Shown: positions 1-64,000 of the stretch, in pieces
Numbering within the stretch: the stretch's first letter is position 1
How the letters are laid out: each line of letters opens with the position of its first letter
Assembly: GCA_902806065.1 (NCBI GenBank)
Contig: CADCVE010000015.1
Coordinates: 1 to 64,000, forward strand
Reading direction: 5' to 3'
Source of the DNA: an uncultured Rubrobacteraceae bacterium
Lineage (GTDB): Bacteria; Actinomycetota; Rubrobacteria; Rubrobacterales; Rubrobacteraceae
DNA: 64,000 nt
Notes under the pieces: model-generated
The model's database searches: none
Told to the model about the DNA's origin: nothing
Seen by the model: only the letters and a program-made list of their open reading frames with translations
Position numbers and translations under genes: made by a program

Positions 1-273
1 CTTAGGGAATGGCGCAACATCAAGGACCACAAGGCTTGGGAAGCTATTGCTTCGGCCAGAAAAGAGTACGAGGAGATCGTGCTGGGGGTCTTGAAACGCG
101 GCTCGGACGAGGGCATGTTCTCGATGCCGGACCAAAAAATGGCGGCGATGGCTCTGCTGGGCATGTTCAACTACACGTATCAGTGGTTTGATCCTGATGG
201 TCGCGTAAGCGCCGACGAGTTGGCGGACCAAATGAGCAGCATCTTCCTGCACGGCATCATGAACACCCGGTAA
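1..273 (+). CDS. TetR-family regulator, C-terminal fragment
   Basis: The frame is open from the first base and ends at TAA 271-273, so about 90 C-terminal residues are visible and the helix-turn-helix lies outside the window. The tail contains 'MAALALLGMFNYTYQ'-like helical sequence (here MAAMALLGMFNYTYQWFDP) and ends near 'FLHGIMNTR'. This resembles the ligand-binding domain of TetR regulators of the KstR2/fatty-acid type, where a WxxP segment precedes the last helices. It converges on the leftward acyl-CoA ligase operon, and a TetR-like palindrome sits at that operon's promoter (3925-3946). It is therefore a reasonable candidate for the operon's repressor, but that is inference. The 240 bp up to the next gene show nothing I recognise. 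Confidence 0.7.
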   Translation, partial: LREWRNIKDHKAWEAIASARKEYEEIVLGVLKRGSDEGMFSMPDQKMAAMALLGMFNYTYQWFDPDGRVSADELADQMSSIFLHGIMNTR

Positions 274-513
274 GTTTGGGGGACGGAGGGAGCCGCTCCA
301 CCGCCGGTTGTCCCTCGCTACCATCCTTCGTGACGTGGAAGAAGTAGGTGCGAACCGGATAATTGGCAAGTGCTCGCCGTCCTCTCGAACAACCACGACG
401 CTCCGGCAATCCGTCTTCTGGGCCGCTGTGCGGCCGCCGATGGGTTTTTCGGCGATCCGGGGCACAATAGCCGCGGTCCTCCGTGCGGCTGTCAACGTCA
501 TGCGGCAGCGCGC

Positions 514-945
514 TTACGACTCGTTCTTCATCGCTGCTTCCGACTCGAAGAAGAACAGCGTCGCGTCCGTATAGTGGACAAACACCAGTGTTACACGCTT
601 CCCCATCTCCGGCTCGACACCATCGAGCAACCGGGATCCTAGCCTCAGTCCATCGTCGAGGTCGACGACGCAGACCGTGTACGGTAGCTCTTCCCCGAAG
701 ACCTCTGGCCCGGCCCACACTCTGGAGTAAGAGTACAGAGTTCCTCTGCCGCTCAAGGACTGCCAAGAAAGTTGCGTTGAGAAGCAATTGGGGCAGATAG
801 GTTTGGGCGGGAAGGTTGTGTCCCCGCAATCCAGACAGCGGGTAGTGGTGAGGCGCTCGTCCCCGAGCGCGTCCCAAAACGGTCTCGTGGCGGCGCTAAT
901 GCGTGGGGGATAAGGAGCGGGACGATCGACACGTACGGAGCGCAT
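514..945 (-). CDS. DUF35 OB-fold / zinc-ribbon protein (thiolase partner)
   Basis: This is a 143-residue protein. It has an N-terminal rubredoxin-like zinc ribbon (Cys37, Cys40, Cys51, Cys54: CLDC...CPNC) followed by an OB-fold domain (GRGTLYSYSRV onwards). In this family (DUF35, ChsH2/Ltp partner proteins) the subunit binds acyl-CoA and works with an SCP-x-type thiolase or hydratase in steroid side-chain and related acyl-CoA degradation. I chose ATG 945, which lies 2 nt after the stop of the upstream thiolase-like gene. A longer reading to 1254 only runs antisense through that gene. Tight coupling to the thiolase-like protein implies a heteromeric complex. The substrate cannot be read from the sequence. 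Confidence 0.85.
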   Translation of the reverse strand: MRSVRVDRPAPYPPRISAATRPFWDALGDERLTTTRCLDCGDTTFPPKPICPNCFSTQLSWQSLSGRGTLYSYSRVWAGPEVFGEELPYTVCVVDLDDGLRLGSRLLDGVEPEMGKRVTLVFVHYTDATLFFFESEAAMKNES

Positions 946-947
946 GC

Positions 948-2120
948 TTACCCTGCCTTTCCGAAGACGTGGACGAGGGCGGCGTTGTAGTTGCCGAGCT
1001 CGGCGCTGGTCAGCGCGAACTCGGCGCCTCCCACTTGGCGTTCGCCGGCCTCTCCCCGCAGTTGCTGGACGACCTCCACCACGTTGTAGAGTGGGGTTAC
1101 CAGCGGAGGGTGGCCACGCGAGAGCAAGCCGCCGGAGGTGGAGAGGGGGATGCTGCCGCCCAGCGCTGTCTCGCCTTGCTTCGCCCAGAGCGCGCCCTGG
1201 CCCTCTGGGCAGAGCCCGAGCGCCTCGCTCGCCAGCACCTCGACTATCGTGCATGGGGCGTAGAGTTCGGCGAGGTCGATGTCTTTAGCAGAGATGCCGG
1301 CATCCTCGTACGCGAGCCTGGAGGCCTCCCTCGCGGCCTCGAGCCGGATCATCGAGTTGGGCTTGTCCGAGATCTGGTGCGCACCCTCGTGGAAGAACCC
1401 GCGCCCGCGCACGACGGCGTACGGCCTATCCAATTTCTCCGCCGTCTCCAGATCGGAGAGGACCACCGCCACGGCCCCGTCGGAGCGGGGTGGGACCTCG
1501 AGGAGCCCCAAGGGCTCCACGATCGGCCTGGCGTTTAGCACCTCCTCCAGGGTCAGTTCGTCCTTGTACTGGGCGATGGGGTTCAGGCTCGCGTGGCGCC
1601 GGTTCTTCACCGCGACGGAGGCCAGCTGCTCCCTCGTCGCCCCGTGCTCGTGCATGTAACGAACCGCGTCCATCGCGTACCAGGAGATAGGCGTGAACCC
1701 GAACGGCGCTTGAAAGTCCACGTCCCCCACGGCGCGCATCGTCAGGTTCATGTGCTCCGCTGACGGTACTTGCGTCTCCATCGAGACGCCCAGAGCCACA
1801 CAGACGTTGCATTTCCCGAGCAGGATCTCGTCGACCGCTTTGTCGAAGGCGAACCCGCCCGTCATGCCGTCGCCGACGACCTCCAACACCGTTGCGGAAC
1901 TCTGCATCCTCAAGTACCCGGCCATGAAGGTCGCGAAGTACCTCTGCTTGGTGTAAGTCCGCGGGTGCGAGAAGACAAGCCCGCCGATGTCCTCCTTCCG
2001 CACCCCGGCGTCCTTGAAGGCCTGCGCAAACGCCTCGAGGAGCAACTCGTGGTCCAACAGGTCCTTGTATCTGCCAACCGGCGTCGCGCCGATCCCGATC
2101 ACGGCGACCCGCTCGCGCAC
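948..2120 (-). CDS. thiolase-like lipid-transfer (SCP-x/Ltp) protein
   Basis: This 390-residue protein has the thiolase fold, with 'VAVIGIGATPVGRY' at the N-terminus, 'ELYAPCTIVEVLASEALG' and 'GGLLSRGHP' towards the C-terminus. It belongs to the SCP-x/non-specific lipid-transfer thiolase group. The usual nucleophilic Cys near residue 90 is replaced: the segment reads VVGDGMTGGFAF where active thiolases have a Cys-Ala/Ser-Gly. The C-terminal Cys-Gly loop is also absent (ELGNYNAAL). The GHP histidine remains. Family members lacking the Cys, such as Ltp2, act as retro-aldolases with a DUF35 partner, which fits the adjacent DUF35 gene. It starts with GTG, sharing one base with the stop of the acyl-CoA ligase, so translation is probably coupled. 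Confidence 0.85.
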   Translation of the reverse strand: MRERVAVIGIGATPVGRYKDLLDHELLLEAFAQAFKDAGVRKEDIGGLVFSHPRTYTKQRYFATFMAGYLRMQSSATVLEVVGDGMTGGFAFDKAVDEILLGKCNVCVALGVSMETQVPSAEHMNLTMRAVGDVDFQAPFGFTPISWYAMDAVRYMHEHGATREQLASVAVKNRRHASLNPIAQYKDELTLEEVLNARPIVEPLGLLEVPPRSDGAVAVVLSDLETAEKLDRPYAVVRGRGFFHEGAHQISDKPNSMIRLEAAREASRLAYEDAGISAKDIDLAELYAPCTIVEVLASEALGLCPEGQGALWAKQGETALGGSIPLSTSGGLLSRGHPPLVTPLYNVVEVVQQLRGEAGERQVGGAEFALTSAELGNYNAALVHVFGKAG

Positions 2121-3715
2121 TACCGGTGCTCCTCCCTCTCCAAAAGCCGCTCTCGCAACCTGAACTTCTGGAGCTTGCCCGACTCGGTCATAGGGAAATC
2201 GTCGACCTCTTCGACCCTTCGGGGGATCTTGAACCCCGCCACCTTCCCGCCGAGATACTCCCGCACCTCCTCGGCGTCCAAGGCATGGCCGGGCCTGGTC
2301 CTGACGACGGCGACCGGTACCTCACCGTATGTTTCGTCCGGCATGCCCACCAGGGCCACCTGCTCCACGGCGGGGTGTTCGTAGAGTATGCCCTCCACCT
2401 CTTCCGGCGAGAAGTTCTCTCCTCCGACCCGGATGATCTCCTTGTAACGCCCGTGGTAGTAGAGGTAGCCGTCCGCGTCCATGCTCCCCATATCGCCGGT
2501 GCGGAACCATCCGTCCTCGAGAAATACCGCGTCGGTTTCGTCGGGATTGCCGTAATACTCGAGCATCACGTTGTAGCCCCTGGTCACTATCTCGCCCTTC
2601 GCCCCAGGCGGCAGAAACTCGGAGTTGTCGGGATCCAGTACAGCGATCTCGCACCCCGGGTGCGCCCTTCCGCACGAGGATAACCGCGTCTCCAGGGGAT
2701 CGTCCAGGTCGCAGATGGCAACGTTGGGCGACGTCTCGCTCGTGCCGTAGATGCACAGTATGTCCTCGATTCCCATCTCCTCCCTCACCAACCTGACGGT
2801 CTCTGGGGAGCCGGTCATCCATCCGGTGCGCACCGTGGAGAAGTGCTCCTTGTTGAAGTGCTCGAGGTTGCGCACCATCAGGAACAGGGACTCTATGCCG
2901 CTGTACGTCGTGCATCCGTGCCGCGCGACCATCTCGAAGGCCGCGATAGGATCAAAGCGGTCCAGCGTGTAGAAGGGGACCCCGAAGATAAGCGACAGCA
3001 AGACCTGCATGGTCACCCCGCCGATGTGGAAGAAAGGCCCCCCGCAAAACACCTTGTCATCGGGCCCAATATGCATCCTGTCTCCGACCATGTACGCGTT
3101 GTGCAGGAGCCCGTAGTGGGTAAGGAGCGCGCCCTTCGGGAAGGAGGTGGTGCCGGAGGTGTACTGGATGAGCACAGGGTCCATCCTTTGGCACTCGGCT
3201 GCCGGTAGTTCCCCCTCCCAGGATACGGCTTTCTCCCAGGGATGCGCGCCCGCCGGCGCGTCGTCACCGACCCACACGACCTGCTCTAACGAAGTGATCT
3301 TCTCATCGTCTTCCCGGTTTCCGTCTCCTTCGAGGTTCGGGAACCAACGGGCCACTATGTCACGGTACTCTGTCTTCGCGAACGAGTTCTGTGTGATCAA
3401 GACTCTGCTCCCAGACTGCCGCAGAACGTACGCGGCTTCGCTCTCCTGAAAGCGAGCGTTGATGGGCACCAGAATGGCTCCGATGGTACCGACCGCCAGT
3501 AGCGAGACCACCCACTCGAAGCTGTTGGGCAGCCAGATTGCCACCCGATCCCCCCGCCTGATCCCGATCTCGGTCAAGTAGCTGGCGAACCTTCTGGAAG
3601 CGTCGACCAACTCACCGTAGCTGAACCTCCGATCTCCTATAACGCAGGCCAGACCCTCCCGAGGGTAGGATCCGATCCGCTCCACCAACCGCTCCATAGT
3701 CTCGGGGTGGTTCAC
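2120..3715 (-). CDS. AMP-forming acyl-CoA synthetase (ANL family)
   Basis: At 531 residues this is full length for the adenylate-forming family. It carries the P-loop YTSGTTSFPKGALLTH (about residue 185), the adenylate motif YGTSETSP, the GWFRTGDMGSMDADGYLYYHG hinge region in order, and the C-terminal catalytic-lysine region ESGKLQKFRLRE. It should activate a carboxylic acid to its CoA ester in the cytoplasm and feed the thiolase-like/DUF35 pair encoded behind it. The acid is unknown; medium-chain, aromatic or steroid-derived acids are all possible. The start is GTG, 8 nt after a GAGGAGGT site. A 63-codon frame (3715-3906) that ends on this GTG is probably leader sequence, not a gene. Confidence 0.9.
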   Translation of the reverse strand: MNHPETMERLVERIGSYPREGLACVIGDRRFSYGELVDASRRFASYLTEIGIRRGDRVAIWLPNSFEWVVSLLAVGTIGAILVPINARFQESEAAYVLRQSGSRVLITQNSFAKTEYRDIVARWFPNLEGDGNREDDEKITSLEQVVWVGDDAPAGAHPWEKAVSWEGELPAAECQRMDPVLIQYTSGTTSFPKGALLTHYGLLHNAYMVGDRMHIGPDDKVFCGGPFFHIGGVTMQVLLSLIFGVPFYTLDRFDPIAAFEMVARHGCTTYSGIESLFLMVRNLEHFNKEHFSTVRTGWMTGSPETVRLVREEMGIEDILCIYGTSETSPNVAICDLDDPLETRLSSCGRAHPGCEIAVLDPDNSEFLPPGAKGEIVTRGYNVMLEYYGNPDETDAVFLEDGWFRTGDMGSMDADGYLYYHGRYKEIIRVGGENFSPEEVEGILYEHPAVEQVALVGMPDETYGEVPVAVVRTRPGHALDAEEVREYLGGKVAGFKIPRRVEEVDDFPMTESGKLQKFRLRERLLEREEHR

Positions 3716-3923
3716 TACTCTACCTCCTCGCTCCGAAACCCTTTCACGAATCCGATGCCAAGCGCCGCGATCTTCCCAAGGCCAAACAGGCTAACTTTCC
3801 AGGCAATGCTTCGCGCCCGCAACCAACCGGCGCCGATCCGTGCGCCACACAAAACCATGCCACGTTGTCTCCACCTCGCCCCGCAACTGTTGACACAGGG
3901 AACCACCTTTGTTACGTTGCTTT

Positions 3924-3947
3924 ATTATACCGTCTGTTCGGTATAAC
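3924..3947. promoter_or_regulatory. TetR-type palindromic operator overlapping a -10 box
   Basis: A perfect inverted repeat, TTATACCG-N6-CGGTATAA, occupies 3925-3946. Its left arm contains TATAAT when read on the minus strand (3924-3929), a perfect -10 for the leftward acyl-CoA ligase operon. The right arm contains TATAAC on the plus strand, a possible -10 for the DUF485/ActP pair. Binding here would block either promoter. The rest of the 340-bp gap (3716-4055) holds leader sequence only. Confidence 0.65.
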
Positions 3948-4055
3948 AATATAGGGGAAGCCGATAGGGAGGGCAGCAACAGGTCTAATGGGCGTTTTCT
4001 GAAGGGTCTGTTACATCGTTGGTGCGGCCCCGTATGTTTAGGGGAAGGAGGGCTT

Positions 4056-4445
4056 ATGGAGAGTGACGAGAGGTCGAACTCGTCCGAGCGGGAGGGTACC
4101 GGGCGGTCGGGCACTACCGGGGCTTCTGTCGGAAGGGGCAAGGAGTGGGATCGGGTAGCGCGAACGCCGGCCTTTGAGGACCTTATGCGGCGCAAGAAGG
4201 CGTTTCTCGTTCCCGCCGTGATCTTCTTTTTGGTGTTCTACATGTCCCTACCGGTCTTGGCGGGGTTCACCACGGTGCTGGACGGGCCGGCCGTAGGAGA
4301 GATGACCTGGGCGTACGTCTTCGCCTTCGTCCAGTTCCCCATGGTCTGGATACTTTGTCACCTGTACAGGAACCGGGCCAACAAGTGGGACGGCCTCGTC
4401 GACAAAGCACGCCAAGAGGCTTCCGAGGGAAGGACGACGACATGA
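4056..4445 (+). CDS. DUF485 family inner-membrane protein (YjcH-like)
   Basis: This protein has 129 residues. A hydrophilic N-terminus of about 45 residues is followed by 'FEDLMRRKKAF', a motif typical of DUF485, and two membrane helices (FLVPAVIFFLVFYMSLPVL and MTWAYVFAFVQFPMVWILCHL). DUF485 proteins are the usual small partner of ActP-type acetate/monocarboxylate symporters. ATG 4056 follows a GGGGAAGGAGGG ribosome site. Its stop overlaps the start of the symporter by four bases (ATGA), so the two are translationally coupled. It lies divergent from the acyl-CoA ligase operon, with the palindrome at 3925-3946 between them, which suggests shared control of acid uptake and activation. Confidence 0.9.
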   Translation: MESDERSNSSEREGTGRSGTTGASVGRGKEWDRVARTPAFEDLMRRKKAFLVPAVIFFLVFYMSLPVLAGFTTVLDGPAVGEMTWAYVFAFVQFPMVWILCHLYRNRANKWDGLVDKARQEASEGRTTT

Positions 4446-6019
4446 CGGCCGACGCAACCACAATCGCCATTTTCGTGGCGATTGTCGTCATGACGTTGGG
4501 CATCACGGCCTGGGCGGCCAGAAGCAACAAGTCTACCAGCGACCACTATGTTGCAGGGGGTGGGATCAAGGGCTGGCAGAACGGGCTGGCGATAGCCGGG
4601 GACTACATGTCCGCCTCCACGTTCCTCGGGGTCGCGGGGGCCATATCGCTGACCGGCTTCGCCGGTGCTGGCGTCTACACCGCCGTGGGCGGCATTGTCA
4701 CCTACCTCTTCGTGCTGTTGCTGGTCGCCGAGCCGTTGAGGAACCTGGGCAAATACACCATGGCGGACGTGCTCGCGAGCCGCTTCAACGCGAAGGGGGT
4801 TCGGTCCGTGGCGGCCCTCAGCACAGTAGTCATAAGCGTCATGTACATGATCGGCCAGCTCGTCGGCGCCGGCGTGATCATCCAGCTCCTGATAGGCATC
4901 AACTACACCGTGTCGGTCATCTCCATAGGGTTCCTGATGGCAATCTACATCGGGTTTGGTGGCATGCTCGCCACCACGTGGATACAGATCATCAAGGCCA
5001 TACTACTCATAAGCGCGATCGTGGTCATGGTGGTGCTCGTGCTGGCGAGGTTCAGCTTCAATCCGATCGCCATCTTTGGTGAGGTGTCCACCCAGCTCGG
5101 CAGGGACATGCTCATACCCGCGCACGGGCTCGTCGAGGGGCTGAACTGGGTATCCTTTAATCTGGCCCTCGTCCTCGGCACGGCGGGGCTGCCGCACATC
5201 CTGATCCGGTTCTTCACCGTCCCCGACGCGAAGACGGCCCGCAGTTCGGCCACCTGGGCCATCTGGGTCATCGGCCTCGTACTCTTGACGTTACCGATTC
5301 TCGGGTACGGGGCCGCCCTCCTGGTCGGGCAGGAAGCCATCGCAAGCGCGAACCCCGGGGGCAACCTGGCCGCCCCGCTGTTGGCCAACGAGCTCGCCGG
5401 GTCCGTCTTCTTAGCCTACGTCTCGGCGGTCGCCTTCGCCACGATCCTGGCCGTGGTCTCCGGGCTGGTGATCGCGGCCTCGGGCGCCTTCGCCCACGAC
5501 TTCTACAACAACGTGATTCGCAGTGGCGAGGCGACCGAACGGGAGCAACACAACGCCGCCCGCCTCACCGCCGTCCTCGTCGCCGTGCTCGCGATTCTGC
5601 TCGCGCTGGGGGCGCAGAGCGTCAACATCACCGTGGTGGTCGTCCTGGCCTTCGCGGTGGCGGCGAGCGCGAACGTGCCGGTGATCCTTCTGACGCTGTT
5701 CTGGAAGAGGTTCAACACCTCCGGGGCGATCATCGGCATGCTCACCGGCATGGTGGCCTCCGTGGGGCTCGTCTTGATCGGCACCGATGTAATGGGCGAG
5801 AACGCGCTCTTTCCCCTCGGGAACCCGGCATTGGTCTCCGTGCCGCTCGGCTTCCTCGGCTGCTACCTCGGTACCGTGCTGGGAGGTTCGCGTGCGCGGG
5901 AGGAGGCAGAGCGGGGGAAGCAGGTACCTTACGAGGAGATCTACGTTCGTTCCAACACCGGCATCAGCGACATAGAGGAGGAACTCGAGACGGGGACGGC
6001 GCAGCAGTCGCAGGTCTGA
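4442..6019 (+). CDS. actP: cation/monocarboxylate (acetate) symporter, SSS family
   Basis: This 525-residue, largely hydrophobic protein has about 13 membrane helices, the sodium:solute symporter pattern. Recognisable ActP features are 'YVAGGGIKGWQNGLAIAGDY' near residue 35, 'MSASTFLGVAGAI', and 'GTAGLPHILIRFFTVPDA' in the middle. Family members take up acetate or other short monocarboxylates with a cation across the cytoplasmic membrane. ATG 4442 overlaps the DUF485 stop. The C-terminus after the last helix is a charged tail ending in GTAQQSQV. Pairing with an acyl-CoA ligase across the divergent promoter suggests uptake of a carboxylic acid substrate. The exact substrate is not determinable. 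Confidence 0.88.
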   Translation: MTADATTIAIFVAIVVMTLGITAWAARSNKSTSDHYVAGGGIKGWQNGLAIAGDYMSASTFLGVAGAISLTGFAGAGVYTAVGGIVTYLFVLLLVAEPLRNLGKYTMADVLASRFNAKGVRSVAALSTVVISVMYMIGQLVGAGVIIQLLIGINYTVSVISIGFLMAIYIGFGGMLATTWIQIIKAILLISAIVVMVVLVLARFSFNPIAIFGEVSTQLGRDMLIPAHGLVEGLNWVSFNLALVLGTAGLPHILIRFFTVPDAKTARSSATWAIWVIGLVLLTLPILGYGAALLVGQEAIASANPGGNLAAPLLANELAGSVFLAYVSAVAFATILAVVSGLVIAASGAFAHDFYNNVIRSGEATEREQHNAARLTAVLVAVLAILLALGAQSVNITVVVVLAFAVAASANVPVILLTLFWKRFNTSGAIIGMLTGMVASVGLVLIGTDVMGENALFPLGNPALVSVPLGFLGCYLGTVLGGSRAREEAERGKQVPYEEIYVRSNTGISDIEEELETGTAQQSQV

Positions 6020-6029
6020 CATCCTGCCG

Positions 6030-6302
6030 TGCATGAGCGGCAGCGAGATCTCCCTGTCCGCGGCAGCCTCGTGAACGAGCCTATCGCTCTAGTGCTTTCT
6101 CGGCGTCGGCGCGCTCGCCGGTCAGGAAGGGGGCGCGGGTAGGGGAACGCCTGATCTTGCCGAGCACGAAGGACCCTGTGGTGGTCGGCGAGATCCCCAA
6201 CCGCACCTCCGAGAAGGCGAAGAATATCCTTCTCCGCCACCGCTACGAGCCCGGCTCCTCTCTCAAACGCGCCGCAACTGTTGAGTACAGGGCGAGCGTC
6301 TA
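6030..6302 (-). pseudogene. enoyl-CoA hydratase/isomerase remnant
   Basis: Reading the minus strand in three frames recovers consecutive pieces of a crotonase-fold enzyme. The first piece is 'ERGAGLVAVAEKDI'. After a frameshift comes 'FFAFSEVRLGISPTTTGSFV', then 'LGKIRRSPTRAPFLTGERAD', 'AEKALER' and a stop, and after another shift 'LVHEAAADRE'. These match, in order, the middle and C-terminal blocks of methylglutaconyl/enoyl-CoA hydratases (FxFSEVRLGxxPxxxxxFVxxKI, FLTGExxxAxxAL, xGLVHE). The start of the gene is missing and no single frame spans it. It is a decayed acyl-CoA gene left between the symporter and the reductase, and it explains the otherwise empty 280 bp. Confidence 0.75.
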
Positions 6303-7400
6303 CCAATCCACGGGTGGGAAGAGGCGCTCCCGCTGGAAGTGAGCGATCCACTTGCGGAACATGTCTTCGGTGTCGATGCAGTCCCGAAACCCGGCTTTGC
6401 GGAGCTTGATCGTGCTTACGAGCGCCGGCGGCGGTGCTGCTTCGAGACCTACGCCGAGGAGGAAATCAGCGTAGTAGAAAGATTGCCCGACGAACTCGTC
6501 AAGACTCAACGGGGCACGGAGATCGAACCTTCGCACGATCTCTTCCCAGGCATCTTGCCGTTTGGGCATATCCTCCGCCATCGACGTCGGCCTGTCTTCC
6601 CCGACCGCCATACCAAAGGCGTCGGCCAGGATAGACCAGACGTTCCGCCACACGAACACGTCCCCATTCGTGATGTTGAAGTACTCGTTTCGGGCTTCGG
6701 GTGTCGTGGCCGCCCAGTGTATCGCCCGGGCGATGAGGTCCGCGTCCACTGCCTCCAGGACGTACGGTGGGCCACCCGGATAGTCGAGCGGTAGCCCGGC
6801 GTGACGCTGCAAGGCGGCGTATACGCCGAGGGCCGGTATTGCGTTCATGTTGCTGCCTAGCGCTGCTCCGAAGACTGCCTGGGGCCGCAGGATCGTCCAG
6901 TCCCATCCGCGTCCGTTCTCCTGTTTCTCGCGGAGGTAATCCTCCTGCAGCCAGTAGAAGTTCTCGTGATGGTGGCGCGGGTACCTCTCCTTGCCCGGAA
7001 CCGTCATCGAGCCGAGATGCACTCCATAAGCCTTCGTGCCCTGCATGAGCGTTACGTGCTCGAGCCGAGCCGCTGCCTCCTCCAAAGGATCGAGGAGGTT
7101 CGAGAACATCGTCAGGTTCGTCTCCATTTGGTTGCGTTCTCGCCACCCCGCAACGAGACCCGGCTCTTCGTAGACCGCGGCGTAGATCAAGTGGGTGACG
7201 TCTCTCATCTTCAAGAACACCTTGGCGCACTCCTCCCGGTCCTGAAGGTCCACCGCGACATGCTCCCCGTCGTGGGGTAGTTGTAGGTTACGCCGCGACA
7301 CGCCCACTACATCCCACCCTGGGAGCCTGGAGAAGTGCTTCGCCGCCGCAAAGCCCACGACGCCCGAGTCACCCGCAACGAGAACCTTTTTGCGCTCCAC
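6300..7400 (-). CDS. PRISE-like NAD(P)-dependent SDR (progesterone 5-beta-reductase/iridoid synthase type)
   Basis: This 366-residue protein is an extended short-chain dehydrogenase with the Rossmann motif 'VAGDSGVVGFAAAKHF' (GxxGxxG-type) at the N-terminus. 'GTKAYGVHLG' and 'HENFYWLQEDYLREKQ' occupy the positions of the PRISE active site, where Lys and Tyr differ from the classical YxxxK spacing. 'WTILRPQAVFGAALG' follows. PRISE enzymes reduce 1,4-enones with NADPH. Bacterial homologues are common and mostly of unknown substrate. The gene starts with ATG just inside a GTGGAGGTGACACG-like leader on the minus strand and ends near the enoyl-CoA hydratase remnant. The class is fairly secure; the substrate is not. 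Confidence 0.8.
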   Translation of the reverse strand: MERKKVLVAGDSGVVGFAAAKHFSRLPGWDVVGVSRRNLQLPHDGEHVAVDLQDREECAKVFLKMRDVTHLIYAAVYEEPGLVAGWRERNQMETNLTMFSNLLDPLEEAAARLEHVTLMQGTKAYGVHLGSMTVPGKERYPRHHHENFYWLQEDYLREKQENGRGWDWTILRPQAVFGAALGSNMNAIPALGVYAALQRHAGLPLDYPGGPPYVLEAVDADLIARAIHWAATTPEARNEYFNITNGDVFVWRNVWSILADAFGMAVGEDRPTSMAEDMPKRQDAWEEIVRRFDLRAPLSLDEFVGQSFYYADFLLGVGLEAAPPPALVSTIKLRKAGFRDCIDTEDMFRKWIAHFQRERLFPPVDW

Positions 7401-7807
7401 GTGTCACCTCCACTAACCGAGGCGAAAAGAAACCACTACTACCCCGCCGAGGACGCGCAACGCCTCATTCGGGACGACATTCTCCCCGGTTCTTACCTCG
7501 AGGATATCGTACCAGACCGATTTCCATGAGAAGGCACATTTTGTCAAGGCCGACGTGGCGGCCGCTGCGCTTGGTCGCGTCGTCTCTGCCCGGTACCCTG
7601 GGGTACGTAACGAACCTCAGGCTCTTCATCACCAGGTGCTGGTCGCCTCAACTCAAGCTCTTCGCCCTGGAAGATGTCCTCGGCGAGGGCGGTTGGTTGA
7701 AGGCCCTCAAGTTGGATGGGTACGCTGCCCGGTTCCGAACCAAGCCCGCTGCCCCGCAGGACGTGCTGTTCCCCTACGCGGACGCGCTTTGACGGCCGCG
7801 TCATGGC
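7401..7807. other. gene-poor interval with one unrecognised ORF
   Basis: This 407-bp stretch separates two leftward genes. The best frame is 7526-7792 on the plus strand (88 codons, ending FPYADAL). Its second half (ALEDVLGEGGWLKALKLDGY) looks protein-like, but it has no clear ribosome site and I recognise no family. It may be a remnant. No repeat, RNA gene or strong hairpin was seen. Confidence 0.3.
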
Positions 7808-8515
7808 TCACAGCCCCAGTCTTGTCCGCGCTCGACGCACCACCTCGGCCCGCTTCTCCTGCACCGGCCCGCGCGCCGCCCTGACCCGTTCCACGAGATC
7901 GTGGTCGGCGCTCTCGGGCGATCCGGAGCCGAAGGGCGGCGCGGGGTCGTACTCCATCATGAGTTGGATCTCCTTGGCCGCCTCCTCGCCGCGTAGTTCG
8001 GCGGCCATCACCAGCCCGAAGTCGATCCCGGCCGTGATGCCGCCGCCGGTGATGCGGTTGCGGTCCTTGACGACCCTCTCGAAGACGGGTTCGGCGCCCA
8101 GCAGCCCCAAGAGGTCCATCGACAGCCAGTGCGTCGCCGCCCGGTAGCCCCGCAGCAAACCGGCGGCCCCCAGGACCAAGGAGCCCGTGCAAACGCTCGT
8201 CACGTACCTCGCCTCGGGCTCCCGCTCGGCCAGGAAACCCAAGACCTCTTCGTCCTCCATTGCCGGACCCACCCCCGGCCCGCCGGGCACAAAGAGCACA
8301 TCCAGGAGCGGCGCCTCGGCGAAGGTCGAGTCCGGTACGATCGCGAGGCCCCACTCCGAGCGCACCGGCTCGAGCGACGAGGCCAGCAGGAGGACCTCCG
8401 CGCCCGGGGTGCGCGCGAAAACCTCGTAGGGGCCAGTTAGGTCGAGCTGCGTGAGGTCGGGGAAGAGGACCATCCCCACCGAAAAACCGTCCCACGAACG
8501 TCCGCTCGCGCCCAT
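7808..8515 (-). CDS. DJ-1/PfpI family protein, isonitrile hydratase-like
   Basis: This 235-residue protein has the class I glutamine amidotransferase-like (DJ-1/PfpI) fold. 'VLFPDLTQLDLTGPYEVF' opens the domain, 'FVPGGPGVGP' forms the oxyanion region, and 'YVTSVCTGSLVLGAAGLLRG' carries the nucleophile-elbow Cys. 'ATTHW'-like ATHWLSMDLL follows. The closest described relatives are isonitrile hydratases and the sensor domains of AraC-type regulators. No AraC DNA-binding domain is attached here, so it is an enzyme or stand-alone sensor in the cytoplasm. ATG 8515 is preceded by AGGAGG at 5 nt; upstream in-frame codons lack such a site and give an unconvincing extension. Confidence 0.82.
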   Translation of the reverse strand: MGASGRSWDGFSVGMVLFPDLTQLDLTGPYEVFARTPGAEVLLLASSLEPVRSEWGLAIVPDSTFAEAPLLDVLFVPGGPGVGPAMEDEEVLGFLAEREPEARYVTSVCTGSLVLGAAGLLRGYRAATHWLSMDLLGLLGAEPVFERVVKDRNRITGGGITAGIDFGLVMAAELRGEEAAKEIQLMMEYDPAPPFGSGSPESADHDLVERVRAARGPVQEKRAEVVRRARTRLGL

Positions 8516-8712
8516 GCCGTCCTCCTCTTCTTCGTCAGTGCAGAAAACACAAGAGCCACCGTACAGTTGCGCACCTGCCCGTCCCGACCGCTTGGGAACC
8601 ATACGCCGAAGGGCTGACACTGCGAGACAGCCGCCAGCCAACGGTCAAGAACTTCCGTGAGCCCGTACTCAGAAACCGTCTGATAACAAGTCCGATTGCA
8701 TAATAGACCATT

Positions 8713-8877
8713 ATGCCAAAGACGATAAAGCTTGAACCACACCTGGGCTCCGAAGAGTTAGAGAACCGTCTAGCCACCAGACAGTTTGAGAAATGGTTCG
8801 GGCTGCTCGGCTTGTTGAGCATCTTCGGGCTACTCATCCTCGTACTGCTACCAGGCAAGCACAAGGATGCGGTTTAG
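8713..8877 (+). pseudogene. IS630-type transposase N-terminal remnant (54 codons)
   Basis: A short open frame begins MPKTIKLEPHLGSEELENR, which closely resembles the conserved start of IS630-family transposases. It continues 'EKWFGLLGLLSIFGLLILVL' and stops at TAG 8875-8877. The first 30 residues correspond to the transposase helix-turn-helix; the remainder has drifted and now reads as a hydrophobic stretch. No DDE domain or second end is visible. The flanks 8516-8712 and 8878-8982 hold nothing else I can assign. A real 54-residue membrane peptide is possible but less likely. Confidence 0.5.
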
Positions 8878-8982
8878 AGAGCCCTCGAAGAGCGCCCGAT
8901 GTACCCGGTGTCCCGGCGTCGATGGGACGCGCATTGTAGACTTGGGCGCCGGTTGGAAGGCTAAGAGGTCGAGGAGGATGCG

Positions 8983-9282
8983 GTGGCGGATCGCGGGATG
9001 AAGGAGAGAAAGCTTCTGGCGCTCATGGTGAACGACATGGGAATAGTGGACATCGAGGAGACGGAGATGGCCGGGATGGAGAGTGAGGTGCAAGGCTTGT
9101 CCGATGAGGAGTTGGACCGGATGCTCACCTCGCGCCTCGATCTGCCCTATCCGGTGGATGCGGAGGTTCTCGACCGGGCTCTGGCAAGGGTGCAGGAGCC
9201 GGAGCGGAACTCGCGGCACGGTGATTTTACCGGCGCCCCGGACATGAGCCACGAGCCGCGCCCGGAAGAGCGCGAGAGTTAG
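8983..9282 (+). CDS. hypothetical acidic protein
   Basis: This is a 99-residue, strongly acidic, soluble protein beginning MADRGMKERKLLALMVNDMG, with no membrane segment or recognised domain. Much of it looks helical (IVDIEETEMAGMESEVQGL, SDEELDRMLTSRLDLPYP). GTG 8983 is preceded by GAGGAGG at a good distance, better than ATG 8998. Its stop overlaps by four bases the end of the dynamin-like GTPase gene on the other strand, so the two are convergent and share a terminator region. I do not recognise the family. Good codon usage and a ribosome site make it a likely real gene. Confidence 0.6.
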   Translation: MADRGMKERKLLALMVNDMGIVDIEETEMAGMESEVQGLSDEELDRMLTSRLDLPYPVDAEVLDRALARVQEPERNSRHGDFTGAPDMSHEPRPEERES

Positions 9283-11054
9283 GAGCCGCTAGGGGACTTG
9301 ACTCCGGGCGCTTCGATCTCGCCGCGTAGAGCCTCAGTCTCGGTGGTAATCTCCGCGAGGGACGAGCGGGCCTCGGTCATGCGGGCGTGCTCGGTGCGCA
9401 CGAAGCGCGTGTATGGAGAGATCGCCTCGCGCATCCTCTCGATGGAGCGGTTGATCTCGGTGTCGAACTGGCGGCGCACGACCTCGCCGAGCTTCACCCG
9501 CAAGTCGTCGGTCTTTTCGTGAAACTGCTCCCGCGCCTTGCGCCGCTGGCGCGGGAGGATAAATAGCCCCACGCCGGCGATCACGAGCGCTGCCGTTATG
9601 CCGGTTACGTCCGCCGCCGCCGTCGTCGCGACGGCCACTACCCCTGCCCCAACGCCAAGCGCCCCAACCTCGATTGCCGCCGTAGCGGCGACGGCGCTCT
9701 GTAAAGAGAGGGCGAGCTGCTGCGACTCGTACTCGCGGTCGTAGCGCTGAACTACGTCCGTAGCGTTCTTTCCCACGGACTGCAGGAGTTGGGAGCGGTT
9801 GTACTCGAAGTTATCGCCGACCTCGCCAATGACGTGCTCGTCGTACTTCGCCTGCCTGCGGCGGTTGACGTACTCCACGATCGCGCGCCACTGCTTGAGG
9901 TTGCGGTCCACCATCCAGTCTACGAGCTCCTCGACCCGCTCGTCTATGAGCTTCTCGGTGTCCGCCACGACCTCCCTCTGGAAGCGCTCCTGGACCTTGT
10001 TTCGCTGGACCAGCTCCCGGACGTTCGTTAAACGGATGTTCTCCTCGAACCACTCGTCGCCCCGCTCGTTTACCTGCAGGATGATGTTCTCGATCTCCGC
10101 CATCCGCGCCTCGAAGTCGCGCTTCATATCCTCCTTGTAGAGGTCCAACTGCGACTCGACGTTCTCGGACATCTTGAAGTCGTCCTCTAACAAGCTCACC
10201 CGCTCATCCACCGAGAGGCTGTACCGCCTCACCAGCTCCTCGACCACCCCCAAAGGACTCTCCAGCTTCAACCGTACCCGGCCCTCCTCGTCCAAAAGGT
10301 CCGTGACGTAGCTCTCCAGCTCCTCGAAGCCGCTTGCCTTCAGCAGGGCGTCGGCCTCTATACCGGGGCCGATCGCCTTCGCTTTGCGGGCGAGGTAGGC
10401 GGAGACGAAGAAAATAGGGGGCTTGAGTCCGAGCATCGAGCGGACGCCCTCCTCGACGAAGAGGCGCACCTTCTCGCGGTCCTCATCGTTGCGCAGGAGG
10501 TCCACCTTGTTCACGACCAGCAAGATCTTCTTGCCCCAGTCCCGGATCAACTCCAGGTACTCGCGCTCGCTCTCGGTGAACGGCCTATCGGAAGAAGTGA
10601 CGAACAGCACGAGATCACTCCTGGGCACGAACCCACGGCTCAGCTCCTCGTGGTGCCGTATGATGGCGTTGGTCCCCGGCGTATCTACGATGGAGACCTC
10701 GCGTAGGAAGTCGTTCGGATGCTCCTTCTCGACTACGCCCTCGCGCCGTTCGCGTTCGGTGGCATGTTCGCCATACTTGAGGACCGTGATACGGTCGGTC
10801 GTAGGCGTTACACCTTCCCGGGAGAGCTCGTCCCCCAAAAGAGCGTTGATGAACGCGGATTTCCCGGAGTTGAACTCACCAACGATGACGAGCAGGAAGA
10901 GTTCCTGGAGGTCCGTGAGCTTGCGGCGCACCAGAGAGACGTCATCGGGCGGGCTACCGAAGTCCGTGAGGAACCCGGCCAGACGTTCGAGGAGGGCGTG
11001 CTCACGGTCGGCGACTTTTCGCCAACGTTCGTCGAGGATCTGCACCTGGCGCAT
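9279..11054 (-). CDS. bacterial dynamin-like GTPase
   Basis: This 591-residue protein has an N-terminal dynamin-type GTPase: G1 VGEFNSGKSAFINALLG (about residue 59), G2 TPTTDRIT, G3 DTPGTNAI and G4 NKVDLL. A long helical, coiled-coil-rich stalk follows from about residue 250 to 470. Then comes an Ala/Val-rich hydrophobic pair, AIEVGALGVGAGVVAVATT and ITAALVIAGVGLFILP, and a helical C-terminus. Bacterial dynamin-like proteins of this layout remodel or protect membranes under stress, using GTP hydrolysis to drive assembly. Many occur as tandem pairs; here only one copy is present. ATG 11054 gives a natural start. It is convergent with the acidic hypothetical gene. Confidence 0.88.
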   Translation of the reverse strand: MRQVQILDERWRKVADREHALLERLAGFLTDFGSPPDDVSLVRRKLTDLQELFLLVIVGEFNSGKSAFINALLGDELSREGVTPTTDRITVLKYGEHATERERREGVVEKEHPNDFLREVSIVDTPGTNAIIRHHEELSRGFVPRSDLVLFVTSSDRPFTESEREYLELIRDWGKKILLVVNKVDLLRNDEDREKVRLFVEEGVRSMLGLKPPIFFVSAYLARKAKAIGPGIEADALLKASGFEELESYVTDLLDEEGRVRLKLESPLGVVEELVRRYSLSVDERVSLLEDDFKMSENVESQLDLYKEDMKRDFEARMAEIENIILQVNERGDEWFEENIRLTNVRELVQRNKVQERFQREVVADTEKLIDERVEELVDWMVDRNLKQWRAIVEYVNRRRQAKYDEHVIGEVGDNFEYNRSQLLQSVGKNATDVVQRYDREYESQQLALSLQSAVAATAAIEVGALGVGAGVVAVATTAAADVTGITAALVIAGVGLFILPRQRRKAREQFHEKTDDLRVKLGEVVRRQFDTEINRSIERMREAISPYTRFVRTEHARMTEARSSLAEITTETEALRGEIEAPGVKSPSGS

Positions 11055-11275
11055 GTACCTCCAGAGATTAGCTGTCAGTGAACATTGTACCCCGCCGCCG
11101 GAATTGCTATTGCGGTTTCCTGTTCACACGAATCGGGATGCTCTTATCAAACCTCGTCGTGAATTCCCCGGCGTATAGCCGGAACTCGAACGGCAGGAAA
11201 CCGTTCTTCCTCTGCCGCCGGTGGGTAGCGGCAGCTAGTCATGGCTGAAGGCCGAGGGCTGGACCGCGAAGGCCG

Positions 11276-12676
11276 TCAGTTGTACCCGAACACCAGCGGA
11301 AAGACGATCACGACGATAGCCGCCCACACGGCGTAGACCGGCAGGTAATCCGTCTGCCACCTTTCTAGGTCCGTGAACGACCCCTGCCTTCTCAGAAAGC
11401 GGATGTATAGCACGGCGGACCACGCCAGGTTGACCAGAAGGATCACGTTCTCACCCAGGGCGGCTACGCGGTTCGGGCTGAAGCCGAATTCGGTTATGCG
11501 CGCGGCGATGGCCCACAGCGCCACAGCATCGGCCAACAGCGCACTGACCACCAGCACGACCTGCACGACATCAAAGGCTCCGGGGGGCGACCGGGGGTCC
11601 CGGGCGGAGATGGAGTAGAGCAGAAGGCCGAGGACTACCACCAGGAGCAGGTCGAAGGCGATGAGCACGTCCCGCTCGATGTCGACCCCGCGTCCGGTCC
11701 ACAGCGAGGTCCCCAGAAACGCGACCAGTACGGCGGCGAAAAGGGGTGAGAAGAGGCGCGTCAACACAGGCGCCATGTTCTCGATCACGCTCTGCTTGGC
11801 CTCCACCAGCCAGGAGGCGACAATGATCGCCCCCATCGCTCCGCACGGCAGCAGCCACGACTCGAAGAAGGGCTCGATGTCGATCCCGATAGCCTGGAAG
11901 ATCATAGCCATGAACCCCGTGAGGACGCCGCCACCGAGGGCGATAAGCACGTAGTAGATGAACAGCTCGCCCGAGAATCGAATGAAGTCCATGCGGCCCC
12001 CCACCTGGCTCCAGCGGCCACCGGCGTACGCGATCCCCACCGCTAGCCAGAGCGCGATCGGCAGGTGCAGCGCCGTGAGCGCCTCGGTGGACGCGCCTGG
12101 AAAGTCGCTTTCACCGCTCGGGGTGAACGGATAGACGTTGGCGAATACACCCGCCGCGACGAACGCCACGGCCAGCCAGCGAAGAGTGCTGGTGCCGAGC
12201 CGCCGTTTCCAGACGAAATAGCCGGTCAGGAGGGGCAGCACGAACAGACTCAGGTTGCGAGCGTAGAAACCGGCGTTCTGGTCGTCCATCTGGATCCCGA
12301 AGAGCGCCGGCACCTTGATGGCGAGCGCCGCCGCCACTGCGAGACAGAATGCGACGATGGCATCCGTTCGGACCCGCGCTCGTGGTTCCCCGGAATCAGA
12401 GGGGACAACGACGAGCTGCTTCCAGAGGCGGTCGGAGTGCTCGCGTGCGAACTCCCGCGAGAGGGCGTCGAGGTCGCCCATGCGCTTGACCGCTACCAGG
12501 AACGCCTCATCGGGGGCGAGCCCCGCGCCGGCTAGCACCGCGATCTGCTCGCGCAGGTGGTCCTCCAGCTCTGCTACGTCAACGGAATGGATCGCCTGCC
12601 GACGACCGAGGTAGCTGCGCCATTGGGCGATCTGCTCCTCGACCGATGGCGAAGCCGCGTCACCCGGACTCGGCAT
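11276..12676 (-). CDS. polytopic membrane protein with HAAS-like N-terminal domain
   Basis: This protein has 466 residues. The first 80 or so form a helical soluble domain ('WRSYLGRRQAIHSVDVAELE' ... 'DEAFLVAVKRMGDLDALSRE') of the HAAS/permease-prefix type, which is typically encoded directly after PadR regulators. About ten membrane helices follow, with no transport motif I recognise. The gene starts 3 nt after the padR stop, so the two form an operon. In comparable PadR-HAAS pairs the regulator responds to membrane or antibiotic stress and the membrane protein is thought to be a sensor or transporter component. That role is inferred from context only. Confidence 0.75.
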   Translation of the reverse strand: MPSPGDAASPSVEEQIAQWRSYLGRRQAIHSVDVAELEDHLREQIAVLAGAGLAPDEAFLVAVKRMGDLDALSREFAREHSDRLWKQLVVVPSDSGEPRARVRTDAIVAFCLAVAAALAIKVPALFGIQMDDQNAGFYARNLSLFVLPLLTGYFVWKRRLGTSTLRWLAVAFVAAGVFANVYPFTPSGESDFPGASTEALTALHLPIALWLAVGIAYAGGRWSQVGGRMDFIRFSGELFIYYVLIALGGGVLTGFMAMIFQAIGIDIEPFFESWLLPCGAMGAIIVASWLVEAKQSVIENMAPVLTRLFSPLFAAVLVAFLGTSLWTGRGVDIERDVLIAFDLLLVVVLGLLLYSISARDPRSPPGAFDVVQVVLVVSALLADAVALWAIAARITEFGFSPNRVAALGENVILLVNLAWSAVLYIRFLRRQGSFTDLERWQTDYLPVYAVWAAIVVIVFPLVFGYN

Positions 12677-12679
12677 CGC

Positions 12680-13066
12680 TCAGGCCCCCTGTGGAAGTGG
12701 CACGGCTGACGCCGGGTGGTTTGCCGGGACGGGAAGGAAGAGCGCCTGCCAGATGCCCCGCAGCGTCGCGTCCACCGCCTGCCACTGTCTGCGCTCCTCA
12801 ACAAGCTGAGCCAGGCCCCGGGACGTGATCCGGTAGTACTTGCGACGCCGACCGCTCTCCGCAACTTCCCAACGCGCTTCGACGTGGCCGAGCCGCTCGA
12901 GCCGATGCAAAACGGGGTAGAGCATTCCGTCGGTCCACTCCATACGCCCTCCGGACAGCTCCCGAACTCGCTTGAGGATGGCGTACCCGTAGCTGTCCTC
13001 TTCGGTCAGGATCGCCAGGACGATCGGGGTCGAGGAAGCGGATATCAAGTCCTTGTTGATCTCCAT
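12680..13066 (-). CDS. PadR-family transcriptional regulator
   Basis: This 128-residue protein has the PadR winged helix: 'LAILTEEDSYGYAILKRVRE', then 'EWTDGMLYPVLHRLERLGHV', then 'GRRRKYYRITSRGLAQLVEE'. These match recognition helix and wing positions of the short PadR subfamily, which lacks the long C-terminal dimerisation domain. It should repress its own operon, including the membrane protein behind it. The promoter at 13114-13142 and repeated ACATAGC elements around its -10 box support autoregulation. The start is ATG 13066. The C-terminal tail (PVPANHPASAVPLPQGA) is low-complexity. Confidence 0.92.
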   Translation of the reverse strand: MEINKDLISASSTPIVLAILTEEDSYGYAILKRVRELSGGRMEWTDGMLYPVLHRLERLGHVEARWEVAESGRRRKYYRITSRGLAQLVEERRQWQAVDATLRGIWQALFLPVPANHPASAVPLPQGA

Positions 13067-13103
13067 GATTTCACCCCTCGCTAATGAAGTCGAATCCGAG
13101 TGT

Positions 13104-13142
13104 ACATAGCAGCATTATACATAGCGTTGTTAGGTATATCAA
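13104..13142 (-). promoter_or_regulatory. sigma-70-type promoter and direct-repeat operator of padR
   Basis: On the minus strand TTGATA (13142-13137) is followed after exactly 17 nt by TATAAT (13119-13114), about 48 nt before the padR ATG. Two identical 7-mers (plus-strand ACATAGC at 13104-13110 and 13119-13125, 15 bp apart) flank and overlap the -10 box. This fits a PadR autoregulatory site; the operator role is inference. Confidence 0.7.
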
Positions 13143-13149
13143 GAACCGC

Positions 13150-13330
13150 GGGCCGCGACCCTGGCTGAGGGGCGCATTCTCTTCGAGCTGGTACGGGAGG
13201 AGATCGGTCGCTACGTCGTCGGACACCAACAACTGGTCTCGCGCCTCGCCCTTATTGGTACTTGGCACCTGGCACGTGACCTCTTCCCCGGCTCGTTCCT
13301 ACTCCGCGTTCTGCTGACCGGCCCGCCTGC
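13150..13330 (+). pseudogene. MoxR-family AAA ATPase remnant
   Basis: The plus-strand frame from about 13150 reads LFELVREEIGRYVVGHQQLV followed by 'SRLALIGTWHLARDLFPG'. This matches the start of MoxR ATPases, where an (V/I)GQxxLVxRLLxALLxxGHxLLExxPG pattern precedes the Walker A loop. The GxPGxGKT loop itself is destroyed, there is no start codon or ribosome site, and the frame soon leaves the family pattern. It overlaps, on the other strand, the end of a decayed ABC ATPase, so one of the two readings near 13320 may be fortuitous. Confidence 0.45.
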
Positions 13331-13568
13331 GATACTACCCCCAGAGCTGCCGGTCGTCGTCTGCCGCAGCGGACGGGCGCCGGTGCATGGATGCTGCCTT
13401 CATCCGGCTCTTGCAACGTGGCCAGAATACGCATCATCATAGGCTTGCCGGCATCGTTGGGGCCGAGCAGACCGTACATTCCACCGGAATCGTAAGGGTC
13501 ATGTCCTTCAGCGCCTGCACGCCGTTGGATAAGTCTTGGATACGTCATGAAAGTGTAAGTGTGGGCGA
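13320..13568 (-). pseudogene. ABC-2 type transporter ATP-binding protein remnant
   Basis: Two minus-strand frames join to give the start of an ABC ATPase: 'RIQDLSNGVQALKDMTLTIP', then after a frameshift 'GGMYGLLGPNDAGKPMMM' and 'RILATLQEPDEGSI'. The Walker A motif is damaged: GPNGAGKTT has become GPNDAGKPM, losing the Gly and the Thr/Ser that holds magnesium. Beyond 13390 similarity fades. It lies upstream of padR and may be a relic of an exporter once regulated with it. Confidence 0.7.
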
Positions 13569-13955
13569 AAACGTTTGGTGTGGGACGAGACTATTCACTA
13601 GGTTGCCACTAAAGCTCCCTCTCGGAAGGTGGGTGAATAGAAGGGGCCGGGGTCGGATTTTCGCAAGCTTCACAACGTTACGTTTTCGGTGCTGTGCTGC
13701 GGTTTGTGAAGTGCCCTGAGTACCAGAACTACCCGGAGATGCACGCACTTTTCAAGGAGCGGATGTTGCTTCTCGACCGCATCAAGCGCCGGAAGAAGTC
13801 CCTCGAATCGTGAGGACCACCGCAGCCTCGGCGTCCATCTCCACCAGGGACTCTGGGTTGACGAGCCCCGCAAAGACCCCTGTGAACGCCGTGAGCCTCC
13901 TTCTCGCGTGTAACGGTGAGTCGAGGGCCTATCGCTTGACTCCAGTATAATAGAA
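13569..13955. other. relic-like interval with no intact gene
   Basis: Two coding-like pieces overlap on opposite strands. On the plus strand 13637-13813 ends 'MHALFKERMLLLDRIKRRKK' plus SLES. On the minus strand 13910-13782 contains 'FAGLVNPESLVEMDAEAAVV'. Neither has a start with a ribosome site and I recognise neither family. Just before the next gene, TTGACT (13936-13941) and TATTTT (13959-13964) are spaced by 17 nt and could be its promoter. Confidence 0.4.
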
Positions 13956-13970
13956 ATGTATTTTGACATA

Positions 13971-14588
13971 ATGGAGAACGGGTCATCGCAGATGGACGCC
14001 CGGCTCGCGGAACGTTTGCGGGGGTTGCGTAGGGAGCGAGGCCTCACGCTCGACGGTCTCGCGGAGCGCGCGGGCGTGAGCCGGTCCATGATCTCGCTCA
14101 TAGAGCGCGGCGAGAGCAGCCCGACGGCCTCCGTCCTCCACCGGATCGCGACGGGGCTCGGCGCGACCCTCGCCTCTCTGTTCGCCGAGGAGGAGCGGCC
14201 CGAGGCCTCTCCGGTGGCGCGGCGCGCGGACCAGCCGGCTTGGCGGGACCCTGGGACGGGCTACCTGCGCCGCAACCTCTCGCCGCCTGGCTTCCCCTCG
14301 CCGATCGAGCTCGTGGAGGTGGTCTTGCCGCCCGGCGCGCGTGTCGCTTACGACGCCGTTCCGAGGGTCGTAGGCATCGACTAGCAGGCCTGGGTGCTGG
14401 AGGGGGAGGTCGAGCTCGCGGCGGGCGAGGAAACTCACCGTCTGACCGCGGGCGACTGCCTCACCATGCGCCCCGACCTTCCGACCGCCTTCCGCAACCC
14501 GACCGACCGGCCCGCTCGTCACCTCGTGGCGCTGGCCCGATCGGCGGCAGGACCATCGACGATCCCTTCCACCGTTGGGAGGTCGTAA
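13971..14588 (+). pseudogene. XRE-type HTH-cupin regulator interrupted by an in-frame TAG
   Basis: The N-terminal 60 residues form a Cro/C1 helix-turn-helix (RLRGLRRERGLTLDGLAERA, GVSRSMISLIERGESSPTAS). A C-terminal cupin domain (WVLEGEVELAAGEETHRLTA, GDCLTMRPDLPTAFRNPTDR) follows in the same frame, as in the MerR/PuuR-like sensors that pair HTH with a small-molecule-binding cupin. The frame is cut at TAG 14382-14384 exactly where homologues have Gln or a similar residue before 'WVLEG' (GID-stop-QAWVLEG). Reading through gives a normal-length protein of about 205 residues. The start could be ATG 13971 or ATG 13992. The following acetyltransferase gene starts 1 nt after its end. Confidence 0.8.
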
Positions 14589-14589
14589 C

Positions 14590-15114
14590 GTGAACGAACC
14601 AGTTGTGATCGAGGCCGTTACCGTGGAAAGCCTGCCCGGTATCCGCGACTACCTGGCGGAGCTGCTCCGGGAGACCGTGAACAGCGGGGACACCGTCGGC
14701 TTCCTGCCTCCGATCTCGGCGGAGGAGGCCGCAGCGTACTGGAACGGGGTGCGCCAGGTGCTCGGGGGTGGAGGACGCAGGCTGCTCATCGCACGCCGTG
14801 CCGACCGGGTAGTCGGCACGGTGCAACTCGACCTGGCGCAGCAGACGAACGGACACCACAGGGCCGAGGTCATGAAGCTGCTCGTGGACCGGGGGGCGCG
14901 GCGGCTGGGCCTGGGGCGGAGGCTGATGGAGGCCGTGGAGGGGGTGGCCCGGAACGAGAGGCGGACGCTCTTGGTGCTCGACACTCGCCAGGGCGAGCCC
15001 TCCGAGGGGTTCTACGCCGCTTTAGGCTACGAACGCGTGGGCGTCATCCCGAACTTCGCCGAGAGCGCCGACGGGACGCTGCACACGACGGTCCTGTTCT
15101 ACAAGGAGCTCTGA
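14590..15114 (+). CDS. GNAT family N-acetyltransferase
   Basis: This 174-residue protein has the GNAT fold: 'VVGTVQLDLAQQTNGHHRAE' forms strands 2-4, and 'VMKLLVDRGARRLGLGRRLM' provides the acetyl-CoA pyrophosphate loop (R-x-x-G-L-G-R). 'GFYAALGYERVGVIP' is the usual C-terminal block. GTG 14590 follows a GGGAGG site at 8 nt. It sits directly behind the HTH-cupin frame; such pairs usually have the acetyltransferase under control of the regulator, whose gene is now interrupted. Relatives acetylate small amines or antibiotics; the substrate is not evident. Confidence 0.88.
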   Translation: MNEPVVIEAVTVESLPGIRDYLAELLRETVNSGDTVGFLPPISAEEAAAYWNGVRQVLGGGGRRLLIARRADRVVGTVQLDLAQQTNGHHRAEVMKLLVDRGARRLGLGRRLMEAVEGVARNERRTLLVLDTRQGEPSEGFYAALGYERVGVIPNFAESADGTLHTTVLFYKEL

Positions 15115-15275
15115 GACGGGCGAAGGGAACCTTCGCGCGGAAGAACGTTGCGCGGGGGGCGGGGGCTGGGCCGCCGGAGATGAGGTCGCTTTGCCAGAAC
15201 TACCTTAATAGGGGTCTTAGCTGGCGAAGGAGAATGCCGGGGGTGGTATCCCCCCTCCCTTTTCCTTTGCTCCCC

Positions 15276-15583
15276 TCAGTTTTTAGGGGCCTGGTAGAAC
15301 TGGACGGCTGCCCGGCCCCACATGGCCTCCAATCGCCGAAACTTTTCGCGCAGCCTCGAAGGGGCCTCTGTTACCTCTTCTTTCACCTCGGCCGCTATCT
15401 CCTCGGTGGTGGCCACGACCTCCATGGTGAGCTCTTTGACTTCCTCGGTCACCTCGGTAGTGATGTATGGGTTAATCCCCTTTGCCTCAGCCGTTATATG
15501 CTGACCTACCCTTTCCTCGCCTTCTTTAGAGGGCGAATCGTTTGCTCGGCAACTCCTGCTAAGGTTGTTGCTCCTGCTGACAT
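15276..15583 (-). pseudogene. small coiled-coil protein gene with a frameshift
   Basis: From ATG 15583 the minus strand reads MSAGATTLAGVAEQTIRPLK plus KARKG and stops at 15506. A second frame carries on without a gap as 'VGQHITAEAKGINPYITTEV', 'TEEVKELTMEVVATTEEIAA', 'EVKEEVTEAPSRLREKFRRL' and ends VQFYQAPKN at TGA 15276. Together this is a protein of about 100 residues with a strongly heptad-like acidic/basic helix. I do not recognise the family; it loosely resembles the helical tails of DUF5132-like proteins. Either the gene is broken by one frameshift or the sequence has an error near 15508. A G5/C5 hairpin follows at 15239-15254. Confidence 0.55.
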
Positions 15584-15610
15584 CTTAGGACCGATGAGGA
15601 CCGGAAGATA

Positions 15611-15648
15611 TAGGACATTTGTCCTAATTCCGTACAGGACATTTGTCC
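15611..15648. promoter_or_regulatory. two tandem palindromes TAGGACATTTGTCCTA
   Basis: A perfect 16-bp palindrome TAGGACA-TT-TGTCCTA (15611-15626) is followed 24 bp on by a second copy of its core GGACATTTGTCC (15637-15648). They lie 28-65 nt upstream of the ATG of the coiled-coil gene. Symmetry and spacing (a little over two helical turns) look like a cooperative dimer-binding operator. The regulator is unknown. Nothing else is recognisable in 15584-15781. Confidence 0.6.
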
Positions 15649-15781
15649 CGGTTTTACCGGCTCGGGCGGAAAGAGCTTGCAGCTGAGGCCAAGAGCCAGG
15701 TTGCCGCTCTATTCACCGAGATGCCCAGAAAGGTGGCTTCTCGGTGACTCCTCCTTAAAGAGTTGGGTTCAGCGTACAGCG

Positions 15782-17256
15782 TTACGGGGCATCCTCGGCA
15801 TCCCGGCACGACTCCCCGGCGCAGTCCTTCAAGGCTTCGAGGCGGGACTTCAAGCCCTCGACGAGGGCAGGCTGGGCGGTTTTGTACCGGCTTGTTAGTT
15901 CGTAGGGGTCAGAGCGGAGATTGTAGAGCTCCTTATCTCCGGTGGCGTACTCGACATACTTCCGAGTTTCGGTCCTGACGCCGGCGTAGGTCGGGGATGT
16001 GTCGAAATCGACGCTCCCACCGCTCCAGTGTTCGATTAGGAAGGCCGAGCGCCATGAGGCCGCGGGCGGCGCGCCGCCCAACAATGGTACCAGCGACCGG
16101 CCGTCGACGAACGTGGGCGCGGTGACCCCAGCGAGCTCCGCTATGGTCGGCGCCAGGTCTACGTTCAGCGCCATCTGCTCTGCGCTTCCTCCGGCTAACG
16201 TTCCGGGGCCGCGCACCACAAGGGGAACTTTGATAGCCTCTTCGTAGGCCGTGCGCTTGCCCCTGTCAAGCCGGTGCTCGCCCAGGTGGTAGCCGTTGTC
16301 GGAGGTGAAGAAGACGTAGGTGTTCTCCAGTTCGCCCGTGGCCCGAAGCTCTTCTGCCAGGCTCGCCACCATCTCGTCCAGCGAGAGCAGCATTTGTAGG
16401 CGGCTCCGGTAAGCCCGGTCTAGCTTCTCTGTGGCGTCCACCTTATTCAGCCGAGCATGTCCCGCACCCAGGCAGGTTTGTCCCTGACGTCGCGCTCATC
16501 GAACGACGGCGGTCTGGGCGCCTGGGCGTCTGGGTATTCGTCCAGGTGTCGTGGAGCCGGCGTGAACGGGCCGTGTGGCGCTGCGGAGGCTAGGTATATA
16601 AAGAAAGGCCGCGAGTCTTCGGCAGCGCGCCGCACGTAGTCATATGCTTGATCCGCGAGCACGTCTGTATAGTAGTCCTCATTGTCGCTTCCGTAGGAGA
16701 CTAGCGTACCGTTCTCGTTTAACTGGTAGTCGTAGTAGTCGTCGTCGACTTTGCCGTACCACTCGTCCCACCCCGGCGGCACGTACCTTGGGTCGTTCAG
16801 CCCATAGCCGTTGAGGTACTTCCCGAGGAGCACGGTCTGGTAACCGCCGCTTTGTAGCCAGGTAGCGACCGTGGAGGTTTCATGTCCCTGTCTTTGAAAC
16901 TTCTCGAATCCTCCCCCCGGGTCTTTGTTCGTCAGCACCTGATGGTTGTGCGTGTATTGTCCCCTCAGTATCGAGGTGCGCGATGGGCAGCACAAAGAGT
17001 GCGTTACGAACGCGTTCGAGAAGGTAAGGCCTTGCCCGGCCAGGAGTTCGCGGGTTTGCGGCATGTGCTCAAAGTCATCCGCACGCATGTCGTCGGCAAG
17101 GATGAAGACGATGTTCGGTTTCTCGGGCGCTTCTTGTTCCTGCGCAAGCGCGGGCGCGTCACCGGCCAAGCCAAGAGCACCTAACACGACCACAATGAAG
17201 GGGAGGAGGACACTTCCTGCGGTTCTGAAATTGTTCCTTGTCTTCCTCATTAGCAT
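15782..17256 (-). pseudogene. secreted sulfatase (GlcNAc-6-sulfatase type) split by a frameshift
   Basis: The first part (17256-16447) has a signal peptide (LLPFIVVVLGALGLAGDAPA, cleavage near ALA-QE), the metal-binding start 'PNIVFILADDMRADDF' and the formylglycine motif CCPSRTSILRG. The second part (to 15782) has 'TYVFFTSDNGYHLGEHRLDR' and 'GKRTAYEEAIKVPLVVRGPG'. The first frame stops at TGA 16447-16449; the other frame continues seamlessly (RLNKVDATEKLDR). Joined, they give about 490 residues, a normal sulfatase. The enzyme would hydrolyse sulfate esters outside the cell after Cys-to-formylglycine conversion. ATG 17256 has an AGAGGG site. A single-base error or real frameshift near 16450 explains the split. 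Confidence 0.85.
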
Positions 17257-17400
17257 GCGTCACCCTCTTCTTTGGTAGGTGGGAGAAGAAAGATCTGCAC
17301 CTCGCCACGGATTAGCCAGGCTTTTAAGTATAGAGATTGGCGAAGACACCTGTATAGAGATCAGGGGCCATACTTCAGTCGGGACACCAGGAACGGCCTT

Positions 17401-18384
17401 CTACTGTAAGGGCGTGGTGACGAGTTTGCCGTGGGTCTTACGGCTCTGTAGAAGTTCGAGAGCTTTCGGCACCTCTTCGAAGGGTACTGTCTTATAGATC
17501 AGGGGGTCGATCTCGCCTTGTTCGTAGAGTTTTATGAGGGCTTCGTGGGTTTCGGGGATTAGCTCGGGCATGACTTTGTTATAGAGGCCCCAGTGGAGTC
17601 CGGTGACCGAGTAGTTCTTCACGAGGGCGTGGTTGGTGGGGGCGGAGGCGATCCTCCCTCCCGCGAACCCCACTATGACGATGTGTCCTTCGAAGGCTAC
17701 GCACTTCCTGGAGAGGTCGAAGACGTCACCGCCGACGGGGTCGAATATTACATCCGCGCCCCGGCCCCCGGTCGCCTCCTTGACGGCGTCCACGAAGTTC
17801 TCCTCTTTGTAATCCACGGCTATATCGGCCCCAAGCTCACGACATATCTCGACCTTCTCCGCGCCGCCGGCCGTGGCGAACACGCGCGCGCCCGCTGCCT
17901 TCGCAAGCTGTATAGCCGCCGATCCCACTCCGCCCGCGCCTGCGTGTACGAGCACCGTCTCGCCCTCGCGCAGCGCGGCTCGCCTGTGGAGGCCGACGTG
18001 TGCGGTCTGGTAGGCAATGTGCATTGCGGCGGCAGACGTGAAAGGCATCGACTCCGGGATAGGAAAGACGCTGTGCTCCGGGACTGTGACCTTTTGCGAG
18101 TAGCCGCCGCTGGGGAACGGGGTGGCGATGACCCGCTGTCCGGCCTGAAGTTCCGTATTGTCACCGATTCCGGAGACCTTGCCCGCCACCTCCCCGCCGG
18201 GCGTGAACGGAAGTTCGGGACGCTCCTGATACTCACCGCGGCAGAGGAGTATGTCGAAGAAGTTCAGGGCCGCCGCCTCGACCTCGACGACTACCTCGCC
18301 GGAACCCGGCTCCGGTTCTTCGACTTCCTCTAACTTCAAGACCTTGCCCGGTTCTCCGAGTTCGTGAACTTGCCAGGCGCGCAT
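17401..18384 (-). CDS. zinc-independent MDR oxidoreductase (NADPH:quinone reductase-like)
   Basis: At 327 residues this is the standard length of the quinone-oxidoreductase branch of the medium-chain dehydrogenases. It shows the GroES-like N-terminal domain ('FTPGGEVAGKVSGIG'), the nucleotide-binding motif VLVHAGAGGVGSAAIQLAKA and 'GADVIFDPVGGDVFDLS'. It lacks the zinc ligands of true alcohol dehydrogenases. It is predicted to reduce quinones or enoyl compounds with NADPH. It begins with ATG 18384 and stands alone, divergent from the CBS-ACT gene across about 160 bp. Confidence 0.88.
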   Translation of the reverse strand: MRAWQVHELGEPGKVLKLEEVEEPEPGSGEVVVEVEAAALNFFDILLCRGEYQERPELPFTPGGEVAGKVSGIGDNTELQAGQRVIATPFPSGGYSQKVTVPEHSVFPIPESMPFTSAAAMHIAYQTAHVGLHRRAALREGETVLVHAGAGGVGSAAIQLAKAAGARVFATAGGAEKVEICRELGADIAVDYKEENFVDAVKEATGGRGADVIFDPVGGDVFDLSRKCVAFEGHIVIVGFAGGRIASAPTNHALVKNYSVTGLHWGLYNKVMPELIPETHEALIKLYEQGEIDPLIYKTVPFEEVPKALELLQSRKTHGKLVTTPLQ

Positions 18385-18542
18385 GTCGAGCCTCCTCTTA
18401 TTCTTCCCTTGGGGTTCCCCGCAGGGTACGAGCTTATCAATTCCCGTCTAGCGGGACCAGCTTATGTTCGCTGGCGCGAGAATTGGCCCGCTGGTAACCT
18501 CTGGGTTGAATCGCGGAGCGAGAGTACGTAGGAGGGAGAGAG

Positions 18543-19208
18543 ATGTTGCGGGTAAGGGATGCCATGACGAGGGAGGTCGTGACGGTCGAGCCGGAGACGG
18601 GTGCGGCCCGGGCCTGGGGGCTTTGCAGGGAGAAGAATATACGGCATTTACCCGTGGTGGAGGGTGGGCGGCTCGTTGGGCTCGTCTCCGACCGGGACCT
18701 CAGGGACATAAGCCCGCCGCGGGGCACCGGGGACCAGGAGAACACTTTAGGATGGGTACGGGTGCGGGATATAATGTCCACCGATCTCGTCACCGTACAC
18801 CCGCTCGACACTATCGAGCACGCGGCGCGCGACATCCACGCCCACAGGTTCAACTGTCTACCCGTGGTCACCGACGGGGAGCTCGTGGGCATCATCACCT
18901 CCTCCGACATGACGCGTATTCTGATCGAGCTGATCGGGGCGCAAGGGTCGGGGAGTTGGATCGAGGTGGAGGTCCCCAACGAACCGGGCATGCTCGCCGA
19001 GGTAACGGACGTTATCAGGGACTGTCACGTCAACATAGCCGGGGTCTTCCTTGGACCGGCCAGCAGGGCCGCCTACCGCGCCATCGTACTCCGCCTGGAG
19101 ACCACCGACCCCTCTGCTATCGCCGAAAGCCTCACCGCCGCCGGCTACGTCGTGACCTCCACCGAGTCCACCTCGCCCTCCGGCGGCCGCTATTTAGAGC
19201 GTAGGTAG
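18543..19208 (+). CDS. CBS-domain pair with C-terminal ACT domain (AcuB-like)
   Basis: This 221-residue protein has two CBS motifs (VRDAMTREVVTVEPETGAAR and VRDIMSTDLVTVHPLDTIEH, about residues 3-60 and 75-130). The second ends GIITSSDMTRIL. An ACT-like domain follows from about residue 143 (IEVEVPNEPGMLAEVTDVIR). CBS pairs bind adenosine ligands and ACT domains bind amino acids, so this is a stand-alone metabolic sensor. Bacillus AcuB, of similar build, affects acetoin/acetate metabolism. ATG 18543 follows GGAGGGAGAG. The partner is not evident from neighbours. Confidence 0.85.
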   Translation: MLRVRDAMTREVVTVEPETGAARAWGLCREKNIRHLPVVEGGRLVGLVSDRDLRDISPPRGTGDQENTLGWVRVRDIMSTDLVTVHPLDTIEHAARDIHAHRFNCLPVVTDGELVGIITSSDMTRILIELIGAQGSGSWIEVEVPNEPGMLAEVTDVIRDCHVNIAGVFLGPASRAAYRAIVLRLETTDPSAIAESLTAAGYVVTSTESTSPSGGRYLERR

Positions 19209-19346
19209 GACTCTCCAAAAATGGCGCGGCCGTGTCAGCGTTTGCTGAGAGTTACCCTGCTGCGACGAGATAGCGCTTGCCAGCTACGACCGGGCGCCTG
19301 GGTATACTTGGCTTTCGTAAGCTCCGAGTGAGCCTCGGTGACTGCT

Positions 19347-20261
19347 CTAGCCGGTGCCGAACAGGCCCTCGCCGGCTCCGGGCTTCGTCTTGCCGTTCTC
19401 GTCGAGGTAATCGCTCCAGGAACGCTTGGGGTTGTAGCCGAGCAGCTTCTCGGCCTTGGCTATGGAGATGCCGGAGGCGTCCTCGCGTGGGAGTGGCGTC
19501 TTTATCTCTACTTGATCCCCGTAGTATTCCTTGACGATCTGCTCGAAGGGCCGGCCACCGGCGTTGTCCGGCGAGGCGATGTAGAAGACCTCATGGCCCG
19601 GTAGGTCGGACTCCGCCGCGAGCACGATAGCGTCGGCGAGATCGTAGACGTCTATGTAGCTCCAGAAGTTCGGGCTGAGGACGGAGGCGTCGCGCACCTG
19701 CGGCCCCAGGTTGCGCTCGTAGTTGCCCTCGTGCTGCACCCAGGAGGGACGGATGGAGATGCACCGGATGTCGCTCCGCCGGATCGCCCCGTCCATCAAA
19801 AGCTCGCCGAAGTACTTCGCGGTCGCGTAGGGGTCTTGCGGACGGATCGGGTGCTCCTCATCGACCGGCACGTAGTCCGGCAAGAAGTCACGCTCGGGGA
19901 AGAAGAAACCGGGCACGGTCTCGCTGGAGATATTTACAAAGCGTGGCACACCAAACCGGATCGCCGCCTCCAGAACATTAAAGGTTGCCATGAGGTTGTT
20001 GTGAAAGACGACGTGCGGAGGGTTGCGCGTGGGCTCCGGGATGGCGGCGGCATGCACCACTGCTTCGGCGCCGCGCACAACGGCGAAGGCGTCACCGGCA
20101 TCCGTAAGCTGGGACTGGAAGTAGTCTGGCTCGCCCTCCTCCGGCCGCTCGAAGGTCGGGGGCACTACATCTGTTGCCCGCACGTCGTGGCCCGCCTGCA
20201 TCAGCGCCGCCACGGCCGCCTTGCCGACCTTGCCCCGCGCCCCGGTGACAAGTACACGCAT
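19347..20261 (-). CDS. NAD-dependent epimerase/dehydratase family protein
   Basis: This 304-residue extended SDR has the Rossmann motif VTGARGKVGKAAVAALMQAG (TGxxGxxG), the catalytic Tyr-Lys in 'DPYATAKYFGELLM' and 'ISIRPSWVQHEGNYERNLG'. It acts on a sugar nucleotide or similar substrate with bound NAD(P). ATG 20261 has a GGAG site at 6 nt; the upstream extension to 20549 is antisense to the next gene. The C-terminus (KRSWSDYLDENGKTKPG) is typical of UDP-glucose-epimerase-like proteins. It is divergent from a second epimerase-like gene. Confidence 0.85.
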   Translation of the reverse strand: MRVLVTGARGKVGKAAVAALMQAGHDVRATDVVPPTFERPEEGEPDYFQSQLTDAGDAFAVVRGAEAVVHAAAIPEPTRNPPHVVFHNNLMATFNVLEAAIRFGVPRFVNISSETVPGFFFPERDFLPDYVPVDEEHPIRPQDPYATAKYFGELLMDGAIRRSDIRCISIRPSWVQHEGNYERNLGPQVRDASVLSPNFWSYIDVYDLADAIVLAAESDLPGHEVFYIASPDNAGGRPFEQIVKEYYGDQVEIKTPLPREDASGISIAKAEKLLGYNPKRSWSDYLDENGKTKPGAGEGLFGTG

Positions 20262-20372
20262 TATGATCTCCTTCCAATATGGACTACCGCGGAGGATGGT
20301 ACAGGAGACCGCCGCCAGCGGCGACGCGGAGCGGAGTTTCGTACTCCGGTAGGGGGGGTAGGAGGGCGCATT

Positions 20373-21425
20373 ATGCGAGTAGTTGTTGTCGGTGCTACCG
20401 GAAACGTGGGGACTAGCGTTCTGCGCTCCCTGGAGATGGAGGACCGCGTCGAGTCTGTTCTCGGGGTAGCCCGCCGTCTGCCGGGACTCCGGATGGGCAA
20501 GGTCGAATGGGCGCGGGCAGACATCATCAAGGACGACCTCGTACCGCACTTGCGCGGAGCGGATGCCGTTGTCTTGCTGGCCTGGCTTATACAGCCCTCA
20601 CGTGACCTGAACAAGTTGTGGATGGTGAACGTCGAGGGGAGCATTCGGGTGGCACGGGCCGTTGCCGAGGCCGGGGTGCCGGCGCTGCTGTATGCCTCCT
20701 CGGTTGGTGCGTATTCGCCGGGACCGAAGGACCGGGCCATGGATGAGAGTTGGCCGACGGGCGGCGTGGCGAATTCCTACTATGCCCGGCAGAAGGCGGA
20801 GGTCGAGCGAAGGTTGGACCGCTTCGAGAGCCAGAACCCGGACGTGAGGGTAGTCAGGATGCGCCAGGGGCTTACCTTCAAGAGGGAGGCAGCGGAGGGG
20901 GTGAGACGGCTCTTCGGGGGGCCGCTCTTCCCGGGTGTTTTGGCGCGGCCGGAGCTTATCAACCTGGTCCCGGAGATAAAGGGCCTGCGCTCTCAAGTGG
21001 TCCACTCCCACGACGTTGGCGAGGCTTACCGGCTCGCCCTACTGAACGACGCACACGGGGCGTTCAATATCGCCACTGATCCGGTGTTGGATGCCCAAGA
21101 GATCGGGCGTATTCTGAATGCCCGCCCGTTCAAGGTGCCCGTTCAGCTTGCCCGCGCGGGTGCCCGTCTCTCGTGGCAGCTCAGGCTGCAGCCGGTGCCC
21201 GAGGGCTGGCTGGATCTCGCGCTCAATATACCCGTGATGGATACAACGCGAGCCCGTCGGGAGCTTGGCTGGACACCGCAGTACGATGCCGGGGAGACTC
21301 TATTGGATATGCTGCAGGGGCTACGGACGGGTGCCGCGCTGGACACCCCTCCACTCGCGCGGGGTACGAGTGGGGCGTTCCGCGTGCGCGAGTTCCTGAC
21401 CGGCGTGGGGAAGAGGGAGCCGTGA
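20373..21425 (+). CDS. NAD-dependent epimerase/SDR family protein
   Basis: This 350-residue protein has the N-terminal Rossmann motif VVVVGATGNVGTSVLRSLEM, 'LYASSVGAYSPGP' with the catalytic Ser/Tyr region, and 'NSYYARQKAEVERRLDRFE' carrying YxxxK. 'GWTPQYDAGETLLDMLQGL' is the usual C-terminal end. It belongs to the atypical epimerase family whose members act on nucleotide sugars or hydroxysteroids. ATG 20373 has an upstream GGAGGG site. Its stop overlaps the GTG of the dehydrogenase gene by four bases, so the two are coupled and probably act in one pathway. Confidence 0.83.
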   Translation: MRVVVVGATGNVGTSVLRSLEMEDRVESVLGVARRLPGLRMGKVEWARADIIKDDLVPHLRGADAVVLLAWLIQPSRDLNKLWMVNVEGSIRVARAVAEAGVPALLYASSVGAYSPGPKDRAMDESWPTGGVANSYYARQKAEVERRLDRFESQNPDVRVVRMRQGLTFKREAAEGVRRLFGGPLFPGVLARPELINLVPEIKGLRSQVVHSHDVGEAYRLALLNDAHGAFNIATDPVLDAQEIGRILNARPFKVPVQLARAGARLSWQLRLQPVPEGWLDLALNIPVMDTTRARRELGWTPQYDAGETLLDMLQGLRTGAALDTPPLARGTSGAFRVREFLTGVGKREP

Positions 21426-22591
21426 AGGCGGTCGTGTGGCACGGTAAGGAAGACGTGCGGGTGGACAACGTGCCCGACCCGATCATCCAGCAGTCCACGG
21501 ACGCTATCGTACGCATAACCTCCACTGCTATCTGCGGGTCCGACCTCCATTTGTACTCGAAGCTAAGCCCGATCATGCGCGAAGGCGACATTATCGGGCA
21601 TGAGCCGATGGGCATCGTCGAGGAGGTCGGCCGTGACGTCGAGCACATCTCTCCCGGAGACCGGGTCGTCGTCCCGTTCAATATCTCGTGCGGGCACTGC
21701 TACTTCTGTGAGCGGCAACTCTACTCTCAGTGCGAGACGACGCGCGACCGGGGCAAGCTCGCCGAGGCCGCGAGCTTGCTTGGTAGAGGCAAGGGCGCGA
21801 GCCTGTTCGGATACACGCACGTCTACGGAGCGGTCCCCGGTGGGCAGGCCGAGTACATGCGCGTCCCTCAGGCGCATTTCGGGCCTATCAAGGTGCCTAA
21901 AGGACCGCCGGACGAACGCTTTCTATATCTCTCGGACGTGTTGCCAACCTCCTGGCAGGCCGTCGCTTACGCCGACGTGCCGCGGGGTGGGACTCTTGGG
22001 ATCTGGGGCTTAGGACCTATCGGCCAGATGTGCGCCAGGATCGCCCTTCATCTCGGGGTGGAGCGTGTGATCGGGGTGGACGACGTCCCCGAACGCCTCT
22101 CGCTCGCGGCGAAGTACGGGGTTGAGACCGTGGACTTCTCGGTGGTGGACGACGTCAAGGAACTCATACTGGAGCTAACGGGCGGCCGTGGTGTCGACGC
22201 CGCTATCGACGCGGTCGGGATGGAGGCTTCGGGATCGTTCCTGGAGTCCGTCCTGCAGACCACGAAGTTCCAGCTAGACAGCGCGTATGCCTTGCGCCAG
22301 TGCATATCCTCGATCCGGCGCGGTGGTACCCTATCTATCTCCGGCGTGTATACGGGCCCGATCCAGATGTTTCCGCTCGGAGACCTTTTCGATATGCAGC
22401 TACAGGTGCGTATGGGACAGGCCAACGTCCGTGCGTACGTGGACGACATCATGCCACTCTTGAACGATGAGGACCCCTTAGGCACGCAAGATCTCAAGAC
22501 TCACACTATGCCCCTCGAAGACGCTGCTCTCGGGTACGAGATCTTTCAGAAAAAGCAGGACGGCGCTATCAAGTGCGTCCTGAAGCCGTAG
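21422..22591 (+). CDS. zinc-dependent alcohol dehydrogenase (glutathione-independent formaldehyde/ADH-like)
   Basis: This 389-residue medium-chain dehydrogenase has the catalytic zinc site CGSDLHLYS ... GHEPMGIVEEVG and structural-zinc Cys residues (SCGHCYFCERQLYSQCE). Its NAD-binding loop is LGIWGLGPIGQMCARIALHL. The length and the inserted segment 'SLLGRGKGASLFGYTHVYGA' resemble the FDH/threonine-dehydrogenase-like branch common in actinobacteria. It oxidises an alcohol or aldehyde adduct with NAD. The start is GTG 21422, coupled to the preceding epimerase gene (GTGA overlap). Confidence 0.9.
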   Translation: MKAVVWHGKEDVRVDNVPDPIIQQSTDAIVRITSTAICGSDLHLYSKLSPIMREGDIIGHEPMGIVEEVGRDVEHISPGDRVVVPFNISCGHCYFCERQLYSQCETTRDRGKLAEAASLLGRGKGASLFGYTHVYGAVPGGQAEYMRVPQAHFGPIKVPKGPPDERFLYLSDVLPTSWQAVAYADVPRGGTLGIWGLGPIGQMCARIALHLGVERVIGVDDVPERLSLAAKYGVETVDFSVVDDVKELILELTGGRGVDAAIDAVGMEASGSFLESVLQTTKFQLDSAYALRQCISSIRRGGTLSISGVYTGPIQMFPLGDLFDMQLQVRMGQANVRAYVDDIMPLLNDEDPLGTQDLKTHTMPLEDAALGYEIFQKKQDGAIKCVLKP

Positions 22592-22606
22592 CGTAGGAAG
22601 AATCCG

Positions 22607-23455
22607 CTAGCGCACAGCACCCACGGTAGCGCGCCATGCGCCCCCTTCGAAGACCCACTCCCCGCGCGCGGGTGAGAGAGCCGGTAGCCGGACTCCGTCT
22701 GGCATTGGTAGTACCGGTCTACTCATGCGGCGGACGAAGAAGCTCTCCTCCTCGAAGCCCACTTCGATGAGCGTAACCTCGAACGGCGGCTCGACGAGCG
22801 CCGCGCAAGAGAGTTGCAAGACACTCTCTCGTGTCCTGGCATCACGCAGGTGCAGGTGGCCGTTGACCACTACGGTCGGGGCCTGGCGTTCGAGAAGCGG
22901 ACGCGCGACCTCTTCGCGGTCTTCGAGGTCATCGCCGTATACGAAATCCGCCTCGTGTACCTCGTCGGCAAAGGATAAGACGGGGTAGTGCGCGAGCCAC
23001 AACGCCGGCTCCTCCCCCCAGGCGCGAGCATTCGGCGTGCCTCCGGCGGCGTAGCCCCGATCCCCGCTCTCGACGCCGGCACCGGCGACTCGTAGTCCTT
23101 CCCCGGCCGGCTCACCCGCTGGCGTCGCTAGTCTGGCGTTCTCAGCACCAACGCGCTCCACTGCGCTCTCCAGGGCACCCGTCCTCTCGAAGCAGTCGTG
23201 GTTGCCGGAGACCACCCACGTCGTGAGGCCCGTTTCGGCGGCGAGCTTCAAGCCTCTTTCCAGAGATTCGTCGTCGCCGGACTGTGAGAGGTCGCCGAGT
23301 AGCAACACGGCGTCTACGCCCTCGCGCGCGCAGAGGTTCAGCGCGAGACGGTACCCTTCGTCGGGGTACTCCGTCACGTGATCGTTCTGTGATCCCCACA
23401 CCTCCGCGCCTCCAGGACAGAGGTGCGCGTCCGCTATGACGCCGAGCTTCAACAA
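22607..23455 (-). CDS. calcineurin-like metallophosphoesterase
   Basis: This 282-residue protein shows the five metal-binding motifs in order: DAH (GVIADAHLCP), GDLSQSGDDE, GNHDCFER, HYPVLSF and NGHLHLRD. These build the dinuclear metal site. The class includes nucleotide phosphodiesterases and phosphatases; no extra domain points to a substrate. The segment around residues 110-145 is Ala/Gly-rich and less conserved. ATG 23455 is the only good start. It is convergent with the alcohol dehydrogenase gene, 15 bp away. Confidence 0.88.
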   Translation of the reverse strand: MLKLGVIADAHLCPGGAEVWGSQNDHVTEYPDEGYRLALNLCAREGVDAVLLLGDLSQSGDDESLERGLKLAAETGLTTWVVSGNHDCFERTGALESAVERVGAENARLATPAGEPAGEGLRVAGAGVESGDRGYAAGGTPNARAWGEEPALWLAHYPVLSFADEVHEADFVYGDDLEDREEVARPLLERQAPTVVVNGHLHLRDARTRESVLQLSCAALVEPPFEVTLIEVGFEEESFFVRRMSRPVLPMPDGVRLPALSPARGEWVFEGGAWRATVGAVR

Positions 23456-23582
23456 AACAGAACCCTCCCGATGGCTGGTACTACGGGATCACTGTCGTAC
23501 CGCGCCAACGGGAGTGCAATGAGTTTAGTTGAGGTTTAACGCAGAGTTTGCGAGGCTTTAACTATCGGGAGGGACAAGAGCC

Positions 23583-24605
23583 CTACAGGCGCACTGACTC
23601 GACTGCTTTGCGCCAGAACTCGTCTTTCTCGCCCGGTACGAAGGGCAGGTAGAGGGCGACGCGGTCAATGAGGCCCTCGTAACGCTCCTTTAGAGTGGGG
23701 CCGATCTCGTCCGGGGCGGCCTCGATCGCAAAGGCATGGAGCATATCATCGGTTATTAGCTCCGGCATATCGTCCCACTTCTTGTTCTTCGCGAGCTTCC
23801 TTAACTCCTCGCTCACGCCCTCCCAGCCGTGGACTTCGAGTACGGTGCGGTAGGTGGGGGTGGAGGCGTAGAAAGCAACCTGGGCGCGTATCTTCTCTCT
23901 CTGTTCTTCTATCTCCGATTCGTTCTCGCCGGTGATGACGAAGACGCTGGTCGCGAGCTTTACGTCTTGCGGGCCGCGACTCTCTTTCTCCGCGCCCTCG
24001 ACGATAGCGGGTTTGATGACCTGGCGGACGTATTCGGGAGTGTGGAAGGGGTGGACGTGGAAGCCGTCGCACAACTCACCGGCTAGAGTAGCCAACCGCG
24101 TGTTGACGCCGGCTATGTAGATCGGGATCTCCGGGTGTTGTATGGGGCCGGGGTTGAAGAACGGTGTCATGAGGGTGTGCTTGTAGAACTCGCCCTCGTA
24201 GTTCAGGGAGCCTTCCGTCTGGAAGGAGTGCCAGATGGCGCGGAGGGCGAGGATATAGTCCCTGAGGCGGGGGGCTGGTTTGTCCCAGGGCATGCTGAAG
24301 CGGCGGACTATGTGGGGCTTGACCTGCGTGCCGAGGCCGAGAATAAAGCGTCCGCCCGAGAGGTCCTGAAGGTCCCAGGCGATCTGGGCGGTCACCATCG
24401 GGGAGCGGGAGAAGGCGATGGCGATGGAGGTACCAAGGTCTAGCTCTCGCGTCCCGCCAGCGGCTACGGCCAGGGGGAGGAACGCGTCGTGTTTGGTCTC
24501 GCTGGTCCACAGGCCGGCAAATCCCAGAGATTCGGCGGCGCGGCCGATCTCGTCCATCCCGGGGAGGTGTTTGCCTTCGACGGCCATTCCCGCGTCCAGT
24601 TTCAT
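23583..24605 (-). CDS. LLM-class F420-dependent oxidoreductase (TIGR03617-like)
   Basis: This 340-residue protein has the luciferase-like TIM barrel: 'AAESLGFAGLWTSETKHDAF', 'TSIAIAFSRSPMVTAQIAWD', 'LQDLSGGRFILGLGTQVKPH' and a C-terminal 'ALYLPFVPGEKDEFWRKAVE'. The pattern matches the actinobacterial F420-dependent group rather than FMN luciferases. F420H2-dependent members reduce or oxidise diverse organic substrates. ATG 24605 lies 21 bp behind the quinone-reductase-like gene, so the two are probably one operon. The substrate is unknown. Confidence 0.85.
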   Translation of the reverse strand: MKLDAGMAVEGKHLPGMDEIGRAAESLGFAGLWTSETKHDAFLPLAVAAGGTRELDLGTSIAIAFSRSPMVTAQIAWDLQDLSGGRFILGLGTQVKPHIVRRFSMPWDKPAPRLRDYILALRAIWHSFQTEGSLNYEGEFYKHTLMTPFFNPGPIQHPEIPIYIAGVNTRLATLAGELCDGFHVHPFHTPEYVRQVIKPAIVEGAEKESRGPQDVKLATSVFVITGENESEIEEQREKIRAQVAFYASTPTYRTVLEVHGWEGVSEELRKLAKNKKWDDMPELITDDMLHAFAIEAAPDEIGPTLKERYEGLIDRVALYLPFVPGEKDEFWRKAVESVRL

Positions 24606-24626
24606 GGCGTCTCTAGCTTTCTCCCT

Positions 24627-25598
24627 TTACGGGATCAGGATGAGCTTGCCGGTGGTCTTGCGGCCTTCGAGGTCGCGGTGGGCCTGGTCGGCTTCGGAGA
24701 GCTTGTAGGTGCCGCCGATGCGCATGTCGAGGTTGTTTTGCCCGATCCAGGTGAACAGGCTCTCCGCCCGCCACAGTAGCTCCTCGCGGGTCGCCGTATA
24801 CTGGGCGAGCGCGGGCCTGGTGACGTACAGGCCGCCCTTCTGATTGAGGACTTGCAGGTCGAAGGGGGGCACCGGGCCGCTGGCCGCGCCGAAGAGCACC
24901 ATATAGCCGCGCGGGCGCAGGCAGTCGAGGCTCTTGTCGAAGGTGTCCTTGCCGACGGAGTCGTAGACGACGTGTACGCCTTCGCCACCGGTGATGCGCT
25001 CTGTCTCCTCGGCGAAGTCCTGCTCGGTGTACAGGATCACCTCGTCCGCCCCAGCACCTCTGGCTAGCTTCGCCTTCTCTTCGGTGGAGACGGTCCCGAT
25101 AACGGTCGCCCCGCGCAGCTTGGCGATCTGACACAGAAGGAGCCCCACGCCCCCGGCGGCGGCGTGCACGAGGATGGTCTGGCCCTCTTCGATTGGAAAC
25201 GTGCTGTGCGTCAGGTAGTGAGCGGTCATGCCCTGCAGCATGATCGCCGCCGCCATCCGCGCCTCTACATACGTAACGTTGAACGGCACGAGCCTATCCG
25301 CGGGGGCAACGATGTACTCGGCGTAGGCGCCCGGCACCCCGGCGAATGCTACGTAGTCTCCGGTCGAGAACTCCTCGACCCCGTCACCGACGGCCTCGAC
25401 CTCGCCGGCACCCTCCAGGCCCAGCGTGAACGGCAGCTCTCGCGGGTAGAGGCCCGTGCGCTGATACGTGTCTATATAGTTGACCCCGGACGCCGCGAGC
25501 CTGATGCGCACCTCGCCCCGGCCTGGCTCGGGGAGGGCCACGTCCTCATAGCTCAAGACCTCCGGACCGCCGTACTCGTTTACCTTGATAGCTTTCAT
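24627..25598 (-). CDS. quinone oxidoreductase (zeta-crystallin/Qor-like)
   Basis: This 323-residue medium-chain reductase lacks zinc. It has 'VNEYGGPEVLSYEDVALPEP', 'GVNYIDTYQRTGLYPRELPF', the classical Qor block, and the NADPH motif VHAAAGGVGLLLCQIAKLRG. It reduces quinones by one or two electrons using NADPH in the cytoplasm. ATG 25598 is supported by GGAAGGAG at 4-5 nt; the long upstream extension is antisense to the grpB-like frame. It is transcribed together with the following F420-type oxidoreductase. Confidence 0.92.
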   Translation of the reverse strand: MKAIKVNEYGGPEVLSYEDVALPEPGRGEVRIRLAASGVNYIDTYQRTGLYPRELPFTLGLEGAGEVEAVGDGVEEFSTGDYVAFAGVPGAYAEYIVAPADRLVPFNVTYVEARMAAAIMLQGMTAHYLTHSTFPIEEGQTILVHAAAGGVGLLLCQIAKLRGATVIGTVSTEEKAKLARGAGADEVILYTEQDFAEETERITGGEGVHVVYDSVGKDTFDKSLDCLRPRGYMVLFGAASGPVPPFDLQVLNQKGGLYVTRPALAQYTATREELLWRAESLFTWIGQNNLDMRIGGTYKLSEADQAHRDLEGRKTTGKLILIP

Positions 25599-25685
25599 CT
25601 TGCTCCTTCCGCCCGGAGACTCTCGTATACTCAGGATTATTGTACGGGTGGCGGTGAGCACGCGCAGAGCGCGCGGAATCGGAGC

Positions 25686-26216
25686 ATGACGATGGAGCCA
25701 GTGAGCGTGGTACCGCACGATCCCGCTTGGCCGCACCTCTTCGCTCTCGAATGCTCGCGGGTCGAGGCAGTTGTCGGGGCGTGGGTGGAAACCGTAGAGC
25801 ACATAGGTAGCACGGCGGTACCGGGGCTGGACGCGAAGCCGGTCATCGACCTTCTGGTCGGCGTACGCAATATCCGGGATGCGGACCACTGTGTACGGCC
25901 ACTGGAGAGCATCGGGTACTCTTTCTGGGCGGAAGACCCGAACCTCGATCATCATCGGCTGTTCGTGAAGTTCGTCGATGCCAGAATGACCTCCCGGACT
26001 CACAACCTGCATATAGTGGAGACCGGGAGCGCGTAACGTGAGGATCGTCTCGTGTTCCGCGACTATCTGCGGGACCATCCCGAGACAGCCGGGGAGTATA
26101 CGCGTCTCAAATATGACCTCGCCGAACGCTTTCGGGACGACCGCGAGGCTTATACACGGGCCAAAACGAAATTTGTCTCCGCCGTGGTGGGGAGAGCAAA
26201 GGCTTTGCGAGGGTAG
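25686..26216 (+). pseudogene. GrpB-family protein interrupted by an in-frame TAA
   Basis: From ATG 25686 the frame gives the GrpB (UPF0157) nucleotidyltransferase-like fold: 'VVPHDPAWPHLFALECSRVE', 'VEHIGSTAVPGLDAKPVIDL' and 'SRTHNLHIVETGSA'. It then hits TAA 26034-26036. The same frame continues with 'REDRLVFRDYLRDHPETAGE' and 'YTRLKYDLAERFRDDREAYT' to TAG 26214, which is the normal C-terminal part of the family. Homologues have an aromatic residue at the stop position, so TAC/TAT to TAA is the likely change. Full read-through would give 176 residues, the usual length. The Trp next to it has also become Arg, which favours decay. Confidence 0.8.
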
Positions 26217-26293
26217 GGAAATTGGAGTGGCCTGGTGGGGGCGCGGAATAATGGGTTCTTTTTATGCGCTGTCGTTGAGGTTAAACTGCCACT

Positions 26294-27865
26294 ATGCAAG
26301 GGACCGTCATAGACAACCGTTACACTGTGCTTGAACCATTGGGTGGCGGGGGAATGGCGCAGGTTTATCTGGCACATGATGAGGTCCTGGATCGGGACGT
26401 GGCTCTGAAGATGCTGAAGAGCCAGTATGCGAACGATGAGGAGTTCGTCGAGCGGTTCCGGCGAGAGGCGCAGAGTGCGGCTCGCCTCACGCATCCGAAT
26501 ATCGTGTCTATATACGATCGGGGGCGTTCGGAGGACGGGGCCTATTACATTGCCATGGAGCATGTGCCGCGAGGAACGTTGAAGGAGAGGATCAACAGAG
26601 ACGGCGCTTTTGATCCGGGGGTCGCGGCTGGAGTGGCGCTCCAGATCTCCGACGCCCTGCAAGCGGCTCACGAAAGCGGCGTGATCCACCGCGACATCAA
26701 ACCCCAGAACGTCCTGGTGACGAAAACGGGCGACGTGAAGGTGACGGACTTCGGTATCGCGCGGGCCGCATCCTCACCCCTTACCCAGACGAGTGCGGTT
26801 ATGGGCACTGCGGGCTACATGTCCCCTGAACAGGCCACGGGCAAGCCTGTCGGCCCACAAACCGACCTGTACTCTCTGGGCATCGTCCTCTACGAGATGC
26901 TCACCGGCAACCTACCATACACCGCCGACAACCCGGTCGCTCAGGCAATGATGCATGTACAAGAACCGCCGCGCTCGCCACGCGAGGCCAACCCGAACGT
27001 CCCCGAACCGCTGGACGCCATAACCCTGAAGCTGTTAGCAAAGGACCCCGAGGACCGCTACGCGAGCGCCGCAACGCTCGCCGACGACCTCGAGCGGGTG
27101 CGCTCCGGGCTCTCTCCGGCCGCCGTTGGTATGGAGACTACCGTGGAGATGGCCGCGCCTCTCCCGCCCCTACCCGCGGCCCCGGACGGTCGGACGACGA
27201 AGACGGCTCTACGGCCACCGCCGTCCGAACACACGAGGTTCCACGGGCGCGGCGGAAGGCAGCGGAGCAGGCTCTACCCTGCTCTAGCCGCGCTGCTCTT
27301 CGGCGCTATACTGCTTGGCGTCCTCGCCTTGGCCTTGACGAACTTCCTCCCGGAACCCGGCGATTCCAACGAAGAATCCGGGGAGCAGTCCGTCGCGGAA
27401 GAGTCCGAACCGCAGCCGGAGGAGGCGGCAGAGGCGCCGGCTACTGTGTCGGTTCCCAACCTCGTCGGTGTCTTCAACGTCCAGGGGGCAGCAGGCACGC
27501 TCGACGCCGAGGGCCTCGTGCTTGGGAGTGTAGGCGAAGGATCTAATGACACGATACCCGCGGGCTTGGTAAGCGAACAAGACCCCGCGGCAGGGGAAGA
27601 GGTCGAACCGGGTAGAGAGGTGGACGTGTCCGTGAGCACGGGACCGGCACCTGCTCCCGTCGTACAGCAGCCGGTCCCCTTGCCAGCGCCGGTCCCCTTG
27701 CCAGCGCCGGCCCCCACGCCGGCCGTGAACGAGAAGCAGGGTGGCGGAGACAAGCAGAACGAGAAGAACAACGAAAAGAAGCAGAAGGGCGAAGACAAGA
27801 AGGGGAAAGACAACAAGAAGGAGAGAGGGAGCGTAGACGAGGATGGTGGACAGGAAGCAAATTAG
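26294..27865 (+). CDS. transmembrane Ser/Thr protein kinase with one PASTA domain (PknB-like)
   Basis: This protein has 523 residues. The kinase domain (about 8-265) has Gly loop LGGGGMAQVYLAHD, ATP-binding Lys in DVALKMLKS, catalytic loop HRDIKPQN, DFGIARAA and APE-like YMSPEQATG. A juxtamembrane linker leads to one membrane helix (ALAALLFGAILLGVLALALT, near residue 340). One extracellular PASTA domain follows (VPNLVGVFNVQGAAGTLDAE), then a Pro-rich repeat (PLPAPVPLPAP) and a Lys/Glu/Asn-rich tail. PASTA kinases sense peptidoglycan fragments and regulate growth and division. A single PASTA unit is fewer than the usual three or four. An 18-bp tandem repeat encodes the PVPLPA units. Confidence 0.93.
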   Translation: MQGTVIDNRYTVLEPLGGGGMAQVYLAHDEVLDRDVALKMLKSQYANDEEFVERFRREAQSAARLTHPNIVSIYDRGRSEDGAYYIAMEHVPRGTLKERINRDGAFDPGVAAGVALQISDALQAAHESGVIHRDIKPQNVLVTKTGDVKVTDFGIARAASSPLTQTSAVMGTAGYMSPEQATGKPVGPQTDLYSLGIVLYEMLTGNLPYTADNPVAQAMMHVQEPPRSPREANPNVPEPLDAITLKLLAKDPEDRYASAATLADDLERVRSGLSPAAVGMETTVEMAAPLPPLPAAPDGRTTKTALRPPPSEHTRFHGRGGRQRSRLYPALAALLFGAILLGVLALALTNFLPEPGDSNEESGEQSVAEESEPQPEEAAEAPATVSVPNLVGVFNVQGAAGTLDAEGLVLGSVGEGSNDTIPAGLVSEQDPAAGEEVEPGREVDVSVSTGPAPAPVVQQPVPLPAPVPLPAPAPTPAVNEKQGGGDKQNEKNNEKKQKGEDKKGKDNKKERGSVDEDGGQEAN

Positions 27866-27955
27866 GGTAAGAGCGGCTGACAAGGTACGCTAATCAGGCC
27901 GGTGCCCTCGGAGACGGTTCGCGGGGAGAGGCTCTGGATAAGGAGGTAAGGCGAT

Positions 27956-29542
27956 TTGACCACAGTGCGTGAAATTACCTATGATCTGCTACGCGAACTT
28001 GGGATGACCACTATCTTCGGCAACCCCGGCTCGACGGAGCTGCCGTTTCTCCAAGACTTCCCCGACGACTTCCGCTACGTCCTCGGGCTGCAGGAGGCGT
28101 CCGTGCTGGGGATGGCGGACGGATACGCGCAGGGGACGGGGCAGGCAGCGTTCGTCAACCTGCATACGGGGCCGGGACTCGGCAACGCGATGGGGGCTAT
28201 GGTAACGGCGTGGCACAACAGGACGCCGCTGGTGGTCACCGCTGGGCAGCAGGACCGGCGGCATATATCGCTGGACCCGATGTTGAGCGGGAAACTCGTC
28301 GATCTGGCGAAGCCGTACGTCAAGCGAAGCTATGAGCCGTACCGGGCGGAGGACGTGCCGCGTGAGATCCTCCGCGCCTACCACACCGCGATGCAGGCCC
28401 CGAAGGGTCCGGTCTTTCTCTCCATCCCGATGAACGACTGGGACGAGGAGGCTGAGACGCCCCCATTCCATAAGGTCTACCACGAGCCCGCCCCCGACCC
28501 CGAGGGCCTGAGAGAGTTCGCGGAGATACTCGCGGCGGCGGAGAGGCCGGCTATCGTGGCAGGTGCCTGGGTGGACCGCAAAGGCGCCTTCTACGATACG
28601 GTAGCTCTCGCCGAGAAGCTCAAGGCGGCGGTGTGGGAGGCCCCGCTTGCCTCGCGGGCTGGCTTTCCGCAGGACCATCCACTCTTTCAGGGCAGCCTCG
28701 CCCCCGCCCAGAAGCAGGTCAGCGAGCAACTCGCGGGCTACGACGTCGTGCTGGTCCTCGGCGCTCCGGTCTTTCTGTATTACCCTTACGTGCCCGGACC
28801 GGTGGTTAAAGAAGGAACCCGGGTACTGCAGATCACTGGCGACCCCGACAAGGCGACCCGCGCCGCTCTTGGCACGAGCCTCTTCGGGAACGTCGCGTAT
28901 ACCGTACACCAGCTACTGGAGATGCTGCCGGAGGAGCCGAACCGCGCGGCCCCACCCGCCCGCGAAGCGCCCGCGACACCCGAGGCTGCGACCCCAATAC
29001 CGCCCGCGTATCTGATGCACGCTCTCGCGGAGGTCTTGCCGGATGATGTCTCGATCTTCGAGGAGTCGGGCTCTATCAGGGGGACGTTCCACGAGCACAT
29101 AAGACCGGGCTGGCCCGGGGCGTACTTCAATGCCGCCTCCGGGGGACTGGGATACGCGATGCCCGCCTCCGTTGGGTACAAGATCGCGCAACCAGAGAGG
29201 CCGGTGATCTGCCTGATCGGCGACGGTTCCAGCATGTACTCCAACCAGGCCATGTGGACCGCTGCCCGCTACGACGTAAACGTTCTCTTCCTGGTCGTGG
29301 ACAACAGCGGCTACTACATCCTCAAAGGCTTCCGCGATGCCGGTGGAATACCCGACACCGTCCCCGGCCTTGACCTCCCCGACCTCGACCTCGTGAAGGT
29401 AGCTGAAGGCATGGGTGTCCGCGGCGAACGAGTCGAGAAGCCAGAAGCTCTCGGAGACGCGCTCAAGCGCGGTCTCGCCGCCAAATGGCCCTACCTCCTC
29501 AGCGTAACAGTCGAACCGGAGGCACCCGACCTACCGAGCTGA
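27956..29542 (+). CDS. thiamine-diphosphate enzyme, benzoylformate decarboxylase-like (copy 1)
   Basis: This 528-residue protein has the three-domain ThDP decarboxylase fold. It shows 'FGNPGSTELPFLQDFPDDFR', the catalytic Glu in 'LQEASVLGMADGYAQGTG', His in NLHTGPGLGNAMG, and the ThDP/magnesium motif GDGSSMYSNQAMWTAARYDV near residue 420. Benzoylformate decarboxylases convert benzoylformate to benzaldehyde in mandelate metabolism; paralogues handle other 2-oxo acids. TTG 27956 is preceded by AAGGAGGT, so the non-ATG start is credible. A close paralogue lies 441 bp downstream, and the two share a 148-bp identical block. Confidence 0.88.
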   Translation: MTTVREITYDLLRELGMTTIFGNPGSTELPFLQDFPDDFRYVLGLQEASVLGMADGYAQGTGQAAFVNLHTGPGLGNAMGAMVTAWHNRTPLVVTAGQQDRRHISLDPMLSGKLVDLAKPYVKRSYEPYRAEDVPREILRAYHTAMQAPKGPVFLSIPMNDWDEEAETPPFHKVYHEPAPDPEGLREFAEILAAAERPAIVAGAWVDRKGAFYDTVALAEKLKAAVWEAPLASRAGFPQDHPLFQGSLAPAQKQVSEQLAGYDVVLVLGAPVFLYYPYVPGPVVKEGTRVLQITGDPDKATRAALGTSLFGNVAYTVHQLLEMLPEEPNRAAPPAREAPATPEAATPIPPAYLMHALAEVLPDDVSIFEESGSIRGTFHEHIRPGWPGAYFNAASGGLGYAMPASVGYKIAQPERPVICLIGDGSSMYSNQAMWTAARYDVNVLFLVVDNSGYYILKGFRDAGGIPDTVPGLDLPDLDLVKVAEGMGVRGERVEKPEALGDALKRGLAAKWPYLLSVTVEPEAPDLPS

Positions 29543-29983
29543 GGCTGGGCACCTCCACAAGCTGGAGCGAGCATTCAAATCATGGGCATCTCGGCAGGGC
29601 GGGATCGAAGCTCCGTCGCTGATCTTGACGATCTCTTGCCCTACGGGACAATCGTTAGCCAAAATGTGCCTCCCGTCGTCGGCTGGCTAAAATGTGCCTC
29701 CCGTCGTCGGCTGGCTATTCCCATTGCTCTGAGGAAAGCAGGTGGCAATGAATAGCGGATGAATTCGGCCGGTCTTGAGAAGGTTCGGCATACTGAGTGA
29801 AGCGATCAAGGAGCCGGAAGGCCGCTTGAGCCGGAGACGCCTCCGACGCGGCCGATCCTACTCCTCCACGCGGTCCTTGAGCTTGAGATTCCAGATCTTC
29901 CGAGTCGAGGCCGAACACGCCCCGTTTCGGCTCTCTGGTATATTCATCGCAGGGGTAAGGGCTCTACAAGGGGGTAAAGCGCT
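29543..29983. other. interval between the paralogues; contains a tandem repeat
   Basis: There is no gene in these 441 bp. The left half carries a 28-bp tandem duplication (29661-29716). The right half is a leader: TATATT at 29939-29944 could be a -10, and a run of GGGGTAA-rich sequence precedes ATG 29984. No hairpin terminator was clear after the first paralogue. Confidence 0.5.
29661..29716. repeat. 28-bp tandem repeat, IS21-end-like
   Basis: Two identical, directly adjacent 28-bp units begin AAAATGTGCCTCCCGTCGTC and end GGCTGGCT. A partial unit (AGCC before the first) extends the pattern. Repeated blocks of this size with a TGTGCC-type core are characteristic of the ends of IS21-family elements, where tandem binding sites for the transposase lie. 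No istA/istB gene is present, so this would be a solo end. Confidence 0.6.
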
Positions 29984-31567
29984 ATGGCGACGGTTCGCGA
30001 AATCACCTTCGATCTGTTGCGCGAACTCGGGATGACCACCATCTTCGGCAACCCCGGCTCGACGGAACTGCTGTTTCTCCAAGACTTCCCCGACGACTTC
30101 CGCTACATCCTCGGGCTGCAGGAGGCGTCCGTGCTGGGGATGGCGGACGGGTACGCGCAGGGAACGGGCGAGGCGGCTCTAGTCAACTTGCACACGGGGC
30201 CGGGGCTCGGTAACGCGATGGGGGCGATGGTAACGGCGTGGCACAACAGGACGCCGCTGGTGGTAACGGCCGGGCAGCAGGATAGGCGGCATATCGCTTT
30301 GGAGCCGCTGCTGACCGGAGATTTGGTCGATCTGGCGAAGCCGTACGTCAAGCGAAGCTATGAGCCGTACCGGGCGGAGGACGTGCCGCGTGAGATCCTC
30401 CGCGCCTACCACACCGCGATGCAGGCCCCGAAGGGTCCGGTCTTTCTCTCCATCCCGATGAACGACTGGGACGCCGAAGCGGAGCCGTTCGCGGCGCGGG
30501 AGATCTCGCACCGCTCGGCCCCCGACCCCGAGGAGTTGGCGAAACTGGCGGAGCTGCTCGCGGGGGCGCGCAGGCCGGCTATCGTGGCCGGGCCAGGGAC
30601 TGCCCGGGCGGGGGCTTTCTATGATGCGGAGACGCTCGCGGAGAAGATGCAAGCGGAGGTGTGGAGCTCCCCGAACTCTCCCCTGGCCGGCTTCCCGGAG
30701 AGCCATCCGCTGTTCCAGGGACATCTGGCTCTGGCGCAGAAGACGCTCGCCGGGCAACTCTCGCCCTACGATGTGGTGCTGGTCCTCGGCGCCCAGGTCT
30801 TTCAGTACTACCCTTACGTGCCGGGACCGGTCGTCGAGGAGGGAACACGGCTCGTCCAGATCACCGAAGACCCCGAGGAGGCGCACCGGGCCGCGGCCGG
30901 TATCAGCGTGGTAGGGGACGTGGGTATCGCCATCCGCCAACTCACCGAACTCCTACCGAAAACCGATAGGCAACCACCGCCCGCGCCGGAGCTGCCCCCG
31001 ACGCCAGAAACCACGACACCGATGCCGGTCGAGTATGTAATGCACGTCCTCTCCGAGGTCCTGCCGGAGGATGCAATGATCGCCGACGAGTCGGCCTCCA
31101 GCAAGACGAAGTTCCACAAGTACATCCGGCCGAGCAAGCCCGGCGGCTACCTAACCTCCGCTGCCGGGGGCCTGGGGTACTGCCTGCCCGCCTCGGTCGG
31201 GTTGAAGCTTGCCCGGCCGGATCGTGCGGTGGTCTGCGTCATCGGAGACGGCTCTGTAACGTACTCGATCCAGGCTCTGTGGAGCGCCGCCCGCTACGGC
31301 GCGAACATAGTGGTCGTCGTGATCAACAACAGAGGCTACTCCATCCTGAAAGGCTTCAGGGAAGCCATCGGCATAAGCGACACCGTCCCCGGCCTGGACG
31401 TCCCCGGTATAGACTTCACGCGCGTGGCTGCTGGCTTCGGCGTCGATGGTGAGATAGTCGAAGAGGCGGAGGAACTTCCCAGCGCCTTGAAGAGTGCCCT
31501 TTCGGCTGAACGGCCCTATTTGCTCGACGTGATCGTGGATCCAGAGGTCCCGAAGCTTCTAAGCTAA
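29984..31567 (+). CDS. thiamine-diphosphate enzyme, benzoylformate decarboxylase-like (copy 2)
   Basis: This 527-residue protein is colinear with copy 1: 'MATVREITFDLLRELGMTTI', Glu in LQEASVLGMADGY, His in NLHTGPGLGNAMG, and ThDP motif GDGSVTYSIQALWSAARYGA. The first 160 residues are nearly identical to copy 1; the middle and C-terminal domains have diverged, including around the active-site lid (KTKFHKYIRPSKPG versus RGTFHEHIRPGWPG). Different substrate preference is therefore likely. ATG 29984 follows AAGGGGGTAAAG. The pair probably arose by duplication, followed by gene conversion over part of the N-terminal domain. Confidence 0.88.
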   Translation: MATVREITFDLLRELGMTTIFGNPGSTELLFLQDFPDDFRYILGLQEASVLGMADGYAQGTGEAALVNLHTGPGLGNAMGAMVTAWHNRTPLVVTAGQQDRRHIALEPLLTGDLVDLAKPYVKRSYEPYRAEDVPREILRAYHTAMQAPKGPVFLSIPMNDWDAEAEPFAAREISHRSAPDPEELAKLAELLAGARRPAIVAGPGTARAGAFYDAETLAEKMQAEVWSSPNSPLAGFPESHPLFQGHLALAQKTLAGQLSPYDVVLVLGAQVFQYYPYVPGPVVEEGTRLVQITEDPEEAHRAAAGISVVGDVGIAIRQLTELLPKTDRQPPPAPELPPTPETTTPMPVEYVMHVLSEVLPEDAMIADESASSKTKFHKYIRPSKPGGYLTSAAGGLGYCLPASVGLKLARPDRAVVCVIGDGSVTYSIQALWSAARYGANIVVVVINNRGYSILKGFREAIGISDTVPGLDVPGIDFTRVAAGFGVDGEIVEEAEELPSALKSALSAERPYLLDVIVDPEVPKLLS

Positions 31568-31651
31568 TCGGCTATTGGCCGCTAGCTTCTTTAGGGACCG
31601 CGCTGGCGATGAGCACTCAGAGAGATCGGAGACCACTGCGCCGAAAGCTCC

Positions 31652-32401
31652 CTACGAGCCCCGCTTCATCTCGCGGGTCTCGTTTATTGCTTTGGAGTAT
31701 TCCTTGACCATCAGCTGATATTCGTCGACCTCCTTGAAGGCGACCCTGTCCACAAGCTCGCCGAACCGCTTCTTCAGCGCCACGGTGGTAAAGAAGGCGC
31801 CCCGGTAGTAGGGAACGAGCTGTTCGAGCGTGATCGCCGGTCTCTCGGGACGGACTGTAGAAGACTCAGCCTCTTCAGAGGAGACCCGGATCTCCACGGT
31901 TCCGTTCGCATACTTCTCGGTGATGGCTTCGGGAGTTACGTCGAGGGCTTCGAGCACTTCGTCGTCGCCGGGTCTGTCGGCGAAGTCGTTACCCGAGTAG
32001 AGGTAGCGGATGCTACCGCCGCGGTCGATCACCACGATCGCCGGTACCGCGACGCTCTCTTTATCGTTCCACAGGCCACAAAGTTTAGCAAGGTCCCCGG
32101 TGGGGTCACTGAGGAGTTGGAAGGGAAGGGTTAGCTTCTCGACCATTACTTTGCTATGAGAGGGCGGGTCCACGCTTATGCCCGTGACCCTCGTCCCACG
32201 CTTCTCGAACTCTTCGTACTTCCTGGCATAGCTGACCAGCTGCCCGTTACAGTATGGTCACCAATCTCCCCGGTAGAAGACAAGGACGATGGGGCCTTCT
32301 TCAAGTTGCTGTATGAGGTTGAAGGGCTGGCCCTGCTCGTCGGGTAGCTCGAAGGCCGGCATCTCCTGTCCGGTCTCTATACCGGTGCTCGTCTCAGTCA
32401 C
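31652..32401 (-). CDS. probable selenocysteine-containing peroxiredoxin (UxxC), redoxin domain
   Basis: From GTG 32401 (GAGG site 8 nt upstream) the frame runs 250 codons to the stop at 31652, interrupted only by UGA at 32260-32258, codon 48. The surrounding residues are FYRGDW-UGA-PYCNGQLVSY. Homologous AhpC/TSA proteins have the peroxidatic Cys exactly there (GDWCPYC), so the codon most likely specifies selenocysteine in a UxxC redox motif (Sec48, Cys51). The redoxin domain covers about residues 10-150 (ISVDPPSHSKVMVEK, LPFQLLSDPTGDLAKLCGLW). A helical extension of about 90 residues follows. It should reduce peroxides in the cytoplasm. A GGUC-loop hairpin lies 20 nt past the UGA. The alternative is a pseudogene by TGC-to-TGA mutation. 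An ATG-started reading from 32173 would give only an inactive C-terminal piece. Confidence 0.7.
32225..32245 (-). promoter_or_regulatory. SECIS-like hairpin after the peroxiredoxin UGA
   Basis: On the minus-strand mRNA, GGC-AGCU pairs with AGCU-(AU)-GCC around a GGUC loop (loop at 32237-32234). This gives seven base pairs with a two-nucleotide bulge (AU) on the 3' side. The loop begins 20 nt after the UGA. Bacterial SECIS elements need a short stem 3' of the UGA with a guanine-rich apical loop; the E. coli fdhF element has the same GGUC sequence in its loop. The role is inferred from structure and position. Confidence 0.6.
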
Positions 32402-32529
32402 GTTCTATTCCTCGGCTCGGGGACACGCAGCGGTTAATGTACCCACGACCCCGGCGGGTTAAAGATGCTGCGGGGGAGGTGCGCACTTGACGGCGGTACC
32501 CGCTTGTTTTAGCATCCGGTGCTAGCGCG

Positions 32530-32690
32530 GACTCGCATCGAGAGCGGCGGAGGGAACTGGCCCCGAGAAGCCGCGGCAACCGGCGGTAAGTTGGCAACTA
32601 GCTACTTAGTCAACCATCGCAAGGTGCCAAGTCCAGCAGGATCCCTTGTAAAGGTCCTGGAAGATGTGAAGAGCCACGACGGCCTCTTCT
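32530..32690 (+). ncRNA. SAM-I (S-box) riboswitch with translational expression platform
   Basis: The 32.5-32.7 kb leader matches the S-box consensus in order: 'ATCGAGAGCGGCGGAGGGA', 'CTGGCCCCGAGAAGCC', 'GCGGCAACC', 'AAGGTGCCAAGTCC' and 'GGAAGATGTGAAGAG'. P1 forms between 32532-32539 (CTCGCATC) and 32663-32669. It binds S-adenosylmethionine and should shut the operon when SAM is plentiful. CCTCTTCT (32683-32690) complements the Shine-Dalgarno AGAAGGAGG (32743-32751), and GAAGAG (32668-32673) can instead pair with CTCTTC. No terminator follows. This suggests control of translation start rather than transcription. The metX ATG is an unusual 17 nt beyond the GGAGG. Confidence 0.9.
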
Positions 32691-32768
32691 ACGGAGCGGG
32701 TTGCGCGAAGGGCGAAAGCCATGGCGGAAAACCCGAAACTATAGAAGGAGGCTGTATTACTCCTGAGT

Positions 32769-35214
<2,446 letters not shown>

Positions 35215-35220
35215 TATAGA

Positions 35221-36522
35221 GTGAACCAAAGACCCCTCGTGATCAAGTTCGGGGGCACCTCGGTCGGTTACGGCGCAGCTTTCCTGCGCGCCGCCAAGAT
35301 TGCCGCCGGGGCCGCCAAAGACAGGCCGGTGGCCGTGGTCGTCTCGGCGATGTCCGGGACTACCGACGCCCTCCTCGACTTCGCCGCCTCTGCCACCCGC
35401 ACCACCGGTGGCGAGCCCCCCCGAACTTCTTCGACGGGCGCAACGCGCGAGGGGTCTCTCGCCGGCCTTCACCGCACCCTAGCCCGGCGCCACCTGCGGG
35501 CCGCCCGCGAGGCGGTACCCGAAGAGTTTCTAGCGGATGTCGAAGAGCGGCTACACGGTATCCTCGGGCGTTTGATCCAGACCGCCGGCGCTCCCGCTAA
35601 CGACCACGTAGCTCGCAAGGACGCGGTCGTCTCCTTCGGGGAGCGGCTCTCGGCGGAGATCCTGGCCGGGTCCATAAGCGGCTTCGGAGCGCCCGCCGCC
35701 GTGATCGCCGCCGACCCTATCGCCACGGACGCGAGCTTCGGGGAGGCCGAGGTGCTGGTCGACGAGACCCGGTCGCGGGCCGGGGAGTATGTGCGGCCGC
35801 TGCTGGAGGCGGGCCGGGTCGCCGTGGCGCCCGGTTACGTCGGGAGGGGGCCGGGCGGCGTCGTGACCACGCTTGGTCGCGGGGGTTCGGACCTCTCGGC
35901 GACCGTGTTGGGTAGGGCTCTGGGTTCGTCCGAGGTTTGGATCCTGTCGGACGTGGACGGCGTTTTGGATGCGGACCCGGATCTCATCCCCTCGGCGGCC
36001 CTGATCCCTAACCTCTCCTACCGTGAGGCCGGACAGTTCGCGTCTCTCGGCGCAAAGGTCCTGCACCCCAGGACGATGGAGCCCGCCTCCGCCGCGAGGA
36101 TGGAGGTCCGCGTCGGGAGCACCTTCAACCCCGACTCCCCGGGCACCTTGATCTCCGGTCACGAGGGCGGCCCGGGTGTCCGCAGCGTCGCCCTCCGTCG
36201 CAACCTCGCAATGACTCATGTCACGCGCGACGAAGCAGAATACGCCTTCTGCATACTCGGGTCCGACGCCGACGGCCTCAAAGTCCTCGCGGATGGCGCC
36301 ACAACCGCCGCCGTCGTGGGCGTCGGCACTCCAACTGATGAGGACCTGCTCCTGGGCCTGCGATGCCTGCACAACGCGGGCATTCGCACTCTCTGGGCCG
36401 GGAACACGTGCGCGGGCCTCGTGTTCGCCGTCGATGAAGCAGAGGCCGAGGCCGCTCTGCGAGCCGTGTATACCGGGCTCATCCCGGTCGAGACCGCGGC
36501 GGCCATGGAGGAGGTCGCGTGA
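35221..36522 (+). CDS. aspartate kinase
   Basis: This 433-residue protein has the amino-acid-kinase motif 'VIKFGGTSVGYGAAF', 'VVSAMSGTTDALLDFA', 'TLGRGGSDLSATVLGRALGS' and 'WILSDVDGVLDADP'. Two ACT-like segments occur at the C-terminus (TRDEAEYAFCILGSDADGLK onwards). It phosphorylates aspartate, the first step to methionine, threonine and lysine. The start is GTG 35221, 6 bp after metY. The stop overlaps the next start by four bases. Placement after metX/metY under a SAM riboswitch suggests a methionine-dedicated isozyme. Confidence 0.92.
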   Translation: MNQRPLVIKFGGTSVGYGAAFLRAAKIAAGAAKDRPVAVVVSAMSGTTDALLDFAASATRTTGGEPPRTSSTGATREGSLAGLHRTLARRHLRAAREAVPEEFLADVEERLHGILGRLIQTAGAPANDHVARKDAVVSFGERLSAEILAGSISGFGAPAAVIAADPIATDASFGEAEVLVDETRSRAGEYVRPLLEAGRVAVAPGYVGRGPGGVVTTLGRGGSDLSATVLGRALGSSEVWILSDVDGVLDADPDLIPSAALIPNLSYREAGQFASLGAKVLHPRTMEPASAARMEVRVGSTFNPDSPGTLISGHEGGPGVRSVALRRNLAMTHVTRDEAEYAFCILGSDADGLKVLADGATTAAVVGVGTPTDEDLLLGLRCLHNAGIRTLWAGNTCAGLVFAVDEAEAEAALRAVYTGLIPVETAAAMEEVA

Positions 36523-37604
36523 AGCGCGTCGAGATCGTGCAGCTAGGTCTGGGATACGTGGGTCGGGCCGTCGCCCAGACCATCATCGAAGAGCGCAAAC
36601 GCTGGCGGGAGGAGCTAAACCTCGACCTCCACTACCACGCCGTCGCCGACACCTCCGGAGCCCTGATCGGCGAAGAGCTACTACCCCAGGCCATCCGCCT
36701 GAAAGAGGACGGCGGCAAGCTCGCCACCCTCGGTGTCGAACCTATCAAAGAGGTTCTTGCCTCCGAGCCACCGCCCCACACGACACGGGTAGTCGTGGAC
36801 CTCGCGGTACACGGCGGTACCTTCGACCTCGACCTGCTCGGGGTCCGAAACGGCTCCTGTCTGGTGCTCTCGAACAAGGGTCCACTCTCCGGGAGCGGCG
36901 CGGAATACAAAGAATTGCTGCGCGCGGCCGGAGACAGGATGTGGCACGAGGCGACCGTCGGGGCGGGGATGCCTGTTATCTCGACCCTGAACGGCCTGCT
37001 AAATACCGGGGATGAGGTACTGGAGATACAGGCCAGCCCGAGCGGGACTTTGAACTTCATCATGAGCGCGGTCGAGGGCGGCCGGTCCTTCTCCGAGGCT
37101 GTGAAGGAGGCTGTCGCCTTGCACTACGCCGAGCCCGACCCGAGGGACGACCTCTCGGGGCTGGACGTGGCGCGCAAGGCCATAATCCTCGCGCGGACCA
37201 TGGGCCGGGACGTGGAGCCTGAGGAGGTCCCGTACGAGTCCCTGGTCCCCGACGGCCTCGAAGACGTTTCTCTAAAAGAGTTCATGCGACGTATCTCGGA
37301 GGCTGACGAGGACTTCGCCGCCAGGATGCGCGGGGTGCGGGAGAACCACATGCTGCGTTATCTGGCGCGCATCCCCAAAGAGGGGCCGGTCGAGGTTGGG
37401 CTGGCGGAGGCGGCGGTGGAGACGCCGTTCGGCCCGATCAACGGCCCCGAGAACGTGTTCGACTTCCGTACCCGCCGTTACTCGGACGTCACCCTTACGG
37501 TTACCGGCCCCGGCGCCGGTCCGGAACGTACCGCCAGCGGTGTCATCCTCGACCTCCTTGATATAGTGAACAAGCTAGTGAGAGATAACGCGGAGGATAC
37601 TTAG
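36519..37604 (+). CDS. hom: homoserine dehydrogenase
   Basis: This 361-residue protein has the NAD(P)-binding start 'VEIVQLGLGYVGRAVAQTII', 'LVLSNKGPLSGSGAEYKELL', the substrate-binding 'EATVGAGMPVISTLNGLLNT' and 'SPSGTLNFIMSAVEGGRSFS'. Like other short forms it has no C-terminal ACT domain (the full-length type has about 430 residues), so threonine feedback is probably weak or absent. It reduces aspartate semialdehyde to homoserine. GTG 36519 overlaps the kinase stop (GTGA). Asd follows after one base. Confidence 0.93.
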   Translation: MKRVEIVQLGLGYVGRAVAQTIIEERKRWREELNLDLHYHAVADTSGALIGEELLPQAIRLKEDGGKLATLGVEPIKEVLASEPPPHTTRVVVDLAVHGGTFDLDLLGVRNGSCLVLSNKGPLSGSGAEYKELLRAAGDRMWHEATVGAGMPVISTLNGLLNTGDEVLEIQASPSGTLNFIMSAVEGGRSFSEAVKEAVALHYAEPDPRDDLSGLDVARKAIILARTMGRDVEPEEVPYESLVPDGLEDVSLKEFMRRISEADEDFAARMRGVRENHMLRYLARIPKEGPVEVGLAEAAVETPFGPINGPENVFDFRTRRYSDVTLTVTGPGAGPERTASGVILDLLDIVNKLVRDNAEDT

Positions 37605-37605
37605 T

Positions 37606-38577
37606 ATGCAAGAAGGATATACGGTAGCGGTCGTAGGCGCCGGGCTCGTGGGGGAGCGGCTGGTGGCGGAGCTGAGAAGGCGGGAGTTCCCGCTCAAGGA
37701 GTTGCGTGTTCTGGCAAGGAGCGCGCGTACGGCGGAGCTAGATGGTGAGACGTTCGAGGTTGGGGTGGCGGAGCCCGAGGCGTTCGAGGGTGTGGATATT
37801 GCGTTCTTCGCGGGGACGGAGGGGGAGAAGGGCGCGGCGGTACAGCTTGCGCCGGAGGCCATCTCGCGGGGGGCTATCGTCATAGACAACGGAAGCGACT
37901 TCCGGCTCGACCCGGAGGTGCCGCTGGTGGTACCCGAGGTGAACGCGGAGGCCGTGGAGGCGCACAAGGGTCTCATCGCCAACGGGAATTGCTCCACGAT
38001 CCAGATGGTCGTCACGCTCGCGCCGATAGCGCGCGAGTTCGGCCTGAAGAAGGTCGTCGTCTCTACCTACCAGGCAGTCTCCGGCTCCGGGCGCAGCGGG
38101 GTGGAGGCTCTGGAGAATGGGCGGGAGGATGTGTACCCGAAACCCATCTTAGGTAACGCTATTCCGCTCATTGGCGGCGTGGGGGAGGATGGTTACACGA
38201 CCGAGGAGACCAAGATGCGGGAGGAGACGCGTAAGATCCTGTCTCTACCGGACCTCCCGGTGTTCGCGACCGCCGTGCGCATCCCCGTCCATACTGGCCA
38301 CTCCGAGAGCGTATACATCGAGACGGAGAGGGACGTATCTCTGGAGGAGGTGTTGGAGGTCCTGCGTACGGCGCCAGGTGTGAAGTTCTCCGGGGATGCC
38401 GCGGACTTCCCGACGCCGCTGGAGGCAGCGGGCGAGCCGGGGACCTTTGTGGGCAGGGTGCGTGTAGAGGGGAACGTCATATCTCTTTGGTGTGTGGCGG
38501 ATAACTTGCTCAAGGGGGCGGCGACAAACGCCGTACAGATCGCCGAGTCGCTCGTCGGCGCTGCCGCGAGGGTCTAG
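37606..38577 (+). CDS. asd: aspartate-semialdehyde dehydrogenase
   Basis: This 323-residue protein has the NADP motif 'VAVVGAGLVGERLVAELRRR', the catalytic Cys in NGNCSTIQMVVTLAP, 'VVVSTYQAVSGSGRSGVEAL' and the catalytic His in RIPVHTGHSESVYIET. It reduces aspartyl phosphate to the semialdehyde, supplying hom. Together with the kinase and hom it completes the path from aspartate to homoserine inside one operon. ATG 37606 lies one base after the hom stop, with no separate promoter. Confidence 0.94.
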   Translation: MQEGYTVAVVGAGLVGERLVAELRRREFPLKELRVLARSARTAELDGETFEVGVAEPEAFEGVDIAFFAGTEGEKGAAVQLAPEAISRGAIVIDNGSDFRLDPEVPLVVPEVNAEAVEAHKGLIANGNCSTIQMVVTLAPIAREFGLKKVVVSTYQAVSGSGRSGVEALENGREDVYPKPILGNAIPLIGGVGEDGYTTEETKMREETRKILSLPDLPVFATAVRIPVHTGHSESVYIETERDVSLEEVLEVLRTAPGVKFSGDAADFPTPLEAAGEPGTFVGRVRVEGNVISLWCVADNLLKGAATNAVQIAESLVGAAARV

Positions 38578-38596
38578 GGCCGTACCCTTCACCGGG

Positions 38597-39082
38597 ATGC
38601 CGGAGGTAGAGATCAGGACGGCCACCGAGGCCGACGTTCCCCTGATCCTCTCGCTCATAAAGGAACTGGCGGAGTACGAACGTCTCGCCCACGAGGTCTC
38701 CGCCACCGAAGATCTCCTCCGGGAATCGCTCTTTGGAGAACGTCAGGGAGCCGAGGCGCTCCTCGGCTACCACGAAGGAGACCCCGCCGGCTTTGCGTTG
38801 TTCTTCCACAATTTCTCGACGTTTCTGGGCAGGTCGGGTATCTACCTCGAAGACCTCTACGTGAAGCCTGAGCTACGCGGCAGGGGAGTAGGCCGCGCCA
38901 TGCTCGTGTACCTCGCAAAGCTGGCGAGGGAGCGCAAGTGTGGACGGTTAGAGTGGAGCGTACTGAATTGGAACGAGCCTGCTATAAGGCTGTACAGGGG
39001 CATCGGCGCGCTCCCGATGGACGGATGGACGGTGTATCGCCTGACCGGGGAGTCGTTAGAGGGGCTGGCCTCCCAGGGCTAG
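38597..39082 (+). CDS. GNAT acetyltransferase (SAT1/thialysine-acetyltransferase-like)
   Basis: This protein has 161 residues: 'ATEADVPLILSLIKELAEYE' at the start, 'FFHNFSTFLGRSGIYLEDLY' and the acetyl-CoA loop VKPELRGRGVGRAMLVYLAK. 'WSVLNWNEPAIRLYRGIGAL' closes the fold. This layout is that of the spermidine/thialysine N-acetyltransferase group. It is the last gene of the met operon (19 bp after asd) and ends just before a strong inverted repeat. A role in amino-acid or polyamine acetylation is likely; a direct link to methionine synthesis is not shown. Confidence 0.9.
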   Translation: MPEVEIRTATEADVPLILSLIKELAEYERLAHEVSATEDLLRESLFGERQGAEALLGYHEGDPAGFALFFHNFSTFLGRSGIYLEDLYVKPELRGRGVGRAMLVYLAKLARERKCGRLEWSVLNWNEPAIRLYRGIGALPMDGWTVYRLTGESLEGLASQG

Positions 39083-39092
39083 CGGCTCGGCG

Positions 39093-39123
39093 CGGTACAG
39101 GGTTGCACACCAGCCCTGTACCG
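39093..39123. terminator. 10-bp perfect inverted repeat after the met operon
   Basis: CGGTACAGGG (39093-39102) and CCCTGTACCG (39114-39123) form a perfect 10-bp stem with an 11-nt loop, 10 bp after the GNAT stop. There is no T-run, so it may terminate weakly, act as an RNA 3' stabiliser, or be an operator for the next gene. Confidence 0.55.
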
Positions 39124-39182
39124 GGCCTCCGTGACTCGTTACACTGAAGGTGGCGAGAACAACGAAGGGTATGGGAGGAAGC

Positions 39183-39470
39183 GTGAACGAGGAGAAGCAT
39201 AGCTTTTTGCACAGGATCTTCTTTGGCAGTGGGGAGGGCACCGAGCGGGAGCGAAAGGTCGTCGAGTACATCTCTCATCGGATCGGCGATGGGGCGCACC
39301 TCAGGGACGTACTTCAGGAAGAGTACGTGCGCCGCAACGCCTCCCCCAGCGAGGTCGAGCAGATCCTCGACAATCCTAAACTCATCGAGGCTGCCCACGA
39401 GAAGATGCGGGAGGACTTCTCCTCCGGCCGGCTCGACCCGAAATCTCCCCCTCCAGGCGACGCCAGATAG
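39183..39470 (+). CDS. hypothetical protein
   Basis: This 95-residue charged, probably all-helical protein has segments HSFLHRIFFGSGEGTERERK, 'VVEYISHRIGDGAHLRDVLQ' and 'EEYVRRNASPSEVEQILDNP'. There is no membrane helix and no motif I recognise. GTG 39183 lies right after a GGGAGGAAGC site, so it is preferred over ATG 39171 or 39150. The gene stands between the met operon and the fmdB-like gene. Length and codon use look genuine. Confidence 0.65.
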   Translation: MNEEKHSFLHRIFFGSGEGTERERKVVEYISHRIGDGAHLRDVLQEEYVRRNASPSEVEQILDNPKLIEAAHEKMREDFSSGRLDPKSPPPGDAR

Positions 39471-39544
39471 CGAGGACGGCCCTCCACGGGGTTGTATAAT
39501 CCTGGAGGTCACAATCGCTTACATACGTTTTCCCAGGAGGCAAG

Positions 39545-39901
39545 ATGCCAATATACGAATACAAGTGCGAGAACGGGCACGTCTTCGACGTAATGCAGAA
39601 GATGTCCGAAGACCCCCTGACTCAATGCGTCGAGTGTAGCGCCCCCGTCAGGAAGGTTCTCCAACCGGTCGGCATCTCCTTCAAGGGCTCTGGCTTCTAC
39701 TCGACCGACTATAGCAACAAGAAAGGCCCGAAGACCGAGCCGAAAGAAGCCGCCGCTACCAGCAGCAACTCCTCCAGCAGCGACTCCTCTAGCAGTGACT
39801 CCTCAAACGGCTCCTCCGAGTCAGGTAGTTCCTCCGACTCCAAGAGCACCGAGAAGAAGCCGGAGAAGACCTCGACCGGAACCGCGAACAAGGGGTACTA
39901 G
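39545..39901 (+). CDS. FmdB-family zinc-ribbon protein with Ser-rich tail
   Basis: The first 55 residues are the FmdB zinc ribbon: MPIYEYKCENGHVFDVMQKM, then 'CVECSAPVRKVLQPVGISFK'. The two Cys pairs (one knuckle reads C-E-N-G-H) bind zinc. The rest is a low-complexity tail, with runs such as SSSSDSSSSDSSNGSSESGS followed by Lys-rich sequence, as in many actinobacterial FmdB proteins. The role is uncertain: a putative regulatory or nucleic-acid-binding protein. ATG 39545 has an AGGAGG site at 7 nt. Confidence 0.9.
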   Translation: MPIYEYKCENGHVFDVMQKMSEDPLTQCVECSAPVRKVLQPVGISFKGSGFYSTDYSNKKGPKTEPKEAAATSSNSSSSDSSSSDSSNGSSESGSSSDSKSTEKKPEKTSTGTANKGY

Positions 39902-39908
39902 GGGCGGT

Positions 39909-40214
39909 ATGCCAAACCCACGCGGGGGTTCGATGGAAGGCTCGGCGCGAAACGTCGGGCGCAACCTCGTGCTCGCCCTGACCCTCACCATCGTACTCGC
40001 CGCCGTCGTCTTCTCTACCGGGCTCGTCGTCCATACTGCGTGGAACCACGACCTGAACAACGGCCCCTTCGCCCTTGCCTTCGCCGTTCTGAGCGCCCGC
40101 ACCGCCCTCTCCTGGGTTTCCTGGAGCGCTCAGGTCTCTAGCCGCCAGGAAATAGCAGCCAGCTATCAGCACGAGCGCATGAAGCGAAAGTCAGCGGGTC
40201 AAGCAACGCTCTGA
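39909..40214 (+). CDS. small two-helix membrane protein
   Basis: This 101-residue protein has two hydrophobic segments (LVLALTLTIVLAAVVFSTGL and 'FALAFAVLSARTALSWVSW') and a basic C-terminus (QHERMKRKSAGQATL). I do not recognise a family. ATG 39909 begins 7 bp after the fmdB-like stop; ATG 39933 is an alternative. It may be co-transcribed with fmdB. The following 264 bp before dnaE hold only a leader; TTGACC near 40351 and TATAGT near 40381 are too far apart for a good promoter. Confidence 0.6.
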   Translation: MPNPRGGSMEGSARNVGRNLVLALTLTIVLAAVVFSTGLVVHTAWNHDLNNGPFALAFAVLSARTALSWVSWSAQVSSRQEIAASYQHERMKRKSAGQATL

Positions 40215-40478
40215 ACCCGTTTTCAACGGACTCCCACTACATACCGCGCCTCTCCTTCCAGCCACCCCAATATTAGCTGCTGGTTGATGCCTGACCGCTG
40301 AAGATTTCGTGAAAACCCCTGCAAATCGTGTCTCAAGTTTAGGTACAGCTTGACCTAGACAACTCTCGCGCTCTAGCCCTATAGTTGCCGCTACTGTCGA
40401 GGATGGACGACGGGGAGAACAGGCGGCGGGGCTTACGGGTCCCGCTGGCCCTTTGATCGGTAGATTTGGAGGAGCGGT

Positions 40479-43400
40479 TTGACGGCGACGCCTTTTGCGC
40501 ATTTGCATTGCCATTCGGAGTATTCGATGCTGGACGGGGCCAGCCGCATCAAAGACTTGATCTCCTTCGCCAAAGAGCAGAACATGCCCGGGCTCGCGCT
40601 TACTGACCACGGGGTGATGTACGGGTCCGTCCGGTTCTATCAAGAGGCCAAAAAGGCTGGCATCAAGCCGATCCTGGGCTGCGAGGTCTACGTGACCGCC
40701 GACAGGCACGAACGTAGGGCTTCTCCGAGGGCCAAGTACTATCATCTAACGCTCATCGCGCGCACGCCCGAGGGCTACCGAAACCTCATGAAGCTCTCCA
40801 CCTGTGGTTTCCTCGAAGGCTTCTACTACAAGCCGCGGGTGGACATGGAGATGCTCAAGAAGCACGGCAAGGGAATTATCTGCCTCTCCGGCTGCCTCTC
40901 CGCCGAGGTGCCGTCGCGTATCCTTGAAGGCCGACTCGACGAAGCACGCAACCTGCTTCTGCAATATCAGGAGATCTTCGACGCTGTTTTTCTGGAGATG
41001 CAGGACCACGGCATCCCCGAGCAAAAGCGCGTCAACGAGGGTCTCTTGAAGCTGCACAAGGATACGCAGATACCGCTGGTTGCGACCAACGACTCGCACT
41101 ACACGGCGAGGAGCGACGCGAAGATGCACGACGTCCTGTTGTGCATCGGGACTGGCAAGTTCTACAACGACCCCAACCGCATGAAGTTCGCTGGGGAGGA
41201 GTTCTACGTCAAGCCCGTGGAGGAGATGGCGAGGATCTTCCCGGACCATCCGGAGGCTCTGGAGAACACGCTAAAGGTCGTGGACCTCATCGAGGACGCC
41301 GGTATAGAACTCGGCAAGACGAGGCTGCCGAACTTCCCAAAGCCCCATGGGTATAGCGCCGATGACTATCTGCGGGAACGGTGCGAGGAGGGTTTACGGG
41401 CGCGGTATGGAGCACGGGCGGCTTCGCCGGAGGTGCAAACGCGGCTGGAGTTCGAGCTTGCGACCATCGGGAAGATGGGGTTTGCGGATTACTTCCTCAT
41501 CGTTTGGGACTTCGTGAAATATGCGAAGGACAGGAAGATAGCGGTGGGTCCGGGACGCGGGTCGGCGGCCGGTTCCATCGTGGCATATGCGCTGGAGATC
41601 ACTGACCTCGATCCCCTGCAATACTCGCTGCTCTTCGAGCGTTTCTTGAACCCGGATCGCATAAGCATGCCGGACGTGGATATAGACTTCTCGGTCCAGG
41701 GCCGCGGCGAGGTGATGAAGTACGTCACGGACAAGTACGGTGGTCACGAGCACGTCGCGCAGATTATTACCTTCGGGACCCTGGGCGCCAAGGCGGCCAT
41801 AAGAGACGCCGGACGCGTCTTCCAGTATCCCTACGACGCTACCGACAAGCTGGCCAAGTTCATACCGGAGAAGCCGGTGGGGACGGGGTTGCGGGACGTG
41901 TTGAAGCAGGAGGATGGCGGGTACGCGCCCACGGAGAAGCATCCGGGGACGGCGCGGGAGATGCTGCAGTACGTCCAGAGCAACGAGGGCGCGAAGAACA
42001 TTCTGGATATTGCCTTCGAGATAGAGGGATTCTCCCGGCACGCCTCCATCCACGCCGCGGGCGTGGTTATCTCCGAGGAGCCGCTTACCGACATTGTGCC
42101 GCTCCAGAGGGGCTCCAAGGGCGAGGTGATGGTGCAGCATCCCATGAGCGACGTCGAGGCTCTGGGGCTGCTCAAGGTGGACTTCCTGGGTTTGAGGAAC
42201 CTCGACGTCATCGAGGAGACCCTACAGACCATCCGTGAGACCGGTGAAGAGTTGGATATAAGGACTATCCCGCTGGACGACGAGAAGACGTTGAAGATGT
42301 TCGCCAGGGGAGACACGTTCGGGGTGTTCCAGTTCGAGTCGGGCGGCATGCAGCGGATGCTTCAGGAGGTCAAGCCCGACCGCTTCGACGATCTGGTAGC
42401 TTTGAATGCTTTGTATCGTCCGGGGCCGATGGATTACATCCCGACCTTCAAGCGCGGCAAGCACGACCCGGAGAGCGTGCAGTATAAGGATGAGCGTCTG
42501 AAGCCGATCCTGGAGCCGACCTACGGGGTGGCGGCTTATCAAGAGCAGCTCATGGAGATCTCCAAGACACTGGGCGGCTTTACGCCGGGTGAGGCGGACA
42601 CGTTACGCAAGGCCATCGGCAAGAAGAACGTCAAGCTCCTCACACCGCTCAAGGATAAGTTCACGGAGGGTTGTACCGCGAACCAGGTTGCCGGCGAGGT
42701 TGCCGAGGAGTTGTGGAACTGGATGGAGAAGGCGGGTGGATACTCGTTCAACAAGAGTCACTCGGCTTGTTACTCCTTCCTCGCGTTCCAGACCGCGTAT
42801 CTCAAGGCGCACTACCCGGAGGCGTACATGGCCGCGCTGATGAGCAGCGTGATGAACACCAAGGACCGGGTACCGCAGTACGTCGCCGAGGCGCGGGCGA
42901 TGGAGATAGAGGTGTTGCCGCCGGACGTCAACGAGAGTGGGTTCCGGTTCACGGTGGTAGGGAACACCATCCGGTTCGGGCTCTCGGCGGTCAAGAACGT
43001 CGGGAGCAACTTTGTCGAGGCGGTGATCTCGACCAGAGAAAAGGATGGCCCGTTCGAGGACTTCTTCGACCTGTGCTCCCGGGTGGAGGGGAAGACCTAC
43101 AACAAGCGCACTATCGAGTCCCTGATCAAATGCGGCGCCTTCGACTTTATGGGGCACTCCAGAGCCGCCATGCTGGAGGTCCACGCGCGCGCCGTCGAGC
43201 TGGCGCAGAGAGGCGCCAAGGAAGAGGACGACTCGCAGTTCTGTATGTTCGAGTCCGCAGAGCTGGCCGAGCTCGCGCCGCCCAAACCGCGCATTCGGGA
43301 CGTCGAAGACGATAGCCGCGGTATCCTGGAGTGGGAGAAGGAGACCCTCGGCCTGTACGTCTCCGACCACCCGTTACGGCCCGTTTTGCACAAGCTCAAG

Positions 43401-43967
43401 AAACACGCGGACACGACCGTATCGGAGTTGGAGGGTTGCCGGGATGGGGCGGTCGTGTGGGTGGGAGGGCTTGCGACCTCCGTGCGGAGTAACACCACGC
43501 GCAAGGGCGACATGATGGCGATGCTGCAGCTAGACGATACGCGTGGGCTCGCCGAGGTCATGGTCTTCCCGAGGGTCTACGCGAAGTGCGCCGAATGCGT
43601 GCGAGAAGACGCGATCCTCAAGGTCAAGGGTCGGGTGGAGCGTAAGGAAGGCATCCCGCGGGTGGTGGCTCTGGAGATAGAAGAGTTGCAGCTAGAGCCG
43701 GGGCTAGACCCGATCTACCTGGATGCCGACTCTTTCGTCGGGCTCTCGCGCCGCGACGCCGAGAAGGCGTTTGAGATAATAGGACGTCATTCCGGCGGTA
43801 GCCCGTTGTTCCTGGTCTCCGGAGACGGTACGTTGGAGGAGCAGATCTGCGGCGTCGCGGACTCCTCGGACCTGTACGGGGAGCTAAAGCAACTGCTGGG
43901 ACCGCGCTGCATAAGCGCCGTCCGGCGTAGCCCCACCGTAAAACCGGAGATGGAGCAGGTCTCCTAA
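40479..43967 (+). CDS. dnaE: DNA polymerase III alpha subunit
   Basis: This 1162-residue replicative polymerase has the N-terminal PHP domain (FAHLHCHSEYSMLDGASRIK) and the palm motifs GPGRGSAAGSIVAYALEI and PDVDIDFSVQGRGEVMKYVT, with catalytic Asp residues. 'FSRHASIHAAGVVISEEPLT' is followed by a helix-hairpin-helix and an OB fold (AVVWVGGLATSVRSNTTRKG). It synthesises DNA as the core of the holoenzyme. TTG 40479 is supported by GGAGGAGCGG; no ATG lies nearby in frame. The length is typical of DnaE1. Confidence 0.96.
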   Translation: MTATPFAHLHCHSEYSMLDGASRIKDLISFAKEQNMPGLALTDHGVMYGSVRFYQEAKKAGIKPILGCEVYVTADRHERRASPRAKYYHLTLIARTPEGYRNLMKLSTCGFLEGFYYKPRVDMEMLKKHGKGIICLSGCLSAEVPSRILEGRLDEARNLLLQYQEIFDAVFLEMQDHGIPEQKRVNEGLLKLHKDTQIPLVATNDSHYTARSDAKMHDVLLCIGTGKFYNDPNRMKFAGEEFYVKPVEEMARIFPDHPEALENTLKVVDLIEDAGIELGKTRLPNFPKPHGYSADDYLRERCEEGLRARYGARAASPEVQTRLEFELATIGKMGFADYFLIVWDFVKYAKDRKIAVGPGRGSAAGSIVAYALEITDLDPLQYSLLFERFLNPDRISMPDVDIDFSVQGRGEVMKYVTDKYGGHEHVAQIITFGTLGAKAAIRDAGRVFQYPYDATDKLAKFIPEKPVGTGLRDVLKQEDGGYAPTEKHPGTAREMLQYVQSNEGAKNILDIAFEIEGFSRHASIHAAGVVISEEPLTDIVPLQRGSKGEVMVQHPMSDVEALGLLKVDFLGLRNLDVIEETLQTIRETGEELDIRTIPLDDEKTLKMFARGDTFGVFQFESGGMQRMLQEVKPDRFDDLVALNALYRPGPMDYIPTFKRGKHDPESVQYKDERLKPILEPTYGVAAYQEQLMEISKTLGGFTPGEADTLRKAIGKKNVKLLTPLKDKFTEGCTANQVAGEVAEELWNWMEKAGGYSFNKSHSACYSFLAFQTAYLKAHYPEAYMAALMSSVMNTKDRVPQYVAEARAMEIEVLPPDVNESGFRFTVVGNTIRFGLSAVKNVGSNFVEAVISTREKDGPFEDFFDLCSRVEGKTYNKRTIESLIKCGAFDFMGHSRAAMLEVHARAVELAQRGAKEEDDSQFCMFESAELAELAPPKPRIRDVEDDSRGILEWEKETLGLYVSDHPLRPVLHKLKKHADTTVSELEGCRDGAVVWVGGLATSVRSNTTRKGDMMAMLQLDDTRGLAEVMVFPRVYAKCAECVREDAILKVKGRVERKEGIPRVVALEIEELQLEPGLDPIYLDADSFVGLSRRDAEKAFEIIGRHSGGSPLFLVSGDGTLEEQICGVADSSDLYGELKQLLGPRCISAVRRSPTVKPEMEQVS

Positions 43968-43981
43968 AGGACGGCGAGCGG

Positions 43982-44632
43982 TTGGACCTCCAGCGGCTCA
44001 TCTCCCGGTACCCCGTGCTCTACCATATGGCGGAGGACGAAAGCTGGGAGAGTATCCGGAGGCATGGGCTCCTGAGCACGAGTGCTCTCCTCGACAGGTT
44101 CGAGGTCGAGGGTAAAGAGAGGTTCGCCATCGAGTCCGTCCGCCGGCCGGAGATCGTGCGTGTAAATCATCCGGAGCACGGCGTGGCTCTCATCCGCGAC
44201 AACAAGCCGATGCAGGAGAAGTCCCTGGAGAGGTGCCTTGTGGAGATGACGCCGCGCGAGTGGTACGAGCATCTCAACGGACGAGTCTTCTTCTGGGTGA
44301 AGTGGAAGCGCCTGCTCAAGCTCCTGGGCGCTAGAGCGTACAAGGATCGACCGCACCTCGTGTTGGAGGTGGATCCTGCAGAGTTACTGGATCGGCACGC
44401 CGAACGGGTAACGCTCTCACCGATCAACTCCGGTGCGACTTTCGCCATGAACCCTGCTCCGCGTGGTCCCGACACCTTCCGTCGCATCGCCGACCATCCG
44501 GAAGACAAGCCTATAGTGGAACTGTCCGTGGATTACGCCGTGCCGGATATCATCAATTTTGTCCGCTCCGTGAGCCGCTGGCATGGGACTGAGAAGCTGG
44601 AAGAGGTGTGGAGACGCTCCGAAAAGGGTTGA
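43982..44632 (+). CDS. DUF7002-like protein of unknown function
   Basis: This protein has 216 residues. The N-terminal segment 'YPVLYHMAEDESWESIRRHG' plus LLSTSALLD and the later 'LNGRVFFWVKWKRLLKLLGA' are the recurring blocks of a family annotated DUF7002. The His-x-x-x-x-x-x-W-xx-I-xx-xG-LLS pattern recalls the NAD-binding start of ADP-ribosyltransferase-like folds (compare DarT/RES-type), but this is only a resemblance. TTG 43982 follows an AAAGGA site close after dnaE, so the two could be co-transcribed. Function is unknown. Confidence 0.6.
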   Translation: MDLQRLISRYPVLYHMAEDESWESIRRHGLLSTSALLDRFEVEGKERFAIESVRRPEIVRVNHPEHGVALIRDNKPMQEKSLERCLVEMTPREWYEHLNGRVFFWVKWKRLLKLLGARAYKDRPHLVLEVDPAELLDRHAERVTLSPINSGATFAMNPAPRGPDTFRRIADHPEDKPIVELSVDYAVPDIINFVRSVSRWHGTEKLEEVWRRSEKG

Positions 44633-44771
44633 AACAGTAGAGAGCGCGAGGAAGATATGGTCCGAGAGGGTGTGGCGCCCGGCCTACAGGTCGGGCGAGG
44701 ATTGTCGCGCCGGACGTAAGGGTCAGGATAGTCGTTGCTTTTCCTACCCGGATAGCCCGCGTTGTTATGAC

Positions 44772-45290
44772 TCAACTCCCGAGCCTGTTTTCCAGCCTCG
44801 TTGTGATCTCCACCATGCGCTCGCGGTTGACGCCCAGGTCCGAGCGCCCCACCCGCGAGGCTGACCTGAAGTCGATGAGTCCGGTTTCGCCGTCGGCCCG
44901 GAACTCCACGTCGTCCACGAAGCGGAAGATGCGGGACGTAAACTCGGCGCGCAGGTAGTCGTCCTCGCTGTGTACGATCTCGGCTCGCGGCATCTCCTCT
45001 ATCACCCTGGCGACAGCCTCCATCGCCTCCTCTGTGCTGCCCGAGAAGGAGATAGGCTCCATGTAATGATCGGTGTCTTCTGCTTCTTCTTGGGTCGAGA
45101 CGCAGTTGGGGGTATCCGGACAGGGAGCCAGCCTGCCGCTTTCAATGCCCAGGTTAGTGGGAGGCTCGGCGCCGCAGCCGGCTAGAAACAGTACCGCGAA
45201 CAGGAGAGGGACCCAAATCAATACACGTCTTTGAAGTGAAACAGTTTTCGGGGATCTCAAAAAGCAGGCTTCCTGGTCGGGACGTCTCAC
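44772..45290 (-). CDS. DUF1499 lipoprotein
   Basis: This protein has 172 residues. An N-terminal hydrophobic segment ends in the lipobox VLFLAGC (lipid-modified Cys near residue 39). The mature part has 'APCPDTPNCVSTQEEAEDTD', 'IVHSEDDYLRAEFTSRIFRF' and 'DDVEFRADGETGLIDFRSAS', the DUF1499 pattern. The protein is anchored to the outer face of the membrane; its role is unknown. GTG 45290 has a GGGAGC site. The leader before the hydrophobic core is longer than usual, so an internal start is possible. Confidence 0.85.
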   Translation of the reverse strand: MRRPDQEACFLRSPKTVSLQRRVLIWVPLLFAVLFLAGCGAEPPTNLGIESGRLAPCPDTPNCVSTQEEAEDTDHYMEPISFSGSTEEAMEAVARVIEEMPRAEIVHSEDDYLRAEFTSRIFRFVDDVEFRADGETGLIDFRSASRVGRSDLGVNRERMVEITTRLENRLGS

Positions 45291-45588
45291 CTATTGCTCC
45301 CGTTGTGATTCCGCACCCGGCGTCTCCTCTCGCCCCGTTAGCCTTCGCTCGCGGTGGGCCTCGTCTCGTCGGTGGACCGTTGCCTGATCTTTACGAGATA
45401 AGATAACATGCGTGCATCAGCACACTGTAAAGCTTACGTGGATGCTCTTAGATAGGTGCCTAAAGTCGTACTCTCGGAGCTGGCATAGGCCTGTAAGTTG
45501 GGAGAAGCGGCGCGTGAAAATATGGGTCTGCGTGGCGTGATCGTCCAGAATTGATGTTCCTTCGGCATGGAAACGGAGAGTTAGAATC

Positions 45589-46677
45589 ATGAGCGACCGA
45601 ATCGTCTTTACTCGCGGCGTTCCGCCACCAGAGGCTTTCCCGACTGATGAGCTCGGCGAGTGCTTTGACGCGGCGATCCGCAACGACACTAACGTCGTGC
45701 TGCAGTACGGCCAGCAGCCGGGCTACGCGCCGCTGCGCGAGGAGCTTGCGAAAGAGTACGGTGTCTCCGAGACGGAGATCCTGGTAGGCAACGGCTCGTT
45801 GCAACTGCAAGACCTCGTCTCGGCGCATCTCGTCGGTCCCGGCATGGCGGTGTATACCGAGCAGCCGAGCTACGACCGTGCGATCACGACTTTCCGGCGG
45901 CGTGGCGCCCGCGTTACTGGCATCCCGCTGGAGGACGACGGCATTAGCGTCGAGCGGCTGGAGGCGGCCGTGGAACGTGAGGTTCCGGCATTCGTATACC
46001 TCGTGCCGGACTTTCAGAACCCGGCCGGCGCGACGCTCTCTCTGGAGAAGCGTCAAAGGATAGTCGAACTTGCGAACCGGTACGGCTTCCGGGTTATCGA
46101 GGACATCCCGTACCGCAAGCTACGCTACCGGGGCGAAGACCTGCCTCTCCTGCGCGACATAGATCCATCGCCCGTCATTACAATGAGCTCTTTCAGCAAG
46201 CTTCTGAGCCCGGGTATCCGGGTTGGGTTTATGATCGCTCCCGCTGACCTCGTTTCCGCTGTTACCAGGCTCGGCGAGGACACCTACCTCTCGCCAGTCC
46301 TCCCGACCCAGGCCGCCGTCGCCGAGTACCTGCGGCGCGACTGGCTGACGCCGAACATCGAGCGCCTCAAGGACCTGTACCGTCCGCGCTGGGAGACGAT
46401 GACGGAGGCGGTACGCCGTGAGCTACCGGACGCGCACGCCTTCATCCCCGACGGCGGCTTCTTCGTGAGCATCATGCTCCCCGAGGACGCCAACACGGAG
46501 AACCTCATAGGCCGGGCGAAGGATGTAGATCTCGTGCTGACCCCCGGCGCAGCGTTCTTTGCCGACCCCGATGACGGGGAATCCGTGCCGGGCGACCGGT
46601 TTGTACGGCTGCCGTTCTGCGCGGTCACGCCGGAGCAGATAGACGAGGGCGTGCGGCGGCTGACCAGCGTGCTCTGA
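45589..46677 (+). CDS. PLP-dependent aminotransferase (class I/II, LysN/2-aminoadipate type)
   Basis: This 362-residue protein has the fold-type I layout: 'LQYGQQPGYAPLREELAKEY', 'LVGNGSLQLQDLVSAHLVGP', 'YLVPDFQNPAGATLSLEKRQ' and the PLP Lys in MSSFSKLLSPGIRVGF. This is the MocR/LysN/kynurenine-aminotransferase-like group without a GntR domain. It moves amino groups between amino and 2-oxo acids; the substrate is not determined. ATG 45589 follows a GGAGAG site. The 298 bp upstream (45291-45588) is a divergent promoter region with AT-rich ATAAGATAAC at 45399-45408. Confidence 0.88.
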   Translation: MSDRIVFTRGVPPPEAFPTDELGECFDAAIRNDTNVVLQYGQQPGYAPLREELAKEYGVSETEILVGNGSLQLQDLVSAHLVGPGMAVYTEQPSYDRAITTFRRRGARVTGIPLEDDGISVERLEAAVEREVPAFVYLVPDFQNPAGATLSLEKRQRIVELANRYGFRVIEDIPYRKLRYRGEDLPLLRDIDPSPVITMSSFSKLLSPGIRVGFMIAPADLVSAVTRLGEDTYLSPVLPTQAAVAEYLRRDWLTPNIERLKDLYRPRWETMTEAVRRELPDAHAFIPDGGFFVSIMLPEDANTENLIGRAKDVDLVLTPGAAFFADPDDGESVPGDRFVRLPFCAVTPEQIDEGVRRLTSVL

Positions 46678-46815
46678 TACGTGCCTGAGTATGGGAGCCT
46701 CGATGCTACGGGTTCGGTGGTCGGCTCAGGTCACTCAAATGTAAAATACACGTCAAGAACCTGTTAAACCGAGAAGAAGTGGTGAAGCACAGGGTAGTTA
46801 GCTCTCCACCAGGGT

Positions 46816-47454
46816 ATGATTCGGTCCGTGGGGGATCTACTCGCCAACCTTGCTCAGTGGATTACCGACGTTGTCTACTCCTTCGGTTACATCGGCGTGT
46901 TTGTCCTCGTCGCGATTGGGAACCTGCACCTGCCGGTCCCGACCCAGATCACGCTTCCACTGGCCGGCTTTCTTATTGGTCAAGGACAGTTCACGTTCGT
47001 CCCGGTGATGGCGTCTTCGACGGCGGCGGCGGTGGGGGTCTCGTTTGTCTTCTATTACGTGGGGTTGTGGATCGGGGAGGAGAACCTGCGCCGGTTCGTC
47101 GGCCGGTTCGGTCGGTTCTTCTTCTTACGCGAGAAGGACCTTGACAAGGCGGGCGCGGTCTTCGACCGGCACGACGGGAAGGCCATCCTCATCGGCCACC
47201 TCCTCCCCGGCGTGGGTGCGTTTATCTCTATACCAGCAGGTCTCAGACACATGTCAGCCTTCGGATGGTTCACGTTCTACACGGTGATCGGGTCCATCCT
47301 GTGGAACGCGGGGTTTGTCGTCCTGGGGTGGTTGCTCGGCGAAAACTGGCAGCTCGTGAAGCAGTATGCGGCGATCATCGAGTATGCCGTTCTGGCCGCC
47401 TTCGCAGCGGTGGTCATTTGGTTCGTGGTGCGCCGGTGGAAAGCGCGCGGCTGA
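46816..47454 (+). CDS. DedA-family membrane protein
   Basis: This 212-residue protein has about five hydrophobic segments. It shows the DedA/VTT signatures: 'GNLHLPVPTQITLPLAGFLI' (membrane-embedded Pro-rich turn), 'GRFGRFFFLREKDLDKAGAV' and 'FDRHDGKAILIGHLLPGVGA' (conserved Arg/Gly-Pro segment). Family members are proton-linked phospholipid flippases affecting membrane homeostasis. ATG 46816 gives a short N-terminal amphipathic helix. It is followed after 79 bp by msrB. Confidence 0.9.
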   Translation: MIRSVGDLLANLAQWITDVVYSFGYIGVFVLVAIGNLHLPVPTQITLPLAGFLIGQGQFTFVPVMASSTAAAVGVSFVFYYVGLWIGEENLRRFVGRFGRFFFLREKDLDKAGAVFDRHDGKAILIGHLLPGVGAFISIPAGLRHMSAFGWFTFYTVIGSILWNAGFVVLGWLLGENWQLVKQYAAIIEYAVLAAFAAVVIWFVVRRWKARG

Positions 47455-47533
47455 CCGGAGTACAAGAGGTGTAGTGTGGGAAAGGCACGCTCGCCGTGAG
47501 TCAGGGCCAAAAACCGAATGATAAAATACGAGC

Positions 47534-47947
47534 ATGACTGAGAAAATAAGAAAGACAGAAGAAGAGTGGCGGGGAGAGCTTACCCCGGAGCAGTACAAGG
47601 TCACGCGCGAGAAGGGCACAGAGCGGCCCTTTACGGGCCAGTACAACGACCACAAGGAAGAGGGCATCTACCGCTGCATCGGCTGCGGCGCAGCTCTATT
47701 TAGCTCAGAGACCAAGTACGATTCCGGGACGGGATGGCCAAGTTTCTGGGCACCTGCGGACGAGACCAACGTCGAGACCGAGGAGGACCGCAGCATGTTC
47801 TTTATGCGGCGTACGGAGGTTCACTGCGCCGTGTGCGGTGCCCACCAGGGACACGTCTTCGATGACGGTCCCGCACCGACGGGCAAACGTTACTGTATCA
47901 ACTCCGCCGCGCTAAACTTCGACCCGGATACCAGGCCCGGCGAGTAA
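47534..47947 (+). CDS. msrB: peptide-methionine (R)-S-oxide reductase
   Basis: This 137-residue protein has both zinc-binding CxxC pairs (CIGCG and CAVCG), '[20 protein letters not shown]', '[20 protein letters not shown]' with the catalytic Cys in RYCINSAAL, and '[20 protein letters not shown]'. It reduces methionine-R-sulfoxide in proteins, using thioredoxin. ATG 47534 is the only good start. A bidirectional hairpin follows 27 bp after its stop. Confidence 0.96.
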
Positions 47948-47973
47948 CCGGGGGTACACATCGGCAGCGCGCC

Positions 47974-48010
47974 AGTAGCCCCAAGTGTCGGGTTATATTG
48001 GGGCTTTACT
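47974..48010. terminator. bidirectional terminator hairpin between msrB and UPF0114
   Basis: AGCCCCAA (47977-47984) and TTGGGGCT (47998-48005) form an 8-bp GC-rich stem with a 13-nt loop, extended by AGT/ACT ends. It is followed by a short T-run (TTT) on the plus strand, and lies between two convergent genes. Confidence 0.7.
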
Positions 48011-48701
48011 GCCCGAAACGTTTCCTTTTGAAGTGGCGCTGATGGGCGGGGTCGCGGATCTCATGGTGCGCGTCGCGCACTGTTCTGTGCTGGTGGGCGG
48101 GAAGGTTCGCCAAATTAGTCTCCCGGTTTCTCCGGCGACGTTCTCTCTTCGTGCCCAAGTAGAGGGCGCCGCTAACGAGCAGGATACCGACGGCCAGATA
48201 GAGCAGGTCCAGGGCGCTTGTGTATTGTAGTTGCAGGGCATACCGGAAGAACTCGATAGACAGCACCAGCAAGACCAGGCTGGCGATCCGCCCTTTGAGT
48301 TCGTCGAGGCTCCTGATCAGGCGCTGGGCGACCTCCGAGCCTTACGCCGCGTCGATCCGGTCTATAAAGAGCTCGTAGAGCCCCAGGGCGAAGAGGAGCA
48401 GGATGGCGGCGATCAGGTACTCGTCCACGGCTTTGACAATGGTGGTTACCGCATTCGCCCGCACCACCTCGCGCTCCGCGGAACTCGAGGACGGATCAGT
48501 GTATGAGACCAGGTACCCTAACCAGTAGATCACGTCCGCCGTCGCCAGGTAAAAGGCGCCGAGAGCCAGCACGACGCTTCCTACCACCGCGATCAGGACC
48601 GCGAATCGACTCCCCCAAAGGGCGCGCTCGAAAACCAGTGCTAGAGTCTTCACGAACCGCTCGACCTCGCTCCCCCTTCTGGTGCTTTTCGCAGAGGCCA
48701 T
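48006..48701 (-). pseudogene. UPF0114 (YqhA-like) membrane protein interrupted by an in-frame TAA
   Basis: From ATG 48701 the frame reads MASAKSTRRGSEVERFVKTL, membrane segments 'RFAVLIAVVGSVVLALGAFY' and 'DEYLIAAILLLFALGLYELF', then DRIDAA and TAA (48344-48342). Without changing frame it continues GSEVAQRLIRSLDELKGRIA, 'SLVLLVLSIEFFRYALQLQY' and 'LDLLYLAVGILLVSGALYLG' to 48006. The two halves together are the complete UPF0114 fold of four membrane helices, and Glu is expected at the stop (DAAEGSE). GAA to TAA is the simplest change. The protein has no assigned role. Confidence 0.85.
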
Positions 48702-48991
48702 CGTACCTGAACAGAGACCACCATACCGGACCAGCAACCGTCAGATTGCCCAATGGACACCTGACGAACGCCCCTTGCTTGGCCCCCGTCCTCTTTGGCG
48801 GCACCCCTACAGGTTGGAGGGCTCTCCTTCCCGCACGTCTTGGTATTCGGCGGGGTGACTGAGAGCCTGACGGCGGACCCGGAGGTTCAAGAACTTGACA
48901 AAGACGGCGAAGCCTGGCGCAAAGTAGGCGTAACCCTTGGGGACGTGCTGGTCGAAGCCTTTCAGGTGTAGCGTGAGCCGATCAGCCGGAG

Positions 48992-50518
48992 CTAAACAAG
49001 TTCGTACAGCTCGCCGAACTTGTTATTCAGGTAGGAGAGGTAAGGGGCCGGGTCGAGGGGACGGCTGGTGACGCGTTCGATCAGCTCATCCGGGTAGTAA
49101 CGGGAGCCGTGCCGGTGAACATTCTCGCGCAGCCAGCCGAGGAGGACCGAGAACTCGCCATTCTCTATCTGCTCCGTTATCCCCGGATGCGCCTTGAGCG
49201 CCGCGTCGAAGAGCTGGACGGAGAGGACGTTGCCTATGGTATAGGTCGGGAAATAGCCGAAGAGGCCGTCCGCCCAGTGGATGTCCTGCAACACGCCTGC
49301 CGAGTCATTTTTGGGGACGATGCCGAGGTACTCCTCCATTTTGGCGTTCCAGGCGGTGGGGAGATCTGCTATGGAGAGACTTCCTTCGATCAAGGCGGCC
49401 TCCAACTCGAAGCGCAGCAGGATGTGCAGGTTGTACGTGACCTCGTCTGCCTCCACTCGGATCTCAGAAGGCTCTAGAACGTTGATCGCCCTGTAAAAGC
49501 CTTCGGCGTCGACCTCTTTCAGAGCCTCCGGAAATAACTCTTGCAGCTTCGAGTAGTAGCATGCCCAGAACGGCCGCGACCGTCCGACGAGGTTCTCCCA
49601 CAGCCTCGACTGGGACTCGTGCACGCCCATCGAAGTACCGCCGTCCAGGGGAGTGCGCGCGTAGTCCTGGTTTACCCCCTGCGTGTAAAGGGCGTGGCCG
49701 GCCTCGTGCATGGTGCCGAAGAGAGCGGGGGAGAGCCAGCCCGGATCGAAGCGTGTCGTAATACGCACGTCGCCGTGGCCCGGACCTACGCAGAACGGGT
49801 GAACGGAACGGTCCTGCCGCCCCCGCCCCCAGTCGTAGCCGAAGGCAGAGATCACCGCGCGTCCGAACTCCTCCTGCCTATCCTCGCCGAATCGGCCATA
49901 CAGAGGCGCTGCCCGGTCCTCGCTGTCTCGGCCTCGCTCCGCGCTCTGCTCCGCGACCGCCCGGATCAGGGGCACGATGCCTCTCTTGAGTTCCTCGAAC
50001 ATCGTTTCCAGTCGCGCCTTCTTCGCTCCCGGTTCATAGGCGTCGAGGAGGGCATCGTAAGGGTGATGCTCATAGCCCAAGAACTCGGCGGCCTCGCGTT
50101 TGAGTGACAGGATCTCCTCAAGGTGGGGAGCGAAGAGGGTCCAGTCGGACTCCTCCCGCGCTCGCACCCAGGCGGACTCCGACAGGGCCGTCACGCGTGA
50201 AGTCCGCGCTACAAGATCCGCCGGCATCTTCGCCGCCCGCTCATAGTCCCGACGGGCTCTCCGGAGGAGTGCACCTCTCTCCGAGGAAGGGTCCGGCTCC
50301 CCCGAGGCGTCGAGTAGCCTCCCGGTCTCCGCGTCGACGAGCATCTCGTGGGAGAGTCGGCTCAAGGTCGCTCTCTGCTCGGCCCGGCCCGCGACGGCTC
50401 CTTTGGGCATGTACGTCTGCTGGTCCCAGAAGAGAAGGCTCTGCACCGACTGCAGGTCGCTTATCGTCGCCAGCCGGTCCTTGAGCTGCTGGTATGCTGT
50501 CTCTTGTTTCGAGGTCAT
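48992..50518 (-). CDS. M32-family metallocarboxypeptidase (Taq carboxypeptidase-like)
   Basis: This protein has 508 residues. The zinc motif is HEAGH ([15 protein letters not shown], near residue 265), with a downstream Glu in the [10 protein letters not shown] region. Other blocks are '[20 protein letters not shown]', '[20 protein letters not shown]' and '[20 protein letters not shown]'-like sequence, all typical of M32. It removes C-terminal residues from peptides in the cytoplasm. ATG 50518 is a good start. A 38-codon frame from GTG 48855 between this gene and UPF0114 was seen but not adopted. Confidence 0.95.
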   Translation of the reverse strand: [508 protein letters not shown]

Positions 50519-50577
50519 GCAGCCATACTAGCACCCACACCCGGCTTTGCCGTGACCCCAAACGCTGAAGGTCCTTT

Positions 50578-51405
50578 CTACATGGCGCGGGGTGGTCCTT
50601 GTCGCAGCCGGGCACGCACGTCCTCGGGTTCGTCCTGCGACCACATCGTCTCCAGCCACCAGGTGGCCCCAGCCTCCGCGAGAGGCCGCACGACCGCGGC
50701 GGCTTCCTCGGGAGCGTTGCCGGGGGTCTCACCCTCCACCACTATATCGAAGGGTGCCGCCTCGCTTTGCGGGCGCCGCTCCTCGACGTACGCCTTTGCT
50801 TCCCGGATGTCGGTGGGCTCCATCCCGGTGAGAGTACCGTCCTCACTCCTCTTGAGCGGAAGTAGGCCATCGTAGCGGACGACTCGCAGCATGGACCGCT
50901 CGCTTGGCCATAGCCCGGCGACCCAGATAGGGATGCGGGGAGATTGGACGGGGGGCAGGGGCGGCATAAAGGTCGTCTCCCGCACGCGGTAGTGCTTGCC
51001 GTCATAGTTAAAGGGTTGCCCGCGCCACAGGCCGGTCAAGATGTCCAGACCTTCGTCGAGCAGTTCCGCCCGGATTTTGCGGTCTGTCTCCTCTCCGAAC
51101 TGGGCGAACCCTGTCTCCGGAGCGCCCAGGCCGACCGAGAGGATCAGCCGACCGTTCGATAGATGGTCGAGAGTGACGGTCTCTCCGGCTAGCTTCCAGG
51201 GCCGCCGCCGCGAGACCGGCGTCAGCATCGTCCCGATACGGATACGCTCGGTGCTCACCGCGACCGCTGCCAGCGTCACCCAAGGGTCCATGCCCCAAAC
51301 ACTGTCCCAGACGAAGAAGCCGTCCCACCCCGCCGCCTCCGCTTCGTGCGCGAGGTCCGCCGCAGTGCGGGCGCCACTGCCTGGAAAGACGAACCCATAT
51401 TGCAT
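50578..51405 (-). CDS. LLM-class flavin/F420-dependent oxidoreductase
   Basis: This 275-residue protein has the luciferase-like barrel: 'AHEAEAAGWDGFFVWDSVWG', 'VSTERIRIGTMLTPVSRRRP', 'AGETVTLDHLSNGRLILSVG' and a C-terminal 'EAGATWWLETMWSQDEPEDV'. It is shorter than the TIGR03617-like protein at 23583 and belongs to a different subgroup. The cofactor (FMN or F420) and substrate are not determinable. ATG 51405 has an AGGAGGCAAG-like site. The end lies close to the M32 gene, so the two may be one transcript. Confidence 0.86.
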   Translation of the reverse strand: MQYGFVFPGSGARTAADLAHEAEAAGWDGFFVWDSVWGMDPWVTLAAVAVSTERIRIGTMLTPVSRRRPWKLAGETVTLDHLSNGRLILSVGLGAPETGFAQFGEETDRKIRAELLDEGLDILTGLWRGQPFNYDGKHYRVRETTFMPPLPPVQSPRIPIWVAGLWPSERSMLRVVRYDGLLPLKRSEDGTLTGMEPTDIREAKAYVEERRPQSEAAPFDIVVEGETPGNAPEEAAAVVRPLAEAGATWWLETMWSQDEPEDVRARLRQGPPRAM

Positions 51406-51552
51406 TCTTGCCTCCTATCTGTGGACGGCTGGGCTTGCTCGCTACGCCTTTTATACCAGGATCGTGACGGGGCTCTTGCCATCGTTAGGGCGCGATGCCG
51501 TGGCGGCCAGGTTATTGCCTGGAGGATCTGTCGAGAGGCGAGAATATTGGTC

Positions 51553-52021
51553 ATGATGAGGCGAGAGGTCGGAGGAGAGGCTCCCTACCTGCGGAGTGAT
51601 CCCGTTTTAAGGAGCGTGGCGAGACTTTCGTGGTGACCCTCGGCGTTTGTCGAGGCTGCGAGGAGGAAGCACGGGGTCTTCGTCCGCATCCGGCTGGGCC
51701 CATACCGGGTCTACCTGTTCCCGAACCCCGAGTACATACGTTACCTCCTGCAGAAGAACCCCAGTAACTACCTCAAGGACGGCTACGAGCACAACGAGCC
51801 CCTCACCGGGCGCGGCCTCCTGACCAGTGAGGGAGACTTTTGGCGCCGCCAGCGCCGCTTCGTTCAGCCCGCTTTCCACAAGGAACGGCTGCGCGGCATG
51901 GCCAGGACCATGACGGACGCCACGGCGGAGATGCTCGACCGGTGGCGGAAGCATCTCGGGGAGGAGCGCCCGCTGGGACTGGACACGGAGATGTCGCGCC
52001 TGACCCTGTGGCTAGTGAGGG
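51553..52021 (+). pseudogene. cytochrome P450, truncated and interrupted by TGA
   Basis: From ATG 51553 a short start (MMRREVGGEAPYLRSDPVLR) ends at TGA 51634-51636. The same frame goes on with 'PSAFVEAARRKHGVFVRIRL', 'GPYRVYLFPNPEYIRYLLQK' and 'GRGLLTSEGDFWRRQRRFVQ' plus PAFHKERL, the B-C helix part of a P450 (WRxxRR contacts haem propionates). Similarity stops abruptly near 52021, after 'LDTEMSRLTLW'. The I-helix, ExxR and Cys haem loop are all missing. It is clearly a dead 5' fragment, with the break at a change in base composition. Confidence 0.85.
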
Positions 52022-52534
52022 TGAACTCCGCGACGCTGAACTGTATAGCCCTCGGTCCTATGGTTTGCGCTGAGGCGAGCGAAGCCAACACGAGGCAGGG
52101 CAAAGCGAACGCCAACCTCAACGTCGTCGCCATCCTTCGCGCGGATATCCTCCCGAATAAGTTGCTTGATACCCTTTCTTCGCTCCTTTCTCTTTGAGGC
52201 GTAAGGAACATTTCCTTACCCAGCTACGTTTATAAGGACGATGGCAAAGCTCGCGGAGAGATAGCAAGGTTTAAGGTTTGGGCAACTATCCAAGGAAGCA
52301 AGTAGTGTAGTGCATCGTTGCTTACTATAGCCTATGGTTCAGTAGATTCGGTGGCTTACCATAGGTGGTAGAAGGCGCTATTGTCGTGATAGGCATGGAG
52401 TGTAGGCATCGGGGCACGGGACGGTTGGGCTCGATCCGGTACTTGACTCGCGGGTTGAAGGAAGACTAAGTTCCGAGCATAGGGGTAAGCTCCTCCTTTC
52501 TGATTAATTGCCTCAAGGGGGATGGAGCTGTGTT
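52022..52534. other. AT-richer interval replacing the rest of the P450 gene
   Basis: After the P450 break an open frame runs to TGA 52195 ('GPMVCAEASEANTRQGKANA', 'LRADILPNKLLDTLSSLLSL') without family resemblance. The interval also holds a perfect palindrome GTAAGGAA-CAT-TTCCTTAC (52201-52219) and an inverted repeat CCTATGGT/ACCATAGG (52331-52338 and 52358-52365). The composition is lower in GC than the neighbours, suggesting inserted DNA. No transposase was recognised. Confidence 0.45.
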
Positions 52535-53680
52535 TTGGACCCAGTAAAAGCGTATGTAGCAAAGACTCCGGTTGGTCCCCTGCGCGTGCTCTCGATCCTC
52601 CTGACTGCGCTGCTGGTCTGTGTGGGCTGTGGAGGAGGCCAGGAGAGCTCCGAGAAAGAGGACGAAAAAGCCAGCACCACGAGCGAAGTGACTCAACAGG
52701 AAGCGACCGGAGGTATCACCAGCGGCGAGACTACGGAGGCTAGCGGTGGCGAGACTACGACGGAAGCTAGTGGCGGCGAGATTAATGAAGGTACCTCCGC
52801 AGCAGCGGGGGCGGAGAAGCCATATACGGCCATTGTGGTGCCCGCCGATGAGGCGTCGGGGGAGAGTCCTTCGGGGGACGTGTTGGTGGAGGGGACGGAG
52901 GACCTTTCGGACGGGCCTCTCAAGGAGAACAGGCTCGTGGCCTATTACGGGAACCCGCTGGAGGGTGCGATGGGGGTGCTCGGCGAGACCGATCCGGAGA
53001 CGATGATGGCGAACCTCATCGAGCAGACAGCGGCATACTCCGCGGCGGACCCGGAGCGCCCCGCGGTGCCGACGATAGAGTTGATCGCCTCGACCGCGCA
53101 GCGGGACCCCGGTTCGGACGGCTCCTTTATTCAGCAGCTGCCGGTAGAGTCGATCGAGGAGTACGCCACTCTGGCCGAGGAGAACGGGGCGCTCCTGATC
53201 CTGGACGTGCAACTCGGCACCCTTACCGTCCCAGAGGAGATCGAAGTCCTGCGTGACTTCCTGGAGCGCCCCTACGTACACCTCGCCATAGATACCGAGT
53301 ACTCCGTGGACCCCGGACAGGTACCGGGCGTGGACCTCGGTACCGTGGACGGCTCGGAGATCGCCGACGCCGTCGCGATGCTGGACCAGCTAGTCGAGGA
53401 GGAGGGTATTCCAGATAAGGTCTTGCTCGTCCACCAATTCGAGTCGGGCATCGTCACGAACAAGCAGCTCATAGAGCCGACGGCGAACGTCGAGGTGGTC
53501 CTCAACGCGGATGGCTTCGGTCCGGTTGAGGACAAGACCACCAAGTACGATATCCTGGTCGCGGAAGAGCCGATACAGTACGGTGGCTTCAAGCTGTTCT
53601 ACTCCCAGGACCCCGTACTGCTCTCGCCGGAGCAAGTCCTACAACTCGACCCCGTCCCGGTGGTTATCAACTACCAGTAG
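52535..53680 (+). CDS. surface lipoprotein, unknown hydrolase-like domain
   Basis: This protein has about 381 residues. The signal (PLRVLSILLTALLVCVGC) ends in a lipobox-like VGC. A Ser/Thr/Glu-rich linker with repeated SGGETT/EASGGE units covers the next 65 residues. The globular part has 'RLVAYYGNPLEGAMGVLGET', 'ENGALLILDVQLGTLTVPEE', 'LERPYVHLAIDTEYSVDPGQ' and 'ADGFGPVEDKTTKYDILVAE'. This looks like a TIM-barrel-type lipoprotein seen in actinobacteria, but I cannot name the family. TTG 52535 has a GGAG site and gives a better signal peptide than ATG 52508. Confidence 0.75.
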   Translation: MDPVKAYVAKTPVGPLRVLSILLTALLVCVGCGGGQESSEKEDEKASTTSEVTQQEATGGITSGETTEASGGETTTEASGGEINEGTSAAAGAEKPYTAIVVPADEASGESPSGDVLVEGTEDLSDGPLKENRLVAYYGNPLEGAMGVLGETDPETMMANLIEQTAAYSAADPERPAVPTIELIASTAQRDPGSDGSFIQQLPVESIEEYATLAEENGALLILDVQLGTLTVPEEIEVLRDFLERPYVHLAIDTEYSVDPGQVPGVDLGTVDGSEIADAVAMLDQLVEEEGIPDKVLLVHQFESGIVTNKQLIEPTANVEVVLNADGFGPVEDKTTKYDILVAEEPIQYGGFKLFYSQDPVLLSPEQVLQLDPVPVVINYQ

Positions 53681-53681
53681 C

Positions 53682-53700
53682 GGGAGCCCTTCGGGCGCCC
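53682..53700. terminator. short convergent hairpin
   Basis: GGG-A-GCC, loop CTTCG, GGC-G-CCC: six pairs with one A-G mismatch, immediately after the lipoprotein stop and before the end of the convergent membrane-protein gene. No T-run. Confidence 0.45.
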
Positions 53701-53707
53701 TGCAACT

Positions 53708-54169
53708 TCAGGTATCGTTCCGGTGGTCCCACGCGTAGGCGGCGGTGGATTCGGCTCCGAGGACGAGGAGGTAGACTGCCGTGGACAGAAAGGCCGCCAG
53801 GGGCCAGGCGATGAAGCTATCGACGTAGTAAGCCACGAGGGTTGCCGCCCCGATCGCGAGCCCCACGGAGAAGAAGTGGAAGCTCCCCCATAGCAGGGTC
53901 TGGCCCCGCTCCTGATCGAAGCGCCTGGTAACGCTGCCGAAGGCGAGCACACTTACGAAGGCAAAGCCCAGCACGGCCCCGGCCATAAACGCGAGGGCGG
54001 CGAGAGAGTCCGGGATGCCGCGCGTGTTCGTGACCACTGCCCCGGTGGTCCAGGTCGCCAGCGTGTAACCGTAGGGGCCGGCGCTCGTCCCGACCGCCGT
54101 GCGGAGGTTCTGCCGGTAATGTTTGAGTATCACGGTCCCTCTCGCTAGCCTCTGCTTGACGGAGAACAT
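53708..54169 (-). CDS. four-helix membrane protein of unknown function
   Basis: This 153-residue protein has four hydrophobic segments, including 'SLAALAFMAGAVLGFAFVSV', 'FSVGLAIGAATLVAYYVDSF' and 'AAFLSTAVYLLVLGAESTAA'. A basic N-terminus (MFSVKQRLARGTVILKHYRQ) precedes them. I do not recognise the family. It is convergent with the lipoprotein gene. In the 288 bp upstream (54170-54457) a 36-codon plus-strand frame (54214-54324) was seen but not accepted. Confidence 0.65.
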   Translation of the reverse strand: MFSVKQRLARGTVILKHYRQNLRTAVGTSAGPYGYTLATWTTGAVVTNTRGIPDSLAALAFMAGAVLGFAFVSVLAFGSVTRRFDQERGQTLLWGSFHFFSVGLAIGAATLVAYYVDSFIAWPLAAFLSTAVYLLVLGAESTAAYAWDHRNDT

Positions 54170-54457
54170 TCTAGCCCCGAGAAGTGAAAAGAGACTTCAC
54201 AGTCGAAGCGAGGATGCCGCTTTCGGTAGAGACGAAGGTCGGGGAGGGCCCGTTTGCACCGCGTCAGGCGAAGCTCTACGATGATTTTGATTCAGTCCAC
54301 TCCCGTTGGGCAAGAGAAAGCTGACGCTGAACTGGTGAGTTACAACATCAGGCTACTTATCTCCTGTCCGAACAAGAAGGATCTTAGCGCGCAATCTCCG
54401 CGTTCATTGCCATGCCCGACGGAACATCCCCTTCATCCTACCAGGTCTGGGTAACCC

Positions 54458-55078
54458 TCATGTAAAGGGCACCATAACGCTTCTCTGATAGGCGGGACGG
54501 CCGGAGAGACGATCGTGCCACGCTACAAGGTTCGGCATCTCCGGACGCTCTATCTCCATGTTCAACCAGCGGTACGCCGTTGTACCGAGCGCGATGTCAC
54601 CCATCGTAAAGCTTGATCCGACGACGTATTCTTTGTCGGCGAGGTGGCGGTCAAGGAGGGAGAGAGTCCTCGCCGTGCCCTCCAGCGAAGCGTCGATCTG
54701 GTCCATGTCTCTCTGTTCCGGCGGCGTGCGGACGAGGCCGAGGAATGCAGCCCGAAACGCTACCCACAGGGTCCCGAGCTGGTAGTCCATCCACTTCTCG
54801 GCGAGGGCGCGAGTGACAGGGTCCTCCGGCCAGAGGGTGCCCGCGCCGTGTTTGGCGCAGAGGTACCGCACGATGGTGTTCGATTCCCACAGGGCAAAGC
54901 CGTCGTCCACGATGGTGGGGACCAGTCCCGTCGGGTTCATTGCCAGGTAGTCCGGCTCCCCGGTCCTACCAAACTGCCCGCCTGCGTCTACCCGCTCGTA
55001 CGGGATCTCCAACTCGCCGCAGCACCACAGAACCTTCTGGACGTTGACCGAGTTAGTCCGGCCCCATATCTTCAGCAT
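54458..55078 (-). CDS. glutathione S-transferase family protein
   Basis: This 206-residue protein has an N-terminal thioredoxin-like domain with the Ser in 'KIWGRTNSVNVQKVLWCCGE', the cis-Pro and Gln/Glu-Ser motif 'MNPTGLVPTIVDDGFALWES', and an all-helical C-terminal domain ('GTTAYRWLNMEIERPEMPNL'). Relatives are theta/beta-like bacterial GSTs. It would conjugate or reduce electrophiles with glutathione or another thiol; actinobacteria commonly lack glutathione, so the natural thiol is open. ATG 55078 lies close to the hisZ promoter on the other strand. Confidence 0.92.
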   Translation of the reverse strand: MLKIWGRTNSVNVQKVLWCCGELEIPYERVDAGGQFGRTGEPDYLAMNPTGLVPTIVDDGFALWESNTIVRYLCAKHGAGTLWPEDPVTRALAEKWMDYQLGTLWVAFRAAFLGLVRTPPEQRDMDQIDASLEGTARTLSLLDRHLADKEYVVGSSFTMGDIALGTTAYRWLNMEIERPEMPNLVAWHDRLSGRPAYQRSVMVPFT

Positions 55079-55204
55079 CCCATGCCTCCTTTTACCCGAG
55101 CTAGAGAATCTCCAGGTATTCTAAGTCGCAGCATTATCCGCCGCGTTTCGGAGACGGGCCGGGGTAAGGTGAATCGAGGCGTATATCGGTTAAGATAGGG
55201 CGTT

Positions 55205-56497
55205 ATGGATCGCCAAACGCCCACGAGGAAGTACGCAACCACGCCTGGCACCCGCGACATTTTGCCGCCGGAGTCCACCCGGCTCCTGGACGTGCAGGCA
55301 AAGATCCGGGAGCGCTTCCGCCTCTTCGGCTACGGTGAGGTCATCACCCCGGCCCTCGAGTACTCGGAGGTCGTCGAGGAGCCGAGGCTGCGGGATGTCT
55401 CCTTCAAGCTCTTCGACCCGGATAACCAGATGCTCGTCCTGCGTCCGGAGATGACCACCCCGATCGCCAGGCTCGTCGCCCAGCGTCTCAGAAACTTCCC
55501 GCCGCCCTACAAGCTCTCCTACGTCCTGCCGGTCTACCGCCGCGCGAGCGTGGGCCGGGGCCGCAGCGCCGAGCTTTATCAGGCGGGCGTGGAGGTCGTT
55601 GGTTCTCCCAGCCCCGGGGAGGACGCCGCGACGATGGCCCTGCTCGTCGACGTATTGGATGCTTTGGGTCTCGAAGCGCCGGACGATTATGCGATCGTGC
55701 TCGGTCAGTCGGCTCTGTATGCTTCGTACTTGCGCCACGCCGCGCCCGAGGCGGCCCCGGAGCTCCTCGCGGCGCTCGCCGCCAAGGACCTCGTTCGGGT
55801 AGACGCCATCGCCGCCACCCTACCGGATGAGATCGCCGCGGGGGTCCGGGGCATACCGCGGCTCGTCGGTCCCGCCGCTGATGGCGGGGTGTTGGAGGAG
55901 GCTGAGAGGCTCGCCGGAGGCGCCCCGGAGGCTGTAGCGGCGCTGGAGAACTTGCGGGAGATATTGCGTCACCTCGATGCTTACGGATGTCTCGGGGCGG
56001 TTATATTGGACCTCGGACTGATCGGGCGTCACAACTACTACACCGGGGCCGTCTTCGAGGCGCATGCCGCCGGTCTCGGCTTTACGGTCGCGAACGGCGG
56101 CCGCTATGACAACCTCCTCGAACGCTTCGGCCAAAACCTCCCCGCCACCGGCTTCGCCATCTATCTGGAGAGGCTCCTCTCCGTACTCCCCGAAGAGATC
56201 GACTCAACGCTCCTGGTCCTCGTCGGTGGTGGCCTTGAAGGTACAAGAGCCGCCAGAGTCCTACGGGGCTCGGGTGTCCCCACGTTGCATCTCCCCGAAG
56301 ACCTCGAACCCGGCGCCGCAGCGCGTTACGCTGCCTCCGTCGAGGCCGCCTGGATCTGCTACCCGGTAGCCGGCGGCGGCGCGAAACTCGCCCCCGCAAA
56401 GCCCGGCGCCTCCTTCGAAGCGGTGAACATAGAGCACGTCGCTGAAAGGGTGCTCGGATCTACGCCACAGGCCGCGTCGCAGGGGGCGGGCCGGTGA
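55205..56497 (+). CDS. hisZ: ATP phosphoribosyltransferase regulatory subunit
   Basis: This 430-residue HisRS-like protein has 'PGTRDILPPESTRLLDVQAK', 'FDPDNQMLVLRPEMTTPIAR', 'YRRASVGRGRSAELYQAGVE' and 'LGLIGRHNYYTGAVFEAHAA'. It lacks the histidyl-tRNA synthetase anticodon-binding pattern and sits directly before a short hisG, which identifies it as HisZ. It forms an octamer with HisG and confers histidine feedback. ATG 55205 is the first start. HisG overlaps its stop by four bases (GTGA). Confidence 0.93.
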   Translation: MDRQTPTRKYATTPGTRDILPPESTRLLDVQAKIRERFRLFGYGEVITPALEYSEVVEEPRLRDVSFKLFDPDNQMLVLRPEMTTPIARLVAQRLRNFPPPYKLSYVLPVYRRASVGRGRSAELYQAGVEVVGSPSPGEDAATMALLVDVLDALGLEAPDDYAIVLGQSALYASYLRHAAPEAAPELLAALAAKDLVRVDAIAATLPDEIAAGVRGIPRLVGPAADGGVLEEAERLAGGAPEAVAALENLREILRHLDAYGCLGAVILDLGLIGRHNYYTGAVFEAHAAGLGFTVANGGRYDNLLERFGQNLPATGFAIYLERLLSVLPEEIDSTLLVLVGGGLEGTRAARVLRGSGVPTLHLPEDLEPGAAARYAASVEAAWICYPVAGGGAKLAPAKPGASFEAVNIEHVAERVLGSTPQAASQGAGR

Positions 56498-57165
56498 GGC
56501 CGCGGGGCGAGCGGTTACGGGTGGCGGTGCCCAAGGGGACCATCTTCGAGGATGCCCTGCTGGTCCTGGGTGGGGCCGGGCTGCCGGTGGAGGTTCTGCG
56601 CGAGGATGGCCGCAAGCTCTTCTACGAGGCCGGTGGCCCGGAGCGGGGCGCCGAATTTATCGTGTGCCGTCCGTCGGACGTGCCGGTCTACGTGGAGTAT
56701 GGGGCGGCGGACGTCGGTATCGTTGGCAAGGACGTGTTGGCGGAGCAGGAACCAAACGTCGTGGAGCTTCGGGATTTGCGCACGGGATGGTGCCAGATGG
56801 TCCTCGCGGCCCCCGCGGAGAGGGCTGAGGAGGTCCGCGAGGCCATTGCGCACGCGGAGGTAGTACGTGTGGCCACCAAATATCCGCACACGGCGCGCCG
56901 GTACTTCGAAGGTATAGGCCGCCAGGCGGAGATCATCGCACTTCACGGCTCCATGGAGCTCGCCCCGCTTGTCGGCCTCGCCGAGTGTATCGTGGACCTG
57001 ACGGCGACCGGGACCACGCTGCGCGAGAACAACCTGACTATCCTCGATGAGATCTCCACCTCCACCGCCCGCCTTATCGCGAACCGCGGCGCCTACCGCC
57101 TCCGCAACAGGGAGATAGCAGCTCTCCTGAAAGCGATGGAGAAGAACGAAGACTCCCTTGTCTGA
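56494..57165 (+). CDS. hisG: ATP phosphoribosyltransferase catalytic subunit (short form)
   Basis: At 223 residues this is the short HisG that requires HisZ. Motifs include 'VAVPKGTIFEDALLVLGGAG', 'DVPVYVEYGAADVGIVGKDV' and the PRPP loop ECIVDLTATGTTLRENNLTI. It joins ATP and PRPP, the first step of histidine synthesis. GTG 56494 overlaps hisZ. The C-terminal feedback domain of the long form is absent, consistent with the HisZ partnership. It overlaps hisD by 8 bases. Confidence 0.95.
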   Translation: MRPRGERLRVAVPKGTIFEDALLVLGGAGLPVEVLREDGRKLFYEAGGPERGAEFIVCRPSDVPVYVEYGAADVGIVGKDVLAEQEPNVVELRDLRTGWCQMVLAAPAERAEEVREAIAHAEVVRVATKYPHTARRYFEGIGRQAEIIALHGSMELAPLVGLAECIVDLTATGTTLRENNLTILDEISTSTARLIANRGAYRLRNREIAALLKAMEKNEDSLV

Positions 57166-58414
57166 GATACTCGACGCCCGCGAATCCACCCCCGCGGAGA
57201 TCGCCGCCCGACTCCGGCGCCCCGGTGGCTTCCTCTCCGAGAAGATCCGCGACGCCGCCCGCGGTATCGTCACCAATGTCCGTCACAGGGGAGACGAGGC
57301 CCTCCTGGAGTACACCGAACGCTTCGACGGTGTCCGGCCCGACCCGATCCAAGTCCCTGTAGAGGAGATAGAAAAGGCCCGGAACTCCCTCTCCCCGGAG
57401 GTCGAGGAGAGCTTCGCCGTGGCTATAGAGAACGTCCGCTTTTTCCATAAGCGGGAACTCGACCGGCCCTGGGAGAGGAGTAAGGGCGGGGCGACGGTGG
57501 GCCAGCGGATACGGCCCGTGAGGAGAGCCGGCATCTACGTCCCCGGCGGACACGGAGCATATCCGAGCACGCTGGTCATGGCCGCCGTCCCGGCGCAGGT
57601 CGCCGGTGTAGCGGAGATCTGCGTGTGTGCTCCGCCCGGCCCTGACGGTCACGTCAGCGAGCATGTCCTGGCCGTCGCCGGTCTACTCGGGCTCGATGAA
57701 GTTCACGCGGTCGGGGGCGCTCAGGCCGTGGGGGCCATGGCGCATGGTACGCAGAGCCTCCCGCCTGTGGACAAGATAGTCGGTCCCGGCAACGACTACG
57801 TGACCGCCGCCAAGCTGGAGGTCTTTGGCGTCTGCGGCGTGGATGCCCCTCAGGGGCCGAGTGAGGTCGTTGTCATCGCTGATGTCGGTGCCTTTCCTGA
57901 GCGGGTAGCCTACGACCTTATGGCGCAGGCAGAACATCTCTCCGGTGCTTCGGCTGTGCTTCTGACGCCTAGCGAAGAGCTCGTGCGTAGCGTCGAGCCT
58001 CTGCTGGTTGGAGAGCCCGCGGATCTAGTAACGCTCGTGTGGGTCCGGGATACGGCGCAGGCCGTGGAGATCGCCAACGCGTACGCCCCCGAGCATGCGC
58101 ACGTTATCTCAGAGGACCACGAGGCGATTCTGCAAGACCTCGACGCCGCTGGTATGGTCGCGATAGGAGACTTCAGCCCCGTCGCCCTCGGCGACTACGC
58201 GGCCGGTCCCTCCCACGCCCTCCCGACCGGGGGCACGGCGGCCTGGGCCTCGCCTCTCGGAACGCACGACTTCACCGTCCGCACCAACTACATCCACTAC
58301 ACTCCCGAGGCGCTACGGAAGATCGGGCCACACGTCGAGCGTCTCGCCCGTCTCGAAGGCTTTGAGAACCACGCGCGAAGCGTCGGCGTCCGGCTGGGGG
58401 AAAACGGGGCCTGA
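57158..58414 (+). CDS. hisD: histidinol dehydrogenase
   Basis: This 418-residue protein has 'RAGIYVPGGHGAYPSTLVMA', 'VGGAQAVGAMAHGTQSLPPV', 'DKIVGPGNDYVTAAKLEVFG' and 'GPSEVVVIADVGAFPERVAY'. The zinc-binding His/Asp/Glu residues lie in 'MAQAEHLSGASAVLLTPSEE' and the C-terminal 'GLGSPLGTHDFTVRTNYIHY'-like block. It oxidises L-histidinol to histidine in two NAD-dependent steps. TTG 57158 lies inside hisG, in the usual tight his arrangement. The expected next gene, hisC, is missing. Confidence 0.95.
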   Translation: MSEILDARESTPAEIAARLRRPGGFLSEKIRDAARGIVTNVRHRGDEALLEYTERFDGVRPDPIQVPVEEIEKARNSLSPEVEESFAVAIENVRFFHKRELDRPWERSKGGATVGQRIRPVRRAGIYVPGGHGAYPSTLVMAAVPAQVAGVAEICVCAPPGPDGHVSEHVLAVAGLLGLDEVHAVGGAQAVGAMAHGTQSLPPVDKIVGPGNDYVTAAKLEVFGVCGVDAPQGPSEVVVIADVGAFPERVAYDLMAQAEHLSGASAVLLTPSEELVRSVEPLLVGEPADLVTLVWVRDTAQAVEIANAYAPEHAHVISEDHEAILQDLDAAGMVAIGDFSPVALGDYAAGPSHALPTGGTAAWASPLGTHDFTVRTNYIHYTPEALRKIGPHVERLARLEGFENHARSVGVRLGENGA

Positions 58415-58668
58415 TCCACGAGGCCGCCACGGACGCGGAGACCTCCGCGACTTTCCCCGTGATCCGCTGACTACGCCCTCACCTCTCCAAAGACGAGTGC
58501 CCGGAACTGGTAAAACGCATGCAACGCTCGCTCCACCGGCTCGCCGCCACCGTGGACGGAGGTGCGATGCGCGGCGGGTTTCAGGATCATCGAGTTCCTT
58601 GCGTGGAGAAGGTGCCTCTATGTAGATCAATTCTTAACGGCGGAAGACGCCCGCTTGGATAACTCGCT

Positions 58669-58796
58669 AGCCTGGCTCCCGAAGAGTGCCGCTGGTGGCT
58701 TCACTCGACCCCGGGGTGCAGAGCCACGACGCTCACAGGTTCTACTTCCGGGAGGGCATGAGGCTCTTCAGCTACCACTTCTCGAAGGTGCTGTAA
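58669..58796 (+). pseudogene. GNAT acetyltransferase C-terminal remnant
   Basis: The reading frame 58704-58796 ends LDPGVQSHDAHRFYFREGMR plus LFSYHFSKVL and a stop. This is the highly characteristic C-terminus of a GNAT subgroup (LDSGVQRxxAHRFYFRxGMxIxxYHF). Upstream, in another frame, 'SLAPEECRWWLH' fits the preceding helix and strand. There is no start or acetyl-CoA loop. It lies in a 415-bp gap (58415-58829) behind hisD that holds nothing else I can assign. Confidence 0.7.
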
Positions 58797-58829
58797 AAAA
58801 CTCTGCCCGGCATTCTCCTTGAACGAGGT

Positions 58830-59216
58830 TCAGGCCAGCGGGTAGACCATGACCTTCAGCAGGTGTTCGAGCGTTTCTCCGGGATTGGCGGTGAAGCCCG
58901 TGTGAACAGGTGAGGGTTGCACGATGGCGCTGCGAGGCGCCACGAGCCAGCCGAAGCGCTGGCTGCGCGGCAGAAGACCGATGGGTCCCGCTCCCCGGCC
59001 ACCGGCGCACAGGAGACGGGTGGCGTCCAGGTGAGCGAGCACGGGAGCATGGTCGAGACCTGGATCGAGCGCGCTCAATCTTCTCCTGTCCAGATGCACG
59101 CGTGCGTCGAGGAAGTTCGCCTCGGCGCAGTGCAGTACTACGGCCGCGTTGATGAACTCTCCGCGCTCGACACGCGGCACCACGCGCAGAACAGCATACT
59201 CGAACAGCTTGCTCAC
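58830..59216 (-). CDS. DUF3037 protein (HipA-kinase partner)
   Basis: This protein has 128 residues: 'FEYAVLRVVPRVERGEFINA' plus AVVLHC, the signature of DUF3037. 'FLDARVHLDRRRLSALDPGL', 'SQRFGWLVAPRSAIVQPSPV' and 'HTGFTANPGETLEHLLKVMV' follow. DUF3037 proteins are almost always encoded next to a HipA-like kinase, as here. GTG 59216 overlaps the kinase stop by four bases (GTGA), so the pair is coupled. The role is unknown; a toxin-antitoxin or regulatory pair is a plausible guess. Confidence 0.85.
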   Translation of the reverse strand: MSKLFEYAVLRVVPRVERGEFINAAVVLHCAEANFLDARVHLDRRRLSALDPGLDHAPVLAHLDATRLLCAGGRGAGPIGLLPRSQRFGWLVAPRSAIVQPSPVHTGFTANPGETLEHLLKVMVYPLA

Positions 59217-60010
59217 GCATGTCCTTCCCTGCGGAGGTCCTCTAGCGCCAGAGCCCAGGTGCGCGGCTCTGTGAGGCGGGCCGAGAGGTAATCGACGTAA
59301 GCGGAGCGCACCTCCTCCGGACCCGTAAATCCGGGCTCGTCTTCGAGCCACCCATCGGGGAGGAGTGCCACCACCTCGCGCAATTGTTTGCGGGAGAGCA
59401 AGGGGGCCAGGGCCGCGTCGGCTTGCGGGACGGGTCCGGCGAGGGGTAGCAGTACGTGCTCCCTGGCCGCTATGTATGGTCTCTGGGCAGCGGCTTCGAG
59501 GGCTGGTCCTTCCCGACTGGGCCAGTTGTGGTGGAAGTACAGGGCCGCCCCGTGGTCTATGAGCCATAGCCTCTCGTGCCACACGAGGAGGTTTGTGTTG
59601 CGCGGGGAGCGGTCGACGTTCTGTACGAGGGCGTCGAGCCACAGGATGCGCGCGGCGAGGGCAGGATTGGGGGGATTTACGATCGGGTCGAAGCCCAGAG
59701 AGCCGGGCAGGTAGTCGAGCGCGAGGTTGAGGCCACCGCTCGCCCGAATGAGATCCTGTATCTCCGGGTCCGGCTCGGTACGCCCCAACTCCGGGTCTAG
59801 CTCGACCAGCACTATCTCTGGCACACTCAACCCCATGACGCGCGCGAGTTCACCCGCGACCAGCTCTGCCACCAGCGCCTTGCGTCCCTGCCCCGCGCCC
59901 CGGAACTTCAAAACGTACGTCCCGAAGTCATCGGCCTCGACTATGGCCGGCAGCGATCCTCCCTCGCGCAGCGGCGCGACGTAACGGATAGCTGTTACCG
60001 TCCTGAGCAA
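59213..60010 (-). CDS. HipA-family kinase
   Basis: This protein has about 265 residues: 'TAIRYVAPLREGGSLPAIVE', the ATP-binding Lys in FGTYVLKFRGAGQGRKALVA, 'GELARVMGLSVPEIVLVELD', the catalytic loop NVDRSPRNTNLLVWHERL and metal-binding Asp in WLIDHGAALYFH. It is a compact HipA-like Ser/Thr kinase without the N-terminal HipA domain. It faces the histidine operon in reverse and is coupled to the DUF3037 gene. TTG 60010 is chosen because a GAGGGG site precedes it and homologues begin LLRTVTA-like; a farther TTG at 60040 is possible. Confidence 0.85.
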   Translation of the reverse strand: MLRTVTAIRYVAPLREGGSLPAIVEADDFGTYVLKFRGAGQGRKALVAELVAGELARVMGLSVPEIVLVELDPELGRTEPDPEIQDLIRASGGLNLALDYLPGSLGFDPIVNPPNPALAARILWLDALVQNVDRSPRNTNLLVWHERLWLIDHGAALYFHHNWPSREGPALEAAAQRPYIAAREHVLLPLAGPVPQADAALAPLLSRKQLREVVALLPDGWLEDEPGFTGPEEVRSAYVDYLSARLTEPRTWALALEDLRREGHA

Positions 60011-60218
60011 GCTACGACACCCCTCGCGCCACGCCGCCAACCGTTGGCATCCTACTTACCGGTCTACGCGGGGTCAGCACGCCCGGCATCGTCTCACACC
60101 CTCCGAAACCTCGCCAGCCTGAAGTCCGGACCGTACCGACCACTGCCGCGTCCCGGGCTGGCCTCGCCCGGGTCTGCTATCGGCTAGAATGCTTTCCGCT
60201 CTAGGTTAAAGGAGAACG

Positions 60219-60803
60219 ATGACGAGAGTAGGAAAAGCCGAGCGGCAAACAGGCGAGACGTACGTAAAGGCGCGCCTAGATCTCGACGGCGAAGGACGAG
60301 CGGAGATAAAGACCGGCGTCGGTTTCTTCGACCACGTACTGCATCTGCTCGCTCACCACTCCGGCATGGACCTCGAGGTCGAAGCGGAGGGCGATACCTG
60401 GGTAGACGACCATCACACCGTCGAGGACACCGGGCTCGTGCTCGGCCGCGCCCTCGACGAGGCTCTCGGCGCCCGCACCGACCTCGTTCGCTTCGCGGAC
60501 GCCAGCGCGCCGCTCATAGAGGCACTTTCGACCGCGGTCGTGGACCTTGGGGGGCGCTCGCACCTCACCTGCAACCTGGGGCCGATGCCGGAGAAGATCG
60601 GGACGTTCGACGTCGAGCTTTTCCCAGAGTTCCTGCGTGCTCTCACCCAGTACGGTCGCTTCACCCTCCACCTCAACTGCCACTACGGCGACAACGCCCA
60701 TCACAAGGTCGAGTCCGGTGTGAAAGCCCTGGCGGTAGCGCTTCGCAAGGGGATAGCAAGGAGAAGCAACGGCAGCGCCTCTACAAAAGGGGTAATAGAT
60801 TGA
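60219..60803 (+). CDS. hisB: imidazoleglycerol-phosphate dehydratase
   Basis: This 194-residue monofunctional HisB has 'GVGFFDHVLHLLAHHSGMDL', 'TWVDDHHTVEDTGLVLGRAL', 'GRSHLTCNLGPMPEKIGTFD' and 'LHLNCHYGDNAHHKVESGVK', the His/Glu-rich manganese sites. It dehydrates imidazole-glycerol phosphate to imidazole-acetol phosphate. ATG 60219 has an AAAGGAG site. It starts a second his cluster, with its own upstream region (60041-60218) behind the inverted HipA pair. It overlaps hisH by four bases (TTGA). Confidence 0.96.
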   Translation: MTRVGKAERQTGETYVKARLDLDGEGRAEIKTGVGFFDHVLHLLAHHSGMDLEVEAEGDTWVDDHHTVEDTGLVLGRALDEALGARTDLVRFADASAPLIEALSTAVVDLGGRSHLTCNLGPMPEKIGTFDVELFPEFLRALTQYGRFTLHLNCHYGDNAHHKVESGVKALAVALRKGIARRSNGSASTKGVID

Positions 60804-61414
60804 ACGTAGCCGTAATCGACTACGACGCGGGGAACACACTCTCGGTAACGCGCGCGTTGAAGAAGGTCGGGGCGCGGGTCGACCTCACGGCTGACCCGGA
60901 GAGGGTCGCGGCGGCGGACGCGGTGGTGCTGCCGGGGGTCGGGGCGTTCGGGGACTGCATGAGAAAGCTGCACGAGCGCGGGATGGATCAGGCATGCCAT
61001 GAGACCTTTCGTGCCGGTAAGCCGTTTCTAGGTGTATGCGTCGCCTTGCAGGTATTCTTTGAGGTTTCAGAGGAGTCGCCGGGCGTGCAGGGTCTCGGCA
61101 TCCTGCCGGGGAGAGTGGTCAGGTTCGACGTCGGGGATCTGAAAGTACCGCACATGGGCTGGAATGACCTGACCCTCACCCGTTCCCACCCGGTCCTCGA
61201 CGGGCTCGACGGCGAGGCGTTCTACTTCGTCCACTCCTACTATCCGGAGCCAAAGGAGACCGCGGTTGTGCTGGGTACGTCCGAGTATGGGACGAAGTTC
61301 TGCGCGGCAGCAGGACGGGAGAATCTCGCGGCCGTGCAGTTCCACCCGGAGAAGAGCAGCCTGGCCGGTCTGAAGCTCTACGAGAACTTCCTTGATTGGG
61401 CACGCGGCCTTTGA
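60800..61414 (+). CDS. hisH: imidazole glycerol phosphate synthase, glutaminase subunit
   Basis: This 204-residue class I amidotransferase has 'VLPGVGAFGDCMRKLHERGM', the nucleophile Cys in PFLGVCVALQVFFEVSEESP (the usual LGICLGMQ is here GVCVALQ), 'VPHMGWNDLTL' and His-Glu in VQFHPEKSSLAGLKLYENFL. It supplies ammonia to HisF. HisF itself is not in the window. TTG 60800 overlaps hisB. It overlaps hisA by four bases (TTGA). Confidence 0.95.
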   Translation: MNVAVIDYDAGNTLSVTRALKKVGARVDLTADPERVAAADAVVLPGVGAFGDCMRKLHERGMDQACHETFRAGKPFLGVCVALQVFFEVSEESPGVQGLGILPGRVVRFDVGDLKVPHMGWNDLTLTRSHPVLDGLDGEAFYFVHSYYPEPKETAVVLGTSEYGTKFCAAAGRENLAAVQFHPEKSSLAGLKLYENFLDWARGL

Positions 61415-62151
61415 GAGGCGTCGCTTCAACAGGTTTCACTGTCTACCCGGCTATAGACCTCCGGAATGGGCGGTGCGTTCGACTGAAGCAGGGAGACTTC
61501 GGCCGCCAGAAAGAGTACGACGCGGACCCCGTGGGTCGCGCCCGTGAGTGGGAGCGTCGGGGAGCGCGCGCAATACACGTAGTGGACCTCGACGGCGCCA
61601 AAGAAGGCCGTCCGGTACAGTTGGACCTCATCCGCAAAATTTCCGGTTCGGTGGGTGTGCCCCTCCAGGTCGGGGGCGGCATCCGCGCGCTCGAAGACCT
61701 GCGATCCCTGCGACGGGCCGGCGCGTCCCGCGTCGTGATGGGCACGGCGGCGGTTCTCGACCGCGATCTTCGGTTGCGGGCAGTGGATGAGGTGGGTGAA
61801 GCTCTCGTCGTGGCCGTCGATGCGCGCGAAGGCATCGTGGCTACCCACGGCTGGCAGCAGGAGAGCGGACGAAACACCCTGGACCTGGCCCGGGAACTCG
61901 CGGAAGACGGGGTAAGCTCCGTGCTTTACACGGACGTCTCCCGCGACGGCATGGACACCGGTGCGGCCCTCGAAGGAACCGCCGCCGTCGCCGGGCTGCT
62001 CCCCACCATCGCCAGTGGCGGGGTAACGGGCACGCGAGACATAATCGATCTCTCGAACGTCCCCGGTATTGCCGGCGCTATCGTCGGTACCGCGCTCTAC
62101 GAGGGACGCGTGACCCTGGAAGAACTGCTGGAGGCCGCTGGAAGGCCATAG
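61411..62151 (+). CDS. hisA: phosphoribosyl-formimino-AICAR-phosphate isomerase
   Basis: This 246-residue TIM barrel has 'TVYPAIDLRNGRCVRLKQGD' with the catalytic Asp, 'IHVVDLDGAKEGRPVQLDLI', 'GVPLQVGGGIRALEDLRSLR' and 'SVLYTDVSRDGMDTGAALEG' with the second Asp. It isomerises ProFAR to PRFAR. TTG 61411 overlaps hisH. In most operons hisF follows; here a stress-protein gene comes instead, so hisF/hisIE are elsewhere. Confidence 0.95.
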   Translation: MRGVASTGFTVYPAIDLRNGRCVRLKQGDFGRQKEYDADPVGRAREWERRGARAIHVVDLDGAKEGRPVQLDLIRKISGSVGVPLQVGGGIRALEDLRSLRRAGASRVVMGTAAVLDRDLRLRAVDEVGEALVVAVDAREGIVATHGWQQESGRNTLDLARELAEDGVSSVLYTDVSRDGMDTGAALEGTAAVAGLLPTIASGGVTGTRDIIDLSNVPGIAGAIVGTALYEGRVTLEELLEAAGRP

Positions 62152-62431
62152 AGCTACACGGAACGCGGAGTTTCGTAGAGGCCAGGGACAGTATCTCGTG
62201 GGGAGGCGTCAAGCTTTCGCACCTGGTACGCAGCTTTAGTAGGAACGCCACCGACGCGCCACGAGATACTCTTGCATGCTCACGAAAGAACCTTGGAGAA
62301 CAAACAACCCTCGTTTCGATGTATCGCAGCCACAATCGGTCTCCGCCTACCGGGTCACCGTTCGAGCTAACGTTCGGAGAGGCCAGGACTCACATACACT
62401 TAAACGTATTTTGTTAAATTTAGACTAAAAT
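62152..62431. repeat. intergenic region with a 12-bp perfect inverted repeat
   Basis: AGTATCTCGTGG (62190-62201) and CCACGAGATACT (62259-62270) are perfectly complementary and 57 bp apart, ahead of the YmgE-like gene. No gene lies in this stretch. The repeat could be the ends of a tiny mobile element, a long-range RNA hairpin, or paired protein sites. Confidence 0.55.
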
Positions 62432-62457
62432 GTTTGCTATGCTTTGGTTTCGGGAAC
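62432..62457 (+). promoter_or_regulatory. SigB-like promoter of the stress-protein gene
   Basis: GTTTGC (62432-62437), 14 nt, GGGAAC (62452-62457), 40 nt before ATG 62498. The spacing and sequence fit general-stress sigma-factor promoters (GTTT-N14-GGGWAY). An AT-rich stretch precedes it. The match is by eye. Confidence 0.5.
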
Positions 62458-62497
62458 ACGTCGTCTTGTAGGAAATTCTCTTTTAGGAGGTTAGAGC

Positions 62498-62758
62498 ATG
62501 GGAATACTGGCGTGGATTGTGGTGGGGTTGATTGCTGGAGTGTTGGGCAAGTTGATCATGCCGGGTGATGATCCGGGGGGGATCATCGTGACCATACTGA
62601 TCGGAATTGTAGGTGCCTTTGTCGGCGGCTTCGTGATGAACCTTCTGGGTTTTGGCGACGTGAGCGGGTTCAATTTATACTCGATTCTAGTAGCCACCCT
62701 GGGAGCGGTCATACTGCTTGCGATATATCGGGCGGTAGTGGGCGGCAGAACAGCCTGA
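62498..62758 (+). CDS. GlsB/YeaQ/YmgE family stress-response membrane protein
   Basis: This 86-residue protein is almost entirely hydrophobic: MGILAWIVVGLIAGVLGKLI, 'GIIVTILIGIVGAFVGGFVM' and 'LYSILVATLGAVILLAIYRA' form three helices, with the conserved 'MPGDDPGG' turn. This is the YeaQ/YmgE pattern. The proteins are induced by osmotic, oxidative and membrane stress, but their biochemical role is unknown. ATG 62498 has TAGGAGG. A SigB-like promoter and a strong terminator frame the gene as a single-gene unit. Confidence 0.93.
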   Translation: MGILAWIVVGLIAGVLGKLIMPGDDPGGIIVTILIGIVGAFVGGFVMNLLGFGDVSGFNLYSILVATLGAVILLAIYRAVVGGRTA

Positions 62759-62779
62759 TCTCTTCTCCACAAGCTTCAA

Positions 62780-62812
62780 AAGAGCGGGACCTCTATAAGA
62801 GGCCCCGCTCTT
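62780..62812 (+). terminator. strong intrinsic terminator
   Basis: AAGAGCGGG-A-CCTC pairs with GAGG-C-CCCGCTCTT around a TATAA loop, giving 13 base pairs with one mismatch, right after the YmgE-like gene. The plus-strand continuation is CTTCGCTT, a weak U-tract. Confidence 0.8.
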
Positions 62813-62876
62813 CTTCGCTTCCCAAGACCTTCTGCTCCCCGTCTCGCCCGCAAACTTTGCGGGCCTTATTCTACTG

Positions 62877-63191
62877 CTAAGACAGTTCCAGTCGGGCCGT
62901 CTTGGGCGAGCCTTCATCATACTTGACCGACTGTAACGTCTTCCATGAGAGCTGGGAGAGAGATTCATCGGTTGGCTTGCTCGCCAGGCTTGGGTCTGAT
63001 GCGGCGATGGCCGTACGGGCCGCTTCGACACACTGATCCAGCGCGGCATTGATCTCGAAGGCCCGCGCAGCCTGATACTTGACCTGCACGGTCTCTGGCG
63101 GAGCGTCGGCAACGGCGAAGACGAGCTCGTATTCTTCGGTGCGGCTCTCATAGTCGCCTATACGTCTTGCCGTGCAAAGGAGTTCGAGCAT
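62877..63191 (-). CDS. hypothetical protein
   Basis: This 104-residue soluble protein is MLELLCTARRIGDYESRTEE, 'ETVQVKYQAARAFEINAALD', 'DESLSQLSWKTLQSVKYDEG' and SPKTARLELS. It lacks membrane segments and known motifs; an alternating beta/alpha pattern is likely. It stands alone, divergent from the mqnD-like gene. Codon use is normal, so it is probably a real gene of unknown function. Confidence 0.6.
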   Translation of the reverse strand: MLELLCTARRIGDYESRTEEYELVFAVADAPPETVQVKYQAARAFEINAALDQCVEAARTAIAASDPSLASKPTDESLSQLSWKTLQSVKYDEGSPKTARLELS

Positions 63192-63292
63192 TTATCCATC
63201 GTAGCAGTACCTCGACGTGCTTTCACAGACGGCGCCGCTACCCTTGCGGTATCTTAGTCGCGTAACCAATATCAATGGAATGGTGATTATCT

Positions 63293-64000
63293 ATGACCGA
63301 ACGCGCGCAAGACGTACCGACACGCACCATCCGGGTAGCCCACAGCCCGGACTCCGACGACGCGTTTATGTTCTACGCTCTCTCCGAGGATAAGCTGGAT
63401 ACGGGTAACCTCCGCTTTGAGCACGAGCTCTCGGATATCGAGAGTCTCAACCGCCGGGCGCTGACGGGAGAGCTAGAGGTGTCGGCGGTCTCCATCCATG
63501 CCTATGCGTACATCTCCGACAGGTACGCGCTGCTCTCCAGCGGCTCCTCGATGGGGGATAAGTACGGGCCACGGCTCGTATCGAGAGAGCCACTGGGGCG
63601 CGAAGACTTGAGAGGGAAGACCATCGCTGTTCCGGGGGAGTGGACAACGGCCTATCTAGCGCTCAAGCTCTATGAGCCCGAGGCCCGGCACGTGGTGGTG
63701 CCGTTCGATGAGATCATGGCCTACGTCGCCCGCGGGGAGGCGGACGTGGGGCTCCTTATCCACGAGGGTCAACTCACCCACGAGAGCGAGGGCTTTCACC
63801 TGATAGAAGACCTCGGCGAATGGTGGTACGGAGAGACGAACCTGCCTCTGCCTCTCGGCGGAAACGTCGTCCGCCGCGACCTCGGCGAGGAGACTACCCG
63901 CGAGGTGGCGCGTCTCATAAAGGCCAGCATCCAGTACGCCCTCGATCACCGCGAGGAGGCCCTTGCTCACGCTCTAGGCTACGCGCGAGACTTGCCGCCG
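63293..64000 (+). CDS. MqnD-family protein (1,4-dihydroxy-6-naphthoate synthase-like), partial
   Basis: 236 residues are visible, running off the window end. The protein has 'RTIRVAHSPDSDDAFMFYAL' at the N-terminus, 'ELEVSAVSIHAYAYISDRYA', 'GEADVGLLIHEGQLTHESEG' and 'LPLPLGGNVVRRDLGEETTR'. This periplasmic-binding-protein-like fold is that of MqnD, which converts cyclic dehypoxanthinyl futalosine to 1,4-dihydroxy-6-naphthoate in the futalosine route to menaquinone. ATG 63293 is the start. Partner mqn genes would be expected elsewhere or downstream. Confidence 0.85.
   Translation, partial: MTERAQDVPTRTIRVAHSPDSDDAFMFYALSEDKLDTGNLRFEHELSDIESLNRRALTGELEVSAVSIHAYAYISDRYALLSSGSSMGDKYGPRLVSREPLGREDLRGKTIAVPGEWTTAYLALKLYEPEARHVVVPFDEIMAYVARGEADVGLLIHEGQLTHESEGFHLIEDLGEWWYGETNLPLPLGGNVVRRDLGEETTREVARLIKASIQYALDHREEALAHALGYARDLPP

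Follow-up and report, generated by a model that had tools for sequence, protein, structure and literature searches.

The 64,000-nucleotide window, a stretch of DNA from an uncultured Rubrobacteraceae bacterium, carries on its minus strand a gene with an apparent stop at codon 48 that is almost certainly intact, and we are highly confident that its product is a selenoprotein. Judging from sequence features, this product is very probably a thioredoxin-fold selenoprotein in which UGA is decoded as selenocysteine (Sec), that is, a UxxC peroxiredoxin-like (Prx-like) thiol:disulfide oxidoreductase with likely thioredoxin-like chemistry. The features of the gene are listed in Table 1.

Re-reading of the minus-strand frame gives 250 codons with a single internal stop, the TGA, in the context ...FYRGDW-U-PYCNGQL..., as an earlier note on this DNA had described, and the ribosome site that it placed before the GTG is also visible. 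The position of the GTG start recurs in the nearest relatives of the gene. A mechanical ORF caller yields only positions 31652-32173 (173 aa), which agrees with the expectation that ordinary gene calling would recover the C-terminal piece alone. The read-through protein matches both the Redoxin domain and the AhpC-TSA domain (PF00578; residues 11 to 133, 1.4e-33), and the latter match spans the UGA. A PF00578 domain and a UxxC motif, which are expected of a Prx-like thiol:disulfide oxidoreductase, are both present. The standard ORF call is a headless fragment, and the gene model is corrected here for a whole bacterial family.

Table 1. Positions of the selenoprotein gene and its features in the window
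Feature	Position	Strand	Basis or remark
Selenoprotein gene, UxxC Prx-like thiol:disulfide oxidoreductase (very probable)	31652..32401	-	249 aa; GTG start; TAG stop 31654-31652
UGA codon 48, read as selenocysteine (predicted)	32258..32260	-	TGA kept at same codon in relatives; genome carries sel genes
Codon 51 (TGT), Cys of UxxC	32249..32251	-	Aligns with peroxidatic Cys of peroxiredoxins
Codon 120, invariant Pro at catalytic-Arg position of peroxiredoxins	32042..32044	-	Alignments; Pro in 33/33
Ribosome-binding-like GAGGAA	32408..32413	-	By inspection; 6 nt upstream of GTG
Putative bacterial SECIS hairpin GGCAGCU-GGUC-AGCUAUGCC	32225..32244	-	Rule-based scan; reduced synonymous change, confined to UGA copies
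C-terminal extension, two long helices (residues 192-214, 219-248)	31655..31828	-	AlphaFold2 model; outside best peroxiredoxin fold matches

TGA is found at exactly codon 48 in about 20 of 39 Rubrobacteraceae genomes, as well as in all matches from 5 genomes of other actinobacterial families. The remaining family copies have TGC (Cys) at this codon, apart from two with TCC (Ser) and one with GAC (Asp). The in-frame UGA sits at a redox-active position that is Cys in homologues. The earlier note had proposed codon 48 of close homologues as a check and had named TAA, TAG or frameshifts in close strains as evidence against its reading. The copies have TGA or Cys with few Ser or Asp, neither TAA nor TAG occurs at codon 48 in any gene copy from the relatives, and the one exception is a 12-nt duplication in a single draft copy. 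This tandem duplication (L101; G034:C75), which may be real or an artefact of assembly, gives two UGA codons, GDW-U-PDW-U-PDC. Sec is replaced by Ser or Asp in L086, L094, and L100, and Cys51 has also been lost (to Asp) in L100 and L144. Plasmids and phages were also searched, and they hold only distant relatives of the gene.

All of the close pairs that were tested have a lower dN than dS on each side of the UGA, in most cases by several-fold, which indicates that both halves are maintained as protein. Given this low dN in both halves and the recurrence of TGA at codon 48 in about 20 family genomes and 5 from other families, the UGA is not a chance event. If it were a real stop, the gene would be a pseudogene or would make fragments only, in keeping with the short frame (31652-32173) that a normal gene caller sees. 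However, the same UGA in about 25 genomes, the purifying selection on either side of it, the complete lack of TAA or TAG, and the UGA-linked hairpin and full sel machinery described below all speak against a real stop, to which we give almost no credence.

The source genome contains selA, selB, selC, and selD, the full selenocysteine kit for which the earlier note had recommended a search. The selA and selB genes adjoin, and tRNA-Sec (anticodon tca, Rfam RF01852) is just downstream, forming one cluster. The selD gene is on another contig and has an in-frame TGA of its own (L133, 1501-2418, minus strand; context QKAG-U-ASKFAPG), which is followed by a GCUCCAG-GGGAC-CUGGAGC hairpin. In the genomes of other families that have the UGA copy, selB-like matches are found in 5/5, with 4 above the cut-off, and selA in 4/5. 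Of the family genomes with a UGA copy, only four drafts (G020, G021, G030, and G031; 77-88% complete) have no detected selB, and selA is present in G030. G020 and G021 each have a UGA copy plus a Cys paralogue with neither selA nor selB detected, and assembly incompleteness or foreign contigs may explain this combination. Decoding of the UGA as some other residue, for example by near-cognate Trp read-through, would account for the open frame but for nothing more. The position alternates with Cys, the sel genes are present, and Trp is at codon 48 in no copy compared, and we regard such a reading as having a negligible chance of being correct. We rejected both the pseudogene and Trp read-through for the reasons given.

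Decoding of the UGA as selenocysteine by SelB and tRNA-Sec, for which the evidence is comparative, would be guided by a putative hairpin that starts 13 nt past the UGA, within the coding sequence. It has a stem of 4+3 bp with a 2-nt bulge on the 3' side, and its GGUC loop starts 20 nt past the UGA. Published rules for bacterial SECIS elements give a loop of 3-9 nt with G in the first two loop positions, a spacing of 16-37 nt, and a stem of at least 4 bp, and the putative hairpin lies within these loop, stem, and spacing rules. In most UGA copies, the RNA 3' of the UGA reads CCGUACUGCAACGGGCAGCUGGUCAGCUAYGCCAGG, and the rule-based scan finds the hairpin, with a loop (GGUC or AGUU) that starts 20 nt past the UGA, in all UGA copies except L141, which forms its equivalent with the GGUCU loop shifted, and L101, in which the hairpin is displaced by the 12-nt duplication. 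The hairpin is absent from 8 of the 12 non-UGA copies. Among the others, L144 and L100 have unrelated hairpins only, while L081 and L088 retain the hairpin with altered letters and look, from their sequences, like recent conversions.

Selection at synonymous sites points to the same region. Synonymous diversity in the UGA copies is 0.130 over codons +1 to +13 and 0.425 elsewhere (permutation P of ~8e-5, to be taken as a guide because the test assumes independent codons and the sequences are related). In contrast, the Cys/Ser/Asp copies have values of 0.405 and 0.412, respectively, and it is this difference between UGA and non-UGA copies that carries the weight. Thermodynamics alone gives no support: folding z-scores are near 0 for most copies and do not separate UGA from Cys copies. 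The folding energy of a 34-nt piece is -7.1 kcal/mol, just short of the published limit of -7.5, and a longer piece folds differently, at -13.3 kcal/mol. A competing helix, in which the UGA itself pairs with GGUCA, is conserved about equally with the hairpin. The stem is nearly invariant among the copies, so that counting of pairs is uninformative. An Rfam search over the gene gave chance matches only and no SECIS, and a search of the genome with SECIS_1, a model built for eukaryotic SECIS elements, returned nothing, as it did in control genomes. The UGA copies, which keep the putative SECIS, and the Cys/Ser/Asp copies, most of which lose it, form a natural series in which the cost and loss of selenocysteine can be tested.

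The earlier note had called the product a selenocysteine peroxiredoxin with UGA at the place of the peroxidatic Cys. A selenoprotein with a UxxC motif is strongly supported, but the role of Sec as the peroxidatic residue is not. In HMMER alignments to solved peroxiredoxins, from which the letters were read off, U48 lies opposite the Thr/Ser of PxxxTxxC, and the peroxidatic Cys is matched by C51 instead. In the same alignments, R44 and P120 occupy the places of the catalytic Pro and catalytic Arg of peroxiredoxins. Thus, the peroxiredoxin active site of Pro, Thr/Ser, Cys, and Arg is not matched by R44, U48, C51, and P120. Residue 44 is Arg in 32/33 aligned proteins, and P120 is invariant among them. 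We take the place of P120 to be the cis-Pro site of thioredoxins (thioredoxin superfamily), and the replacement of the peroxiredoxin Pro, Thr, and Arg makes thioredoxin-like chemistry likely.

In the AlphaFold2 model (pLDDT of 91.5), U48, modelled as Cys, directly precedes helix 49-60. By structure comparison, residues up to about 155 match peroxiredoxins, Bcp4 and AhpE among them, at 1.5-2 Å. The nearest solved structures are peroxiredoxins, and the close fold matches span about 150 residues. The C-terminal extension is present in 32/33 aligned proteins. This fold and the AhpC-TSA and Redoxin domains would also suit a true Sec-peroxiredoxin, in which Sec is the peroxidatic residue. However, U48 falls on Ser/Thr and C51 on the peroxidatic Cys, and nearly all copies have other residues for the catalytic Pro and Arg, which makes a true Sec-peroxiredoxin very unlikely. 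The published classification draws the same line: TxxU proteins are the true Sec-peroxiredoxins, while UxxC proteins are filed apart as Prx-like thiol:disulfide oxidoreductases with shifted positions (PMC13188914, PMC1088965, and Fig. 3 of PMC1914089). Peroxide reduction by a UxxC site is possible. In the thiol:disulfide oxidoreductase that we favor, Sec48 and Cys51 would act together as a UxxC redox pair where helix 49-60 of a peroxiredoxin-like fold begins. The Sec48 selenolate would attack a disulfide (or a peroxide), Cys51 would resolve the intermediate as a selenenylsulfide, and a cell thiol or thioredoxin would then reduce it.

Proteins of this type are known. UxxC Prx-like selenoproteins have been on record since 2005, and Rubrobacter xylanophilus, of the same organism family as the window's gene, is credited with five selenoproteins in a 2006 survey (PMC1794560). 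The gene is therefore a further case of a known selenoprotein type, and it may be one of those five. By their descriptions, the Prx-like thiol:disulfide oxidoreductase selenoproteins of Geobacter, Desulfotalea, and the Sargasso Sea (PF00578, UxxC/UxxU) likewise have an AhpC-TSA domain, UxxC, and a SECIS inside the gene, but we did not find the two-helix C-terminal extension or the actinobacterial distribution seen here described in that literature. Sec-peroxiredoxin (TxxU), which was initially reported from Eubacterium acidaminophilum, shares the peroxiredoxin fold and has Sec at the active-site helix; in contrast, Sec is three residues earlier here, and the protein lacks the catalytic Thr, Pro, and Arg. 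CPYC peroxiredoxin-like proteins of Bacteroidota, Proteobacteria, and Verrucomicrobia have the motif FYRGDW-CPYCN and ~30-35% identity over residues 7 to 153, with a match that stops before the C-terminal extension. They have Cys in place of Sec in all 59 readable sequences, which were found with a search pattern that favored Cys.

In a tree rooted on four other-family UGA copies, the Cys/Ser/Asp copies are nested among the UGA copies (at least 2 changes), which suggests from the sequences that Sec is ancestral in the clade. Deeper homologues carry CPYC, again from a search that favored Cys. The tree favors Sec-to-Cys change, the reverse of the direction in the 2006 survey, where only Cys-to-Sec changes were scored for Prx-like oxidoreductases (PMC1794560). 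It is conceivable, although we lean slightly against it, that these genes form a distinct, undescribed actinobacterial UxxC subfamily with its own C-terminal helical domain and an ancestral Sec that later became Cys, Ser, or Asp while the SECIS decayed in parallel. With this gene, a Sec redox enzyme joins the repertoire of a Rubrobacter-like lineage, which is known for radiation and heat tolerance.

Across the relatives compared, there is no conserved operon around the selenoprotein gene. Many relatives that do not belong to the genus of the window (L079-L096, L100, and L144) have a CAAX-protease-like (Rce1) gene after it, and in some it adjoins a Ser/Thr kinase. Its neighbors in the window are a thiamine-pyrophosphate (TPP) enzyme and metX. 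A SAM riboswitch (RF00162, 77.5 bits) at 32532-32670 (plus strand) precedes a homoserine O-acetyltransferase-like gene at 32769; next in line are a Met/Cys PLP-enzyme-like and an aspartate-kinase-like gene. On the other side, positions 27956-31567 (plus strand) hold two similar TPP enzymes side by side (528 and 527 aa), which are probably a tandem duplication.
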